Source: an uncultured Bacteroidota bacterium
GTDB lineage: Bacteria > Bacteroidota > Bacteroidia > Flavobacteriales > TMED113
Length of the DNA: 53,660 bases
NCBI GenBank assembly: GCA_902520385.1
Contig: CABYOB010000004.1
Span: 1 to 53,660, forward strand
Direction of reading: 5' to 3'
The notes under the pieces were generated by a model. It worked only from the letters and a program-made list of their open reading frames with translations, was not told the DNA's origin and ran no database searches. Below, piece by piece: positions 1 to 53,660 of this stretch (its first letter is position 1; every line of letters begins with the position of its first letter). The position numbers and the translations under genes are program-made.

Positions 1-1
1 T

Positions 2-1927
2 GAGGATCTTGATAACATTGGAGCAGGCACATATGATGTAGTTGTAACAGATGTTAATGGATGTACAATTTCAGCAACTGTAGTTATTACAGAATCAGAA
101 GCAATGACATTAGTAGTTGATGAGGTTACTGAAGGCCCTCATGTTTTAGGTGATATTAACGATGGTTTTGGTTCTATTTCAATTACTGTTAATGGCGGTA
201 CAGGAAATTATACTTACGAGTGGACGGCTTCATTAGCTGATGGTACAACTACGTGGGAGAATGGTGATGATATAGATGGTTTATTTGCAGGTACATATTC
301 AGTGCTTGTAAGTGATGTTAATGGTTGTACAATTTCATCTGAAATAACAGTTCCTTTTTATACACCATCTGCATGGTCTGTAGAAGAAACAGATTGTACT
401 CATTCTATTGAAGTTCCTGTTAATGCTGATATAAGTATTGACAATGACGCAATTACTTATGGAGACTGGATTGCAGCTTCTTTAGATGGTCAAGTTGTTG
501 GTATGATGATGTGGAATTTAGAAGCGTCTACGATGACTATATTTAGCGAATCAACTTTAGTAGGTGATAATTTTGAATGGTTTATATGGAATGCTAACGT
601 AGCTAATGAAGATGGTTTCGGTGGTGATTCTGATGGTGCATATTACAGTGCAGAAGCAACTTATGATGATTCTTATCCTAACGAAGGAGATTTTGCTTGT
701 GGCGGATTAAGTAAAGTATTAGATATTGTTGCAAGAACTGTTTATATGCAACAAATTGACATTCAAGAAGGTTGGGGAATGTACTCTACATTTATTTCTC
801 CAGATGACGCTTCTTTAGAATCTGTATTAGTAGATATTGAGGGAGACCTTGTTATAATGAAGGATGAAGATGGTGATGTTTTTTGGCCAGATCTTGGTAT
901 TAATACAATAGGATCATTGATTGATGGAGAAGGTTATTCTATTAAAGCAGAGTCAGTAAATATGTTAGAAATTTCAGGGGATTTAATACCTTCTAATTTA
1001 CCAATATTTATGCCTGCTGGATGGAGCTTTATAGGTTATTTACATCAAGAGCCTGCAGATGCAGCTGGAATGATGTCTTCTCTAGTTGAAGCAAGTAATT
1101 TAATTATAATGAAGGATGGTGATGGTCAGGTATTTTGGCCTTTAATTAATGTGAATACTATTAGTGATGGCTCTGGTATGATGAATCCTGGTCAAGGTTT
1201 TGCTATAAAAGTAGGGACAGAGGTAGGGCCAGATGCCCCATTTAGTTATCCTGCTATAACTAATGCACAAAGAATTGGCTCACCTTCACCAACATATCCA
1301 TTGTATAATTATTCGAAAGCAATAAATACTGGAGATAATATGGTTATAGGTATTCCTTTGAATTCATGGAACAATATTCCTGAAGTTGGGGATGAAATTG
1401 CAGCATATAATTCGAAAGGAAATTTAGTTGGTAGTGTAACATTTAATGGAGAGTCAACTGCATTAACAGTTTGGGGAGATGATCCAACAACAGATTTTGT
1501 TGAAGGGTTATTAGAAGGAGAAAATGTTAAATTGGAAATTTGGAAAAAATCTGACAATTCAATTGAAACAATTAGTGTTGATAATTGGATTGAAGGAGGT
1601 GATGTTTATATATCTAATGGTATTGCAATTGCAGGTGATGTTAGATTTAATAAATCTATGGAAATGGGATATGAATTATATTCAAACTTCCCGAATCCAT
1701 TTGATTCACAAACTACAATAAGTTTCTTCGTTCCTGAAAATGGAAATGTTAGTGTAGCGGTTTATGATTTGGTAGGAAACATGGTTGAAGAATTAACTAA
1801 TACTAATTTTGAACCAGGTATGTATAATCTACTATTTAACGCTGAAAACCTTGCGCAAGGAACATATTTTGTGCGAATGCAAGCAGCGAATACTATTTTA
1901 ACAAAGAAAATGGATGTAGTAAAATAA
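2..1927 (+). CDS. T9SS-secreted SprB-repeat/adhesin-like protein, C-terminal part (5' end outside window)
   Basis: Frame is open to the left window edge (EDLDNIGAGTYDVVVTDVNGCTISATV... upstream of the listed ATG). SprB-like 'GTYSVLVSDVNGCTIS' repeats; C-terminal T9SS type A-like sorting signal 'YSNFPNPFDSQTTISFFVPENGNVSVAVYDLVGNMVEEL...GTYFVRMQ'. Confidence 0.85.
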   Translation, partial: EDLDNIGAGTYDVVVTDVNGCTISATVVITESEAMTLVVDEVTEGPHVLGDINDGFGSISITVNGGTGNYTYEWTASLADGTTTWENGDDIDGLFAGTYSVLVSDVNGCTISSEITVPFYTPSAWSVEETDCTHSIEVPVNADISIDNDAITYGDWIAASLDGQVVGMMMWNLEASTMTIFSESTLVGDNFEWFIWNANVANEDGFGGDSDGAYYSAEATYDDSYPNEGDFACGGLSKVLDIVARTVYMQQIDIQEGWGMYSTFISPDDASLESVLVDIEGDLVIMKDEDGDVFWPDLGINTIGSLIDGEGYSIKAESVNMLEISGDLIPSNLPIFMPAGWSFIGYLHQEPADAAGMMSSLVEASNLIIMKDGDGQVFWPLINVNTISDGSGMMNPGQGFAIKVGTEVGPDAPFSYPAITNAQRIGSPSPTYPLYNYSKAINTGDNMVIGIPLNSWNNIPEVGDEIAAYNSKGNLVGSVTFNGESTALTVWGDDPTTDFVEGLLEGENVKLEIWKKSDNSIETISVDNWIEGGDVYISNGIAIAGDVRFNKSMEMGYELYSNFPNPFDSQTTISFFVPENGNVSVAVYDLVGNMVEELTNTNFEPGMYNLLFNAENLAQGTYFVRMQAANTILTKKMDVVK

Positions 1928-1948
1928 TTATACCCTAATTATGTTTTT

Positions 1949-1982
1949 AAAAATACCCCTTCTTTTTGAAAGGGGTATTTTT
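1949..1982 (+). terminator. Rho-independent terminator
   Basis: Inverted repeat aaatacccct-tctttttgaa-aggggtattt followed by T's, 20 nt after the stop. Confidence 0.85.
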
Positions 1983-2008
1983 ATATATTTAAAGAAAAAT
2001 ATATTTAT

Positions 2009-3142
2009 ATGAAAAAATTCTCTCAAGTACTAATTATTCTAGTAACAGCAAATTTAGTTTTTTCACAAGTTCCTTGCGAAGGAAGATATAGTGAGGAAAT
2101 TTTTAATGACGTACAAGTAACAACAGTTACATACTCTGATGTTAATAATTTACAAATGGATATATATCAACCAGTTGGTGATTTGGAAACTAAAAGACCG
2201 CTTATAATTTTTGCTCATGGGGGAACATTTATTTTTGGTAGTAAGAATAATGCTACTGCAGTAGATTTTTGTGAAGCATTTGCAAAACGAGGCTATGTAA
2301 CAGCTTCAATTAATTATAGGCTTGCAAGTGATATAGTCGGCTTTCTACAACAATTTACCTACTACCAAGATACGGAAAGTGCATATGAAGTTGTTTTAAA
2401 TGCTACCATGGATGGGAAAGCAGCAATAAGATATTTTAGAAAAGATTTTTATGAAAATAATAATACCTATGGTATAGATCCAGATCAAATTTGGGCTGGA
2501 GGTAATTCAGCTGGTGGTGTTTTATTTTTACATGCTGGTCATGTATGGAGTATTGATGAATTTACGAATTCACTTGATGATAATAGAGCCTCTATTGCAC
2601 AAGACATTTTCGAAGAATTAGGTGGAATTGAGGGTAGTAGTGGTAACCCAGGATACTCTTCTTCTCTTTCAGGTGTAATAAGTTTAGCAGGCGCATTACA
2701 TAGGTCTGAATATGTAGACATGAATGATGTTCCAACAGTTTTTTGTCATGGAGATGCAGATGACACTGTTCCTTATGACTGCAATGGTTTTCAAAATAAC
2801 TCGAATTTTGATCAATTGTGTGGAGGTGGTGCATTATATCCTGAATTTAGCTCATTAGGATTAGGCACAGAGCTATTAACTTTTCCAAACGATGGGCATT
2901 GCCCTTGGTCATCTAGTTCATCTAAAATGGATCAAGTTATTTCTTTTGTTTCAGATTTTGTTTTTGAAAGAATTGAATGCGATGATCAGTTCTCTGCATT
3001 AAATGGTAGCTTAATGTCTTCACCGATTTTAATTAATCAAGTAAATTTATTAGGTAGATCATTTAATAATAGCGATAACGGATTTGTTTTTTCTATTTTT
3101 GAAAATGGCAAAGTGGAAAAAAAGTATATACTTAATAAGTGA
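2009..3142 (+). CDS. Secreted alpha/beta hydrolase (carboxylesterase-like), possible T9SS C-terminus
   Basis: Signal peptide; 'IIFAHGGTF' oxyanion region, 'GGNSAGG' nucleophile elbow, late 'DGHCPW' His. Confidence 0.8.
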   Translation: MKKFSQVLIILVTANLVFSQVPCEGRYSEEIFNDVQVTTVTYSDVNNLQMDIYQPVGDLETKRPLIIFAHGGTFIFGSKNNATAVDFCEAFAKRGYVTASINYRLASDIVGFLQQFTYYQDTESAYEVVLNATMDGKAAIRYFRKDFYENNNTYGIDPDQIWAGGNSAGGVLFLHAGHVWSIDEFTNSLDDNRASIAQDIFEELGGIEGSSGNPGYSSSLSGVISLAGALHRSEYVDMNDVPTVFCHGDADDTVPYDCNGFQNNSNFDQLCGGGALYPEFSSLGLGTELLTFPNDGHCPWSSSSSKMDQVISFVSDFVFERIECDDQFSALNGSLMSSPILINQVNLLGRSFNNSDNGFVFSIFENGKVEKKYILNK

Positions 3143-4295
3143 TTTTTTTGTAGGGGTACCTAATAGACTGCGCTTCACAAACTTTTTTATATAATAAATC
3201 CTTAAACTTATTAAGTGTTTTTTTATTTAAAGCAGATATAAAAACACTATTATTATTTGTTTTTTTCATCCACGTTTTTTCCCAATATGCAAGATCATAA
3301 TTTTCAAATCCCCACTCACTTAAATCATCAGATTCTTTTTTTGTGTATGAAAACAAATCTATTTTATTAAATACAATTATTTGGGGCTTTTCTAGAGCAC
3401 TAAGTTCTTTGAGTGTCTTATTCACGGACTTCATATGTTCTTCAAAATTAGGATTAGAAATATCCACCACATGTATTAAAATGTCTGACTCTCGGACTTC
3501 ATCTAAAGTGGATTTAAATGATTCAACTAATTGGGTTGGCAGTTTACGAATAAAACCCACAGTATCAGATAACAAGAAAGGAGTATTGTTTATGACTACC
3601 TTTTTCATTTTAGTGTCTAATGTTGCAAATAATTTATTTTCTGCTAAAACCTTTGATTTACTAATAATGTTCATTAATGTAGATTTGCCGACATTAGTAT
3701 ATCCAACTAAAGAAACTCTAATCATATCTTTTCTTTTTTTTCTTTGGGTTTCCATTTGAATATCAATTTTTTTTAGTTGTGATTTCAAAAGGCTAATCTT
3801 TTTTCTAATCACTCTTCTATCTGTTTCAATTTCTTTTTCACCAGGACCTTTCATTCCAATACCCCCTTTTTGCTTTGATAAGTGAGTCCAAAGATTAGTT
3901 AGTCTTGGTAAAAGATATTGGTATTGAGCTAATTCAACCTGTGTTCTTGAATATGCTGTAGATGCTCGAAATGCAAAAATATCTAAGATTAAATTTGTTC
4001 GGTCTAAAATTTTACAATTTAAAATTCTTTCTATATTTCGTAGTTGGGATGGGGATAATTCATCATCAAAAATAACAACATCAATTTTTTCTGATTCTAA
4101 AAAATCTTTTACTTCATTGATCTTACCTTTTCCAATAAAAGACTTACTATTTTTTTTTAACATTTTTTGTAAAACTTTTTTTTTGGTTTCTGCACCAGCA
4201 GTTAAGGCTAGAAATTCAAGTTCATTAATAGACTCAATTGCAATATTTTCTGGTTGATTTTGAGTTATTATTCCAATTAAAAGTGCTTTTTCCAA
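3132..4295 (-). CDS. hflX: GTPase HflX
   Basis: HflX N-terminal domain plus G motifs 'GYTNVGKSTLMN', 'DTVGFIRKLP', 'NKID'. Confidence 0.93.
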   Translation of the reverse strand: MEKALLIGIITQNQPENIAIESINELEFLALTAGAETKKKVLQKMLKKNSKSFIGKGKINEVKDFLESEKIDVVIFDDELSPSQLRNIERILNCKILDRTNLILDIFAFRASTAYSRTQVELAQYQYLLPRLTNLWTHLSKQKGGIGMKGPGEKEIETDRRVIRKKISLLKSQLKKIDIQMETQRKKRKDMIRVSLVGYTNVGKSTLMNIISKSKVLAENKLFATLDTKMKKVVINNTPFLLSDTVGFIRKLPTQLVESFKSTLDEVRESDILIHVVDISNPNFEEHMKSVNKTLKELSALEKPQIIVFNKIDLFSYTKKESDDLSEWGFENYDLAYWEKTWMKKTNNNSVFISALNKKTLNKFKDLLYKKVCEAQSIRYPYKKITY

Positions 4296-4304
4296 GATAA
4301 TATA

Positions 4305-4673
4305 TTATTTATCTTGTCGTGCCTGAATAAAACTTTTTATAAACACTACCATAGCAAAAATGGAAGAAATTAGCATTACGCCAATTCTAAAAAACCTTAC
4401 AATATTAAATGTTGCATCTGGTCCCGGGCAAAATGTTTTGTATAGTGGAAAAATGAGAGCTAATAAAATCATTAACGTAAGTAAAACAACAATGTGAGCA
4501 ATTATTTTGTTTTCTTTTTTCAATCCAAATGTCAGTAATAATATAATAAGCCCAAAAATAGGAGCAACTAATGCGGACTTGTTGATATCACCATCCATTG
4601 TTGCTATAAAACCCCAGGATCCAAATATTATTAGAATGATACTATTAATTAAACTAGCTTGATATGGTCTCAT
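4305..4673 (-). CDS. Small integral membrane protein, unknown function
   Basis: 122 aa with several predicted TM helices; no recognised family. Confidence 0.6.
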   Translation of the reverse strand: MRPYQASLINSIILIIFGSWGFIATMDGDINKSALVAPIFGLIILLLTFGLKKENKIIAHIVVLLTLMILLALIFPLYKTFCPGPDATFNIVRFFRIGVMLISSIFAMVVFIKSFIQARQDK

Positions 4674-4740
4674 AAAAAAATGTTTTTATATTTATCTACT
4701 AAATTAATCAATTTTACCCTAAGTTTAGGCCATTATAGTT

Positions 4741-7593
4741 ATGAAAAAAAAACTCATCTTTATTTTTTTATTTCCGCTTATATTTTTTGGCCAAGAAAAC
4801 TTCCCTATTAATGGCGTTAAACAAACAGCACAAGCAACTCACGCATTTATAAATGTAAATATTTATTTAAATTATAATGAGAAAATTGAAGATGCAACTT
4901 TAATTATAAAAAATGACAAAATATTAGATGTTGGAAAAAATATTAAAATACCTGCGGAATCTATAATTCATGACTTAACTAATTTTACTATTTGCCCATC
5001 ATTTATAGATATTTTCACAGATTACGGTCAATCCAATGAGATTAAAAATGAAAAAACCATAGGATCTTGGAATGAAGCCCTGAATATAGAATATAATGCA
5101 GTTAATAATTTTTATATAAATAATAATGAAGCCAAAGGTTTTATTAATTCTGGATTTGGGCTTGTCAACTCATTAAAAAGAGATGGAATTATTAGGGGAA
5201 CATCCACGTTAGTTTCATTAACTTATGAAAAACCAAATACATCTATTTTTTTAAGCAAGTCAGCTTTATGTATGTCGTTTAATAAAGGCAGCTCCCCACA
5301 ATCTTATCCTAATTCATTAATGGGCTCTATTGCACTTTTAAGACAAGCATATTATGATTTAGATTGGTATGAAAATGGCTCTACGGGTCATGATAATTCT
5401 TTAGAAGCCTTTAGTCAAAATAAAAATTTACCAAAGATATTTGAAGTTAGTGATTATCAGTCAATTTTTAGGGCTAATGAAATAGGTGAAGAGTTTGATG
5501 ATAATTATATAATTAAAACATCAGGAGATGAATATCAAAGAATTAAGGAGTTAAAAAATATAAATAGAAAATTAATAGTTCCTTTAAACTTCCCAAATAT
5601 TGATTTGCCAAATGATCCATATGAAAATTTAGAAACATCCGTAAAGCAATTAAAACATTGGGAGAGCGCGCCATTTAATGCATCTATATTATCAGAAAAT
5701 AACATACAAATTGCTTTTACAACTTTTGGGCAAAGTCCCACAGATTTTTTTAATAATTTGAAAACGGCTATTTCGTGTGGCCTATCTCAGAAAAGTGCTT
5801 TAAAAGCTTTAACCTATAATCCTGCAAAATTCTTAAAAGTATATAATCAAGTTGGATCTATAGCTAAAGGAAAAAAAGCAAATTTTATAATTTTTAGTGG
5901 CGATTTGTTTTCAAAAGATTTTTTAATATATGAAAATTGGATTAATGGAAAAAAGCATGAAATAAATAATAAGAATATTGTAAAATTATTAGGTAATCAT
6001 TCATTATTTGTAGATGAAAAAGAGATTGGAGACATTCAGTTTAATCTTGCAAACAAAAAGTTGGTTGGAAAATTTTCAGGTGATAGTTTAGAAAAAAGAT
6101 TTTTAACTAATATAGAATTAGTTGGTGATAGAATTTCTTTTTCACAAAAGAATAATTTGTATAGCGGCATTTTTGAATCAGACATTTTTGGTGAGATGAG
6201 GGACTCCTTGAGTGATTGGAGAAATTGGAGATTAGTAAAAAATAATAGAAAGACTCAGTCAGTAAAAAGCCCAGGAATAAAACAAAAAGATAGTGTAGAA
6301 ATTTTGTTTCCAAATATGGCCTATGGTTTAAAAGAACAACCTAAAAGAGAGTCGCTATTATTTAAAAACGCAACTGTTTGGACTAATGAGTCTAGGGGTA
6401 TTATTCAAAACTGTGATGTTGCTATAGAAAGGGGTAAAATTATTGCAGTAGGAAAAAAAATCAAAAAAAGTATTTTTAGAAACTCTAAAGATGTTAGGGT
6501 TATTGATGCGTCAGGAAAACATATTACCTCTGGTATAATTGATGAGCATTCCCATATAGCAATAAGTAAAGGTGTTAATGAGGGGACTCAGGCTATAACA
6601 TCTGAGGTTAGAATAGGAGATGTTATTAATGCAAATGATATAAATATATATAGGCAACTAGCTGGGGGCGTTACAGTGGCTCAGTTATTACACGGCTCTG
6701 CGAATCCAATAGGTGGTCAATCAGCAATTATTAAATTGAGATGGGGGCAGTCAGCTGAAAAATTAAAGTTCTTAAAATCAAAACCTTTTATCAAATTTGC
6801 CTTAGGGGAAAATGTAAAGCAATCTAATTGGGGCGGGCGGCATAAAACTAGATTTCCTCAAACAAGAATGGGCGTTGAACAAATCATGTATGATGCGTTT
6901 AGCAGAGCAAAAGAATATGAATATAATATTAAAAATTATAAAAAAAATAAAACATTAAAGCCAAGAAAAGATCTAGAGCTAGATGCGCTAGTTGAGATAT
7001 TAAATAAAAAAAGATTTATTACGTGCCATTCCTATGTTCAATCCGAAATAAATATGTTAATTAATTTAGCCGAAGCCTTTGATTTTAAAGTCAACACATT
7101 TACTCATGTATTAGAAGGTTATAAAGTGGCAGATAAATTAAAAAAACATGGCGCAAGTGCATCTACTTTTTCTGATTGGTGGGCATATAAGTATGAGGTT
7201 AATGATGCTATTCCTCATAATGCATCAATTTTGAACAAAATGGGTGTTAATACAGCTATAAACTCGGATGATGCAGAAATGGGAAGAAGGCTAAATCAAG
7301 AAGCGGCCAAAATGGTTAAATATGGCAACACATCACAAGAAGATGCTTGGAAAATGATTACATTAAACCCTGCTAAAATGTTACAAATAGATAAATATGT
7401 TGGAAGTCTTCGAAAAAATAAAGATGCTGATATTGTGGTTTGGTCAGATAACCCATTATCTATTTATTCAATAGTTGAGGCAACTTATGTGGACGGGAGG
7501 TGTTATTTTTCTGTTCCAAAAGATAAAGAACATAGAACTTACATTCGTGAAGAAAGAAATAGAATATTAAATAAATTAATGAATAAAAATTAA
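4741..7593 (+). CDS. Exported two-domain amidohydrolase (imidazolonepropionase-like)
   Basis: Signal peptide; C-terminal half has 'ITSGIIDEHSHIAI' HxH and 'NSDDAEMGRRLNQEAAKM'; N-terminal half is amidohydrolase-like without HxH. Confidence 0.85.
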   Translation: MKKKLIFIFLFPLIFFGQENFPINGVKQTAQATHAFINVNIYLNYNEKIEDATLIIKNDKILDVGKNIKIPAESIIHDLTNFTICPSFIDIFTDYGQSNEIKNEKTIGSWNEALNIEYNAVNNFYINNNEAKGFINSGFGLVNSLKRDGIIRGTSTLVSLTYEKPNTSIFLSKSALCMSFNKGSSPQSYPNSLMGSIALLRQAYYDLDWYENGSTGHDNSLEAFSQNKNLPKIFEVSDYQSIFRANEIGEEFDDNYIIKTSGDEYQRIKELKNINRKLIVPLNFPNIDLPNDPYENLETSVKQLKHWESAPFNASILSENNIQIAFTTFGQSPTDFFNNLKTAISCGLSQKSALKALTYNPAKFLKVYNQVGSIAKGKKANFIIFSGDLFSKDFLIYENWINGKKHEINNKNIVKLLGNHSLFVDEKEIGDIQFNLANKKLVGKFSGDSLEKRFLTNIELVGDRISFSQKNNLYSGIFESDIFGEMRDSLSDWRNWRLVKNNRKTQSVKSPGIKQKDSVEILFPNMAYGLKEQPKRESLLFKNATVWTNESRGIIQNCDVAIERGKIIAVGKKIKKSIFRNSKDVRVIDASGKHITSGIIDEHSHIAISKGVNEGTQAITSEVRIGDVINANDINIYRQLAGGVTVAQLLHGSANPIGGQSAIIKLRWGQSAEKLKFLKSKPFIKFALGENVKQSNWGGRHKTRFPQTRMGVEQIMYDAFSRAKEYEYNIKNYKKNKTLKPRKDLELDALVEILNKKRFITCHSYVQSEINMLINLAEAFDFKVNTFTHVLEGYKVADKLKKHGASASTFSDWWAYKYEVNDAIPHNASILNKMGVNTAINSDDAEMGRRLNQEAAKMVKYGNTSQEDAWKMITLNPAKMLQIDKYVGSLRKNKDADIVVWSDNPLSIYSIVEATYVDGRCYFSVPKDKEHRTYIREERNRILNKLMNKN

Positions 7594-7594
7594 G

Positions 7595-8905
7595 ATGTTA
7601 AAATTAATATTTTTTATAACTTTTTCGTACTCAATTTTTTCTCAAGAAAAAATCATTGAAGATACAGATAGATATATTTTGGTTGGAGGGTTTGCTCATA
7701 TTGGGAATGGAGAAGTTATAGAAAATTCAACAATAATAATTGAAGGTGAGAAAATAGTGGCCATAGGGCCTTCGGATTTGGTAATCGTTAATAAAGAGAG
7801 AGGAAAAACGTATGATTTAAGTGGAAAGCATATTTACCCTTCTTTTATTTTACCAAATACAACGTTAGGATTAGTAGAAATTGATGCGGTAAGAGCAACA
7901 AGAGATGAAAGAGAAACAGGTGACTTAAATCCGAATGTTCGGTCTCAAATAGCATATAATACAGAATCTATAGTTTCTAGTACAGTTAGAACAAATGGAA
8001 TACTAATAGTACAGATTACCCCAAGAGGAGGTTTGATATCAGGAACATCATCTTTAATGAAATTAGATGGTTGGAATTGGGAAGATGCAACCTATTTAAA
8101 GGATGATGGAATACATTTAAACTGGCCAGAGTTACACGACTTTCATTATCATGGTCATAGTCATGTTTTTACGGCCTCAGATAATTCCGTTGAAAATGAA
8201 GAAAAGGAGGATGTTCTGAAATCACTAAGCATTTTAAGTTCGTTATTTAATGAAGCTAAAAAATATTCTAAAATAAAAAATAAGCATATTGATTTACGTT
8301 TACAATCGTTGCAAGATTTGTTCAATGGAAATAAAACATTATATATTCATGTAAATGGAGCAAATGGTATAAAAGAGTCAGTATTATTTGCAAAAAAAAA
8401 TAATGTCAAAAAAATTGTTTTGGTAGGGGCGTCAGAATCTTGGAGGGTAACAGATTTTATCTCTTCAAATAATATTCCAGTTATTTTGGGTAGATTACAT
8501 AGTTTGCCAAATTATACTGAAGACGATATTGACCAACCATATAAAACTCCTAAAATATTACAAGAATCAGGTATTCTTTTTTGTTTAGATTATTCAGGAG
8601 ATATGCCTAGAATGGGATCAAGAAACTTGCCATTTTTGGCTGGGACAGCAGCGGCTTACGGCCTAAACAAAGAAGAGGCATTACAACTTATAACGTTAAA
8701 TACAGCAAAAATTTTGGGAATAGATAATAGAACAGGATCCCTTGAAACCGGTAAAGAAGCAAATTTATTTATTTCTACAGGCGATGCCTTGGATATGATT
8801 TCACATAATGTTGAAATGCTATTTTTAATGGGTAAAAAGGTATCACTAGACAACCATCAAACTAAACTTTATAAAAAATTTTCTGATAAGTTTGACATAA
8901 AATAA
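7595..8905 (+). CDS. Exported amidohydrolase-family protein, metal site degenerate
   Basis: Signal peptide; N-terminal composite beta domain and 'LITLNTAKILGIDNRTGSLETGKEANLFI' C-terminal amidohydrolase signature; one base after the preceding gene. Confidence 0.8.
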   Translation: MLKLIFFITFSYSIFSQEKIIEDTDRYILVGGFAHIGNGEVIENSTIIIEGEKIVAIGPSDLVIVNKERGKTYDLSGKHIYPSFILPNTTLGLVEIDAVRATRDERETGDLNPNVRSQIAYNTESIVSSTVRTNGILIVQITPRGGLISGTSSLMKLDGWNWEDATYLKDDGIHLNWPELHDFHYHGHSHVFTASDNSVENEEKEDVLKSLSILSSLFNEAKKYSKIKNKHIDLRLQSLQDLFNGNKTLYIHVNGANGIKESVLFAKKNNVKKIVLVGASESWRVTDFISSNNIPVILGRLHSLPNYTEDDIDQPYKTPKILQESGILFCLDYSGDMPRMGSRNLPFLAGTAAAYGLNKEEALQLITLNTAKILGIDNRTGSLETGKEANLFISTGDALDMISHNVEMLFLMGKKVSLDNHQTKLYKKFSDKFDIK

Positions 8906-8924
8906 ACTAATTATTTAATAGATT

Positions 8925-8951
8925 AAAAAGAGGGCAATTGCCCTCTTTTTT
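8925..8951 (+). terminator. Rho-independent terminator
   Basis: aaaaagagggc-aatt-gccctcttttttt. Confidence 0.85.
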
Positions 8952-8968
8952 TATGTCTAAAAAAAAGT

Positions 8969-8985
8969 TTGGCACGGCATTTGAT
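8969..8985 (+). promoter_or_regulatory. Sigma-54 (-24/-12) promoter candidate
   Basis: ttggcacggcatttgat vs YTGGCACGRNNNTTGCW: one mismatch in the -12 element; located upstream of the YXWGXW-like gene. Confidence 0.65.
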
Positions 8986-9032
8986 TTAAAGAGAGATGTA
9001 TGAAATCAAAGTTTAATTTAAATAATAATATT

Positions 9033-9359
9033 ATGAAAACTCTACACAAAACCACGGTACTATTTTTATTAGCATTTTTATTTTCAACGTTTTCTAATTC
9101 ACAAGTTGTTATTGGAAAAAAATTAGATACACCTGAGAATCAAATTTATAGTAACTCTAATAGAGCGCAAGTTTGGATGAGTGGCGAGTGGGTTGTTTCT
9201 AATCAAAAATATGTTTGGCAAGAAGGATCTTGGGTAGATAAAAAGCCTGGTTATATATTTTTACCTGGTTATTGGAAAAAAGTTAAAGGTGGATGGACTT
9301 GGGTTTCAGGTTCCTGGAAAGCTATTAGTATGGAACAGTGGAATAATATTTACGCATAA
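9033..9359 (+). CDS. YXWGXW-repeat-like secreted protein
   Basis: Signal peptide from internal Met MKTLHKTTVLFLLAFLF (ORF-track start 9000 would lie about 5 nt from the predicted TSS); repeated 'VWMSGEWV..YVWQEGSWV..GYIFLPGYWKK..GWTWVSGSWK'. Confidence 0.7.
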   Translation: MKTLHKTTVLFLLAFLFSTFSNSQVVIGKKLDTPENQIYSNSNRAQVWMSGEWVVSNQKYVWQEGSWVDKKPGYIFLPGYWKKVKGGWTWVSGSWKAISMEQWNNIYA

Positions 9360-9383
9360 AACATTAATATAAAAAGCATCGCT

Positions 9384-11276
9384 ATGAAAACAATACAAAA
9401 TTTTTTAATCGCTTTAATACTTATCAACTCTAATTTATCTGCCCAAATTCCGGGTGAAATAAAAGAAGATTATAAGGGTTCTTTTGTTGAGTTTAACATG
9501 GATAATAACTCAAACGATTCAAATAATTGGAACAACTTGTTTAATGAAAAAGAAGAAATTAAAGATAAAACGATACCAATAATGATTTCATCTGATTTTA
9601 TAAATAAGGTGTTGGAAGACAAACAGGAATCTATAAATGTTACTATTCCTTTTTATGACAATAATGAAATTGATATAAAATTAATAAAAAGAGATTTTGA
9701 TTTTAGCACTTTTCAATTAGTTGTTAGAACAGAAAATGGTGATATAGAGAGGCAGTATAATCCAGGCTTTATAGCTTATGAAATTGAACATGGAGAGTTT
9801 GGCGGAATAATGATATTTTCTAAATCGGGAATTAACTCAGTATTTCATAATTCACAAGAAACTTATGAGTTGGCAAAGCTTGATGGTAAAAAATCATCAA
9901 AATTTAAAGAAGATTTATATATTTTGAGTAACATAAGTAATAATCCAAAAAATAATCAATTCACATGTGGAGTAGATCATTTAGATCATGTTGATATGGG
10001 GCATATTCATACTTCACATAATGAAAACAGATTAGGATCATCACTTAGTTGCATGAATATTGCAATTGAGATTGATTATTTTACTAGTCAAGGCTTTGAA
10101 TCTATTAATGAGTCTGTAGATTGGGCGTTATCAATTTTAGCTGGTGTAAGTTTAATATATGAACAGGAACTAAATATTAAACTAAGTTCTAATTATGCAT
10201 ATGTTTGGGACATAGAAGATCCTTATAACGATTATGTAGATCAGTCATCTGAAATGTTATATGCTATAAAAGATAAGTGGAATAATGATGAAAATTTGAG
10301 TAATATTGAAAGACACATAGTTCATTTATTTACTAAAAGACAAGATACTGGCACTGGGGGTATTGCTTTTGTAAATGGCGCAGGTAGTGAAAGCTATGGC
10401 TTTGGTTACAGTAGCAATTTAACATCTGACATGGAATATGCAGAAATACCTTCACCATTTTTTCATTGGAACTTATTATGTGCAGCTCACGAACTAGGTC
10501 ATAATTTAGGGTCTATGCATACTCAGTGGTGTGGTTGGCCAGGTGGGCCAATCAATAATTGTGTTGATTTAGAAGAGTCTATTCCAGGTCAGTGTGATGC
10601 TTATATTAATAACCCTACTGCGCAAATAGGAACAATAATGAGTTATTGTCATACTTGGAATCAAAATCAAGGTGGGGGCATTGTTATGAAATTTGACCCA
10701 CTTGTTCAAGAAGTTATATTAGCTAAAGTGAACACCTTAAGTTTGCCTATTTGTGAAGAAGTTCCCGATGATATTATATATGGTTGTATGGATGATTTGG
10801 CTTGTAACTTTAACGATTTGGCAACGCAAGAAGATGGAGGGTGTCTATATTCAGATTTATATTATGATTGTAGTGGAAATTGTATTTTAGATCAAGATGA
10901 AGATGGAGTTTGTGATGAATTAGATAATTGTCCAGAAGATTCTAATCCAACTCAAGCAGATATAAATGAAAATGGGGTTGGAGATAGATGTGAAGGTTTG
11001 TTGCCTCTAGAAGAAATGAATAATTTAGATGTTTTGATGGCTTATCCAAATCCAACAACAGGGATTGTTAATATTTCTTATAATACTGATCAAGCTAAAG
11101 ATATTTCAGTAGAAGTTTATAATGTTTTGGGTGATAAGATCGCCTGTGGTTATCCAGATATTTTTGGAAAAGAAGTAACAATGGCTTTAGATTTATCCCA
11201 ACAATCAAAGGGATTTTATTCTGTAATAGTAAAAACAAGCGATAATATTTCTTCCAAAGGCATAATCCTCAAGTAA
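9384..11276 (+). CDS. Secreted zinc metallopeptidase (reprolysin-like) with thrombospondin type 3-like segment and T9SS sorting domain
   Basis: 'AHELGHNLGSMH' (HExxHxxGxxH); 'DQDEDGVCDELDNCPEDSNPTQADINENGVGDRCEG'; C-terminal 'AYPNPTTGIVNISY...'. Confidence 0.9.
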   Translation: MKTIQNFLIALILINSNLSAQIPGEIKEDYKGSFVEFNMDNNSNDSNNWNNLFNEKEEIKDKTIPIMISSDFINKVLEDKQESINVTIPFYDNNEIDIKLIKRDFDFSTFQLVVRTENGDIERQYNPGFIAYEIEHGEFGGIMIFSKSGINSVFHNSQETYELAKLDGKKSSKFKEDLYILSNISNNPKNNQFTCGVDHLDHVDMGHIHTSHNENRLGSSLSCMNIAIEIDYFTSQGFESINESVDWALSILAGVSLIYEQELNIKLSSNYAYVWDIEDPYNDYVDQSSEMLYAIKDKWNNDENLSNIERHIVHLFTKRQDTGTGGIAFVNGAGSESYGFGYSSNLTSDMEYAEIPSPFFHWNLLCAAHELGHNLGSMHTQWCGWPGGPINNCVDLEESIPGQCDAYINNPTAQIGTIMSYCHTWNQNQGGGIVMKFDPLVQEVILAKVNTLSLPICEEVPDDIIYGCMDDLACNFNDLATQEDGGCLYSDLYYDCSGNCILDQDEDGVCDELDNCPEDSNPTQADINENGVGDRCEGLLPLEEMNNLDVLMAYPNPTTGIVNISYNTDQAKDISVEVYNVLGDKIACGYPDIFGKEVTMALDLSQQSKGFYSVIVKTSDNISSKGIILK

Positions 11277-11290
11277 TTCTTTTTTATCTC

Positions 11291-11323
11291 AGAAAAGGCC
11301 TCCTTGCGAGGCCTTTTCTTTTG
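11291..11323 (+). terminator. Rho-independent terminator
   Basis: agaaaaggcctc-cttgc-gaggccttttct + tt. Confidence 0.85.
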
Positions 11324-11377
11324 GTAAAAAGAATAAATGTTTTATTTTAGTTTTTATAAATTATAAATTATAAAAAT

Positions 11378-12007
11378 ATGGGACTAGTAGGCACTAAAGC
11401 ACCAAAATTTTCAACAAATGCTGTTGTAAATGGTGGAGACACCGTAAGTGATTTTTCATTAGATCAATTTATTGACAAGAAATATGTTATTTTATTCTTC
11501 TACCCTAAAGACTTCACTTTTGTTTGTCCATCAGAATTACATGCATTTCAGGAAAAATTAGATGAGTTTAAAAAGAGAAATTGTGAAATTGTAGCTTGTT
11601 CTACTGACACTGCAGAGACTCATTGGGGTTGGTTACAATTACCTAAAGATAAAGGGGGCATTCAAGGAATAACATATCCATTAGTTGCTGATACCAGTAA
11701 AACTATTTCTGATGCGTATGATGTATTAAATGGAGAATATGATTATGATGATGAGGGTTGTCTAATTGCTACGAATTCAATGATAGCTTATCGTGGATTA
11801 TTTTTAATTGACAAAAAGGGAATTATTCAACACCAGTTAGTAAATAATTTGCCGCTTGGAAGAAATGTTGATGAGGCTATTAGAATTTTAGATGCCCTAA
11901 TATTTCATGAGGAAAATGGAGAAGTTTGTCCAGCTAATTGGGAACCAGGAAAAGAAGGCATGAAGGAAAGTCATGATGGTGTAGCTGATTATTTAGCTAG
12001 ACACTAA
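11378..12007 (+). CDS. Peroxiredoxin (AhpC/2-Cys type)
   Basis: 'FFYPKDFTFVCPSELHAF' peroxidatic Cys motif; 'GEVCPANW' resolving Cys. Confidence 0.93.
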   Translation: MGLVGTKAPKFSTNAVVNGGDTVSDFSLDQFIDKKYVILFFYPKDFTFVCPSELHAFQEKLDEFKKRNCEIVACSTDTAETHWGWLQLPKDKGGIQGITYPLVADTSKTISDAYDVLNGEYDYDDEGCLIATNSMIAYRGLFLIDKKGIIQHQLVNNLPLGRNVDEAIRILDALIFHEENGEVCPANWEPGKEGMKESHDGVADYLARH

Positions 12008-12972
12008 ATTCCTAATTTATTTTTAACTCTTTGAAGGACAGAGGAAGCTATTTTTTTAGCTTTTTCTGATCCTTCTTTTAGTTTTAGTTCAATTTCCTCA
12101 GTGTTTTCCATTAATTCAGAATAAATTTTTCTTTCAGCTGAAAACTTTTTTAGAATTAATTCTAATAATGCATTTTTTGCATGTCCGTAACCAAATCCAC
12201 CATTTAAATAGTTTTTTTTCATATTTTCTATTTCATCATCGCTGGCAATTAATTTATAAATATTAAAAATATTGCAAGTATCAGGTTCTTTTGGCTCTTC
12301 AAGACCTAATGAGTCAGTAACAATTTTCAGTATTTGTTTTTTTAGACTTTTTTCATCAGCAAATATATTTATAGTGTTGTCGTATGATTTACTCATTTTT
12401 CTACCGTCAACACCAGGAACAATCATAAAATTTTCAGTTACTTGAGATTCTGGTAAAATAAGTGTTTCACCCATTAAATGATTAAACGTTCCGGCAATAT
12501 CTCTGGTCATTTCTAAATGTTGAAGTTGGTCTTTTCCAACAGGAACCTTATTAGCATCATATAGTAAAATATCAGCAGCCATTAATACAGGATAGGTGAA
12601 TAGACCTGAATTAACATCTGATAAATTTTCAGATTTATCTTTAAATGAATGCGCATTAGCTAACATAGGATAAGGAGTGAAACAATTTAAAATCCACATT
12701 AATTCAGTGACTTCAGAAATATCGGATTGTCTATAAAAAATATTTTTTTTAGTATCAAAACCAAATGCTAGCCACGCGGCTGCAGTAGCATAAGTATTAT
12801 GTTTTATTTTTTCGGCATTTTTTATAGTTGTCAAAGAATGAAGGTCTGCAATAAAAAAAAGAGATTCATTTTTATTAGATTTCGACATTTCTATAGCGGG
12901 CAGAATAGCCCCTAAAATGTTACCGAGATGAGGAATTCCAGAACTTTGGATACCTGTTAATATTCGCGCCAT
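12004..12972 (-). CDS. trpS: Tryptophanyl-tRNA synthetase
   Basis: 'GIQSSGIPHLGNILGAI' and 'GRKMSKSYDNTI' class I aaRS motifs. Confidence 0.95.
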   Translation of the reverse strand: MARILTGIQSSGIPHLGNILGAILPAIEMSKSNKNESLFFIADLHSLTTIKNAEKIKHNTYATAAAWLAFGFDTKKNIFYRQSDISEVTELMWILNCFTPYPMLANAHSFKDKSENLSDVNSGLFTYPVLMAADILLYDANKVPVGKDQLQHLEMTRDIAGTFNHLMGETLILPESQVTENFMIVPGVDGRKMSKSYDNTINIFADEKSLKKQILKIVTDSLGLEEPKEPDTCNIFNIYKLIASDDEIENMKKNYLNGGFGYGHAKNALLELILKKFSAERKIYSELMENTEEIELKLKEGSEKAKKIASSVLQRVKNKLGI

Positions 12973-13062
12973 TGATTTCTTTTAATTAAATATAGAAAAA
13001 TGTTGTCACAAATAAACTTTATAATTTTATGAATTCATCAATAAAGTTTTTAATATTATAAA

Positions 13063-13359
13063 ATGAAAATTGATAAATCCACCGTAGAGCGTTTAGCAAA
13101 GTTGTCAAAGTTAGAATTTTCAGATGAAGAAAAATCTGAAATGGTTGAGGACTTTAAGAAAATGGTGGGTTTTGTTGATACATTAAAGGAAGTTGATACT
13201 GAAGGCGTGAAGCCACTTATATATGTTAATGAAGATATAACAAATATATTAAGAGAAGATGAAATTGGTGGAATGTTAAGTAGCGAAGATGCACTTAAAA
13301 ACGCACCAGATAAAGATTCAAGTTATATTAAAGTGCCAAAAGTAGTAAAGAAAAATTAA
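13063..13359 (+). CDS. gatC: Asp-tRNA(Asn)/Glu-tRNA(Gln) amidotransferase subunit C
   Basis: 'VERLAKLSKLEFSDEEKSEMVEDFKKMVGFVDTLKEVDTEGV...LREDE'. Confidence 0.92.
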   Translation: MKIDKSTVERLAKLSKLEFSDEEKSEMVEDFKKMVGFVDTLKEVDTEGVKPLIYVNEDITNILREDEIGGMLSSEDALKNAPDKDSSYIKVPKVVKKN

Positions 13360-13769
13360 CAAAACTCATTATAGGCAGCCGACAGATTTTCTGCGATAGT
13401 TTCTTTTAAATTACCCTCAATATTATGTCTTTCAACAAAGTGAACTAACTCACCATCTTTGAATAAAGCAATGGATGGAGAAGAAGGAGGATAGGGTAAC
13501 ATGTATGCACGAGCCCTTTCCGTTGCTTCTTTATCTTGACCAGCAAAAACAGTAGTTAAAAAGTCAGGTTTTTTTTCGTTTTCCAATGATAACAAAGCCC
13601 CAGGTCTACATGAACCGGCGGCGCAGCCACATATAGAGTTAACTAAAACTAATACTGTACCTTCCTTTTTATTTAACATTTCGTCAACTTGCTCAACGGT
13701 TCTTAATTCTTTAAATCCTGCTGAGGTTAATTCTTCTCTCATTGGTGTACATACTTCTTCTGGATACAT
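13356..13769 (-). CDS. BrxA/BrxB-family bacilliredoxin
   Basis: 'VNSICGCAAGSCRPG' CGC motif and YphP/YqiW-type length. Confidence 0.9.
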   Translation of the reverse strand: MYPEEVCTPMREELTSAGFKELRTVEQVDEMLNKKEGTVLVLVNSICGCAAGSCRPGALLSLENEKKPDFLTTVFAGQDKEATERARAYMLPYPPSSPSIALFKDGELVHFVERHNIEGNLKETIAENLSAAYNEFC

Positions 13770-13771
13770 AT

Positions 13772-14227
13772 TTATTTTTTTTTATCTAATTTACGTTTTT
13801 TTTCAAAAAAAGATGTCAATAAGTAAGCACATTCTCCCATTAAAACACCCCCTTTGATTTTTGTTTTAGGGTGCATGATATTTTTATCAATTAAAAAAGC
13901 ACCCTCTTTTTCATCCCTAGCACCATATACAACTTTTCCAATCTTAGCCCAAAACAAAGCGCCAGCACACATTACACATGGCTCTAAAGTAACATACATA
14001 GTACACTCATTTAAATATTTAGATTGAAGGTAATTACAAGCTGATGTGATTGTAGTCATCTCAGCATGAGCTGTAGGGTCTTTTAATCTTTCACACATAT
14101 TATATCCCCTAGCAATAATAGTATCATTATGAACAATAATTGCACCAACAGGGACCTCATCTTCTTGAAATCCTTTTTTAGCCTCTTTCAAAGCTTCTCT
14201 CATATAAAACACATCCATATCTATCAT
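13772..14227 (-). CDS. tadA: tRNA adenosine(34) deaminase-like nucleoside deaminase
   Basis: 'PTAHAEM' and 'TLEPCVMCAGAL' deaminase zinc motifs. Confidence 0.9.
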   Translation of the reverse strand: MIDMDVFYMREALKEAKKGFQEDEVPVGAIIVHNDTIIARGYNMCERLKDPTAHAEMTTITSACNYLQSKYLNECTMYVTLEPCVMCAGALFWAKIGKVVYGARDEKEGAFLIDKNIMHPKTKIKGGVLMGECAYLLTSFFEKKRKLDKKK

Positions 14228-14305
14228 AATTATAAATTTATGTAAAATAGGAACAAGACCTAATTTATTATCTCATTTTTGTACTTTTACAGCAAATAAT
14301 ATTTT

Positions 14306-16048
14306 ATGTATAGAACAGTAAATAACGGTGAGTTAAGCAAAAAAAACATTGGACAACAAGTTACAATGTGTGGTTGGGTTCAAAAATCTAGGGATTTAGG
14401 AGGAATGACATTTGTTGATTTGAGAGATAGATATGGAATAACTCAACTTGTTTTTAATATGGAAACAAATTCAGAATTATGCGAAAAAGCAAGGAGTTTA
14501 GGAAGAGAGTTTGTAATACAAATTGTGGGCAAAGTAATTGAACGTGCTTCAATTAATAAAGAAATGAAAACGGGAGAAATTGAAGTCGCTGTAGATCAAA
14601 TCATTATTCTAAATAAATCTAAAATACCACCATTTACTATTGAAGATCAAACGGATGGTGGTGACGATCTAAGAATGAAGTATAGATATTTAGATCTTCG
14701 TAGAGAACCTGTTAAGAACAATCTAATCCTTAGATCAGAGGTTGCATTTCATACTAGGACATATTTAAAAAATCAAGGTTTTTTAGAAATTGAAACACCA
14801 GTGCTAATTAAATCAACTCCAGAAGGGGCTAGAGATTTTGTTGTTCCATCTAGATTAAATCAAGGAGAGTTTTACGCACTCCCTCAATCTCCACAAACCT
14901 TTAAACAATTGTTAATGGTTTCTGGCTATGATAAATATTATCAAATTGTAAAGTGTTTTAGAGATGAAGATTTTAGAGCTGATCGTCAGCCTGAATTTAC
15001 ACAAATAGACTGTGAGATGGCATTTGTAGAAACAGAGGATATTTTAAAGACATTTGAGGGTTTGATGAAAAATATTTTGTTTGAAACAAAAGGAATTAAA
15101 ATTGATGAAGTGCCTAGGATGACTTACGCTGATGCCATTAGAGACTATGGAACTGATAAGCCCGACTTAAGGTTTGAGATGAAAATAATGAATTTAGAAT
15201 CAGTTTGTAAGGGTTCAGGATTCAACGTTTTTGATAGTGCTGAAACGGTACTTGGAGTTGTTGTTCCAGGAGGCGCAGAGTTTACCAGAAAGCAAATAGA
15301 TAGTTTAACAGACTGGGTTAAGAGACCACAAATTGGGGCAACTGGAATGATTTACTGCAAGTTTAATGAGGGTGGTGAAAACAAATCATCAGTGGATAAA
15401 TTTTTTGACGTAAGTGCATTAAAGTCATGGAAAGAAATTAGTGGGGCAAGTGATGGAGATATGCTTTTAATTTTAGCAGGAAAAAAATCAGTTACTATAA
15501 ATGCTATTGGAAATTTAAGATTAGAAGTTGCTGAAAGATTAAGTCTTAGGGACCCTAATTTATATAAACCAGTTTGGGTAACAGATTTTCCTTTATTTGA
15601 ATTTGACGAGGAAACAAAAACATATCATGCAATGCATCACCCTTTCACTTCACCTAATATTGATGATATGAAGCTATTAGAAACAGACCCAAAAATGGTT
15701 CGAGCAAATGCGTATGACATGGCGTTAAATGGCACAGAAATAGGAGGAGGTTCAATTAGAATTCATAATAAAGAATTACAACAAAAAGTGTTTAATTTAC
15801 TCGGATTTAGTGATGAAGAGGCACATGAAAAATTTGGATTTCTTATGGAAGCTTTTGAATATGGTGCTCCCCCGCATGGTGGTATAGCATTTGGCCTTGA
15901 TCGAATTTGTGCGGTGATTGCAGGATCAGATAGTATTAGAGATTTTATTGCATTTCCAAAAAATAATTCAGGTAGAGATGTAATGTTAGACGCACCTTCT
16001 AAAATAGATAACGATCAACTTAATGAGTTAGGATTACAAACAAAATAA
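14306..16048 (+). CDS. aspS: Aspartyl-tRNA synthetase
   Basis: OB-fold N-terminus, 'YRYLDLRR', '[18 protein letters not shown]', 'GIAFGLDRI'. Confidence 0.96.
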
Positions 16049-16056
16049 ATTTTATT

Positions 16057-16752
16057 ATGATTCCATTTGGGACACTATTTAATGTTGCTACTGTATTAAT
16101 TGGAAGCACATTAGGTCTTATATTTAAAAAAATGATCAACCCTGAATTAAACAAAAAAGTTTTTTTTGTGATGGGTTTGTTTACATTGGTTTTAGGATTT
16201 AGTATGTCCATTAAAAGTTCAGATTTCATATTAATGTTCTTGTCTCTTGTTTTTGGAACAATGTATGGTGAGTATTGTAATTTAGATAAATTGATTACAA
16301 ATTTTACTGAAAAAATTAAAATCAAAATTAATGTAAAGGACACAAAATTTACTGATGGTATAGTTACTGCGTTTTTACTTTTTTGTATTGGGTCAATGAC
16401 CATTGTAGGAGCTATTGATGAGGGTTTGGGAAAAACACCAGACATATTATTTACTAAGTCGGTGATGGATGGAATTAGTTCAATAATTTTAGCATCAGCA
16501 TTTGGTGTTGGGGTTTTGTTTTCTATTTTCCCAATGCTAATTTTCCAAGGAGGAATAACCATTTTAGTTTTTTATTATAAAGATTTTTTACCAATAGAGT
16601 TGATAGATCATATAAGTGCAGTTGGAGGTGTGCTAATAATTGCAATTGGATTAAAAATATTAGGCTATAAAAAAATCAACCCAACCAATATGCTTCCCTC
16701 ACTTTTATTTTTAGTGTTGTTGTTTTTTTTAAAAAAAGAATTAGGTATTTAA
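16057..16752 (+). CDS. DUF554 family membrane protein
   Basis: 'GTLFNVATVLIGSTLGLIFKK', 'GSMTIVGAIDEGL', 'LIIAIGLKILGYKKINPTNMLPSL'. Confidence 0.88.
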   Translation: MIPFGTLFNVATVLIGSTLGLIFKKMINPELNKKVFFVMGLFTLVLGFSMSIKSSDFILMFLSLVFGTMYGEYCNLDKLITNFTEKIKIKINVKDTKFTDGIVTAFLLFCIGSMTIVGAIDEGLGKTPDILFTKSVMDGISSIILASAFGVGVLFSIFPMLIFQGGITILVFYYKDFLPIELIDHISAVGGVLIIAIGLKILGYKKINPTNMLPSLLFLVLLFFLKKELGI

Positions 16753-16761
16753 TTTATTTTT

Positions 16762-16769
16762 TAATTTTG
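16762..16769 (+). promoter_or_regulatory. Bacteroidota-type -7 element upstream of candidate ncRNA
   Basis: TAATTTTG matches TAnnTTTG; the -33 element is weak. Confidence 0.4.
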
Positions 16770-16775
16770 TAATAG

Positions 16776-16860
16776 CATCAAGAGTTACTTGAAAGTATGC
16801 CAACCGACCCTAACCAGGGCGGCGGTGGAAAAAAGATGTGAGGTGATCATCCTAAAACAA
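16776..16860 (+). ncRNA. Candidate structured small RNA (family unknown)
   Basis: GC-rich island in an AT-rich convergent intergenic region; hairpins tact-tgaa-agta and CCA(a)CCG(a)CCCT-aacc-AGGG..CGG.TGG, then gatg..catc; no ORF. Confidence 0.45.
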
Positions 16861-16944
16861 TATGGTAATCAAATCACTATTTTTAATTGATGCAATAATG
16901 TTAAATGTTAAATTATTGTATTATGAAAAATATACGTAAAAAAA

Positions 16945-17265
16945 TCAGTCTTCATTTAGTAAGTTTTTTAAACCCAATCTTTTCAAAATTTTTTTTTCTT
17001 GTTTCCAAAAAAAATCAAATTGACCAAACAAAAAAGCAACTACTAAAAGAGTGAATTGATAGGCAATAAAAATAATTAAAATTCTAAGTGGGTAGTATAA
17101 ATACCAATTAAGTGAATCATTGTTTATTCCAAATAAGTTTAGTAGAGGTCTTGATATTAATAAAGAACTAAAACCGCTAATTGCAAAAACAATGTTTATT
17201 ATAAAAAACTGAAAATTGGAAGTAATCTCCCATTTAGACTTAAGCTTTTGAAACAACTTTAACAT
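16945..17265 (-). CDS. Small membrane protein, DUF6787-like
   Basis: 'KWEITSNFQFFIINIVFAISGFSSLLISRPLL...YQFTLLVVAFLFGQFDFFWKQEKK'; assigned from memory of the family pattern. Confidence 0.6.
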   Translation of the reverse strand: MLKLFQKLKSKWEITSNFQFFIINIVFAISGFSSLLISRPLLNLFGINNDSLNWYLYYPLRILIIFIAYQFTLLVVAFLFGQFDFFWKQEKKILKRLGLKNLLNED

Positions 17266-17292
17266 ATAGTATAAATATAAAAATAAATAATT

Positions 17293-17649
17293 ATGAAATA
17301 TTCAAAAATTAAATCACCATTTATAAAAAAAAAATTAAAAAAAACTGTTTGGAAAAATCGAATTTATATTGATGATTTAATCCAATTACATAAATACATG
17401 ACTAAAGGAATTAATTCCTGGATTGCGGCAAGTCTTTTTTCTGAATTGAAATTTAAATATGAAGGCGAGTATTTAAAATTGATTGAAGAAGACACTAGGC
17501 TAAACCCAAATGAAAAAAGAATTATGATGTATCCAAAGCAAATACATGATTTAAAATTAAGAAAAAAGAAAATTATAAAATGGAAATTAGATGAATTTAA
17601 GCTTGAAATGTTATTAAAGAAAGATTGGATAAATTGTGGGGGGGGGTAA
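17293..17649 (+). CDS. Hypothetical basic protein, unknown family
   Basis: 118-aa ORF with natural spacing; no recognised domain; ends in a G9 tract. Confidence 0.55.
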   Translation: MKYSKIKSPFIKKKLKKTVWKNRIYIDDLIQLHKYMTKGINSWIAASLFSELKFKYEGEYLKLIEEDTRLNPNEKRIMMYPKQIHDLKLRKKKIIKWKLDEFKLEMLLKKDWINCGGG

Positions 17650-17791
17650 AATCATAATACAATGAAGGGATATTTATTAATTTTGAAATACGGTTATAGT
17701 TTTCTTCATTATTTTAAATATAGTTGTTTAATAAAATAGCTATAAAATAAAATTTAGTATATTATTTAAGAAATCATATTTATGATAATTA

Positions 17792-19231
17792 ATGAAAAAA
17801 TACTTTAATTTTGATTTAACAGAACAACAATTAAAGGTTTTTAATTCTTTAAAAATCTTTGTTCAAAACCACAGTGAAAAAGTATTTATTTTAAAAGGTT
17901 ATGCCGGCACAGGTAAAACAACCCTAATGTTTGGGTTAATAAAATATCTTCAAGAAATAAAAAAAAATTTCGATTTACTTTCATCAACTGGTAGGGCAGC
18001 CAAAATATTATCAGATTTAACAGGTCACCGAGCCTCCACTATTCATAGTAGAATATACACATTTAGTGATTTAAGTGATGATTTAGAGGATATACATAAG
18101 AAAAGAAAAAAAAACATCACAGATAATAAAAGTTTAAATTTATTATTTTCTCTATCACAAATAGATGCAGATCAGTCAAAAAAAAAAATTATATACATCA
18201 TTGATGAGTCATCTATGATATCTAATCAAAAAGATAAATCAATTTCTTTTGCTCAATTTGGGGACGGAGAGCTTTTAAATGATTTAATAAATTATGACCC
18301 AAACGGTAAATTTATATTTATAGGAGACCCTTGTCAATTACCCCCGATTAAACAAAAAGAATCCCCAGCTTTAAGCAAAGAATACATAGAGCAGAAATTT
18401 AATTTTAATGTAAAGGAACACATGCTTACCACAATAGTGAGACAGCAAGGGGTCAATAATGGAATAATACAAGCATCTTTAAATACTAGACGTCTTTTTT
18501 ATAATCCCCCTCAAATTAAATGGCCTAAGCTCCCATTAGGAAAGAATAATAATATTAAATTATTGAGTTCAGATTTTCAGTTAGCTAATGAGTATCTTAA
18601 AGAAATCAATGAAAATGGCACAGAAAATACTACTATTATTTGTCAATCAAATAGAGATTGTAAGGAGCTTAATAATTTTGTTAGGTCTAGATTATTTAAA
18701 GATACTTCCAGTATTCAAGTAAATGATTTATTATTAATAACTCAAAACAATCAAAAAGCAAATTTAGTTAATGGAGATTTGGTAAAAGTCTTAAGTATTG
18801 CCCCAAAAGAAAATAGATGTGGTCTTTCTTTTTGGGAGGTTCAGGCCCAAGAGTTATCATCTAAAAGGATAATAAATTCTTTATTAATTAATGATATTCC
18901 CTATTCAAATTCGACAAATATAAGTGAGGAAAAACATAAAGACCTAATGATTGATTATTATTTGAGAATGAAAGAAAAGGGAATTAAACAAGGAGATAGA
19001 TTATTTAAAGATAACATGTTGAAAGATGAATATTTAAATGCGATTAAATGTGTGTTTGGGTATGCTTTAACATGCCATAAGTCTCAAGGTGGAGAATGGG
19101 ATAAGGTTTTTTTATATATTAAACAAAAAATTTATGGAATTCCTAGACCAGGATTATTTCAGTGGTGGTACACAGCAATTACTAGAGCTAGAAAAAAATT
19201 ATTTATTGTAGATGATTGGTTTATTTCGTAA
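17792..19231 (+). CDS. RecD/Dda-like SF1 DNA helicase
   Basis: 'LKGYAGTGKTTLMFGL' Walker A, 'IIYIIDESSMIS' Walker B, 'FIFIGDPCQLPPI', 'YALTCHKSQGGEWDKVFLYI', 'WWYTAITRARKKLFIV'. Confidence 0.9.
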   Translation: MKKYFNFDLTEQQLKVFNSLKIFVQNHSEKVFILKGYAGTGKTTLMFGLIKYLQEIKKNFDLLSSTGRAAKILSDLTGHRASTIHSRIYTFSDLSDDLEDIHKKRKKNITDNKSLNLLFSLSQIDADQSKKKIIYIIDESSMISNQKDKSISFAQFGDGELLNDLINYDPNGKFIFIGDPCQLPPIKQKESPALSKEYIEQKFNFNVKEHMLTTIVRQQGVNNGIIQASLNTRRLFYNPPQIKWPKLPLGKNNNIKLLSSDFQLANEYLKEINENGTENTTIICQSNRDCKELNNFVRSRLFKDTSSIQVNDLLLITQNNQKANLVNGDLVKVLSIAPKENRCGLSFWEVQAQELSSKRIINSLLINDIPYSNSTNISEEKHKDLMIDYYLRMKEKGIKQGDRLFKDNMLKDEYLNAIKCVFGYALTCHKSQGGEWDKVFLYIKQKIYGIPRPGLFQWWYTAITRARKKLFIVDDWFIS

Positions 19232-21926
19232 TATTCTTGATAAATATATATGTGTTTTTCACCATTTCATACTCATCAATTTCTGGCACAGGCTTTTCAG
19301 AAAGCAAGATTCTCGAATAATGTTCAATTTTGTTTTTTAACGCCTCTATAGATTTAAATGAATCTTCAGGGAGTATTCCCTGTTTTTTTTCGTTTTTTAT
19401 AATTTCATTAAACCCATTTTCAGATTTCAATTTTTCTTTATAATTTTTTAATGTTTGTATTTCATCTTTTTTGAGTTTTCTATGATTTTCTAAATCTTGC
19501 CCATCTTTCTTAACATACAGAATTGGCATGATTAATTCGGTATTTTCTAAATCATATACTTTTTCAATACTATAATAAAATTCAATATCCTCATTGAAAC
19601 ACCCAAATTCTAGAACTTTTTCTAAATATTTTAATGCATTTTCCAAATCCTTATCAAGAAAATAAACAACAGCGCGATTATATGTTAGCATAGGAAATAA
19701 GTTAGTATACTCTTTAGATGACGGATCCCATGACTCCATTTCTTTAATTAGAAAGTCAAAAATTTCCTTGGCTAACTCTTTTTTGCGTCTTAGACAAATA
19801 AAACCGAGGCTGTTCAATGGATTGTCTAAAATGTTATTTCCTTTATTTCTATCAAATATTTTTTTTAAATCTGTAAAATATGCTTCAGGAAGTGTAAAAT
19901 CAAATCCGCGTTCTTTTCTTGTGTAATGGGTAATTAATTTCAAAACGAATTGCTCTATATACTGTTCTTCAAAAAATTTAACTCCAGAGTTTAAGCTTTG
20001 GTTAATTAATTCATCCGTTGTACAAATATTGGATTTAGGAATTTTATAAATTTTAAATGAAAAATTCGGATTTCTTTTATTAAGTGAAGACAAATATTTT
20101 TCTGTTCTTAAAGGATACGAATTATCAAAGTCTATTCCCACTCCTTGAAATGCTTTTTTTAATTCCGGATTTTTCAAATTAATATCATAGATATATAAAT
20201 CCGGATGGTTATCTATAGATTTATGTGAAATTTGACAGGTATATGAAACAAACTGCCATCTAGTTTTCTCTGCAAGTGTCTGAAAATCAATAGTTCCATT
20301 TTTCAGATTTTCAAAAAATTTAAAAAAATCAACAGGGACTTCTTCATCATCATAAAAGCCATCACCATTAAAAACCATGTTTTTGTTTTCTTCTGTAAAT
20401 CTGAATGTAGAAGCGGCGAAATTACAGATTGGCCTATTCGTAATTTCCTTCCAAAGATTTTGAGCTTCTTCACCACTATCTAAATTATACTTAATATGAA
20501 AAGGAGCGTTATATTTTTCCATATATTTTAATCTCAATTCTGCTTGTTCTTTTTTATTTCCTGTATAAACAACTCTATTTGAAAGGTTTTCTTCTTTTTT
20601 TTGAACAGGTGATTCATATCCTATTTTATTTTCCAGGGCAACTGTATTTTCTACACCTACATAATACAGAATATTATTTTTTACTAAATCTGCAATAAAA
20701 TTAGAAAAGGTTATTTTGTCCCAGCTATTTTCATTCGTAAAAAATATTGAATACCATGAAAAAATTTTTCCAAGAGGCGTAAATGGGGAATTAATAATAA
20801 TAAATTGCAACCACTTTCTTTGGTTTTCATCAAAATGTAATATTTTTTCAACTCTTTCAGGATTATGACTAAGTCCATCTGCCACTTCATTTTCATCACT
20901 ACTTATTTGTTCATTTACTACTTTGTCTAGCATGTTTCCGGTAAGTCTCATTTTATAACCATTTTCAGCTCCCTTGTCATACATAATTCGCCCAAGTTTA
21001 ATAATAATATCAATGGAGCCACTTGAGTAGTCATAAATTTCTTGACATACAGATGGCCAATTTTTAAAACATTTTTTATAATCACTTTCTTTCCATTCCA
21101 CCATGTTTAATCTAGCTTCAAAAAATGTTTTCACATCATCTTTGTCATTAAAATAATTTAGATTATATGTTTTAAAATCCCTTCCGACTCCTCCAAAAAT
21201 TTCATGTATTTTATGGTTATCTTTAATCCTTGGCCCGGCAAAAACGAAACCAACGCTATTTTCTTGATCAAGTATAATTCCTCTAATTATTTCTATGATA
21301 TCCTGAGAGTTATAAATATACTCTGCCTCATCAACAAGAAACACAATTTTTTTATCAACATATTCTGAGAATTTTTTTAAGTCTCGATTTATCGTGTTTA
21401 TATTAGGATTACTTTTTTCACCTTTGTGAACATATGCATTAATAAACTCAAAATTTACCTTCACGGGATTTCCGTAATTAGGATTAAATTCCTCCTTTTT
21501 CTTACTATCATCAGAGCCCGTAATGTCTTTATGTATTATTCCTGTCTGCAGTATGTTTTTTGAATCACGAAAGGCTATTCTTTTTTCTCTATGAAGATTT
21601 TTTTCTTCTAACAATTCAGTTAGTAAATCGCAGTATAGTTCTTTGTAAAATTCCCATGCACTTCTAGTAGTGCTTTTTGTTAAAGTTATTTTAATTGAAA
21701 TAAACCCAAGATCTAAACCCCAGTTTTTAATAATATTTATGAAACTAGTTTTTCCAACACCCCGGTCTCCTAATATTAAAAAACCTTTATTCCACTTTGA
21801 TTCATTTTTATTTTTTCTCATATCCTGTTTTATAGACTCTATTTGAGATCTGTGGTTTACTCCGGATATTTGTTCTTCCTTGTTGCTTTGGCGCTCAAAT
21901 GGATTGGGTTTTTCAAAAAAGTGCAT
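19221..21926 (-). CDS. STAND/AAA-like P-loop ATPase with C-terminal TPR-like repeats; putative defence sensor
   Basis: 'ILGDRGVGKTSFIN' Walker A, 'KIVFLVDEAEYIY' Walker B; C-terminal 'YNRAVVYFLDKDLENALKYLEKVLEFG' TPR-like. Confidence 0.75.
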   Translation of the reverse strand: MHFFEKPNPFERQSNKEEQISGVNHRSQIESIKQDMRKNKNESKWNKGFLILGDRGVGKTSFINIIKNWGLDLGFISIKITLTKSTTRSAWEFYKELYCDLLTELLEEKNLHREKRIAFRDSKNILQTGIIHKDITGSDDSKKKEEFNPNYGNPVKVNFEFINAYVHKGEKSNPNINTINRDLKKFSEYVDKKIVFLVDEAEYIYNSQDIIEIIRGIILDQENSVGFVFAGPRIKDNHKIHEIFGGVGRDFKTYNLNYFNDKDDVKTFFEARLNMVEWKESDYKKCFKNWPSVCQEIYDYSSGSIDIIIKLGRIMYDKGAENGYKMRLTGNMLDKVVNEQISSDENEVADGLSHNPERVEKILHFDENQRKWLQFIIINSPFTPLGKIFSWYSIFFTNENSWDKITFSNFIADLVKNNILYYVGVENTVALENKIGYESPVQKKEENLSNRVVYTGNKKEQAELRLKYMEKYNAPFHIKYNLDSGEEAQNLWKEITNRPICNFAASTFRFTEENKNMVFNGDGFYDDEEVPVDFFKFFENLKNGTIDFQTLAEKTRWQFVSYTCQISHKSIDNHPDLYIYDINLKNPELKKAFQGVGIDFDNSYPLRTEKYLSSLNKRNPNFSFKIYKIPKSNICTTDELINQSLNSGVKFFEEQYIEQFVLKLITHYTRKERGFDFTLPEAYFTDLKKIFDRNKGNNILDNPLNSLGFICLRRKKELAKEIFDFLIKEMESWDPSSKEYTNLFPMLTYNRAVVYFLDKDLENALKYLEKVLEFGCFNEDIEFYYSIEKVYDLENTELIMPILYVKKDGQDLENHRKLKKDEIQTLKNYKEKLKSENGFNEIIKNEKKQGILPEDSFKSIEALKNKIEHYSRILLSEKPVPEIDEYEMVKNTYIFIKNITK

Positions 21927-21930
21927 AATT

Positions 21931-22686
21931 TTATTTAATTTTTTCCTTTATTTCGTTTAGGAATTGGTTATTATCTTGTTTCCAAAGATTTATGTCTAGT
22001 TGATTTCCTGTAAAAGTTATATTGTTGTAATCTTTAATTAATTTTAAGAATTTATTTGCTTTATCACCTATTGTTTTCCGAAGAATACTTTCTTCGTTAT
22101 TGATTAAATTTATAAATACTGAAATATTTTTTGAAAGTCGAATATTATCTATTACAGTTTTAATTATTCGCAATTCGGCATGTTCAATTTCAATTTGTCG
22201 ATTTAGATAGCTTTCTAAATTGATTATATCGTTATTTATGGTGTTAAAATCTCTTTTTAAAATTTTCAATTCTTTATCAGAAATTATTCTTGAGTGAGCC
22301 ATATTATTTCTAATTGGAGTTATGTTTTCAATTAAAGAGATTAAATTTTTAATTTCACGTAAGTTTATCCCTAAACAATTTTCATTTATTTTATATATTC
22401 TCCCACCTGGACAACAATCTTTAATTAAGTTCTTGAGTTCCCCAAAAGAGAGCATATATATAAGATTAATTTTTTTTGCAGTTTCCCAGTCATTTTTTTT
22501 ACTCCATTTTTCTTTTTCTTCAATATCTTTAATGAGTGTATTTGAAAAAACACCCTGACCACTTTTATCCAAATCCCAATCTTTTCCTAGAATTTTATCA
22601 AATTTCTTAATAAGAAACTCTCTTAGACCTATTTCAAGCTTCAAAACATATTCATATGCTTGGATATTTTTTTTAAAAACACTCAT
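21931..22686 (-). CDS. Swt1-like HEPN-domain protein (candidate RNase effector)
   Basis: All-helical protein with 'ITPIRNNMAHSR' = HEPN RX4H motif at about 22294-22311; arrangement resembles Swt1-type HEPN proteins. Confidence 0.65.
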   Translation of the reverse strand: MSVFKKNIQAYEYVLKLEIGLREFLIKKFDKILGKDWDLDKSGQGVFSNTLIKDIEEKEKWSKKNDWETAKKINLIYMLSFGELKNLIKDCCPGGRIYKINENCLGINLREIKNLISLIENITPIRNNMAHSRIISDKELKILKRDFNTINNDIINLESYLNRQIEIEHAELRIIKTVIDNIRLSKNISVFINLINNEESILRKTIGDKANKFLKLIKDYNNITFTGNQLDINLWKQDNNQFLNEIKEKIK

Positions 22687-23138
22687 TATTTACATAAATA
22701 ATTAATTATTTCCTTCCAACTTGGAAACGCACTACTGCCAAATTGTATCCATTCCCCTTTAAATTCTTTAGCGCCATTCCATGGGTTATCATCAATTAAA
22801 TAATCTCCAAGTTGTAAGTGTTTATGATGTGATAGGATTAATTTTTTTCTAATATATGCCCCTAAGTTTTTCTCCACCCAAAGTCTTTTATGTGTCCATG
22901 AATCATAGTTATCCCATGATGGAGAGCTTAGAATATATACATCAAATTTTTTTATTAAAATCTCAAGGCTTTCTTTAGCGCCATTGATTAAGTCTAAATT
23001 TTTAAAAATATTAGGTAATAAATCAGGCCTGCCAGGGTATAATTCTTTTTGAGGGTGTTTTTTTGCAGCTTTATTAAAATCACACAAAACCCCATCCATA
23101 TCTACATAAATAATTTTTTTTCGAACGCTGGCTTTCAT
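22686..23138 (-). CDS. 5'(3')-deoxyribonucleotidase-like HAD phosphatase (NT5C family)
   Basis: 'VDMDGVLCDFN' (DxDG), 'VYILSSPSWDNYDSWTHKRLWVEKNLG', 'YLIDDNPWNGAKEFKGEWIQFGS'. Confidence 0.85.
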   Translation of the reverse strand: MKASVRKKIIYVDMDGVLCDFNKAAKKHPQKELYPGRPDLLPNIFKNLDLINGAKESLEILIKKFDVYILSSPSWDNYDSWTHKRLWVEKNLGAYIRKKLILSHHKHLQLGDYLIDDNPWNGAKEFKGEWIQFGSSAFPSWKEIINYLCK

Positions 23139-24877
23139 TATCTAACCCTAATTTTTATTAAAGATGAATTAATTGTGTTACTTAATGATCTAAATACAGG
23201 TTTTACTTCAATAGAGTCTCCCACATTAACTAAAGTTGCTAACTGACTCATTTCAATTTCTTTAGAGTAAGTTGTTGTTGAGCTTGATGAATCCTTATGT
23301 TTCCAGTTTTCTTCTGTCCAGATTGGTTGTTGGCTTGTTCGATTTGGAAACCCAGTTTTTTCTATTGTAATATCTCCTGAGCTTTTAGCATTTAGAGGCC
23401 ACGCAACTTGAGTTACTCTATGTCCTTCATTAAAATTAGCACAAAATTCTAATTCTATTTTTAAGTACTTTTTTGTTGGGTTACCTTTATTAATTACTGT
23501 AGCACTTTTTGTCAAACAAACAATATTGTCTGGTTTCATCATTAGCCAATTATTAATTGAGTTTTTACATTTAGTATTATTAACAGGGCAAGGGGCAATT
23601 AAAAATAATTGCACAAGTACTTTTCGTATCAACGATAAACTAGAATCATTATGAAATGCTCCAAATTGACCATCCCATTTTATAGGATCAACATACCCAA
23701 TCTCTTGCTCATATAAACTTGAACTAATCGGAAAAGTGTATCCATGATTCATTAGTCTTTTTGTAGCGCATTCAAATACATCTAACATTAATCGAAATAC
23801 TCCTTTTTGTTGTAGAGCCCCTAATCTTTGCCTAGCCTGATCCCAATAATGAGCTGGGTAAACAGAAATTAATGCATTTATATAATTTTCTAAAGTATCT
23901 ATAACATCTTGATTGTTATAATTGTAATCAAGAGTTCCGTTTTCAAACCATTTACAAAGGAAATCATTTGTTAATCTAAATACATCTACAATATCCATTC
24001 TAATTGTGATATCTCGCTCAATCATTGTTACCCTGCCCTCAGGTTGAACATTGGCCCATGGAGAGCTTCCAAGATTTAAACCAGAAGCAATTTCATAAGA
24101 CTTTAATCTAATTCTTCCTTTTCGTGTATTTTGATTATATGTTGGTTTAAGTCGGAATTTAGCTAATAAAAACTCTTTATGTAGTTTACTTAACTGAACT
24201 GCAGCAGAAGTAATTTCGGTAAATATTTTGGCAACTTCAGTCATGGTAAAGCCATCATTTTTACATAACCAAGTTGAAAAAACTTTTTCTTTATGATTGT
24301 TATTTTGGTCAGGAGAATAAGACATTCCTCTTATCCTGTGCTGACCATCAACAATAACAGCTGGTCGGTCACAATAATTACAATTTGGGCAACAATCGGC
24401 ATACCATCCTAATTTATCAGATCCATAAGTTTGTTCAACTGACCAATTACAATTTGGACAGTTTTGAAAACACCAATCAGCGGGATTTAAAGATCCTTCA
24501 AAAGTATCGGCCCTTTCTGAATCAGTTACATTTAAATCTTTAAAAAAAAGCACACTATTGTTTGGGCTAATAGGTCGTCCACTTCCTTTCCACCAGCTAT
24601 TAATTTCAGGGACACGGTCTATATTTAATTTTCTTTGCCAAGGAATATCTTGTTGCAAAAATAAATCAGCCATTTCTTTATTATTTCTATTTCCTATTTC
24701 AGGTGTTCTTGAAATTCTGTCTAATTCTTGAACAGTTAAAGAAATACAACGAATTTTACGCCCGTGCTGATCTATAAACATACCCCACAAATTTATTTCA
24801 TGTTGGTCAGGTTGTTCATATAAATAAATAGGCTCACTAGATGAATTAACAGGAGCTCGCCACTTAATTTTTGTCAT
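23138..24877 (-). CDS. DGQHR-domain (DndB/ParB-like superfamily) protein with Cys-rich zinc-binding cluster
   Basis: 'AVIVDGQHRIRGM' (24335-24349 for DGQHR), 'FTEITSAAVQLSKLHKEFL'; preceded by CFQNCPNCNW...DCCPNCNYC. Confidence 0.8.
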   Translation of the reverse strand: MTKIKWRAPVNSSSEPIYLYEQPDQHEINLWGMFIDQHGRKIRCISLTVQELDRISRTPEIGNRNNKEMADLFLQQDIPWQRKLNIDRVPEINSWWKGSGRPISPNNSVLFFKDLNVTDSERADTFEGSLNPADWCFQNCPNCNWSVEQTYGSDKLGWYADCCPNCNYCDRPAVIVDGQHRIRGMSYSPDQNNNHKEKVFSTWLCKNDGFTMTEVAKIFTEITSAAVQLSKLHKEFLLAKFRLKPTYNQNTRKGRIRLKSYEIASGLNLGSSPWANVQPEGRVTMIERDITIRMDIVDVFRLTNDFLCKWFENGTLDYNYNNQDVIDTLENYINALISVYPAHYWDQARQRLGALQQKGVFRLMLDVFECATKRLMNHGYTFPISSSLYEQEIGYVDPIKWDGQFGAFHNDSSLSLIRKVLVQLFLIAPCPVNNTKCKNSINNWLMMKPDNIVCLTKSATVINKGNPTKKYLKIELEFCANFNEGHRVTQVAWPLNAKSSGDITIEKTGFPNRTSQQPIWTEENWKHKDSSSSTTTYSKEIEMSQLATLVNVGDSIEVKPVFRSLSNTINSSLIKIRVR

Positions 24878-24881
24878 GACA

Positions 24882-25355
24882 TTAAATTAAAAAACATCTT
24901 AAAGCAAGTCCAATTCCTATTGAACCACCTTTAAATGATTGGTTATGTATTTTACAAATTAACAAAGAATTTTCATGCTCATCAAAAAATTTTGACAAAC
25001 TATCGGTGTACGATGATTTTGGTAAGATATGATCTTTTTCTAAACTTCCGATGAAATTACATTCTGGAAATTGACAGGTTCCATGGTTTTTGCCAATTAC
25101 TTTAGCCTTTTTAGATTCATCAAAAAGATTTTTTTTTTGTAAAAAATTTGTATGTTGAGTTATATAAAGATCACAAATATTATGAGCGGATATGTTTTGA
25201 ATATTGAACTTTTTTACAGATTCGAATAATTCATTTCTCATAGATATGTAATCTGAGCTTGTTCTATTGCTCAAAACAGATGCATTATATTTACTTAGCA
25301 CCTTGATGCATTCATAATCTAGTTTGAAACCGTTGACTAATGACTTGAACTCCAT
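24882..25355 (-). CDS. HNH endonuclease
   Basis: 'GTCQFPECNFIGSLEKDHILPKSSYTDSLSKFFDEHENSLLICKIHNQSFKG': Cys-x4-Cys, DHI, N, C..HN pattern of HNH nucleases. Confidence 0.8.
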   Translation of the reverse strand: MEFKSLVNGFKLDYECIKVLSKYNASVLSNRTSSDYISMRNELFESVKKFNIQNISAHNICDLYITQHTNFLQKKNLFDESKKAKVIGKNHGTCQFPECNFIGSLEKDHILPKSSYTDSLSKFFDEHENSLLICKIHNQSFKGGSIGIGLALRCFLI

Positions 25356-26495
25356 TTATATTAGCGTTCCCCTCCTTTGTTGTTCAGCCTCAATAGCTTC
25401 AAAAAGAGCTTTAAAATTTCCTTTACCGAATGATTGAGCTCCTTTTCTTTGAATAATTTCAAAAAATAAGGTTGGTCGATCTTCTACTGGTTTTGTAAAA
25501 ATTTGAAGTAAGTATCCTTCTTCATCCCTATCCACTAAAATGCTTAGGTCTCTTAGTTTAATTATATCTTCATCAATTTCTCCAACTCGATCTAGTACAG
25601 TATCGTAATATGTTTTAGGGACATGTAAAAACTCTACTCCTCTAGCCTGCATTTTCTTCACAGTATCAATAATATTATCTGTTGCAATGGCAATATGTTG
25701 GCACCCGGGACCATTGTAGAATTCTAGGTATTCTTCAATTTGAGATTTTTTTGCACCTTCAGCGGGTTCATTTATAGGGAATTTAATCCTACCATTTCCA
25801 TTAGTCATAACCTTACTCATCAAAGCAGTGTATTGAGTAGATATGTCTTTGTCATCAAATGTAATTAAGTTTGCAAAACCCATTACATCGCGATAAAAAT
25901 CTTCCCAAACATTCATTTCATTCCAACCCACATTACCAACCATGTGGTCTATATACTTTAATCCTATTGGTTCTGGATTGTATGAAGATTCCCATTTTTC
26001 GAATCCAGGGAGAAAAATACCATTGTAATTTTTTCTTTCTACAAAAACATGAACAGTGTCTCCATAAGTATGAATTCCTGATTGAATTACTTCACCATGC
26101 TCATCTTCAATTTTATTTGGATCCATATATGATTTTGCGCCCCTTTTGGTAGTCTCCTCCCAAGCTTTTGTGGCATCATCAACCCAAAGTGCAATAACTT
26201 TAACACCATCGCCATGTTTAGTAATATGTTCTTCAATTACAGTATTGCCAGACATTGGTGTTGTTAGCACAATTCTTATTTTATCTTGAACTAAAACATA
26301 TGATGTTTTAGTTGAATCTCCAGTTTCCAGCCCTGAGTATGCTAATGATTGAAAACCAAATGCAGTTTTATAAAAGTGAGCTGCTTGTTTAGCATTACCC
26401 ACATAAAACTCCACGTAGTCTGTGCCCTTTAAGGGAAGAAAATCTTGTGCTTTAGGAAATATTTTTTTTAAATCTTCGCTCATTATTCTATCCAA
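25356..26495 (-). CDS. hpd: 4-hydroxyphenylpyruvate dioxygenase
   Basis: Two VOC domains, 'DHMVGNV', 'GPGCQHIAIATDNI', 'GYLLQIFTKPVEDRPTLFFEIIQRKG..GFGKGNFKALFEAIE'-type C-terminus. Confidence 0.95.
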   Translation of the reverse strand: MDRIMSEDLKKIFPKAQDFLPLKGTDYVEFYVGNAKQAAHFYKTAFGFQSLAYSGLETGDSTKTSYVLVQDKIRIVLTTPMSGNTVIEEHITKHGDGVKVIALWVDDATKAWEETTKRGAKSYMDPNKIEDEHGEVIQSGIHTYGDTVHVFVERKNYNGIFLPGFEKWESSYNPEPIGLKYIDHMVGNVGWNEMNVWEDFYRDVMGFANLITFDDKDISTQYTALMSKVMTNGNGRIKFPINEPAEGAKKSQIEEYLEFYNGPGCQHIAIATDNIIDTVKKMQARGVEFLHVPKTYYDTVLDRVGEIDEDIIKLRDLSILVDRDEEGYLLQIFTKPVEDRPTLFFEIIQRKGAQSFGKGNFKALFEAIEAEQQRRGTLI

Positions 26496-27640
26496 GATTT
26501 ATAATATTCTCCATCATCTAAATTCATGGCAGCTTTAGTCAATTTCAGTGGTCTGAAAGTATCTACCATTACAGCTAATTCTTGCGTTTCTTTTTGACCT
26601 ATAGATCTTTCCATGGCTCCTGGATGAGGTCCGTGAGGAATACCCGCGGGGTGTAAACTTATGTATCCTTTTTCAACATGATTTCTACTCATAAAATCTC
26701 CGTCAACATAATATAAAACCTCATCAGAATCTATATTACTATGATTATATGGAGCTGGTATTGAATCAGGGTGATAATCATATAATCTTGGGCAGAAAGA
26801 GCAAACGACAAAAGCGTCTGTTTCAAAAGTTTGATGCACAGGTGGTGGTTGATGTATTCTTCCAGTGATAGGTTCAAAGTCATGAATTGAAAAAGCATAC
26901 GGATAGTTATAACCATCCCAGCCCACAACATCAAAAGGATGAGAGCCATATATAACGTGATGCATCATGCCTTCTTTTTTGATCATCATTAAGAAGTCTC
27001 CTTTTTCATCTTTTGTAATTAAATCTTTTGGCCTTCTTATATCTCTTTCACAATATGGGGAATGTTCTAATAATTGACCAAAGTGATTTCTATACCTTTT
27101 AGGAGTATACATAGGATGAAAAGATTCAACAATAAATAATCTATTATCTTCATCATTAAACTCTATTTGATAAATAATTCCCCTTGGAATTAAAAGGTAA
27201 TCACCATATGAAAAATCTAAATTACCAAGCATTGTTTTTAATGTTCCAGAACCCTTATGAATAAAAATTAATTCATCTGCGTCAGTGTTTTTATAAAAGC
27301 TTTCAGTCATTGATTCACTGGGCGCAGCTAGAGAAATATGGCAATCATTATTTACAAGAATAGGTGTGCGACTTTCTAAATAATTTTTTCCCTTCGGTAA
27401 ATCAAAACCCTTTAATAGTCTCGATTTTATATTATTTTCAACTGCAATTTCAGGTTGCAGATTTTCTTTTTTTAGAACTTCTTTTACTTGTGTTGGTCTT
27501 TGTGTATGATATACAAGTGAAGACATTCCAACAAATCCAATTGTTCCAAATAACTCTTCGTAACGGTGTTTACCAGATTCGGATTTAAACACAGTGTGTC
27601 TTTTATTTGGTATGTCACCTAGTTTGTGATAAAAAGGCAT
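26483..27640 (-). CDS. hmgA: Homogentisate 1,2-dioxygenase
   Basis: Cupin protein with 'SFCPRLYDYHPDSIPAPYNHSNIDSDEVLYYVDGDFMSR' and 'SLHPAGIPHGPHPGAMERSIG'; 13-nt overlap with hpd. Confidence 0.93.
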   Translation of the reverse strand: MPFYHKLGDIPNKRHTVFKSESGKHRYEELFGTIGFVGMSSLVYHTQRPTQVKEVLKKENLQPEIAVENNIKSRLLKGFDLPKGKNYLESRTPILVNNDCHISLAAPSESMTESFYKNTDADELIFIHKGSGTLKTMLGNLDFSYGDYLLIPRGIIYQIEFNDEDNRLFIVESFHPMYTPKRYRNHFGQLLEHSPYCERDIRRPKDLITKDEKGDFLMMIKKEGMMHHVIYGSHPFDVVGWDGYNYPYAFSIHDFEPITGRIHQPPPVHQTFETDAFVVCSFCPRLYDYHPDSIPAPYNHSNIDSDEVLYYVDGDFMSRNHVEKGYISLHPAGIPHGPHPGAMERSIGQKETQELAVMVDTFRPLKLTKAAMNLDDGEYYKSWIE

Positions 27641-27669
27641 AGTTTAATTATTATTTGTAAATATAATTA

Positions 27670-28731
27670 TTATAGAGAGTTTATGTTTCTTTCAGCAATA
27701 TTTTCTTGCGGGCGAATACTTTTTTTAAATGAAGTTAGTGATGGTCTTTTTCTAGCTTTTCTAATTTTTCTCTGCTCATCTTTAGGTAGCTTGGACATTT
27801 TCCGACAATTATTATTGCAACAACCTTTATATTTTTCTTCACATTTTTTACATTGTATAAAAAGTAGATTACAGTCTACATAATTACAATTTGTGTAATC
27901 ATCACATGGTCCACCACATTGATCACACGTGCCAATTACATCATTTGAAATTCTTTCACCTAGCCGATCATCAAATACAAAATTTTTACCAATAAATTTA
28001 TTTTCTAAATTATTTTCTTTGATTTGCTTAGCATAATCTATGATTCCTCCATGTAGTTGATTTACATCTTTAAATCCATGATGTTTTAAATATGAACTTG
28101 TTTTTTCACATCTAATTCCTCCTGTACAATAAAGTAAAATTTTTTCTTCTTTTTTATCTTTTAATTTTTCTTTGATTAGTGGGAGTTCTTCTCTGAATGT
28201 GTCAACATCAGGCTTTAAGGCTCCTTTAAAATGCCCAATTCTACTTTCATAATGATTTCTTACATCGACTACTGTGGCTCCATTATTAATACACTCATTC
28301 CATTCTTTAGCTGAGAGGTGATTACCCACATTAGTTACATCGTACTCATTATCATTGAGCCCATCTGCCACAATTTGTTTTTTTATTTTAATTGTTAATT
28401 TTAAAAAAGATGACAGATTTTCTTCTAACGCAATCTTAAATGGAATGTTTTCAAGGCCCTTAGTTGAGTGAACAGACTTAACAAATTTATCCCAATGGGT
28501 TTGAGGACAAGATAATTGAGCGTTTATTCCTTCTTTAGCAATATAAATTCTTCCTTTTATTTTTAATTCATCCCATTTAATGAACAGTTCTTTTCTCATT
28601 GCCAATGGGTCATCAATTATAACATATTTGTAAAAAGACAGAGTAGTTCTTTTAAAATTTTCCTGAGCCAATTGTTTTTCTAAATCTTTTCTTCCAAACT
28701 TATTATGTAAAATTTTATTTTTTTCCTTCAT
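27670..28731 (-). CDS. trhO: tRNA uridine(34) hydroxylase / rhodanese-family protein
   Basis: Rhodanese 'ILLYCTGGIRCEKTSSYLKHHGF'; 'GRIYIAKEGINAQLS'; Cys-rich C-terminus. Confidence 0.9.
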   Translation of the reverse strand: MKEKNKILHNKFGRKDLEKQLAQENFKRTTLSFYKYVIIDDPLAMRKELFIKWDELKIKGRIYIAKEGINAQLSCPQTHWDKFVKSVHSTKGLENIPFKIALEENLSSFLKLTIKIKKQIVADGLNDNEYDVTNVGNHLSAKEWNECINNGATVVDVRNHYESRIGHFKGALKPDVDTFREELPLIKEKLKDKKEEKILLYCTGGIRCEKTSSYLKHHGFKDVNQLHGGIIDYAKQIKENNLENKFIGKNFVFDDRLGERISNDVIGTCDQCGGPCDDYTNCNYVDCNLLFIQCKKCEEKYKGCCNNNCRKMSKLPKDEQRKIRKARKRPSLTSFKKSIRPQENIAERNINSL

Positions 28732-28783
28732 CTTAAATCAAAGATAATTAATAGATTATATATTTGTTACTATATTCATATTT

Positions 28784-29746
28784 ATGTCGTCACAAAAAAA
28801 AATTTTGGTAATAGGGTCAAATGGTCAAATAGGAACTGTTTTAACTAATAAGTTGGGTGAAAAATATGGTTATGAGAACGTTGTGGGCAGTGATTTAAGA
28901 TGCCCTGAAAATCAACCTAAATTTATTTTTGAAGAATGTAGTGTTTTAGATAAGGATCAACTGGGGCTAATAATAAAAAAATATAACATAACAGATGTTT
29001 ATTTGTTGGCTGCATATTTATCTGCAAAAGGTGAAAAAAATGTTAATAAAGCTTGGGATTTAAATATAAATGGATTGCGTCATATTTTAAATTTTGCGAA
29101 AGATAAAAAAATTGAAAAAATATTTTGGCCTAGCTCAATAGCGGTCTTTGGCCCCACTACTCCCAAAAATAATGTTGATCAATATGCTAGAACAGAGCCT
29201 ACTACAATTTATGGTGTTAGTAAATTAGCAGGTGAAAGTTTGTGTAACTATTATTATAATAAGTTTGCAGTTGATGTACGTAGTATAAGGTACCCTGGTT
29301 TAATTGGCTGGGAATCAATGCCCGGAGGAGGAACAACAGATTATGCAGTAGATATATTTCACGCAGCCATTAAAAATGAAGAGTATTTATGTTTTTTATC
29401 AGAAGACAGAAAGCTTCCTATGATGTATATGAATGATGCTATTAAAGCCACAATTGGCATAATGGATGCGCCCTCAGAATTTATAAAAATAAGAACCTCT
29501 TACAATTTATCTTCTTTAAATTTCAGTCCTAAACAAATTGAAGAGGAAATAAAAAAACACATAAGAAATTTTAAAGTATCATATAATCCTGATTTTAGAG
29601 ATCAATTAGCAAAAGACTGGCCACAATCAATCAATGATAATCATGCAAGAAATGATTGGGGATGGGAGCCAAATTTCAATTTACCGCAAATGGTTAATGA
29701 TATTATCTTAAATTTGAAGAATAGATATAAGAAAGAAAAAATTTAA
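28784..29746 (+). CDS. NAD-dependent epimerase/dehydratase, L-threonine 3-dehydrogenase-like
   Basis: 'ILVIGSNGQIGTVLTNKL' Rossmann motif, 'YGVSKLAGE' YxxxK, 'RYPGLI'. Confidence 0.8.
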   Translation: MSSQKKILVIGSNGQIGTVLTNKLGEKYGYENVVGSDLRCPENQPKFIFEECSVLDKDQLGLIIKKYNITDVYLLAAYLSAKGEKNVNKAWDLNINGLRHILNFAKDKKIEKIFWPSSIAVFGPTTPKNNVDQYARTEPTTIYGVSKLAGESLCNYYYNKFAVDVRSIRYPGLIGWESMPGGGTTDYAVDIFHAAIKNEEYLCFLSEDRKLPMMYMNDAIKATIGIMDAPSEFIKIRTSYNLSSLNFSPKQIEEEIKKHIRNFKVSYNPDFRDQLAKDWPQSINDNHARNDWGWEPNFNLPQMVNDIILNLKNRYKKEKI

Positions 29747-31213
29747 ATGCAAACTTTAAAAATATATAATACATTAAGTGGTAATAAAGAGGTGTTTGAG
29801 CCAATTAACCCAGATTCTGTTTCAATGTATGTTTGTGGACCTACGGTATATGGCGAAGGTCATTTAGGTCATGCTCGGCCAGCCATTACATTTGATACAT
29901 TATTTAGGTACTTAAAAATATTAGGCTATAAAGTACGCTATGTTAGAAATATAACTGACGTAGGGCACTTATTAAATGATGCAGATGATGGTGGCGATAA
30001 AATTGGAGAAAAGGCAAAGGCTTTACAATTAGAGCCAATGGAGGTTGCGCATTATTACACAAAAAAATACCATGAATCAATGTATAAACTCAATGTAGAG
30101 AACCCTAGTATTGAACCTTTAGCGTCAGGGCATATAATTGAGCAAATAGAAATGATAAAAAAGATTATTGATAACGGTTTTGGTTATGAGGTGAATGGCT
30201 CTATTTATTTTGATGTGGTAAAATACAATGAGTCTAATGAATATGGAATGCTTTCTAGAAGAAAAATTGAGGATATGCTAGAGAATACAAGAGAATTAGA
30301 TGGGCAGTCAGATAAAAAAAATCAAGTTGATTTTGCTTTATGGAAAAAAGCTTCACCTGAACATATTATGAGATGGCCGTCACCTTGGGGAGATGGTTTT
30401 CCGGGCTGGCACTTAGAATGTTCTGCAATGAGCTGTAAGTATTTAGGTGAAGAGTTTGACATTCATGGTGGTGGTATGGATTTAGTATTTCCTCATCATG
30501 AAGCAGAAATAGCACAATGTTGCGCTGCAAATAATAATAAAGGAGCAAAATATTGGATGCATAATAACATGATTACTATTGGTGGGCAAAAGATGGGGAA
30601 GTCATTAGGCAATTTCATAACTCTAAATGAATTTTTTAATGGCTCTCATGAAAAACTAGATCAAGCCTATCATCCAATGGTAATAAGGTTTTTCCTTTTA
30701 CAGGCTCATTACAGAAGTACAATTGATTTTTCAAATGACGCTTTACAAGCAGCTGAGAAGGGGCTAATAAGATTATTTAATGCGATAAAAACTTTAAATG
30801 AAATTTCACCAAAAGAAAATTCAAATATTGATGTTTCTTCATTTCCAAATAAGTGTGATGATGCAATGAATGATGATTTAAATACACCAATTGTTTTATC
30901 TCACCTGTTTGATTTAGTTAAAGTTATTAATTCCTGCAAAGAGGGCAAACATGATTTGTCGGCTAATGATATAGATTTACTTAAAAATTTACTTAATAAG
31001 TATGTAACAGAAATTTTCGGCCTTCAAAGTATTTTAAAAGAAAACAATTCAACAGACATTAATACATTAATGTCATTTGTTTTAGATCTTCGAAGTCAGT
31101 TGAAGGAAAATAAAGATTGGGCAACAGCAGATAAAATTAGAGATGGTTTAAACGATATAAATATTGAAATTAAAGATACTAAAGATGGCTCTACCTGGGA
31201 TTATAAGAAATAG
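29747..31213 (+). CDS. cysS: Cysteinyl-tRNA synthetase
   Basis: '[21 protein letters not shown]', '[10 protein letters not shown]', '[20 protein letters not shown]', 'KMGKSLGNF'. Confidence 0.96.
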
Positions 31214-32174
31214 TTTTTACTTAATAATATTGTTGTTTTTATTTGCTTGTACAAAAAATCAAAAAAACCAAAAACCAACAGTTAATAATGAAAAAGTTGA
31301 AAAGAAAGTTGATGTGCCTAATTTTAACGCGGACTCAGCTTATTTTTTTGTAGAACAACAAGTTTTATTTGGCCCTAGGGCTCCTAATTCACAAGCACAT
31401 AAAAAATGTGGGAATTATTTAGTTGCTAAATTAGAAGAATATGGAGCAAAAATATTTATACAAGAATCGGTTGAGCAAAGATTTGATGGTGAAAAACTTA
31501 ACATGAAAAATATTATTGGCTCATTTTCTCCAGATAAAAATGAAAGAATATTTCTATGTGCTCATTGGGACTCAAGGTTTATTGCTGATCATGATACAAC
31601 AAGAACAAAAGAAGCTATAGATGGAGCTAATGATGGTGCTAGTGGTGTTGGCGTATTATTAGAAATTGCTAGACAGGCTTCTATTATGAAGCCAGAAATA
31701 GGGGTTGATATTATTTTTTTTGATTTAGAAGACCAAGGTGAAGGTGGAACAGGTGACGTTTTAAGTTGGTGTATTGGATCTCAGTACTGGTCAAAAAAAC
31801 CTCATGTTTCTAATTATAATGCAGAATATGGAATTCTTTTAGATATGGTTGGTGCCCCTGGCGCTATATTTACACAAGAGGCATATTCTGTGGAATATGC
31901 CAAAGAAATTGTAGATAAATATTGGAATCAGGCTATAGAATCAGGATTTTCTGATTACTTTTCTTTTGAACAAACCCCAGGAATAATTGACGACCATTTA
32001 CCTATTAATGAAATATTGAAAATACCTACTATTGATATTATAGAATATGATCCATCAACTGAAAATCATTTTAATAAGTACTGGCATACTCACGGAGATG
32101 GTATGAATAATATTTCAAGGGAGACACTAAAAGCAGTAGGTCAAACTGTAATGGATGCGTTGTATAATGAATAG
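31185..32174 (+). CDS. M28-family metallopeptidase (glutaminyl cyclase-like) lipoprotein
   Basis: Lipobox '[10 protein letters not shown]'; 'FLCAHWDSR', '[18 protein letters not shown]', 'FFDLEDQGE'. ORF-track start is 31164; Met at 31185 gives a better signal peptide; overlaps the cysS 3' end out of frame. Confidence 0.88.
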
Positions 32175-32176
32175 AT

Positions 32177-33529
32177 TTATTTAATATCCCAGGGTTTTGT
32201 TTTAAGAGGATTTAGCCAAGTGTTAGTTTTATAAGTTGAATTAGTAATTTTTGTTAAATCAATATTAGGATCAAATAACAATTGTTTTTCCCTTCCCATG
32301 AAACCAATATTGCATTCTCCGTTAATAATTAAATCAACTGCTACTTTTTCTTGAATTAAGACTTCTATTTTTTTTGCGAATTCAGGTATCATATTAGGGT
32401 AATAAAATAAATTAGTTTTTTGTCGTTCTGTTAAATACACATTAATTTTTTTCCCTTTAAATTCTGCCACTTCCATAGGATCTTCTGCAAGATTAAAAGT
32501 GGACATTATAGTCGAGTTATTTTTAACTAACAGCCTAAATTTAATGATTTCCTGATCGTGTTTTTTATACATGTTTTTTAGTCTCCATGAAAACCTTTGA
32601 CCAATTCCATTATAATCTACATAACCTTCGAAAAAAACATGTCTAAATGGAATAATAATTTGAAAAAATAAAAATACTAGTAATATATATGAAATCTTTT
32701 TATTTAAATGTTGTCGGCTTAATAACCTAGCATTATTTTTTAAAATTTTGCTCTCAATAAACTTAGGGTCTAAAAAAAGAATCAAAGTGCTTATCATGAT
32801 AAATGGAAAAAATCCAATTTCTCCACCTACCAAAATAAAAATTATAAAATTCATTAGGTGGAATAAAATGGCTGCAACAAATCCAATAAAGCGTGTTTTT
32901 TTAATTAATAAAATAGGACCAATGAGTAAATCAAAAAACAGACCTAAATATGCAAAGAAAGGAATGAAAACGGAGGCCTCATTTATTCCAACTTTTGATA
33001 AGATATGTGTCATAGGCTGAATGTCGACCAACCAATAAGGATTTAACTTATTTAATCCTGCAATAAAATAGATTATAATAATTAGCAATTGTAGTGAATA
33101 AAGGTGAAGTTTTGGAATACGAATTTTTTCTGATTTAGAAAATGGTGTTTTTGAAAAAAGTAATAAAAAACAAATGATGGAAATTAAGTAATAATGATTA
33201 TTAAAATAACCTTGACAAAGCAACCATAAGTATGTAAATGAAAATAAGTATATAGTTAACCCAATCCTATAAAACTTATTAGTCATTATGCAAATAGAAC
33301 TAATTAATAGAGATCCATTTAATCCAAAATTCATTAATGTATCATCTAAGGGTTCTAATCCTTTGATAAATGGAAATAAAAAAGTGGGATCTATTATATT
33401 CTTTTGAATAAAACCTATAATAATCCAATATATACTTTGCAATGAAAGGATAAAACCAAAAAAAATTCTAAAAATAGAAATAGAAATCCCAGGAATTTCA
33501 ACACTTAAATAAGAAACTATTTTCTTCAA
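32177..33529 (-). CDS. HTTM / vitamin K-dependent gamma-carboxylase-like membrane protein
   Basis: Multi-TM N-terminal half with 'GLNKLNPYWL' and 'IPFRHVFFEGYVDYNGIGQRFSWRLKNMYK'. Confidence 0.75.
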   Translation of the reverse strand: MKKIVSYLSVEIPGISISIFRIFFGFILSLQSIYWIIIGFIQKNIIDPTFLFPFIKGLEPLDDTLMNFGLNGSLLISSICIMTNKFYRIGLTIYLFSFTYLWLLCQGYFNNHYYLISIICFLLLFSKTPFSKSEKIRIPKLHLYSLQLLIIIIYFIAGLNKLNPYWLVDIQPMTHILSKVGINEASVFIPFFAYLGLFFDLLIGPILLIKKTRFIGFVAAILFHLMNFIIFILVGGEIGFFPFIMISTLILFLDPKFIESKILKNNARLLSRQHLNKKISYILLVFLFFQIIIPFRHVFFEGYVDYNGIGQRFSWRLKNMYKKHDQEIIKFRLLVKNNSTIMSTFNLAEDPMEVAEFKGKKINVYLTERQKTNLFYYPNMIPEFAKKIEVLIQEKVAVDLIINGECNIGFMGREKQLLFDPNIDLTKITNSTYKTNTWLNPLKTKPWDIK

Positions 33530-33583
33530 ATTAATATTTAAAATAAATTATATAACTAATGTATACTTTTTTAATTAAATTTA

Positions 33584-36328
33584 ATGATATACACTATGAT
33601 TACCCAAGGAGAGAAAAAACTTTTTTTATTAGATTCATATGCTTTAATATATAGGGCTTACTTTGCATTTATTAAAAACCCAAGAATAAATTCTAAGGGA
33701 TTAGACACTTCAGCGATTTATGGATACTTAAATAGCTTGTTAGAACTTATTAGAGAGGAAAGGCCAACTCATTTGGCCGCGGTTTTTGATTTAAAAGGAC
33801 CAACTTTCAGACATAAAAAATACCCAGAATATAAAGCAAATAGGGACGCTATGCCAGAAGGTATTTCAGGGGCTATACCCTACATAAAGATGTCTTTAGA
33901 GGCCCTAAATATTCAGCAAGTTTCTTTAGAGGGTTATGAAGCTGATGATGTTATTGGAACTTTAAGTAAACACGCTGACCAAGAAGGTTTTCAAACATAC
34001 ATGATTACACCTGATAAGGATTTTGGCCAGCTAGTAACGGATAATTCTTTTATATATAAACCGGGGACTCGTTTTAGTGGACCAAAAGTGATGGGAAAAA
34101 ATGAAGTTTGTGAAAAATTTGGTTTAAATAGCATTGAACAGTTTATTGATTTTCTGGGAATAATGGGTGACACTTCTGATAATATTCCTGGAGTTTTTGG
34201 AGTTGGTGAAAAAACAGCTCAAAAGTTAATTAATGAATTTGGTTCTATAGAAAAAGTTTATGAAAATATAGATAGCATTAAAGGTAAGCTAAAAGAAAAA
34301 TTAGAGAATTCTAAAGAGAATGCTTTCTTATCTAAAGACTTAGTCACAATTTCTACTGATGCTCCAGTTCAATTTTCATTTAATGATTTTAAAACACAGG
34401 AACCTAATTTTCAAGAAATAGAAAAATTATTCAAAGAATTAGAATTTAATAATATTTTAAATAGAATAAAAAAAATATTTATTCCAACAAATAATAATGA
34501 TCAAAGTCTTGGCAAAAAAACTAATATAGGATTGCAAACCGATTTATTTTCACAAATAAATCAAGATGATTTAAAAATCAATGAATCCAAAGATTATTAT
34601 TCTTCTCATAAAATTATTCAAACCAGTGATGATTTAAATAATTTTAAAAATCAATTAAATGATTATAATCAAATTTCATTTCAATGTTTCAAAAACGACA
34701 AGGAGAATGTCATATTTAGTTTTTCTTTAGACGGAGATACTGTATTTCTTTTGAAGGAAAATCATAATGATATAAACATTGAAATAGTACGAGAGTTCAT
34801 TAAGAACTTATTTATTTTAGATATTGAAAAAATATGTTTTGATGTAAAGAGTTTGTGGAAGATTTTAAATTTGGATTTTGACTTTAATATAAACCAAAAT
34901 TTATTTGATGTTTTATTGGCCGCTTATATAGTAAATCCAGACGACAGAAACAATAATAATGTGTTAATTAAGCGAATTTTAAATATTGACTTAGATCCTA
35001 ACACAAAAAGTATTGAAGAATTAGATCGGTATGTTTCTAACTTAACCGTGTTAAATTTTAGACTTCAATCAAAAATGCTTGACACTTTAAATAACTCCAA
35101 TACAATTGATTTATTTAGAGATATTGAAATGCCACTAACTTTTATTTTATTCCAAATGGAAAAAGAAGGATTCAATATAAATAATAGCACATTGTCAAAT
35201 TTTGCTCAAAAAATTAAATCAGAAATAATAAAAATAAAGGACAACATATTTAAAATTTCAGGAAAAGAATTTAATATATCTTCTCCAAAACAATTAGGGG
35301 AAATTTTATTTGTGGAGTTAAATTTGGATAAAAATGCTAAAAAAACAAAAACAGGACAATTTTCAACTTCAGAGCAAAATTTACAAAGATTAAAAAAAAA
35401 TCATCCTATAATTAAGCTAGTTTTAAAGTATAGATCTCTTGACAAATTACTTTCAACATATGTTGATTCGTTACCAAATTTAGTTAACAAGCAAACGAAA
35501 AAAATACATACCACATTTAATCAGGCAGTAGCTGCAACAGGAAGATTGAGCTCAAAATCTCCTAATCTTCAAAATATCCCTATAAGAACTAAATATGGTC
35601 AAGAAATTAGAAAAGCATTTGTTCCGTCTGTAAATAACATTTTGTTAGCAGCTGATTATTCTCAAATAGAGCTACGTTTAATTGCAGAATTAAGCTCTGA
35701 GCCATCTATGACGCAAGCGTTCTTAGATGATAAAGATATACATGCTATAACAGCATCTAAGTTATTTAATGTTTCTTTTGAAAATGTTACTAGAGAAATG
35801 AGATCAAATGCTAAGACAGTGAATTTTGGAATTATATATGGGGTCTCAGCTTTTGGTTTAAGTCAACAAACAAATTTAAATAGAAAGGAATCGGCAGAAT
35901 TAATTAACACATATTTTGCTCAGTATCAAAAACTCAAATCATATATGAATAATCAGATAGCGCTTGCTAGAGATAATGGCTATGTTGAAACTATTTTAGG
36001 TAGAAGGCGTTATTTAAAGGATATAAATTCTAGAAATGCACTATTAAGAAGTCATGCTGAGAGAAATGCAATCAACGCACCAATTCAAGGTTCAGCGGCA
36101 GATATTATTAAAAAAGCAATGATAGATATTTATAAAGAATTTGATGCATTGAAACTTCAATCAAAAATGATTTTACAAGTTCACGATGAATTAATTTTTG
36201 ATGTTCACAGGAGTGAAAAAGAAATAGTGAAAAAAATTGTGAAAATAAAAATGGAAAATTCACATAAAACTAATATTCCATTAAAAGTAGAATTAGGTTT
36301 TGGGGAAAATTGGTTACAAGCCCATTAG
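33584..36328 (+). CDS. polA: DNA polymerase I
   Basis: 5'-nuclease domain 'LFLLDSYALIYRAYFAF'; polymerase 'ADYSQIELRLIAELS', 'RSNAKTVNFGIIYGVS', 'QVHDELIFDV'. Confidence 0.96.
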   Translation: MIYTMITQGEKKLFLLDSYALIYRAYFAFIKNPRINSKGLDTSAIYGYLNSLLELIREERPTHLAAVFDLKGPTFRHKKYPEYKANRDAMPEGISGAIPYIKMSLEALNIQQVSLEGYEADDVIGTLSKHADQEGFQTYMITPDKDFGQLVTDNSFIYKPGTRFSGPKVMGKNEVCEKFGLNSIEQFIDFLGIMGDTSDNIPGVFGVGEKTAQKLINEFGSIEKVYENIDSIKGKLKEKLENSKENAFLSKDLVTISTDAPVQFSFNDFKTQEPNFQEIEKLFKELEFNNILNRIKKIFIPTNNNDQSLGKKTNIGLQTDLFSQINQDDLKINESKDYYSSHKIIQTSDDLNNFKNQLNDYNQISFQCFKNDKENVIFSFSLDGDTVFLLKENHNDINIEIVREFIKNLFILDIEKICFDVKSLWKILNLDFDFNINQNLFDVLLAAYIVNPDDRNNNNVLIKRILNIDLDPNTKSIEELDRYVSNLTVLNFRLQSKMLDTLNNSNTIDLFRDIEMPLTFILFQMEKEGFNINNSTLSNFAQKIKSEIIKIKDNIFKISGKEFNISSPKQLGEILFVELNLDKNAKKTKTGQFSTSEQNLQRLKKNHPIIKLVLKYRSLDKLLSTYVDSLPNLVNKQTKKIHTTFNQAVAATGRLSSKSPNLQNIPIRTKYGQEIRKAFVPSVNNILLAADYSQIELRLIAELSSEPSMTQAFLDDKDIHAITASKLFNVSFENVTREMRSNAKTVNFGIIYGVSAFGLSQQTNLNRKESAELINTYFAQYQKLKSYMNNQIALARDNGYVETILGRRRYLKDINSRNALLRSHAERNAINAPIQGSAADIIKKAMIDIYKEFDALKLQSKMILQVHDELIFDVHRSEKEIVKKIVKIKMENSHKTNIPLKVELGFGENWLQAH

Positions 36329-36334
36329 GCCTAT

Positions 36335-36562
36335 TTAACTTTTCTTATTAAGAATAGTGTATAAAAATAATAAAGAAGCTATTCCTACAAACGTATTTTG
36401 CCCCAACTTGCCGATAGCTTTAGAAATATTACCAACTACATCCCAGCCAAGAATGGGATCACCAATAATTAATTGTATTGTTATTCCAAAACAAAGAAAA
36501 GAAAATGCAAGTGGTGTAATTTCCTGAATTATCGTGCTGACTTTTTCAAATATATTTTTCAT
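36335..36562 (-). CDS. Small membrane protein, paralogue of 36628..36852
   Basis: 75 aa, hydrophobic; shares G(I)xxQ(L/V)..G......DV(V/I)GNI pattern with its neighbour. Confidence 0.65.
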   Translation of the reverse strand: MKNIFEKVSTIIQEITPLAFSFLCFGITIQLIIGDPILGWDVVGNISKAIGKLGQNTFVGIASLLFLYTILNKKS

Positions 36563-36586
36563 AGAAAATCTTATTTTTTAACTTAA

Positions 36587-36609
36587 AAACCCGCCATAAA
36601 GGCGGGTTT
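36587..36609 (-). terminator. Rho-independent terminator
   Basis: Read on minus strand: aaacccgcc-tttat-ggcgggttt then t-rich. Confidence 0.8.
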
Positions 36610-36627
36610 ATTAAGTAATAATCAAAA

Positions 36628-36852
36628 TTATTTTTTGATTAATGACAGAACAACAATCAGTGTTACTAGTCCAGCAAATCCACCGTTAGCGAAATCTGTA
36701 ACAAATCCTTGGATGTTACCGATTACGTCCATACCAGCACCCATTGCTTCTCCTAATAATACTTGAGCTACTATTCCTAGCCCTAAAAGCGACATGAATA
36801 AGCCAGCTAAGCCAGCTATAAAGTCGCCAAATGATTTAAATACTGAATTCAT
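36628..36852 (-). CDS. Small membrane protein, paralogue of 36335..36562
   Basis: ORF-track start 36882 overlaps a minus-strand -7 box (CAAATTTA, 36880-36887); MNSVFKSF start at 36852 is more plausible. Confidence 0.65.
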   Translation of the reverse strand: MNSVFKSFGDFIAGLAGLFMSLLGLGIVAQVLLGEAMGAGMDVIGNIQGFVTDFANGGFAGLVTLIVVLSLIKK

Positions 36853-37164
36853 AGCATTCGTTTTTTTGGTTAAACATGTCAAATTTATATAGAATGTGCG
36901 ATTTTTCTAAAATATCTACTATTTGATCAAAATATTTCGAAATAAAACTTTTTTCAATTTTACTTTTAATTTTATTTCATATACCTCAGTAAAATAAAGT
37001 TTTAGGAAATATTATTTGTTTTATTTATCAACATCAAATAGTGAATTAAAAAAAATGTGTATAAATATCTAAAAATCAACATGTTAAGGCAATATACGCT
37101 GCAAAAATAATAAGAAATAGAAAAATATCAGAAAAATGTAAATTTTAGTAGTTTAAATGTCGAA

Positions 37165-37848
37165 TTAAGTGTTAATTTCCACGAATTTTTTAATATCCTG
37201 TGTGGATCCAAATAAAATTAAGATGTCATTTTTATCTATTATAGTTTCAGCAGATGGTATGCCAAATATATTGTGGCTAATTTCATCATTTTTAGTTTTA
37301 GACCCCCTCAATATAGTTATTAGATTGAGCCCAAAGTCTTCACGTAATTTAATTTCACCTAATTTATCACCTAATAATTTTTCAGGAGCTTTAATTTCAG
37401 CTATCAAGTAGTTATCTGGAAGTTCAAGGCTAAATAAAATGTTAGGATTTAATAAGCTAGTTGTAATGCTTCTACCAATTTCATCTTCAGGGGAAAGGAT
37501 TTCGGTGATTCCTAGTTTCTTCAGAATCAATCTTTCATTTTCTCCCATTACTCTACTAACAATTCTTTTAATTGATAGTTCAGTTAAAATATTTGCACAT
37601 AATATCATGGATTTAAAATCTTCCCCGATGGCAATAATTACCGCATCCATTTCTTCTATATTTTGATTTATTAAAGCTTGTTTATCTGTTGCGTCTATTG
37701 AAACTGCATATGACACAAACTCTTTAACATGTTCTATTTTATTTATATCCTTATCAATAGCAATTACTTCAGCTCCTTTCTTTGATAAAGTTTTGGCTAT
37801 TGCCATTCCAAATTGACCTAGTCCAATTATTGCAAACTTGTTTTTCAT
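37165..37848 (-). CDS. TrkA/KtrA-type potassium channel regulatory NAD-binding protein
   Basis: 'FAIIGLGQFGMAIAKTLSKKGAEVIAIDKD' RCK_N, C-terminal RCK_C-like. Confidence 0.9.
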   Translation of the reverse strand: MKNKFAIIGLGQFGMAIAKTLSKKGAEVIAIDKDINKIEHVKEFVSYAVSIDATDKQALINQNIEEMDAVIIAIGEDFKSMILCANILTELSIKRIVSRVMGENERLILKKLGITEILSPEDEIGRSITTSLLNPNILFSLELPDNYLIAEIKAPEKLLGDKLGEIKLREDFGLNLITILRGSKTKNDEISHNIFGIPSAETIIDKNDILILFGSTQDIKKFVEINT

Positions 37849-37857
37849 ATTTTAGAT

Positions 37858-39009
37858 TTATTTCAATTTATTAAAAGATTTTGATAAATCATTTATCAAA
37901 TCTTCATGATTTTCTATCCCAACACTAATTCTAACTAAGGAATCTGTAATTTTATTTTTTAATTTTAATTCAGCAGATAAGCTAGCATGTGTCATTGAAG
38001 ATGGGTGAGAAATTAAAGATTCCACTCCACCTAAAGATTCCGCTAGTGTAAATATTTTTAGATTAGATAGAAATTTTTTCACAATACCGAAGTTGTTCTT
38101 TTTTAACTTGAATGATACCATTCCGCCAAAACCTTTCATTTGTTTTTTTGCAACTCTGTGATTTGGATGAGTTTTTAAACCAGGCCAAAAAACTTCTTTT
38201 ACCATTTTATGAGAAGATAAAAATAATGCTATTTTTTTGGCATTAAAGCAATGTTTTTCCATCCTTAGATGCAGTGTTTTGATGCCCCTAAGTGTCAAAA
38301 AACAATCCATAGGCCCAGGTATCCCCCCACAACTTTTTTGAATTAAGTATAACTTGTCAGATAAATATTTTTTATTTGTTATTGCGGCGCCTAGTACTAA
38401 ATCAGAATGCCCTCCCAAATATTTTGTTGCAGAGTGAGTAACAATATCGGCACCCAAGTCAAGGGGTGTTTGTAAATAAGGGCTTGCAAATGTGTTATCA
38501 ACCACAGTTAATATTTTGTGTTTTTGTGAAAAATCAGTTATTTTTTTAATGTCAATTATATTCATCATAGGATTAGATGGGGTTTCTATCCAGATCATTT
38601 TTGTCTTCTTAGTGCATAAATTTTTTAATTCTTTGGTAGATTGCAAATCGGAAAAAATAAATTTAAAATTTTGTCTAGTATATATTTGATTAAAAAGTCT
38701 AAAGGTTCCACCGTAGATATCATTTGAACAAATAATTTCATCACCAGGCTTTAATAATCTTAATATACAATCTATTGCAGCCATTCCACTAGCAAAACAA
38801 TAACCATATTTTCCGTTTTCTAAACTACTTACGTTTTGCTCAAGTGCCTTTCTTGTTGGGTTTGAACTTCTAGAGTATTCATATCCGAGATTTTTTCCCG
38901 GACTTTTTTGAATATATGTAGATGTTTGATATATAGGCGTAATAACAGCTCCAGTAGGTTTTTGGTCTGGTTGTAATCCAGAATGAATTATTTTTGTTCC
39001 AAATTTCAT
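37858..39009 (-). CDS. Cystathionine gamma-synthase / gamma-lyase family PLP enzyme
   Basis: 'YEYSRSSNPTRKALEQ', 'VDNTFASPYLQTPLDLGADIVTHSATKYLGGHSD'. Confidence 0.92.
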   Translation of the reverse strand: MKFGTKIIHSGLQPDQKPTGAVITPIYQTSTYIQKSPGKNLGYEYSRSSNPTRKALEQNVSSLENGKYGYCFASGMAAIDCILRLLKPGDEIICSNDIYGGTFRLFNQIYTRQNFKFIFSDLQSTKELKNLCTKKTKMIWIETPSNPMMNIIDIKKITDFSQKHKILTVVDNTFASPYLQTPLDLGADIVTHSATKYLGGHSDLVLGAAITNKKYLSDKLYLIQKSCGGIPGPMDCFLTLRGIKTLHLRMEKHCFNAKKIALFLSSHKMVKEVFWPGLKTHPNHRVAKKQMKGFGGMVSFKLKKNNFGIVKKFLSNLKIFTLAESLGGVESLISHPSSMTHASLSAELKLKNKITDSLVRISVGIENHEDLINDLSKSFNKLK

Positions 39010-39167
39010 TTTAATTAATCTTATATTGTATATACAAACTAGTGAATCGAATTTATGTTATTAATTACATTTTTGCAAAAGTTTAGACATTAGATTTATT
39101 TAATGATATAGTATTTTTTTATAATGCGAAAATACACTTTTGTATATTGCGACTTAAATATATTTTT

Positions 39168-40025
39168 ATGATTTATTCAATGACAGGTTATGCGGTGAAA
39201 TCGCAAGAAATTTTGAAAGATACAGTAACTATTGAGATTAGATGTTTAAATAGTAAAATGTTCGACTTTAGTTTAAAATGCCCAGAAGTATTTTTTTTAT
39301 TAGAGAATCAAATAAAAAAACTTGCAAAAAAAAACTTAAAAAGAGGGAAAGTAGAAATAAAAATTAAAAAGTCGAATAATAGTCAGTCTTCAGAAAAATT
39401 AGATTTAGTGGAAATAAATAAAAAAATGGCGTATTTAAAAAAAATAAGTCCCAAAAGTTCAAATGAAAAATTACTTGAACTTTCATTATTAATACCAAAA
39501 AGTAATCAACAGAGATCTCATAGAATATCAAGAAATTATCAACAAAAGTTTTTAAAATTAGTAATTAGTGTAATAAAAGAAGTGGTAAGTTATAGAGCTA
39601 ATGAGGGTGAATCTTTAAAAAAAGAATTAATTAATTATGTAAATCAAATTTCAACCCAATTGTCAAAAATAATAAGAAGAGATAAGAAAAGAATAGAGAA
39701 TAAAAGAGCAAAAATAAAAACAAAATTTAAAAGTATCATTAAAACATATGATAAAATAAGACTAGAGGAGGAGGTGATTTATTATTTGGAAAAAATGGAT
39801 ATTTCTGAAGAGATAGTTAGATTAAAACACCATATAAAATTTTTTTTACAAATCATGAATAGCAACAAAGAATTAGGTAAAAAAATTAATTTTTTGACAC
39901 AGGAAATGTTGAGAGAAACTAATACAATTGGCTCAAAATCAAATGATTTTGAATTACAGAAAAGTGTTGTGGAAATAAAAGAAAAATTAGAAAACATCAA
40001 AGAGCAAATTCAAAATGTACTTTAA
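39168..40025 (+). CDS. yicC: YicC family protein (endoribonuclease-related)
   Basis: 'MIYSMTGYAVKS' N-terminus; C-terminal 'LNFLTQEMLREtNTIGSKSNDFELQKSVVEIKEKLENIKEQIQNV'. Start refined from 39147. Confidence 0.88.
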   Translation: MIYSMTGYAVKSQEILKDTVTIEIRCLNSKMFDFSLKCPEVFFLLENQIKKLAKKNLKRGKVEIKIKKSNNSQSSEKLDLVEINKKMAYLKKISPKSSNEKLLELSLLIPKSNQQRSHRISRNYQQKFLKLVISVIKEVVSYRANEGESLKKELINYVNQISTQLSKIIRRDKKRIENKRAKIKTKFKSIIKTYDKIRLEEEVIYYLEKMDISEEIVRLKHHIKFFLQIMNSNKELGKKINFLTQEMLRETNTIGSKSNDFELQKSVVEIKEKLENIKEQIQNVL

Positions 40026-40590
40026 AAGAGGAAAAGTTATCATTATTTCTGCCCCAAGTGGATCGGGGAAAACTACTATTACTAAATTTCTGTTAGCTCA
40101 AGATTTAAATTTACATTTTTCAGTTTCTGCTACAAGTAGGAGAAAAAGAGAACATGAAAGAAACGGGGTGGACTATTATTTTTTAGATATAAATCGTTTT
40201 AAAAAGGGAATACAAGATGAAGACTTTTTAGAGTGGGAAGAGGTATATCAAAATACATTTTATGGCACTTTAAAAAATGAGGTTCAATCGATGATACAGT
40301 CAGGCAAGAATATAATTTTTGACATTGATGTAAAAGGTGCTATAACATTGAAAAATTTTTTTAAAAAAAATGCATTTTCCATTTACATTGATGTTCCTTT
40401 TAAAACTATTGAAAAGCGATTAAGGAATAGAGGCACTGAAAAGGAACAGGAAATTTTAAAAAGAATCCAAAAAATAAAAAAAGAGCAGGTTTATAAAAAT
40501 AAGTTTGATGCTATTATGATTAATCTAGATTTAGATAAATTAAAAAAAGACATATTAATAGAGGTTAAAGATTATTTAAAAAATAAATAA
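40015..40590 (+). CDS. gmk: Guanylate kinase
   Basis: 'IIISAPSGSGKTTITKFLL', 'SVSATSRRKREHERNGVDYYF'. Confidence 0.95.
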   Translation: MYFKRGKVIIISAPSGSGKTTITKFLLAQDLNLHFSVSATSRRKREHERNGVDYYFLDINRFKKGIQDEDFLEWEEVYQNTFYGTLKNEVQSMIQSGKNIIFDIDVKGAITLKNFFKKNAFSIYIDVPFKTIEKRLRNRGTEKEQEILKRIQKIKKEQVYKNKFDAIMINLDLDKLKKDILIEVKDYLKNK

Positions 40591-41156
40591 TGAAAGTAGG
40601 TTTGTTTTTTGGAACGTTTAACCCAGTTCACAATGGTCATGTCGAAATTGTTTCCCAATTGTTAAATAAAAAAATATTTAATCAAATATGGATTATCCTA
40701 TCTCCTAGGAGCCCACATAAAAAATTTAATTTAATAAATAAGGAAGCGCGATTAGAAATGTTAAATATTACATTTAAAAATTATGATAATGTTGTAATAA
40801 GTGACGTTGAATTTAAATTTAATCCGCCGAATTATACTATTGATACGTTATCTTATTTAAGTAATAAATTCTCAAAAATTTTTTTTGCAATTATTATGGG
40901 TTCTGATAATTATATTAAAATAAATAGTTGGAGAAACAGTCAAGAGATACAAGAAAAGTATAGTATATATGTTTATCCAAGAGAGGGGGCTCAAATTAAA
41001 AACAAGAATTCTAGAAAGATTAATTATTTAGATTTTCCCATAATCAAAATTTCATCTACTAGTATTAGAGAGGGAATTGCTAATAAAAAAGATATTATAA
41101 CAAGATATCTGCCCCCCAACGTTTATGATTTTATTAAAAAAAATAATCTATATTAA
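40590..41156 (+). CDS. nadD: Nicotinate-nucleotide adenylyltransferase
   Basis: 'GLFFGTFNPVHNGHVEI', 'ISSTSIREGI'. Confidence 0.92.
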   Translation: MKVGLFFGTFNPVHNGHVEIVSQLLNKKIFNQIWIILSPRSPHKKFNLINKEARLEMLNITFKNYDNVVISDVEFKFNPPNYTIDTLSYLSNKFSKIFFAIIMGSDNYIKINSWRNSQEIQEKYSIYVYPREGAQIKNKNSRKINYLDFPIIKISSTSIREGIANKKDIITRYLPPNVYDFIKKNNLY

Positions 41157-41158
41157 TT

Positions 41159-41175
41159 TTGGCACGATTGTTGTA
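41159..41175 (+). promoter_or_regulatory. Sigma-54 (-24/-12) promoter candidate
   Basis: ttggcacgattgttgta vs YTGGCACGRNNNTTGCW: one mismatch. Confidence 0.6.
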
Positions 41176-41184
41176 TAATATGTC

Positions 41185-41268
41185 AGCAGATAGTATTGGG
41201 GTGTGAAGGCAGAATATATATAATTAAATTAGGTGCTACTAAATTTATATATATTCTGCTTTCCTTTT
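41185..41268 (+). ncRNA. Candidate sigma-54-driven small RNA ending in a long hairpin
   Basis: Downstream of the sigma-54 box; no ORF; stem gaaggcagaatatatataa / ttatatatattctgctttc (about 41205-41223 / 41245-41263) followed by cttttaa. Confidence 0.4.
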
Positions 41269-41950
41269 AAATGTTTTCAATAATAGATTCAAAAATAAGT
41301 TTGCCATCTATATTATTTAAGTTTTCATCACATGCTCTTTCTGGGTGCGGCATCATTCCAAAAACATTTTTCGCTTTATTACAAATTCCCGCAATATTTT
41401 TCATTGAGCCATTTGGGTTGAACTCCATATTAACTTCTCCATTAGCATCACAATATTTAAATATTATTTGTTTATTAGAAACAAGCGATTTTAATGTTTT
41501 CTGGTCTGTATAGTATCTTCCCTCTGCATGTGCTATAGGAATCTTAAGGGGGGTTTTTGAGTTAATTTTTTTTGTAATTAAACAAGAGTTACTTGATTTA
41601 ATATATAAATTTTTACATATAAATTTTTGATTTATATTCCTAAGCAAGGTGCCAGGTAACAAATTGCATTCACATAAAATTTGAAAACCATTGCAAACGC
41701 CTAACACATATTTACCTTTTCGTGCATGCTCAATAACAGATTTCATAATTGGAGAGAATTGAGCAATTGCTCCAGATCTAAGATAATCTCCATATGAAAA
41801 TCCACCAGGCAGAATAATAAAATCACATTTTTTCAAACTAGTTTCTTTGTGCCACAAAAACTCCACGTCTTGTTTTAGTTTAGTTTTTAGATTATAATAC
41901 ATATCGTGATCACAATTAGAACCAGGAAAAACTACTACGCCAAATTTCAT
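41267..41950 (-). CDS. purQ: Phosphoribosylformylglycinamidine synthase subunit PurQ
   Basis: Class I glutamine amidotransferase 'LGVCNGFQIL', 'VVFPGSNCDHDM', 'GMMPHPER'. Confidence 0.93.
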   Translation of the reverse strand: MKFGVVVFPGSNCDHDMYYNLKTKLKQDVEFLWHKETSLKKCDFIILPGGFSYGDYLRSGAIAQFSPIMKSVIEHARKGKYVLGVCNGFQILCECNLLPGTLLRNINQKFICKNLYIKSSNSCLITKKINSKTPLKIPIAHAEGRYYTDQKTLKSLVSNKQIIFKYCDANGEVNMEFNPNGSMKNIAGICNKAKNVFGMMPHPERACDENLNNIDGKLIFESIIENI

Positions 41951-42010
41951 TTTTTTAAATTAAATATTTTTATGAAGTTAAAATAGATTTTTAGTAAAAC
42001 AATTTTTTGG

Positions 42011-42040
42011 TTGCAGATATTTATAAAAAAACTATTTTTG
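42011..42040 (+). promoter_or_regulatory. Bacteroidota housekeeping promoter candidate
   Basis: TTG (42011-42013) - N19 - TATTTTTG (42033-42040), matching TTG/TAnnTTTG. Confidence 0.6.
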
Positions 42041-42060
42041 TATTATAAAATTTAATTTTT

Positions 42061-42201
42061 ATGACAGATTTTTTTAATTCTCTAGCAAATATTTTCGAAA
42101 AATCTTTTGAGGTACTTCCTTTTTTGGGGAATTATGCTAATTATTTTTTTATTTTTCTAGCTTGCGTAGCATTTGTAATTTCGGCCAAAAAATTTATTTA
42201 G
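42061..42201 (+). CDS. 46-aa single-TM small protein (not in ORF track)
   Basis: ATG..TAG reads MTDFFNSLANIFEKSFEVLPFLGNYANYFFIFLACVAFVISAKKFI; promoter 20 nt upstream. Confidence 0.6.
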   Translation: MTDFFNSLANIFEKSFEVLPFLGNYANYFFIFLACVAFVISAKKFI

Positions 42202-43474
42202 GTATTAAATCTAAACCAATATCTTTTCTATAATAAACCCCATCAAAATGGATTGCTTTAATTCTTTTATAAGAATTTTGAGTAGCCTGCTTGATACTTT
42301 TACCTAAACTACTTACAGCTAGTACTCTTCCCCCATTTGTTATGATTTTATTATTTTCTTTTTTCGTTCCGGCATGAAAAATAATATTTTGGGCTTCTGA
42401 TGTATTTAATCCAGATATTGATTGTCCGGTAGTATATTTCTCAGGGTACCCTTTAGAGCTTAAAATTACAGTACTGCAACATTTAGCACTAATTTCTAAT
42501 TTTTCTAATTTAAATGCATGTTCATCTTCTATCTTCGAGAATAAATTAACAAGATCAGACTTAATTCTTGGCAAAACAACTTGTGTTTCCGGATCACCTA
42601 AACGTACATTGTACTCAATAACTTTTGGCTCATTATTAACTTTGATAAGGCCTAAAAAAATAAAGCCATAATATTTTATGTTTTCTTTTTTTAAACCTTC
42701 AATTGTTGGTTTAATAATTAAGTTTTCTATTTTTTGCATGAATGCTTTATTTGCAAATGGAACTGGGGAAACAGAGCCCATCCCCCCAGTATTTAATCCA
42801 GTATCTCCTTCACCAATTCTTTTATAGTCTTTAGCTGTAGGTAAAATTTTATAATCAATACCATTAGTTAGAACAAAAACAGATAATTCAATTCCAGATA
42901 AAAACTCCTCAATTAAAACCTCATCACTTGCCGCACCAAATTTATTATCGATTAGCATCTCTTTTAACTCCTTTTCAGCCTCTAATTTATTTTGTAAAAT
43001 AACAACTCCCTTTCCTGCTGCTAATCCATTTGCTTTTAAAACATATGGGGCTTTAATTGATTTCAAATAATTAACAGCTTGTTTAAATTGATTTTTTTTA
43101 AATGATGCATACTTAGCTGTAGGTATTTTATATTTTTCCATGAACTCTTTTGCAAATCGCTTGCTTCCTTCAAGTAAACTGGCTTTTTTTGAGGGAGCAA
43201 TAATAGTTAAATTTGGAAATTTAGGCTTTAGATAATCATATATTCCCTCTACAATAATATTTTCTGGCCCGACAATTAAGATATTTATTTTTTCTTTTAA
43301 AATAAAACTCCCGATACTACTAAATTTTTTAGTATTTAAATTAATGTTGGTCCCTAAGTTATTAGTTCCAGCATTTCCTGGCGCAATAAATAATTTTTTT
43401 AATTTTTTACTAGTAGATAATTTCCAAGCAATAGCATGTTCTCTTCCCCCTGATCCAAGTAATAAAATATTCAT
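42194..43474 (-). CDS. purD: Phosphoribosylamine-glycine ligase
   Basis: 'LLLGSGGREHAIAWKL', 'VLKANGLAAGKGVVI', 'RLGDPETQVVLPRI'. Confidence 0.95.
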   Translation of the reverse strand: MNILLLGSGGREHAIAWKLSTSKKLKKLFIAPGNAGTNNLGTNINLNTKKFSSIGSFILKEKINILIVGPENIIVEGIYDYLKPKFPNLTIIAPSKKASLLEGSKRFAKEFMEKYKIPTAKYASFKKNQFKQAVNYLKSIKAPYVLKANGLAAGKGVVILQNKLEAEKELKEMLIDNKFGAASDEVLIEEFLSGIELSVFVLTNGIDYKILPTAKDYKRIGEGDTGLNTGGMGSVSPVPFANKAFMQKIENLIIKPTIEGLKKENIKYYGFIFLGLIKVNNEPKVIEYNVRLGDPETQVVLPRIKSDLVNLFSKIEDEHAFKLEKLEISAKCCSTVILSSKGYPEKYTTGQSISGLNTSEAQNIIFHAGTKKENNKIITNGGRVLAVSSLGKSIKQATQNSYKRIKAIHFDGVYYRKDIGLDLIPK

Positions 43475-43479
43475 AGTAT

Positions 43480-44211
43480 TTAATCTTCAATAATTTCTAA
43501 TGAATGAAAAACGTCTTGAACATCATCGTCTTCTTCAAATTTTTCTATCATATTTAAAATGGTGTTCGCGTGATCCTTGCTAATTTTTTTTGTTTCAAGG
43601 GCTAGTCTTTCAAGTCGTGCATTTTTAGGAACTATTTTTAATTCTTCAAGTTTTTTTTGCATTAGTCCAAAGTTTTCAAAGTTAGTAGATAAAAAATAAG
43701 CATCACTCATGGTTTCAAATTCTTCTAGCCCTCCGTCTATTAAGGACATTTCTAGCTCTTCTTCAGAAAAATTCCCAATATTTTTATCTAATTCAAAAAC
43801 ACTGATTCGATTGAATAAAAATTCTAAAGAACCATTTTTACCTAACTCTCCATTAAATTTATTAAATATGGCCCTTATATTAGCTACAGTTCTGTTGATA
43901 TTATCTGTTGTGCATTCTATAAAGAACGCTACGCCTCCTGGACCATATCCTTCGTAAGTAGTTTCAACATAAGTGTCAGAATCTTTTGAAGATGCTTTTT
44001 TGATTGCCCTTTCAATTGTGTCTTTGGGCATATTTACACCTTTGGCGTTTTGTATCGAAGTTTTTAATTTAGGATTAGAAGAAACATCATCACCACCTTC
44101 TTTTACTGCTACATAAATATCTTTTATACAGCGTGTAAATAACTTTCCTCTTTTTTTATCTTGCGCTCCCTTTCTGTGTTTGATGTTTGCCCATTTACTA
44201 TGGCCAGCCAT
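43480..44211 (-). CDS. yebC: YebC/PmpR family protein
   Basis: 'MAGHSKWANIKHRKGAQDKKRGKLFTRCIKDI', 'YEGYGPGGVAFFIECTTDNINRT'. Confidence 0.95.
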   Translation of the reverse strand: MAGHSKWANIKHRKGAQDKKRGKLFTRCIKDIYVAVKEGGDDVSSNPKLKTSIQNAKGVNMPKDTIERAIKKASSKDSDTYVETTYEGYGPGGVAFFIECTTDNINRTVANIRAIFNKFNGELGKNGSLEFLFNRISVFELDKNIGNFSEEELEMSLIDGGLEEFETMSDAYFLSTNFENFGLMQKKLEELKIVPKNARLERLALETKKISKDHANTILNMIEKFEEDDDVQDVFHSLEIIED

Positions 44212-44212
44212 T

Positions 44213-44551
44213 TTATTGTCTTTTATCTAAATAATCATCAGTTCCATTTCTTTTATTTAAATAACTATTATTGTTATTTTTAGTGGACTGAGGAATATAT
44301 TCAGCATCTTCGTTTTTAGAATTTTTATTTACCCTCTCCTTTTTTACTTTTACTTTTTCTTTTGTATTTTTTACTTTTTTAGTTTTTGTAGTTTGCTCAT
44401 CACCCCTTCCCATAAGTATTAATATGCCTAGTACAATAATTACTAAAATTGCAATTCTACGCCCATTTGAGCTGGTTTCAATTTGAGGCTCAACAATTGG
44501 TTTTGCTTTTTTTCTTGCTGTTTTTTTAGCTGGTTTTCTTTTCGCTGCCAT
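44213..44551 (-). CDS. Lys-rich single-TM protein, unknown function
   Basis: 'MAAKRKPAKKTARKKAKP' basic tail, one TM segment 'IAILVIIVLGILILMG', then highly charged C-terminus. Confidence 0.6.
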   Translation of the reverse strand: MAAKRKPAKKTARKKAKPIVEPQIETSSNGRRIAILVIIVLGILILMGRGDEQTTKTKKVKNTKEKVKVKKERVNKNSKNEDAEYIPQSTKNNNNSYLNKRNGTDDYLDKRQ

Positions 44552-44590
44552 TTTTTCGGGTTTTTTAATTAGTCAACAAATATAATAAAA

Positions 44591-46393
44591 CTATTCATTT
44601 AATTTTAAAACTGCTAGAAAAGCAGATTGTGGAATTTCAACATTTCCAAGTTGTTTCATTTTCTTTTTCCCTTTCTTTTGTTTTTCTAGTAATTTTCGCT
44701 TTCTTGTTATATCTCCACCATAACATTTTGCAGTCACATCTTTTCTTAAAGCTTTAACTGTTTCTCTAGCAATTATTTTAGAGCCGATAGCTCCTTGAAT
44801 AGCAATATCAAATTGTTGTCTTGGAATTAATGTTTTTAGTTTAACGCACATTTTTTTTCCAATGTTAAATGCATTATCTCTGTGAATAAGGGAAGATAAA
44901 GCATCTACTTGTTCACCGTTTAATAAGATGTCTACTTTTGTTAAATGAGTTATTTGCATATTTAAGGGCTGATAATCAAATGATGCATAACCCTTGGAGA
45001 TACTTTTTAATCTGTCATAGAAATCAAATACAATTTCCGATAAAGGCATTTCAAGAGAGATTTCTACTCTATTAGTTGTGATATATACTTGATTTTTTAA
45101 TATTCCTCTTTTTTCTATACAAAGATTCATAATGGGTCCAATAAATTGACTATCTGTAATTATTTGGGCTTTAATAAAAGGTTCTTCAACACGCTCTAGA
45201 TGGTTTGATTCAGGTAAGTCAGAGGGATTGTTAACTTGTATAATTTCTCCTTTCTTTGTGTACGCATAATAAGAAACGTTAGGAACAGTGGTTATAACAT
45301 TCATATTGAATTCTCTATCTAAACGTTCTTGAATAATTTCCATATGCAACATGCCCAAAAATCCGCAACGAAATCCAAACCCTAGAGCCATAGATGATTC
45401 AGGTTCAAAAGTTAAGGATGCATCATTTAGTTTTAATTTTTCCATTGAATTTCTTAATTCTTCATAATCATCTGTGTCCACTGGATAGATTCCGGCAAAA
45501 ACCATTGGTTTTACATCTTCAAATCCTTCAATTGGTTTATCACAAGGGGTTTCGATAGAAGTTATGGTGTCTCCGACCTTTACTTCATTAGCATCTTTAA
45601 TTCCAGAAATTATATATCCTACATTTCCAGTAGAAATTGATTCACATTTTTCTTGTTTAAATTTTAATATCCCAACTTCTTCGGCAATATATGATTTGCC
45701 TGTTGCAAAGAACTTTACTTTATCTCCTTTAGAAATAGTTCCATTAACAACTTTAAAATAAGCTTCTATACCCCTAAATGGATTATATACAGAGTCAAAA
45801 ATTAATGCTTGTAATGGCAGTTTTCTGTTACCAGATGGAGATGGTATTTTTTCAATAATATTTTTTATTAAGACTTCGACCCCTAGTCCAGTTTTTCCAG
45901 ATGTCCAAATTATATCTTCTCTTTTACAACCGATTAAATCAATAATTTGATCAGAAACCTCTTCGGGGTTAGCGCTGTCTAAATCTACCTTATTTAGTAC
46001 TGGTATAATTTCAAGATCATTTTCTAAGGCTAAATAAAGATTAGAAATGGTCTGAGCTTGAATTCCTTGTGCAGCATCTACAACCAATAAAGCCCCTTCA
46101 CAAGCTGCAATGGATCTTGATACTTCGTAAGAAAAATCAACATGCCCAGGGGTGTCAATTAGGTTTAAACAATAATTTTCATTATTAAACATTGTTTGCA
46201 TTTGAATAGCGTGGCTTTTAATTGTAATTCCTCGCTCTCTTTCCAAATCCATATTGTCTAATAATTGATTTTGAAGATTTTTCTTTTCAACTGTTTTAGT
46301 AAATTCAAGCAATCTGTCAGCAAGAGTACTTTTCCCATGGTCAATATGGGCGATAATACAGAAATTTCGAATAAAATTTTGTTTATCAGGCAT
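44591..46393 (-). CDS. lepA: Elongation factor 4
   Basis: '[17 protein letters not shown]', '[15 protein letters not shown]', LepA C-terminal '[33 protein letters not shown]'. Confidence 0.97.
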
Positions 46394-46507
46394 GATTAAT
46401 AATAAAGATTACAAATCTACTTTTTTAATTCTATATTTAATCCTATGTTAAAAAATATTTCTTTATTATAACTATATTTGTTATATCAACACTCAAATTA
46501 AAACTAA

Positions 46508-49000
46508 ATGATGCAGCAATTTTTAAAAACAATTATGATTTTTTGTATGTTAATATCTACCGATTTATTAACTGCTCAAATTGTAGCTTCTGAAGATGTC
46601 TATTTGTGTGAGCCTACAGAGATAACTTTACAAGCCACTGCTAATGGGACTTCTGGAACTGACTCTGGTATTTCTAGTGATGATACTTTTGGAGGATTAG
46701 TTAATTTAGGTTTTAATTTTGATTTTTATGGGGTCACTTATAACCAATGTGTTATTTCTTCAAATAATTATTTGTCATTTAATGCTGCAAATGCTGGTGG
46801 TTATTCTGGTTGGAATATTGGTGCAGCTGTGCCTAATAATTTTGACGCTCCAATGAATGCAATACTGTGCCCTTGGCAAGATATAAATCCAGGGATAGGT
46901 GGAAATATTCAGTATAGTTTATCAGGTGATGCTCCTAATAGAGTATTTACAGTTACTTTTTGCGCAATACCTATGTTCTCATGTACTGATATATGTTATA
47001 CTAGTCAAATAAAATTATTTGAAACAAGTAATATTATTGAAACTCATATATCTGAAAAGCCATTATGTGCAACATGGAATGATGGGGCAGCTATACATGC
47101 TTTACATAATAACACGGGGACTATAGCTAATGTAGTTACAGGGCCTGATGGTATAGTAAGAAATTTTCCTAATCAATGGACAGCGTTACAAGATGGATAT
47201 AGATTTACGCCAAATGGCCCAAATGATTATATAATAGAACAAATTCCTTACCAACCTGTAATTACTGGCAATACAGTTACATGGTTAGATGTTGATGGAA
47301 ATATTGTTGGTTCAGGTAACACTTTAACTGTTAATCCAACTGAATCAACCACATACTATGCTCAGGCGCAACTTTGTGAGGGAGGGGGGTGTTCTGGAAA
47401 TGGAGGAGGAACAGTTGAAGACGAGGTAAGTATATTTTTTGAAGAAATTTCAATTGATTATGAGACTACCTCAGCTTCTTGCGGCTGGGAAAATAATCCA
47501 GATGGACAAATAATTTCTAGCCCAGTGGGAACAGGTCCATTTGATTTTATCTGGACTAATGAAAATGGTGAAGTAGTTCAAGAAACAATAGCACAAAACA
47601 CAGACATTTTAAATAATATTCCACCAGGAAATTATATTTTAAGTGTATCCACTCAATTAGGTTGTTTTGATGAAGAAACAATCTCAGTTGAAATGGATGG
47701 CTTAATGCCAGAGGAGGCTTTGGCAGGGGATGACCAAGAAATATGTTCAACTTTAACAACTCTGTCGGCAAATAGTACTCAGGCACAAGATAATGTTGTA
47801 CAATGGGAGTTAATATCAGGAAGTGGCATCATAAGCGATATCGATAATCCATCTTCTAATGTTACTGGACTATCGATTGGGGAGAATGTTTTTCAATGGA
47901 GCGTTACAAATGATTGTGGGACAAATACAGATCAAGTTACAATTACTGTATTAGATGGAAACCCCGTGATTTCGGAGCCATTAAGTCCGGTGACTTGTTT
48001 GTTAAACACAAGTTTAAATGCAAGTGTACAAGGAGATGTGATGGTGTGGTCGGGTTCGGGCCCTGGAAATATTAATTTTTCTTCACCGAATGATTTGTCA
48101 ACAAATGTAACTGTTGATCAATATGGTCTGTATACGTTTAATTTTATGGGCTGTGCAGGTACTCAAACAGTTTCGGTTGAATTTGTTACTGAAACACCAC
48201 AAATAATTAATGAAGAGACTGTTTATTGTGACTTTCAGACTGAGCTAGAAGTTAATTATATTGAAAATATAAATGGGTGGTCACTTTTTTCTAGCCCTAA
48301 TGGCTCAAATGTCACTTTTTCTTCACCGAACGATTTAAGTACAAATGTAACAGTAGATCAATATGGAACTTATCAATTTATGTTTGAAGCATGTGATTCA
48401 TATGATGTTATTCCTGTTACTTTTGCACCTGATGAACCAACTGTTGTTGGGCCGCAGCACCAAGATTGCATTTTATATGCAGATTTGGTAGCTTATACAG
48501 AGGCTGAAAATGGTGGGCCTTGGACACAAATTTTTGGGCCAAGCGGAGTTGTTTTTTCTGACCAATGGTCTCCAGAAGTTCAGGTTACTGTACCAGACTA
48601 TGGTATTTATATGTTTCAATATACAGCATGTAATATAGATACATATATTGAGGTAGGGTTTTCGTGCGAACTAGTATTACCGAATGTTATCACCCCTAAT
48701 AATGATGGCATTAATGATGAGTTTATTATTGATGGTTTAGATCCTACCATCTACACTAACAGCTTATTTACTGTTTTTAACAGATGGGGAGGTGTTGTAT
48801 ATATTGAAAGTGATTATGGTTTAAATGATGTTTGGTGGGATGGAGAAGTTGTCTTGGATAGTTATATTAGAGATTATTCGGAAAGTTCTGAGAAACAACT
48901 GGTAAATGATGGTGTTTACTATTATGTTTTGGATGTATTTAATCAAGCTCAAAATCAAAAAGAATATTATACGGGCCACCTTACAATTTTAAAAGACTAG
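46508..49000 (+). CDS. T9SS-secreted PKD-like adhesin with CHU_C/type B gliding-motility sorting domain
   Basis: Signal peptide; C-terminal 'LPNVITPNNDGINDEFIIDGLD...FTVFNRWGGVVY...GVYYYVLDVFNQAQNQKEYYTGHLTILK'. Confidence 0.9.
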   Translation: MMQQFLKTIMIFCMLISTDLLTAQIVASEDVYLCEPTEITLQATANGTSGTDSGISSDDTFGGLVNLGFNFDFYGVTYNQCVISSNNYLSFNAANAGGYSGWNIGAAVPNNFDAPMNAILCPWQDINPGIGGNIQYSLSGDAPNRVFTVTFCAIPMFSCTDICYTSQIKLFETSNIIETHISEKPLCATWNDGAAIHALHNNTGTIANVVTGPDGIVRNFPNQWTALQDGYRFTPNGPNDYIIEQIPYQPVITGNTVTWLDVDGNIVGSGNTLTVNPTESTTYYAQAQLCEGGGCSGNGGGTVEDEVSIFFEEISIDYETTSASCGWENNPDGQIISSPVGTGPFDFIWTNENGEVVQETIAQNTDILNNIPPGNYILSVSTQLGCFDEETISVEMDGLMPEEALAGDDQEICSTLTTLSANSTQAQDNVVQWELISGSGIISDIDNPSSNVTGLSIGENVFQWSVTNDCGTNTDQVTITVLDGNPVISEPLSPVTCLLNTSLNASVQGDVMVWSGSGPGNINFSSPNDLSTNVTVDQYGLYTFNFMGCAGTQTVSVEFVTETPQIINEETVYCDFQTELEVNYIENINGWSLFSSPNGSNVTFSSPNDLSTNVTVDQYGTYQFMFEACDSYDVIPVTFAPDEPTVVGPQHQDCILYADLVAYTEAENGGPWTQIFGPSGVVFSDQWSPEVQVTVPDYGIYMFQYTACNIDTYIEVGFSCELVLPNVITPNNDGINDEFIIDGLDPTIYTNSLFTVFNRWGGVVYIESDYGLNDVWWDGEVVLDSYIRDYSESSEKQLVNDGVYYYVLDVFNQAQNQKEYYTGHLTILKD
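48076..48126 (+). repeat. Intragenic repeat unit 1
   Basis: Encodes FSSPNDLSTNVTVDQYG; nearly identical to 48315-48366. Confidence 0.8.
48315..48366 (+). repeat. Intragenic repeat unit 2
   Basis: Encodes FSSPNDLSTNVTVDQYG. Confidence 0.8.
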
Positions 49001-49580
49001 CCGTCCTGTCAATTTGTTTTGAAATCATATCAAATTCTAGATTAACTTTATCATTTTTCTTTATAAACTGAAAAGTTGTTTCTTTAAGAGTATGTGGGAT
49101 TATCCAGACTTCAAATGACATTTCTGAGTCTTTAATTTTTGAAACAGTTAGGCTAACACCGTTAATACAGATTGACCCTTTTTCAAATATTAAATTTTGG
49201 AATTTTTTTGGATATTGAAATATAAAAAAAACATTACCGTCTTCCTTATTAATAAAGGAACAGTTTCCAAGACAATCTACGTGACCCTGTACAAAATGAC
49301 CACTTATTCTAGAGGACATTTTTAAACTTCTCTCTAAGTTAATTTTATCTCCCACTTTTAAGGTTCCTAAATTTGTTTTAAGAAGAGTTTCTTTTACGCA
49401 GGTCACTTTATAAAATTTTGGACCAATGTGCGTTACAGTTAAACAAACTCCGTTATGAGCTACACTTTCACCTATTGCTAGTTCATTCGTGAAACTTGAT
49501 TTTATATAAATATTATAATTTGAGATGTTGTTCTCAACTTTCATTATTTCACCAATATTTTCGATTATTCCAGAGAACAT
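48981..49580 (-). CDS. ribE: Riboflavin synthase alpha subunit
   Basis: 'MFSGIIENIGEI', 'VAHNGVCLTVT', 'SGHFVQGHVD', 'SICINGVSLTV'. Confidence 0.94.
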   Translation of the reverse strand: MFSGIIENIGEIMKVENNISNYNIYIKSSFTNELAIGESVAHNGVCLTVTHIGPKFYKVTCVKETLLKTNLGTLKVGDKINLERSLKMSSRISGHFVQGHVDCLGNCSFINKEDGNVFFIFQYPKKFQNLIFEKGSICINGVSLTVSKIKDSEMSFEVWIIPHTLKETTFQFIKKNDKVNLEFDMISKQIDRTASLLKL

Positions 49581-49643
49581 ACAATTAGCTTGTTTATTAA
49601 TAATAAATAATTACTTTAGTTATCTAAATTTACTAATAAGATT

Positions 49644-50978
49644 ATGATAAAAATATATTTATTAGATAAAAAATCTAATTTAAAACCAGAAACGCACAAA
49701 GAATACATTTGTTTACCTAATTCATTTCTTGAAATTAGAAAAGAGGCAGTAAAAATTTATAAATGGCTTAAGGCTATTGAGCAAAGGCATATACAAAAAC
49801 TTTATGATCAAAAATATTCATTGGGCGTGGACATAATTAATCAATCAAAAAATGAGCAAGGTGCAGCGGTTTTTTTGGAAAGTATTTTTTTATTGAATTA
49901 CAGGTTTGATAAATATCAAAAACTAAAAAAAAATAGATTTAATATTTCGTTTAAAAATAATAGTCTTTTTAAAAAAGAGATAGTAGAGGGTGTTTTTTTG
50001 GCTAGAGATTTAGTAAATGAGCCATTATCATTTTTAACAGCAACACAATTATCTAAAGAAATTAAAAAAGCTTCTAAAAATGCAAAATTTAATTTAAAAG
50101 TTTTAGGTCAAAAACAAATACAATCTTTGGGAATGGGGGGCGTTCTAAGTGTTAATAGAGGTTCAGTAAATCCCCCTACATTTAATATACTTAGTTATTT
50201 ACCCAAAAAAAATAATCAAAAACCAATTATATTAGTTGGAAAAGGGGTGGTTTATGACACGGGTGGCTTAAGCTTAAAGCCTACTCCAAATTCCATGGAC
50301 TGTATGAAAAGTGATATGGGGGGTGCGGCAGCAGTTATCGGAGCAATATACGCAATATCTAAAATGAAGTTAAATGTTAATGTAATTGGTCTAATCCCAG
50401 CAGTTGAAAATAGGCCTGGCGGAAACGCATATGTTCCCGGGGATGTGGTAACCATGATGGATGGTAGTAGTGTAGAGGTACTTAACACTGATGCGGAGGG
50501 TCGAATGATATTGGCAGATGCTTTACATTATGCAAAAGGATTTGATCCTAAATTAGTGTTAGATGTTGCTACATTAACTGGTTCTGCGGCAAGGGCGGTA
50601 GGTAAATATGGAATAGTAGCTATGGGAAATGCGAGTAAAAAAATCTGTGATATTGTTGAAAAATCAGGACATGAAATGTCTGAAAGAGTTGCTTTTCAGC
50701 CTTTTTGGGATGAATATTCCCAAGAGCTAGAGTCTAATATAGCGGACTTAAAAAATATAGGATCGGCTGAAGCGGGTCATATAACAGCAGGTAAATTTCT
50801 AGAGCACTTCACTAAAGATGCAGGAAAAAAATGCTATCCTTGGATTCATTTAGATATTGCTGGCTCTGCTTTTCTTCAGTCTGAATATTTTTTACATCCA
50901 AAGGGTGGCACGGGCTCTGGTGTAAGGCTAATATGTAGATTTTTGCAATTTATTGCTAAAAACGGTTTGCCAGAATAA
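49644..50978 (+). CDS. Leucyl aminopeptidase (M17)
   Basis: 'VGKGVVYDTGGLSLKP', 'MDCMKSDMGGAAAVIGAI', 'NTDAEGRMILADAL', 'LVLDVATLTGSA'. Confidence 0.94.
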   Translation: MIKIYLLDKKSNLKPETHKEYICLPNSFLEIRKEAVKIYKWLKAIEQRHIQKLYDQKYSLGVDIINQSKNEQGAAVFLESIFLLNYRFDKYQKLKKNRFNISFKNNSLFKKEIVEGVFLARDLVNEPLSFLTATQLSKEIKKASKNAKFNLKVLGQKQIQSLGMGGVLSVNRGSVNPPTFNILSYLPKKNNQKPIILVGKGVVYDTGGLSLKPTPNSMDCMKSDMGGAAAVIGAIYAISKMKLNVNVIGLIPAVENRPGGNAYVPGDVVTMMDGSSVEVLNTDAEGRMILADALHYAKGFDPKLVLDVATLTGSAARAVGKYGIVAMGNASKKICDIVEKSGHEMSERVAFQPFWDEYSQELESNIADLKNIGSAEAGHITAGKFLEHFTKDAGKKCYPWIHLDIAGSAFLQSEYFLHPKGGTGSGVRLICRFLQFIAKNGLPE

Positions 50979-51014
50979 ATTAAAAACCAGTTAGTATTTA
51001 ACTATATAGATTAA

Positions 51015-52019
51015 ATGAAAAAAATAACCAAGATAGGCGTTACATGTGGAGATCCTAATGGAGTTGGGTTGCAGGTTTTAATACAGTCTTTTAATAGTAT
51101 TTTTGTTAAAAACAAAGATGTAAAAGTAATTTTATTTGCATCTAAATGTTTATGGGATTTTTATTTAAAATTACTAAAAATCAACGGCTTAAGGTGTACG
51201 TTGATACAAAATGTAGAAGATGCTCGAAATGAAACTATAAATATAATTGAATGTTTTTCATCAAAATTAAATATTCAACCTGGTAAAGTCACACGAGCCG
51301 CCGGTCTTGCTGCTGCAAAATCATTAGTGGTTGCTTCGGATTATTTAATCTTAAATAAAATAGATGCTTTAGTTACAATGCCCGTAAGTAAGTCAAATAT
51401 GCATTTTGAAAATGGATATAAGTTTATAGGTCATACTGAGTACTTAAGAGATAGATCAAATGCATATGAAACTTTAATGATTTTAATAACAAAAGGTTTC
51501 AAAGTAGCAACTGTCACAAATCACGTGCCTATTGCTAAAATTTCAAAACAGATCACTAAAAAATTAGTGACTTTAAAATTAAAGCTACTCATTAGTAGTT
51601 TAGAAAATGACTTTTCAATAAATAATCCTAAAATTGCAGTTTTAGGATTAAATCCTCATATGGGAGATGGAGGGTTAATAGGAAAGGAAGAGATAAATAT
51701 AATAAAACCAGTTATTGAAAAATTTGATCATCAGGGTTTTAATGTTTCTGGGCCCTTTTCGTCTGATGCTTTCTTTGGAAAATTGTTGTATAAAAATTAT
51801 GATGCTGTTCTTGCGATGTATCATGACCAAGGTCTTATTCCTTTTAAAATGGAATCATTTAATAAGGGTGTAAATTTTACAGCGGGCATGAATTATATTC
51901 GCACATCACCTGATCATGGTCCAGCTTTCGATATTGTAGGAACAGAGCATGTAAATAGCGAATCATTTTTAAACTCAATATTTTTCGCGAATAAAATTTA
52001 TAAATCTAGATTAGTGTAA
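51015..52019 (+). CDS. pdxA: 4-hydroxythreonine-4-phosphate dehydrogenase
   Basis: 'GVTCGDPNGVG', 'GHTEYL', 'MYHDQGLIPFK', 'RTSPDHGPAFDIVG'. Confidence 0.94.
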   Translation: MKKITKIGVTCGDPNGVGLQVLIQSFNSIFVKNKDVKVILFASKCLWDFYLKLLKINGLRCTLIQNVEDARNETINIIECFSSKLNIQPGKVTRAAGLAAAKSLVVASDYLILNKIDALVTMPVSKSNMHFENGYKFIGHTEYLRDRSNAYETLMILITKGFKVATVTNHVPIAKISKQITKKLVTLKLKLLISSLENDFSINNPKIAVLGLNPHMGDGGLIGKEEINIIKPVIEKFDHQGFNVSGPFSSDAFFGKLLYKNYDAVLAMYHDQGLIPFKMESFNKGVNFTAGMNYIRTSPDHGPAFDIVGTEHVNSESFLNSIFFANKIYKSRLV

Positions 52020-52066
52020 AGAAGAAGAAAAGTATTATATTAGCCTTCCAATTTTAAATTTGATTT

Positions 52067-52567
52067 ATGGGAAGTTCTAATTTTGAAGTAAATCTCCCTA
52101 GTCTTTTTGGAAAAAAGATGCTCGCAAATTTTGAATTAGATAGTAAGTTCTTTGAATTTTCTGAATACTTTTTGATAGACAGTTATTTGATTAATTGTAC
52201 TGTTGAGATAGAGAAAAAAAATGCTTTCTGGCAGTTAGATTTAGCATTAAGTGGATCTGTTAAAACTTATTGTGATAGGTGCGGAGATCCATTAGTTTTG
52301 AGTTTACATGGATTAGAAACATATTTTTTAAAAAAAGAAATAGATGACAACTCTCAATCTCATAATATAATTTATTTAAATCATACGGCAGAACCAGTAA
52401 ATTTGGAAGGTGTTATAAAGGAGGCTATTTTTTTTCTTATTCCAAGAACTAAAAAGCATAAAACCAATGAATGTAACCCTGAAGCAATAGAGAAATTAGA
52501 GTTTTATCAAAAGGGCAATAGTAAGAATACTTTATCAGATCATTTAAAGAGAAAATTAAAAAAATAG
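52067..52567 (+). CDS. DUF177 (YceD-like) protein
   Basis: '[14 protein letters not shown]' zinc-knuckle-like core; location just upstream of rpmF. Confidence 0.85.
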
Positions 52568-52571
52568 TAAA

Positions 52572-52748
52572 ATGGCACATCCTAAAAGAAGAGTTTCTAA
52601 AACTCGAAAAAATAAAAGAAGAACTCACTATAAAGCAAAAAGTGAGGTTGTATCTATTTGTAAAGAAACAGGTGAGGCTCATGTTTATCACAGAGCTTAT
52701 ACTCACGAAGGGAAGATTTATTATAAAGGAAAATTATTTTCAGAATAA
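52572..52748 (+). CDS. rpmF: 50S ribosomal protein L32 (not in ORF track)
   Basis: ATG..TAA reads [58 protein letters not shown]. Confidence 0.94.
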
Positions 52749-52804
52749 TTTTTTTCATACCACTTTAATTTTAACTTTAAAGACATAAAATAAATTTATA
52801 ATTT

Positions 52805-53660
52805 ATGTCGAAAAATTTATCTTGTGCCATTACCGCAGTTGCAGGCTGGGTTCCAGATACCAAATTAACAAATGAAGATTTGGCCAATATGGTCGACACT
52901 TCAGATGAATGGATAACTACAAGAACTGGCATTAAGGAACGAAGAATTTTAAAAGACTCAGATAAGGCCACTGCGCACATGTCTTCAAGGGCTATTGAAA
53001 GGCTATTATCTAAAAGAAACATTAAAGCAAATGAAATCGATTTAATAATTTGCGCTACTGTAACTCCGGACATGCTTTTCCCTTCAACCGCATCAATCAT
53101 TATTGATTCAATTGGGGCTACAAATTCGTTTGGCTTTGATTTGTCGGCAGCGTGTTCTGGATTTTTATTCGCATTAAAAACGGGAGCTTCGTATATAGAA
53201 AGTGGCTCATGTCAAAAGGTTATTGTAGTTGGTTCAGATAAAATGTCTTCCATAGTAGATTATTCGGATCGTCAAACATGCATTATTTTTGGAGATGGTG
53301 CGGGTGCAGTTCTTTTAGAGCCAACGAAAGAATCTTTGGGAATTCAGGATTCTATATTGAAGGTTGATGGCTCTGGAAAGCAATATTTAAAACAAATTGC
53401 AGGAGGGTCCTTAAACCCCTCTTCTCATAAAACTGTAGATAATAAAGAACATTATATTTTTCAAGATGGTAAAACAGTATTTAAGTTTGCAGTTAGTAAA
53501 ATGGCTGATGTTGCGGCAGAAATCATGCAGAAGAACAAATTAAAACCTGAAGATATTTCTTGGCTTGTTCCGCACCAAGCTAATTTAAGAATAATAGACG
53601 CTACAGCTAGACGTATGGGGTTAGACAATAAAAAGATTATGATTAATATTCAAAAATATG
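52805..53660 (+). CDS. fabH: Beta-ketoacyl-ACP synthase III, 3' end outside window
   Basis: Forward frame MSKNLSCAITAVAGWVPDTKLTNEDLANMVDTSDEWITTRTGIKERR..., FabH 'DLSAACSGFLFAL' and 'WLVPHQANLRI'. Confidence 0.94.
   Translation, partial: MSKNLSCAITAVAGWVPDTKLTNEDLANMVDTSDEWITTRTGIKERRILKDSDKATAHMSSRAIERLLSKRNIKANEIDLIICATVTPDMLFPSTASIIIDSIGATNSFGFDLSAACSGFLFALKTGASYIESGSCQKVIVVGSDKMSSIVDYSDRQTCIIFGDGAGAVLLEPTKESLGIQDSILKVDGSGKQYLKQIAGGSLNPSSHKTVDNKEHYIFQDGKTVFKFAVSKMADVAAEIMQKNKLKPEDISWLVPHQANLRIIDATARRMGLDNKKIMINIQKY

Follow-up and report, generated by a model that had tools for sequence, protein, structure and literature searches.

What kind of RNA is encoded by the GC-rich segment that separates two convergent genes in a Bacteroidota genome, and which gene might it control? 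The segment lies within the 53.7-kb stretch of DNA that was analysed here (referred to as the window). Its upstream neighbor at 16057-16752 of the plus strand encodes a DUF554 membrane protein (Pfam PF04474, E = 2e-69), and its convergent neighbor at 16945-17265 of the minus strand encodes a DUF6787 membrane protein (Pfam PF20584, E = 1.1e-23). An earlier note on this DNA had proposed that a structured RNA, preceded by a promoter, lies between these genes, had left it unclassified as matching no known riboswitch, and had called for an Rfam cmscan and for signs of covariation and conservation in relatives. The structured RNA and its promoter are borne out by the present analysis, and both covariation and conservation were found. 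The failure to place the RNA was an error, as the search matches it to a known class. The formerly unclassified "GC-rich RNA" is, as judged from its sequence, a SAM-I/IV riboswitch aptamer, and the copy in the window would be expected to bind SAM.

Assignment to the SAM-I/IV class

A covariance-model search of the entire window with 4227 Rfam families (cmscan) detected RF01725, the SAM-I/IV riboswitch, at positions 16770-16869 of the plus strand, over the full model length (1-99) and with a score of 47.8 bits (E = 8.6e-5) against a curated cut-off of 41.1 bits. This was the sole Rfam match within the window, where no other family exceeded its own cut-off and where neither a tRNA nor a tmRNA, searched for as alternative classes, was found. 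The genome to which the window belongs (a 779-kb assembly, 63% complete) contains one RF01725 match. We also built a model of our own, R1, on 19 copies that share the core CCAACCG..CGGTGG; it scores the window aptamer at 70.2 bits, a value to be read with the window sequence being among the rows of the model. Identity with SAM-I (the S-box) was considered and rejected, on the grounds that P2 is a simple hairpin and that Rfam clan competition retains only the SAM-I-IV match.

The features by which SAM-I/IV RNAs are recognized are present in the window: the score, the ligand-binding core, a P2 without internal loop, P4 and the pseudoknot. Downstream of the window RNA there is no gene for methionine or SAM metabolism, such as is seen with those relatives that precede metK; gene context is not part of the definition of the SAM-I/IV RNA. 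Folding energy could not prove the aptamer, because the 100-nt segment folds no better than its shuffles (z = -0.08) and its energy is insignificant as evidence; it is the covariance match and the relatives that do so. The 175-nt stretch that includes a downstream hairpin yields z = -2.53.

Architecture of the aptamer

The aptamer is closed by P1, in which GCATC (16775-16779) pairs with GATGT (16835-16839), as placed by the Rfam alignment and P1 pair counts. P2, placed by the Rfam alignment and covariation, is the sequence TACT-TGAA-AGTA at 16786-16797, a single helix of four pairs with a 4-nt loop and a single bulged base at its foot, which has neither the internal loop and kink-turn of SAM-I nor a PK-1. 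P3 (16800-16828) joins the invariant core CCAACCG...CGGTGG to an inner stem and in the window reads CC-A-(A)-CCG-(A)-CCCU-AACC-AGGG-(CGG)-CGG-U-GG, with a 3-nt CGG bulge vs CA in most relatives. P4 has the form AGG-loop-CCT (16841-16853; Rfam alignment, P4 covariation), and the 3' tail contributes TGGT (16863-16866), which is complementary to ACCA in the P3 loop (16813-16816) and would form the pseudoknot. The SAM-binding core, consisting of CAACC...GGUG in P3 and the A-U/U-A pairs of P1, is intact in the window and invariant or almost so in the 61 related copies described below. Contact of these bases with SAM is known from SAM-I structures.

Much of this architecture had been recognized before. 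The GC-rich P3 stem-loop and the tact-tgaa-agta hairpin, which is P2, are both present as described, and the aptamer indeed contains no ORF. The "gatg-N9-catc" hairpin was a misreading, since GATGT pairs with GCATC in P1 and the real 3' hairpin is P4 (AGG/CCU). The extent given in the earlier note, 16762-16860, covers the 5' part and is too short, as the element runs on to an anti-P1 strand and a start-codon hairpin that ends at 16923-16925.

Relatives and covariation

Within the family, 2 of 12 genomes contain RF01725 matches, as do 47 of 398 genomes of the order; R1 finds matches in 19 of the 398 order genomes and in 32 of 395 genomes of the class. Loci taken from Bacteroidia genomes yielded 61 R1 copies. 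When these are aligned, 91.8% of cells are paired vs 75.1 in shuffles. Cells with double changes number 275, as compared with 94.5 for the shuffles and no more than 55 after the partners have been shifted by 1-3 columns; the alignment was fitted to the proposed structure and the counts are thus biased towards it, although they exceed the shifted controls by a wide margin. Compensatory changes are distributed over P1, P2, the inner part of P3 and P4, whereas outer P3 is almost invariant, its six pairs being kept in 60-61 of the 61 relatives. Within each copy, the 3' tail is complementary to the P3 loop to a greater degree than in 200 of 200 swaps between copies, and the strands differ between lineages, with ACCA/UGGU in the window vs ACCC/GGGU in two genomes of another family (G065 and G072). 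A search of IMG/VR with the close pattern GAGTTACN{2,6}AGTATRCCAACCG revealed no viral copy; two of the five genome matches to this pattern (L081 and L082) were set aside as not being aptamers.

Several of the Bacteroidia copies lie directly upstream of metK, the gene for S-adenosylmethionine synthetase (PF00438), a position that fits SAM sensing. The Bacteroidota subclass of SAM-I/IV, with its one shared start-codon platform, precedes metK as well as many small proteins of unknown function, which are thereby tied to SAM levels, and its copies sometimes stand in rows of two or three. A tandem of aptamers ~150 nt apart is found upstream of metK at 3612-3856 of the minus strand in locus L131 (G433:C87). 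Three consecutive switches occupy 3273-5219 of locus L126 (G664:C2:531500-540000), with a small gene after each; the predicted proteins, of 127, 127 and 231 aa, show no Pfam match above cut-off, and in the third a cluster of cysteines and histidines resembles a CHC2 zinc finger by eye. In phmmer comparisons the switch-controlled small proteins form families across Bacteroidia, one (family A) with members at L054, L060, L135, L138 and L148, another (family B) at L126_3273 and L140; a 239-aa protein at L072 looks like a fusion of family B and family A. By the position of their switches, these families and the L072 protein would all be tied to SAM.

Other members of the subclass (L134, L145 and L130, from 4692 onward) lie upstream of a gene for a MoxR-like AAA ATPase, and in L130 a gene for a vWA-like protein follows two genes further on. 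A separate RF01725 group with the core GCAACCTGC..CAAGGTGC, represented by L017-L023 and similar Flavobacteriales loci, precedes genes for membrane proteins of ~440 aa that resemble NhaC-type transporters by eye and whose first 110 residues have no Pfam match.

Promoter and expression platform

The -7 box that had been noted upstream of the segment is real. The sequence TAATTTTG at 16762-16769 of the plus strand conforms to the Bacteroidota type (TAnnTTTG), and its G lies 6 nt upstream of the first base of P1, near which transcription would be expected to start. Boxes of this type occur in 25 of 54 related copies when the region from -25 to +6 of the aptamer start is searched, at -7 to -12 and nearly all of them at -7 to -9, as compared with 1.5% of control windows. 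No sigma-70 promoter was found upstream on the plus strand, where the Bacteroidota box fits instead, and no terminator-like site was detected on this strand in the scanned stretch.

Downstream of the aptamer, TTGATGC (16887-16893, plus strand) is complementary to the 5' strand of P1 when this is extended to GCATCAA. We refer to it as the anti-P1 strand; across the relatives, its complementarity exceeded that of 200 of 200 swapped controls. It overlaps a hairpin of 12 bp (16888-16923, plus strand; TGATGCAATAAT..ATTATTGTATTA; z = -3.37) whose 3' arm reaches as far as the A of an ATG, and the complementarity of this start-codon hairpin in the relatives likewise exceeded 200 of 200 swapped controls. 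The layout is common to the relatives, in which the ATG is typically 50-60 nt downstream of the aptamer. In the alternative-pairing model, GCATC has as its partner either 16835-16839 (SAM bound) or, as part of GCATCAA, 16887-16893 (no SAM), and when the window RNA is forced into each of the two states they are nearly isoenergetic (-32.9 and -33.7 kcal/mol).

The anti-P1 strand and start hairpin have the layout of a translational OFF-switch, a direction that we infer from their geometry. The element would thus be a cis-acting SAM-I/IV riboswitch that is transcribed from its own promoter and represses translation. Binding of SAM would stabilize P1 (GCATC/GATGT) and leave TTGATGC free, so that the hairpin could form and bury the start codon (OFF); without SAM, GCATCAA would pair with TTGATGC, the hairpin would open and the ATG would be exposed (ON). 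We found no published description in the literature of such a platform for SAM-I/IV riboswitches.

A conserved riboswitch without an intact gene

The ATG to which the platform leads opens a frame of 43 codons (16923-17054, plus strand) that runs antisense to the DUF6787 gene from about its 8th codon. The first base of the ATG is 22 nt from the end of the convergent gene, and ~7 codons lie outside the DUF6787 antisense. Residues 19-43 match the related genome G003 (MAG SP39, of the same genus) only within its own DUF6787 antisense, ~210 nt past the ATG of the G003 switch. The 43-codon frame is probably not a gene but the remnant of a lost target. Two other ORFs were rejected as the controlled gene, one (16789-16890) that overlaps the aptamer and one (16862-16939) that starts in the pseudoknot strand, where G065 and G072 have no ATG. 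In G003, the ATG of the switch opens 10 codons only, and ORF-like pieces continue in other frames; the breaks are at runs of A and could be assembly errors or sites of slippage. The nearest switches, those of G065 and G072, have an intact ORF of 141 residues at the ATG, without a Pfam match, and no credible homologue of the gene that follows the G072 switch, which is nearly identical to that of the window, was found in the family of the window.

The RNA itself has been retained with little change. In G003 the same RNA follows DUF554 and lies beside the same DUF6787 gene, within which the G003 contig ends. Over 16766-16928 the window and G003 differ at 6 of 163 positions, while at fourfold sites they differ at 63 of 169 in aspS and 30 of 78 in DUF554 (37-38%), from which it follows that the RNA, including its start-codon control, has been under selection during the greater part of the period after these species separated. 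All pairs of P1, P2, P4, outer P3, the start hairpin and the pseudoknot survive the six changes, one of which removes the outermost anti-P1 pair; identity between the two sequences stops just past the ATG.

The genomic site is variable in the family. Neither the third genome of the genus (G004) nor any of the nine remaining family genomes contains the riboswitch; between DUF554 and DUF6787 of G004 the best score is 11.2 bits, which is at the level of chance. The two genes are 12 kb apart in G004 (L170, G004:C8:16000-30500), with many genes for secreted proteins of similar C-termini in this region, and most other family members have an antiporter-like gene after DUF554; hence the interval between DUF554 and DUF6787 is a variable one. 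In the window, the riboswitch precedes DUF6787 and the accessory genes begin past it, after 17265. The link to an accessory island that the earlier note had suggested would be no more than a possibility, as the G003 contig, which ends within DUF6787, does not reach the corresponding stretch. At the beginning of this accessory region, a RecD/PIF1-like helicase (17792-19231) matches the PADLOC candidate PDC-M16A (E = 3.6e-122) and is a possible defence gene. Further on, a 579-aa protein (23138-24877) carries a VDGQHR motif, DGQHR/DndB-like by eye, has no Pfam match and adjoins a 251-aa protein with a weak match to PADLOC PDC-M34B.

With DUF6787 ending only 22 nt from the ATG, and with the ORF of the sister genome broken in frame, the riboswitch has most likely been orphaned recently. 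The target gene after the ATG would have been lost from the window genome, and the corresponding small ORF would have been broken in the sister genome. We consider it probable that the element is an ordinary cis-acting, translation-repressing SAM-I/IV riboswitch that lost its target in the recent past. What is new here is a further copy of this riboswitch, complete and conserved, that is notable for having no intact gene, and that lets the loss of a riboswitch target be watched between two species. Some observations do not sit easily with this account: strong conservation is unexpected for a switch without a gene and requires recent loss in two lineages, the aptamer alone folds no better than shuffles, the P2 helix is a short one of 4 bp, and the CGG bulge is present in P3. 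The conservation of the RNA would fit either recent gene loss in each lineage or another role of the RNA.

Alternative readings

The riboswitch might still control a genuine small protein or peptide that evolves fast, encoded by the 43-codon frame or by the shifted ORF of G003, perhaps through slippage at the runs of A. The strict conservation of the start codon and hairpin would agree with such a product, as would the small and mutually unlike ORFs that the subclass often controls and the many relatives in which a small ORF without Pfam match follows the switch. We nevertheless regard it as unlikely, in view of the mere ~7 window codons outside the DUF6787 antisense, the lack of any shared sequence past the ATG in the window and G003 ORFs, and the 10 codons to which the G003 ORF is confined in the frame of its ATG. 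It seems quite unlikely, too, that the SAM riboswitch stayed under selection after the gene loss and is now a SAM-responsive RNA itself, either antisense to DUF6787 or in trans.

For an antisense role, a SAM-controlled transcript would extend into the convergent DUF6787 gene from its 3' end, lowering the expression of that gene, as an S-box element acts on ubiG-mccBA in Clostridium acetobutylicum (PMC9943018). The convergent geometry in the window, with 22 nt from the ATG to the DUF6787 stop, would suit this arrangement, and so would the lack of a terminator-like site on the plus strand of the scanned stretch and the conservation of an RNA that has no gene. Yet the platform is directed at a start codon and not at a terminator, the corresponding distance in G003 is ~190 nt, DUF6787 is not known to be connected with methionine, and in the relatives the switch precedes sense genes, all of which makes antisense control very improbable. 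An independent small RNA, sensing SAM and acting in trans in the way reported for SreA of Listeria, could account for ~160 nt that are conserved as a unit and immediately followed by unrelated sequence. That unit, however, includes the start codon and hairpin that control in cis would need, and neither a terminator-like site at the 3' end nor a candidate target was found; this we consider the most improbable of the readings. Our preference therefore stays with the recently orphaned cis-acting riboswitch.

Comparison with known systems

Antisense-acting riboswitches, a survey of which also includes cases beside pseudogenes (PMC9943018), resemble the window locus in that a convergent gene has its 3' end towards the riboswitch. 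They differ in that the described cases use a terminator, whereas the platform in the window is directed at a start codon and the neighboring gene lacks a known methionine link. SAM-I (S-box) riboswitches share the ligand-binding core and the Rfam clan of the window RNA, but in SAM-I the P2 contains a kink-turn and an internal loop, where the window RNA has a short unbroken P2 and a P3 pseudoknot. With SAM-IV, the window RNA has in common the core and the pseudoknot that joins the P3 loop to the 3' tail. SAM-IV has in addition P2a/P2b and a second pseudoknot, PK-1, formed from the P2 loop (PMC6890682), for which the P2 loop of four bases in the window leaves no room. The closest known system is the SAM-I/IV riboswitch itself (Rfam RF01725, SAM-I-IV-variant; Weinberg 2010, PMC2864571). 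The window copy departs from it in having no intact downstream gene and in using an anti-P1 strand and start-codon hairpin as its platform, and agrees with it in the P1-P4 layout, the core, the P2 without internal loop, the pseudoknot of P3 loop and 3' tail and, among its relatives, the presence of metK downstream.
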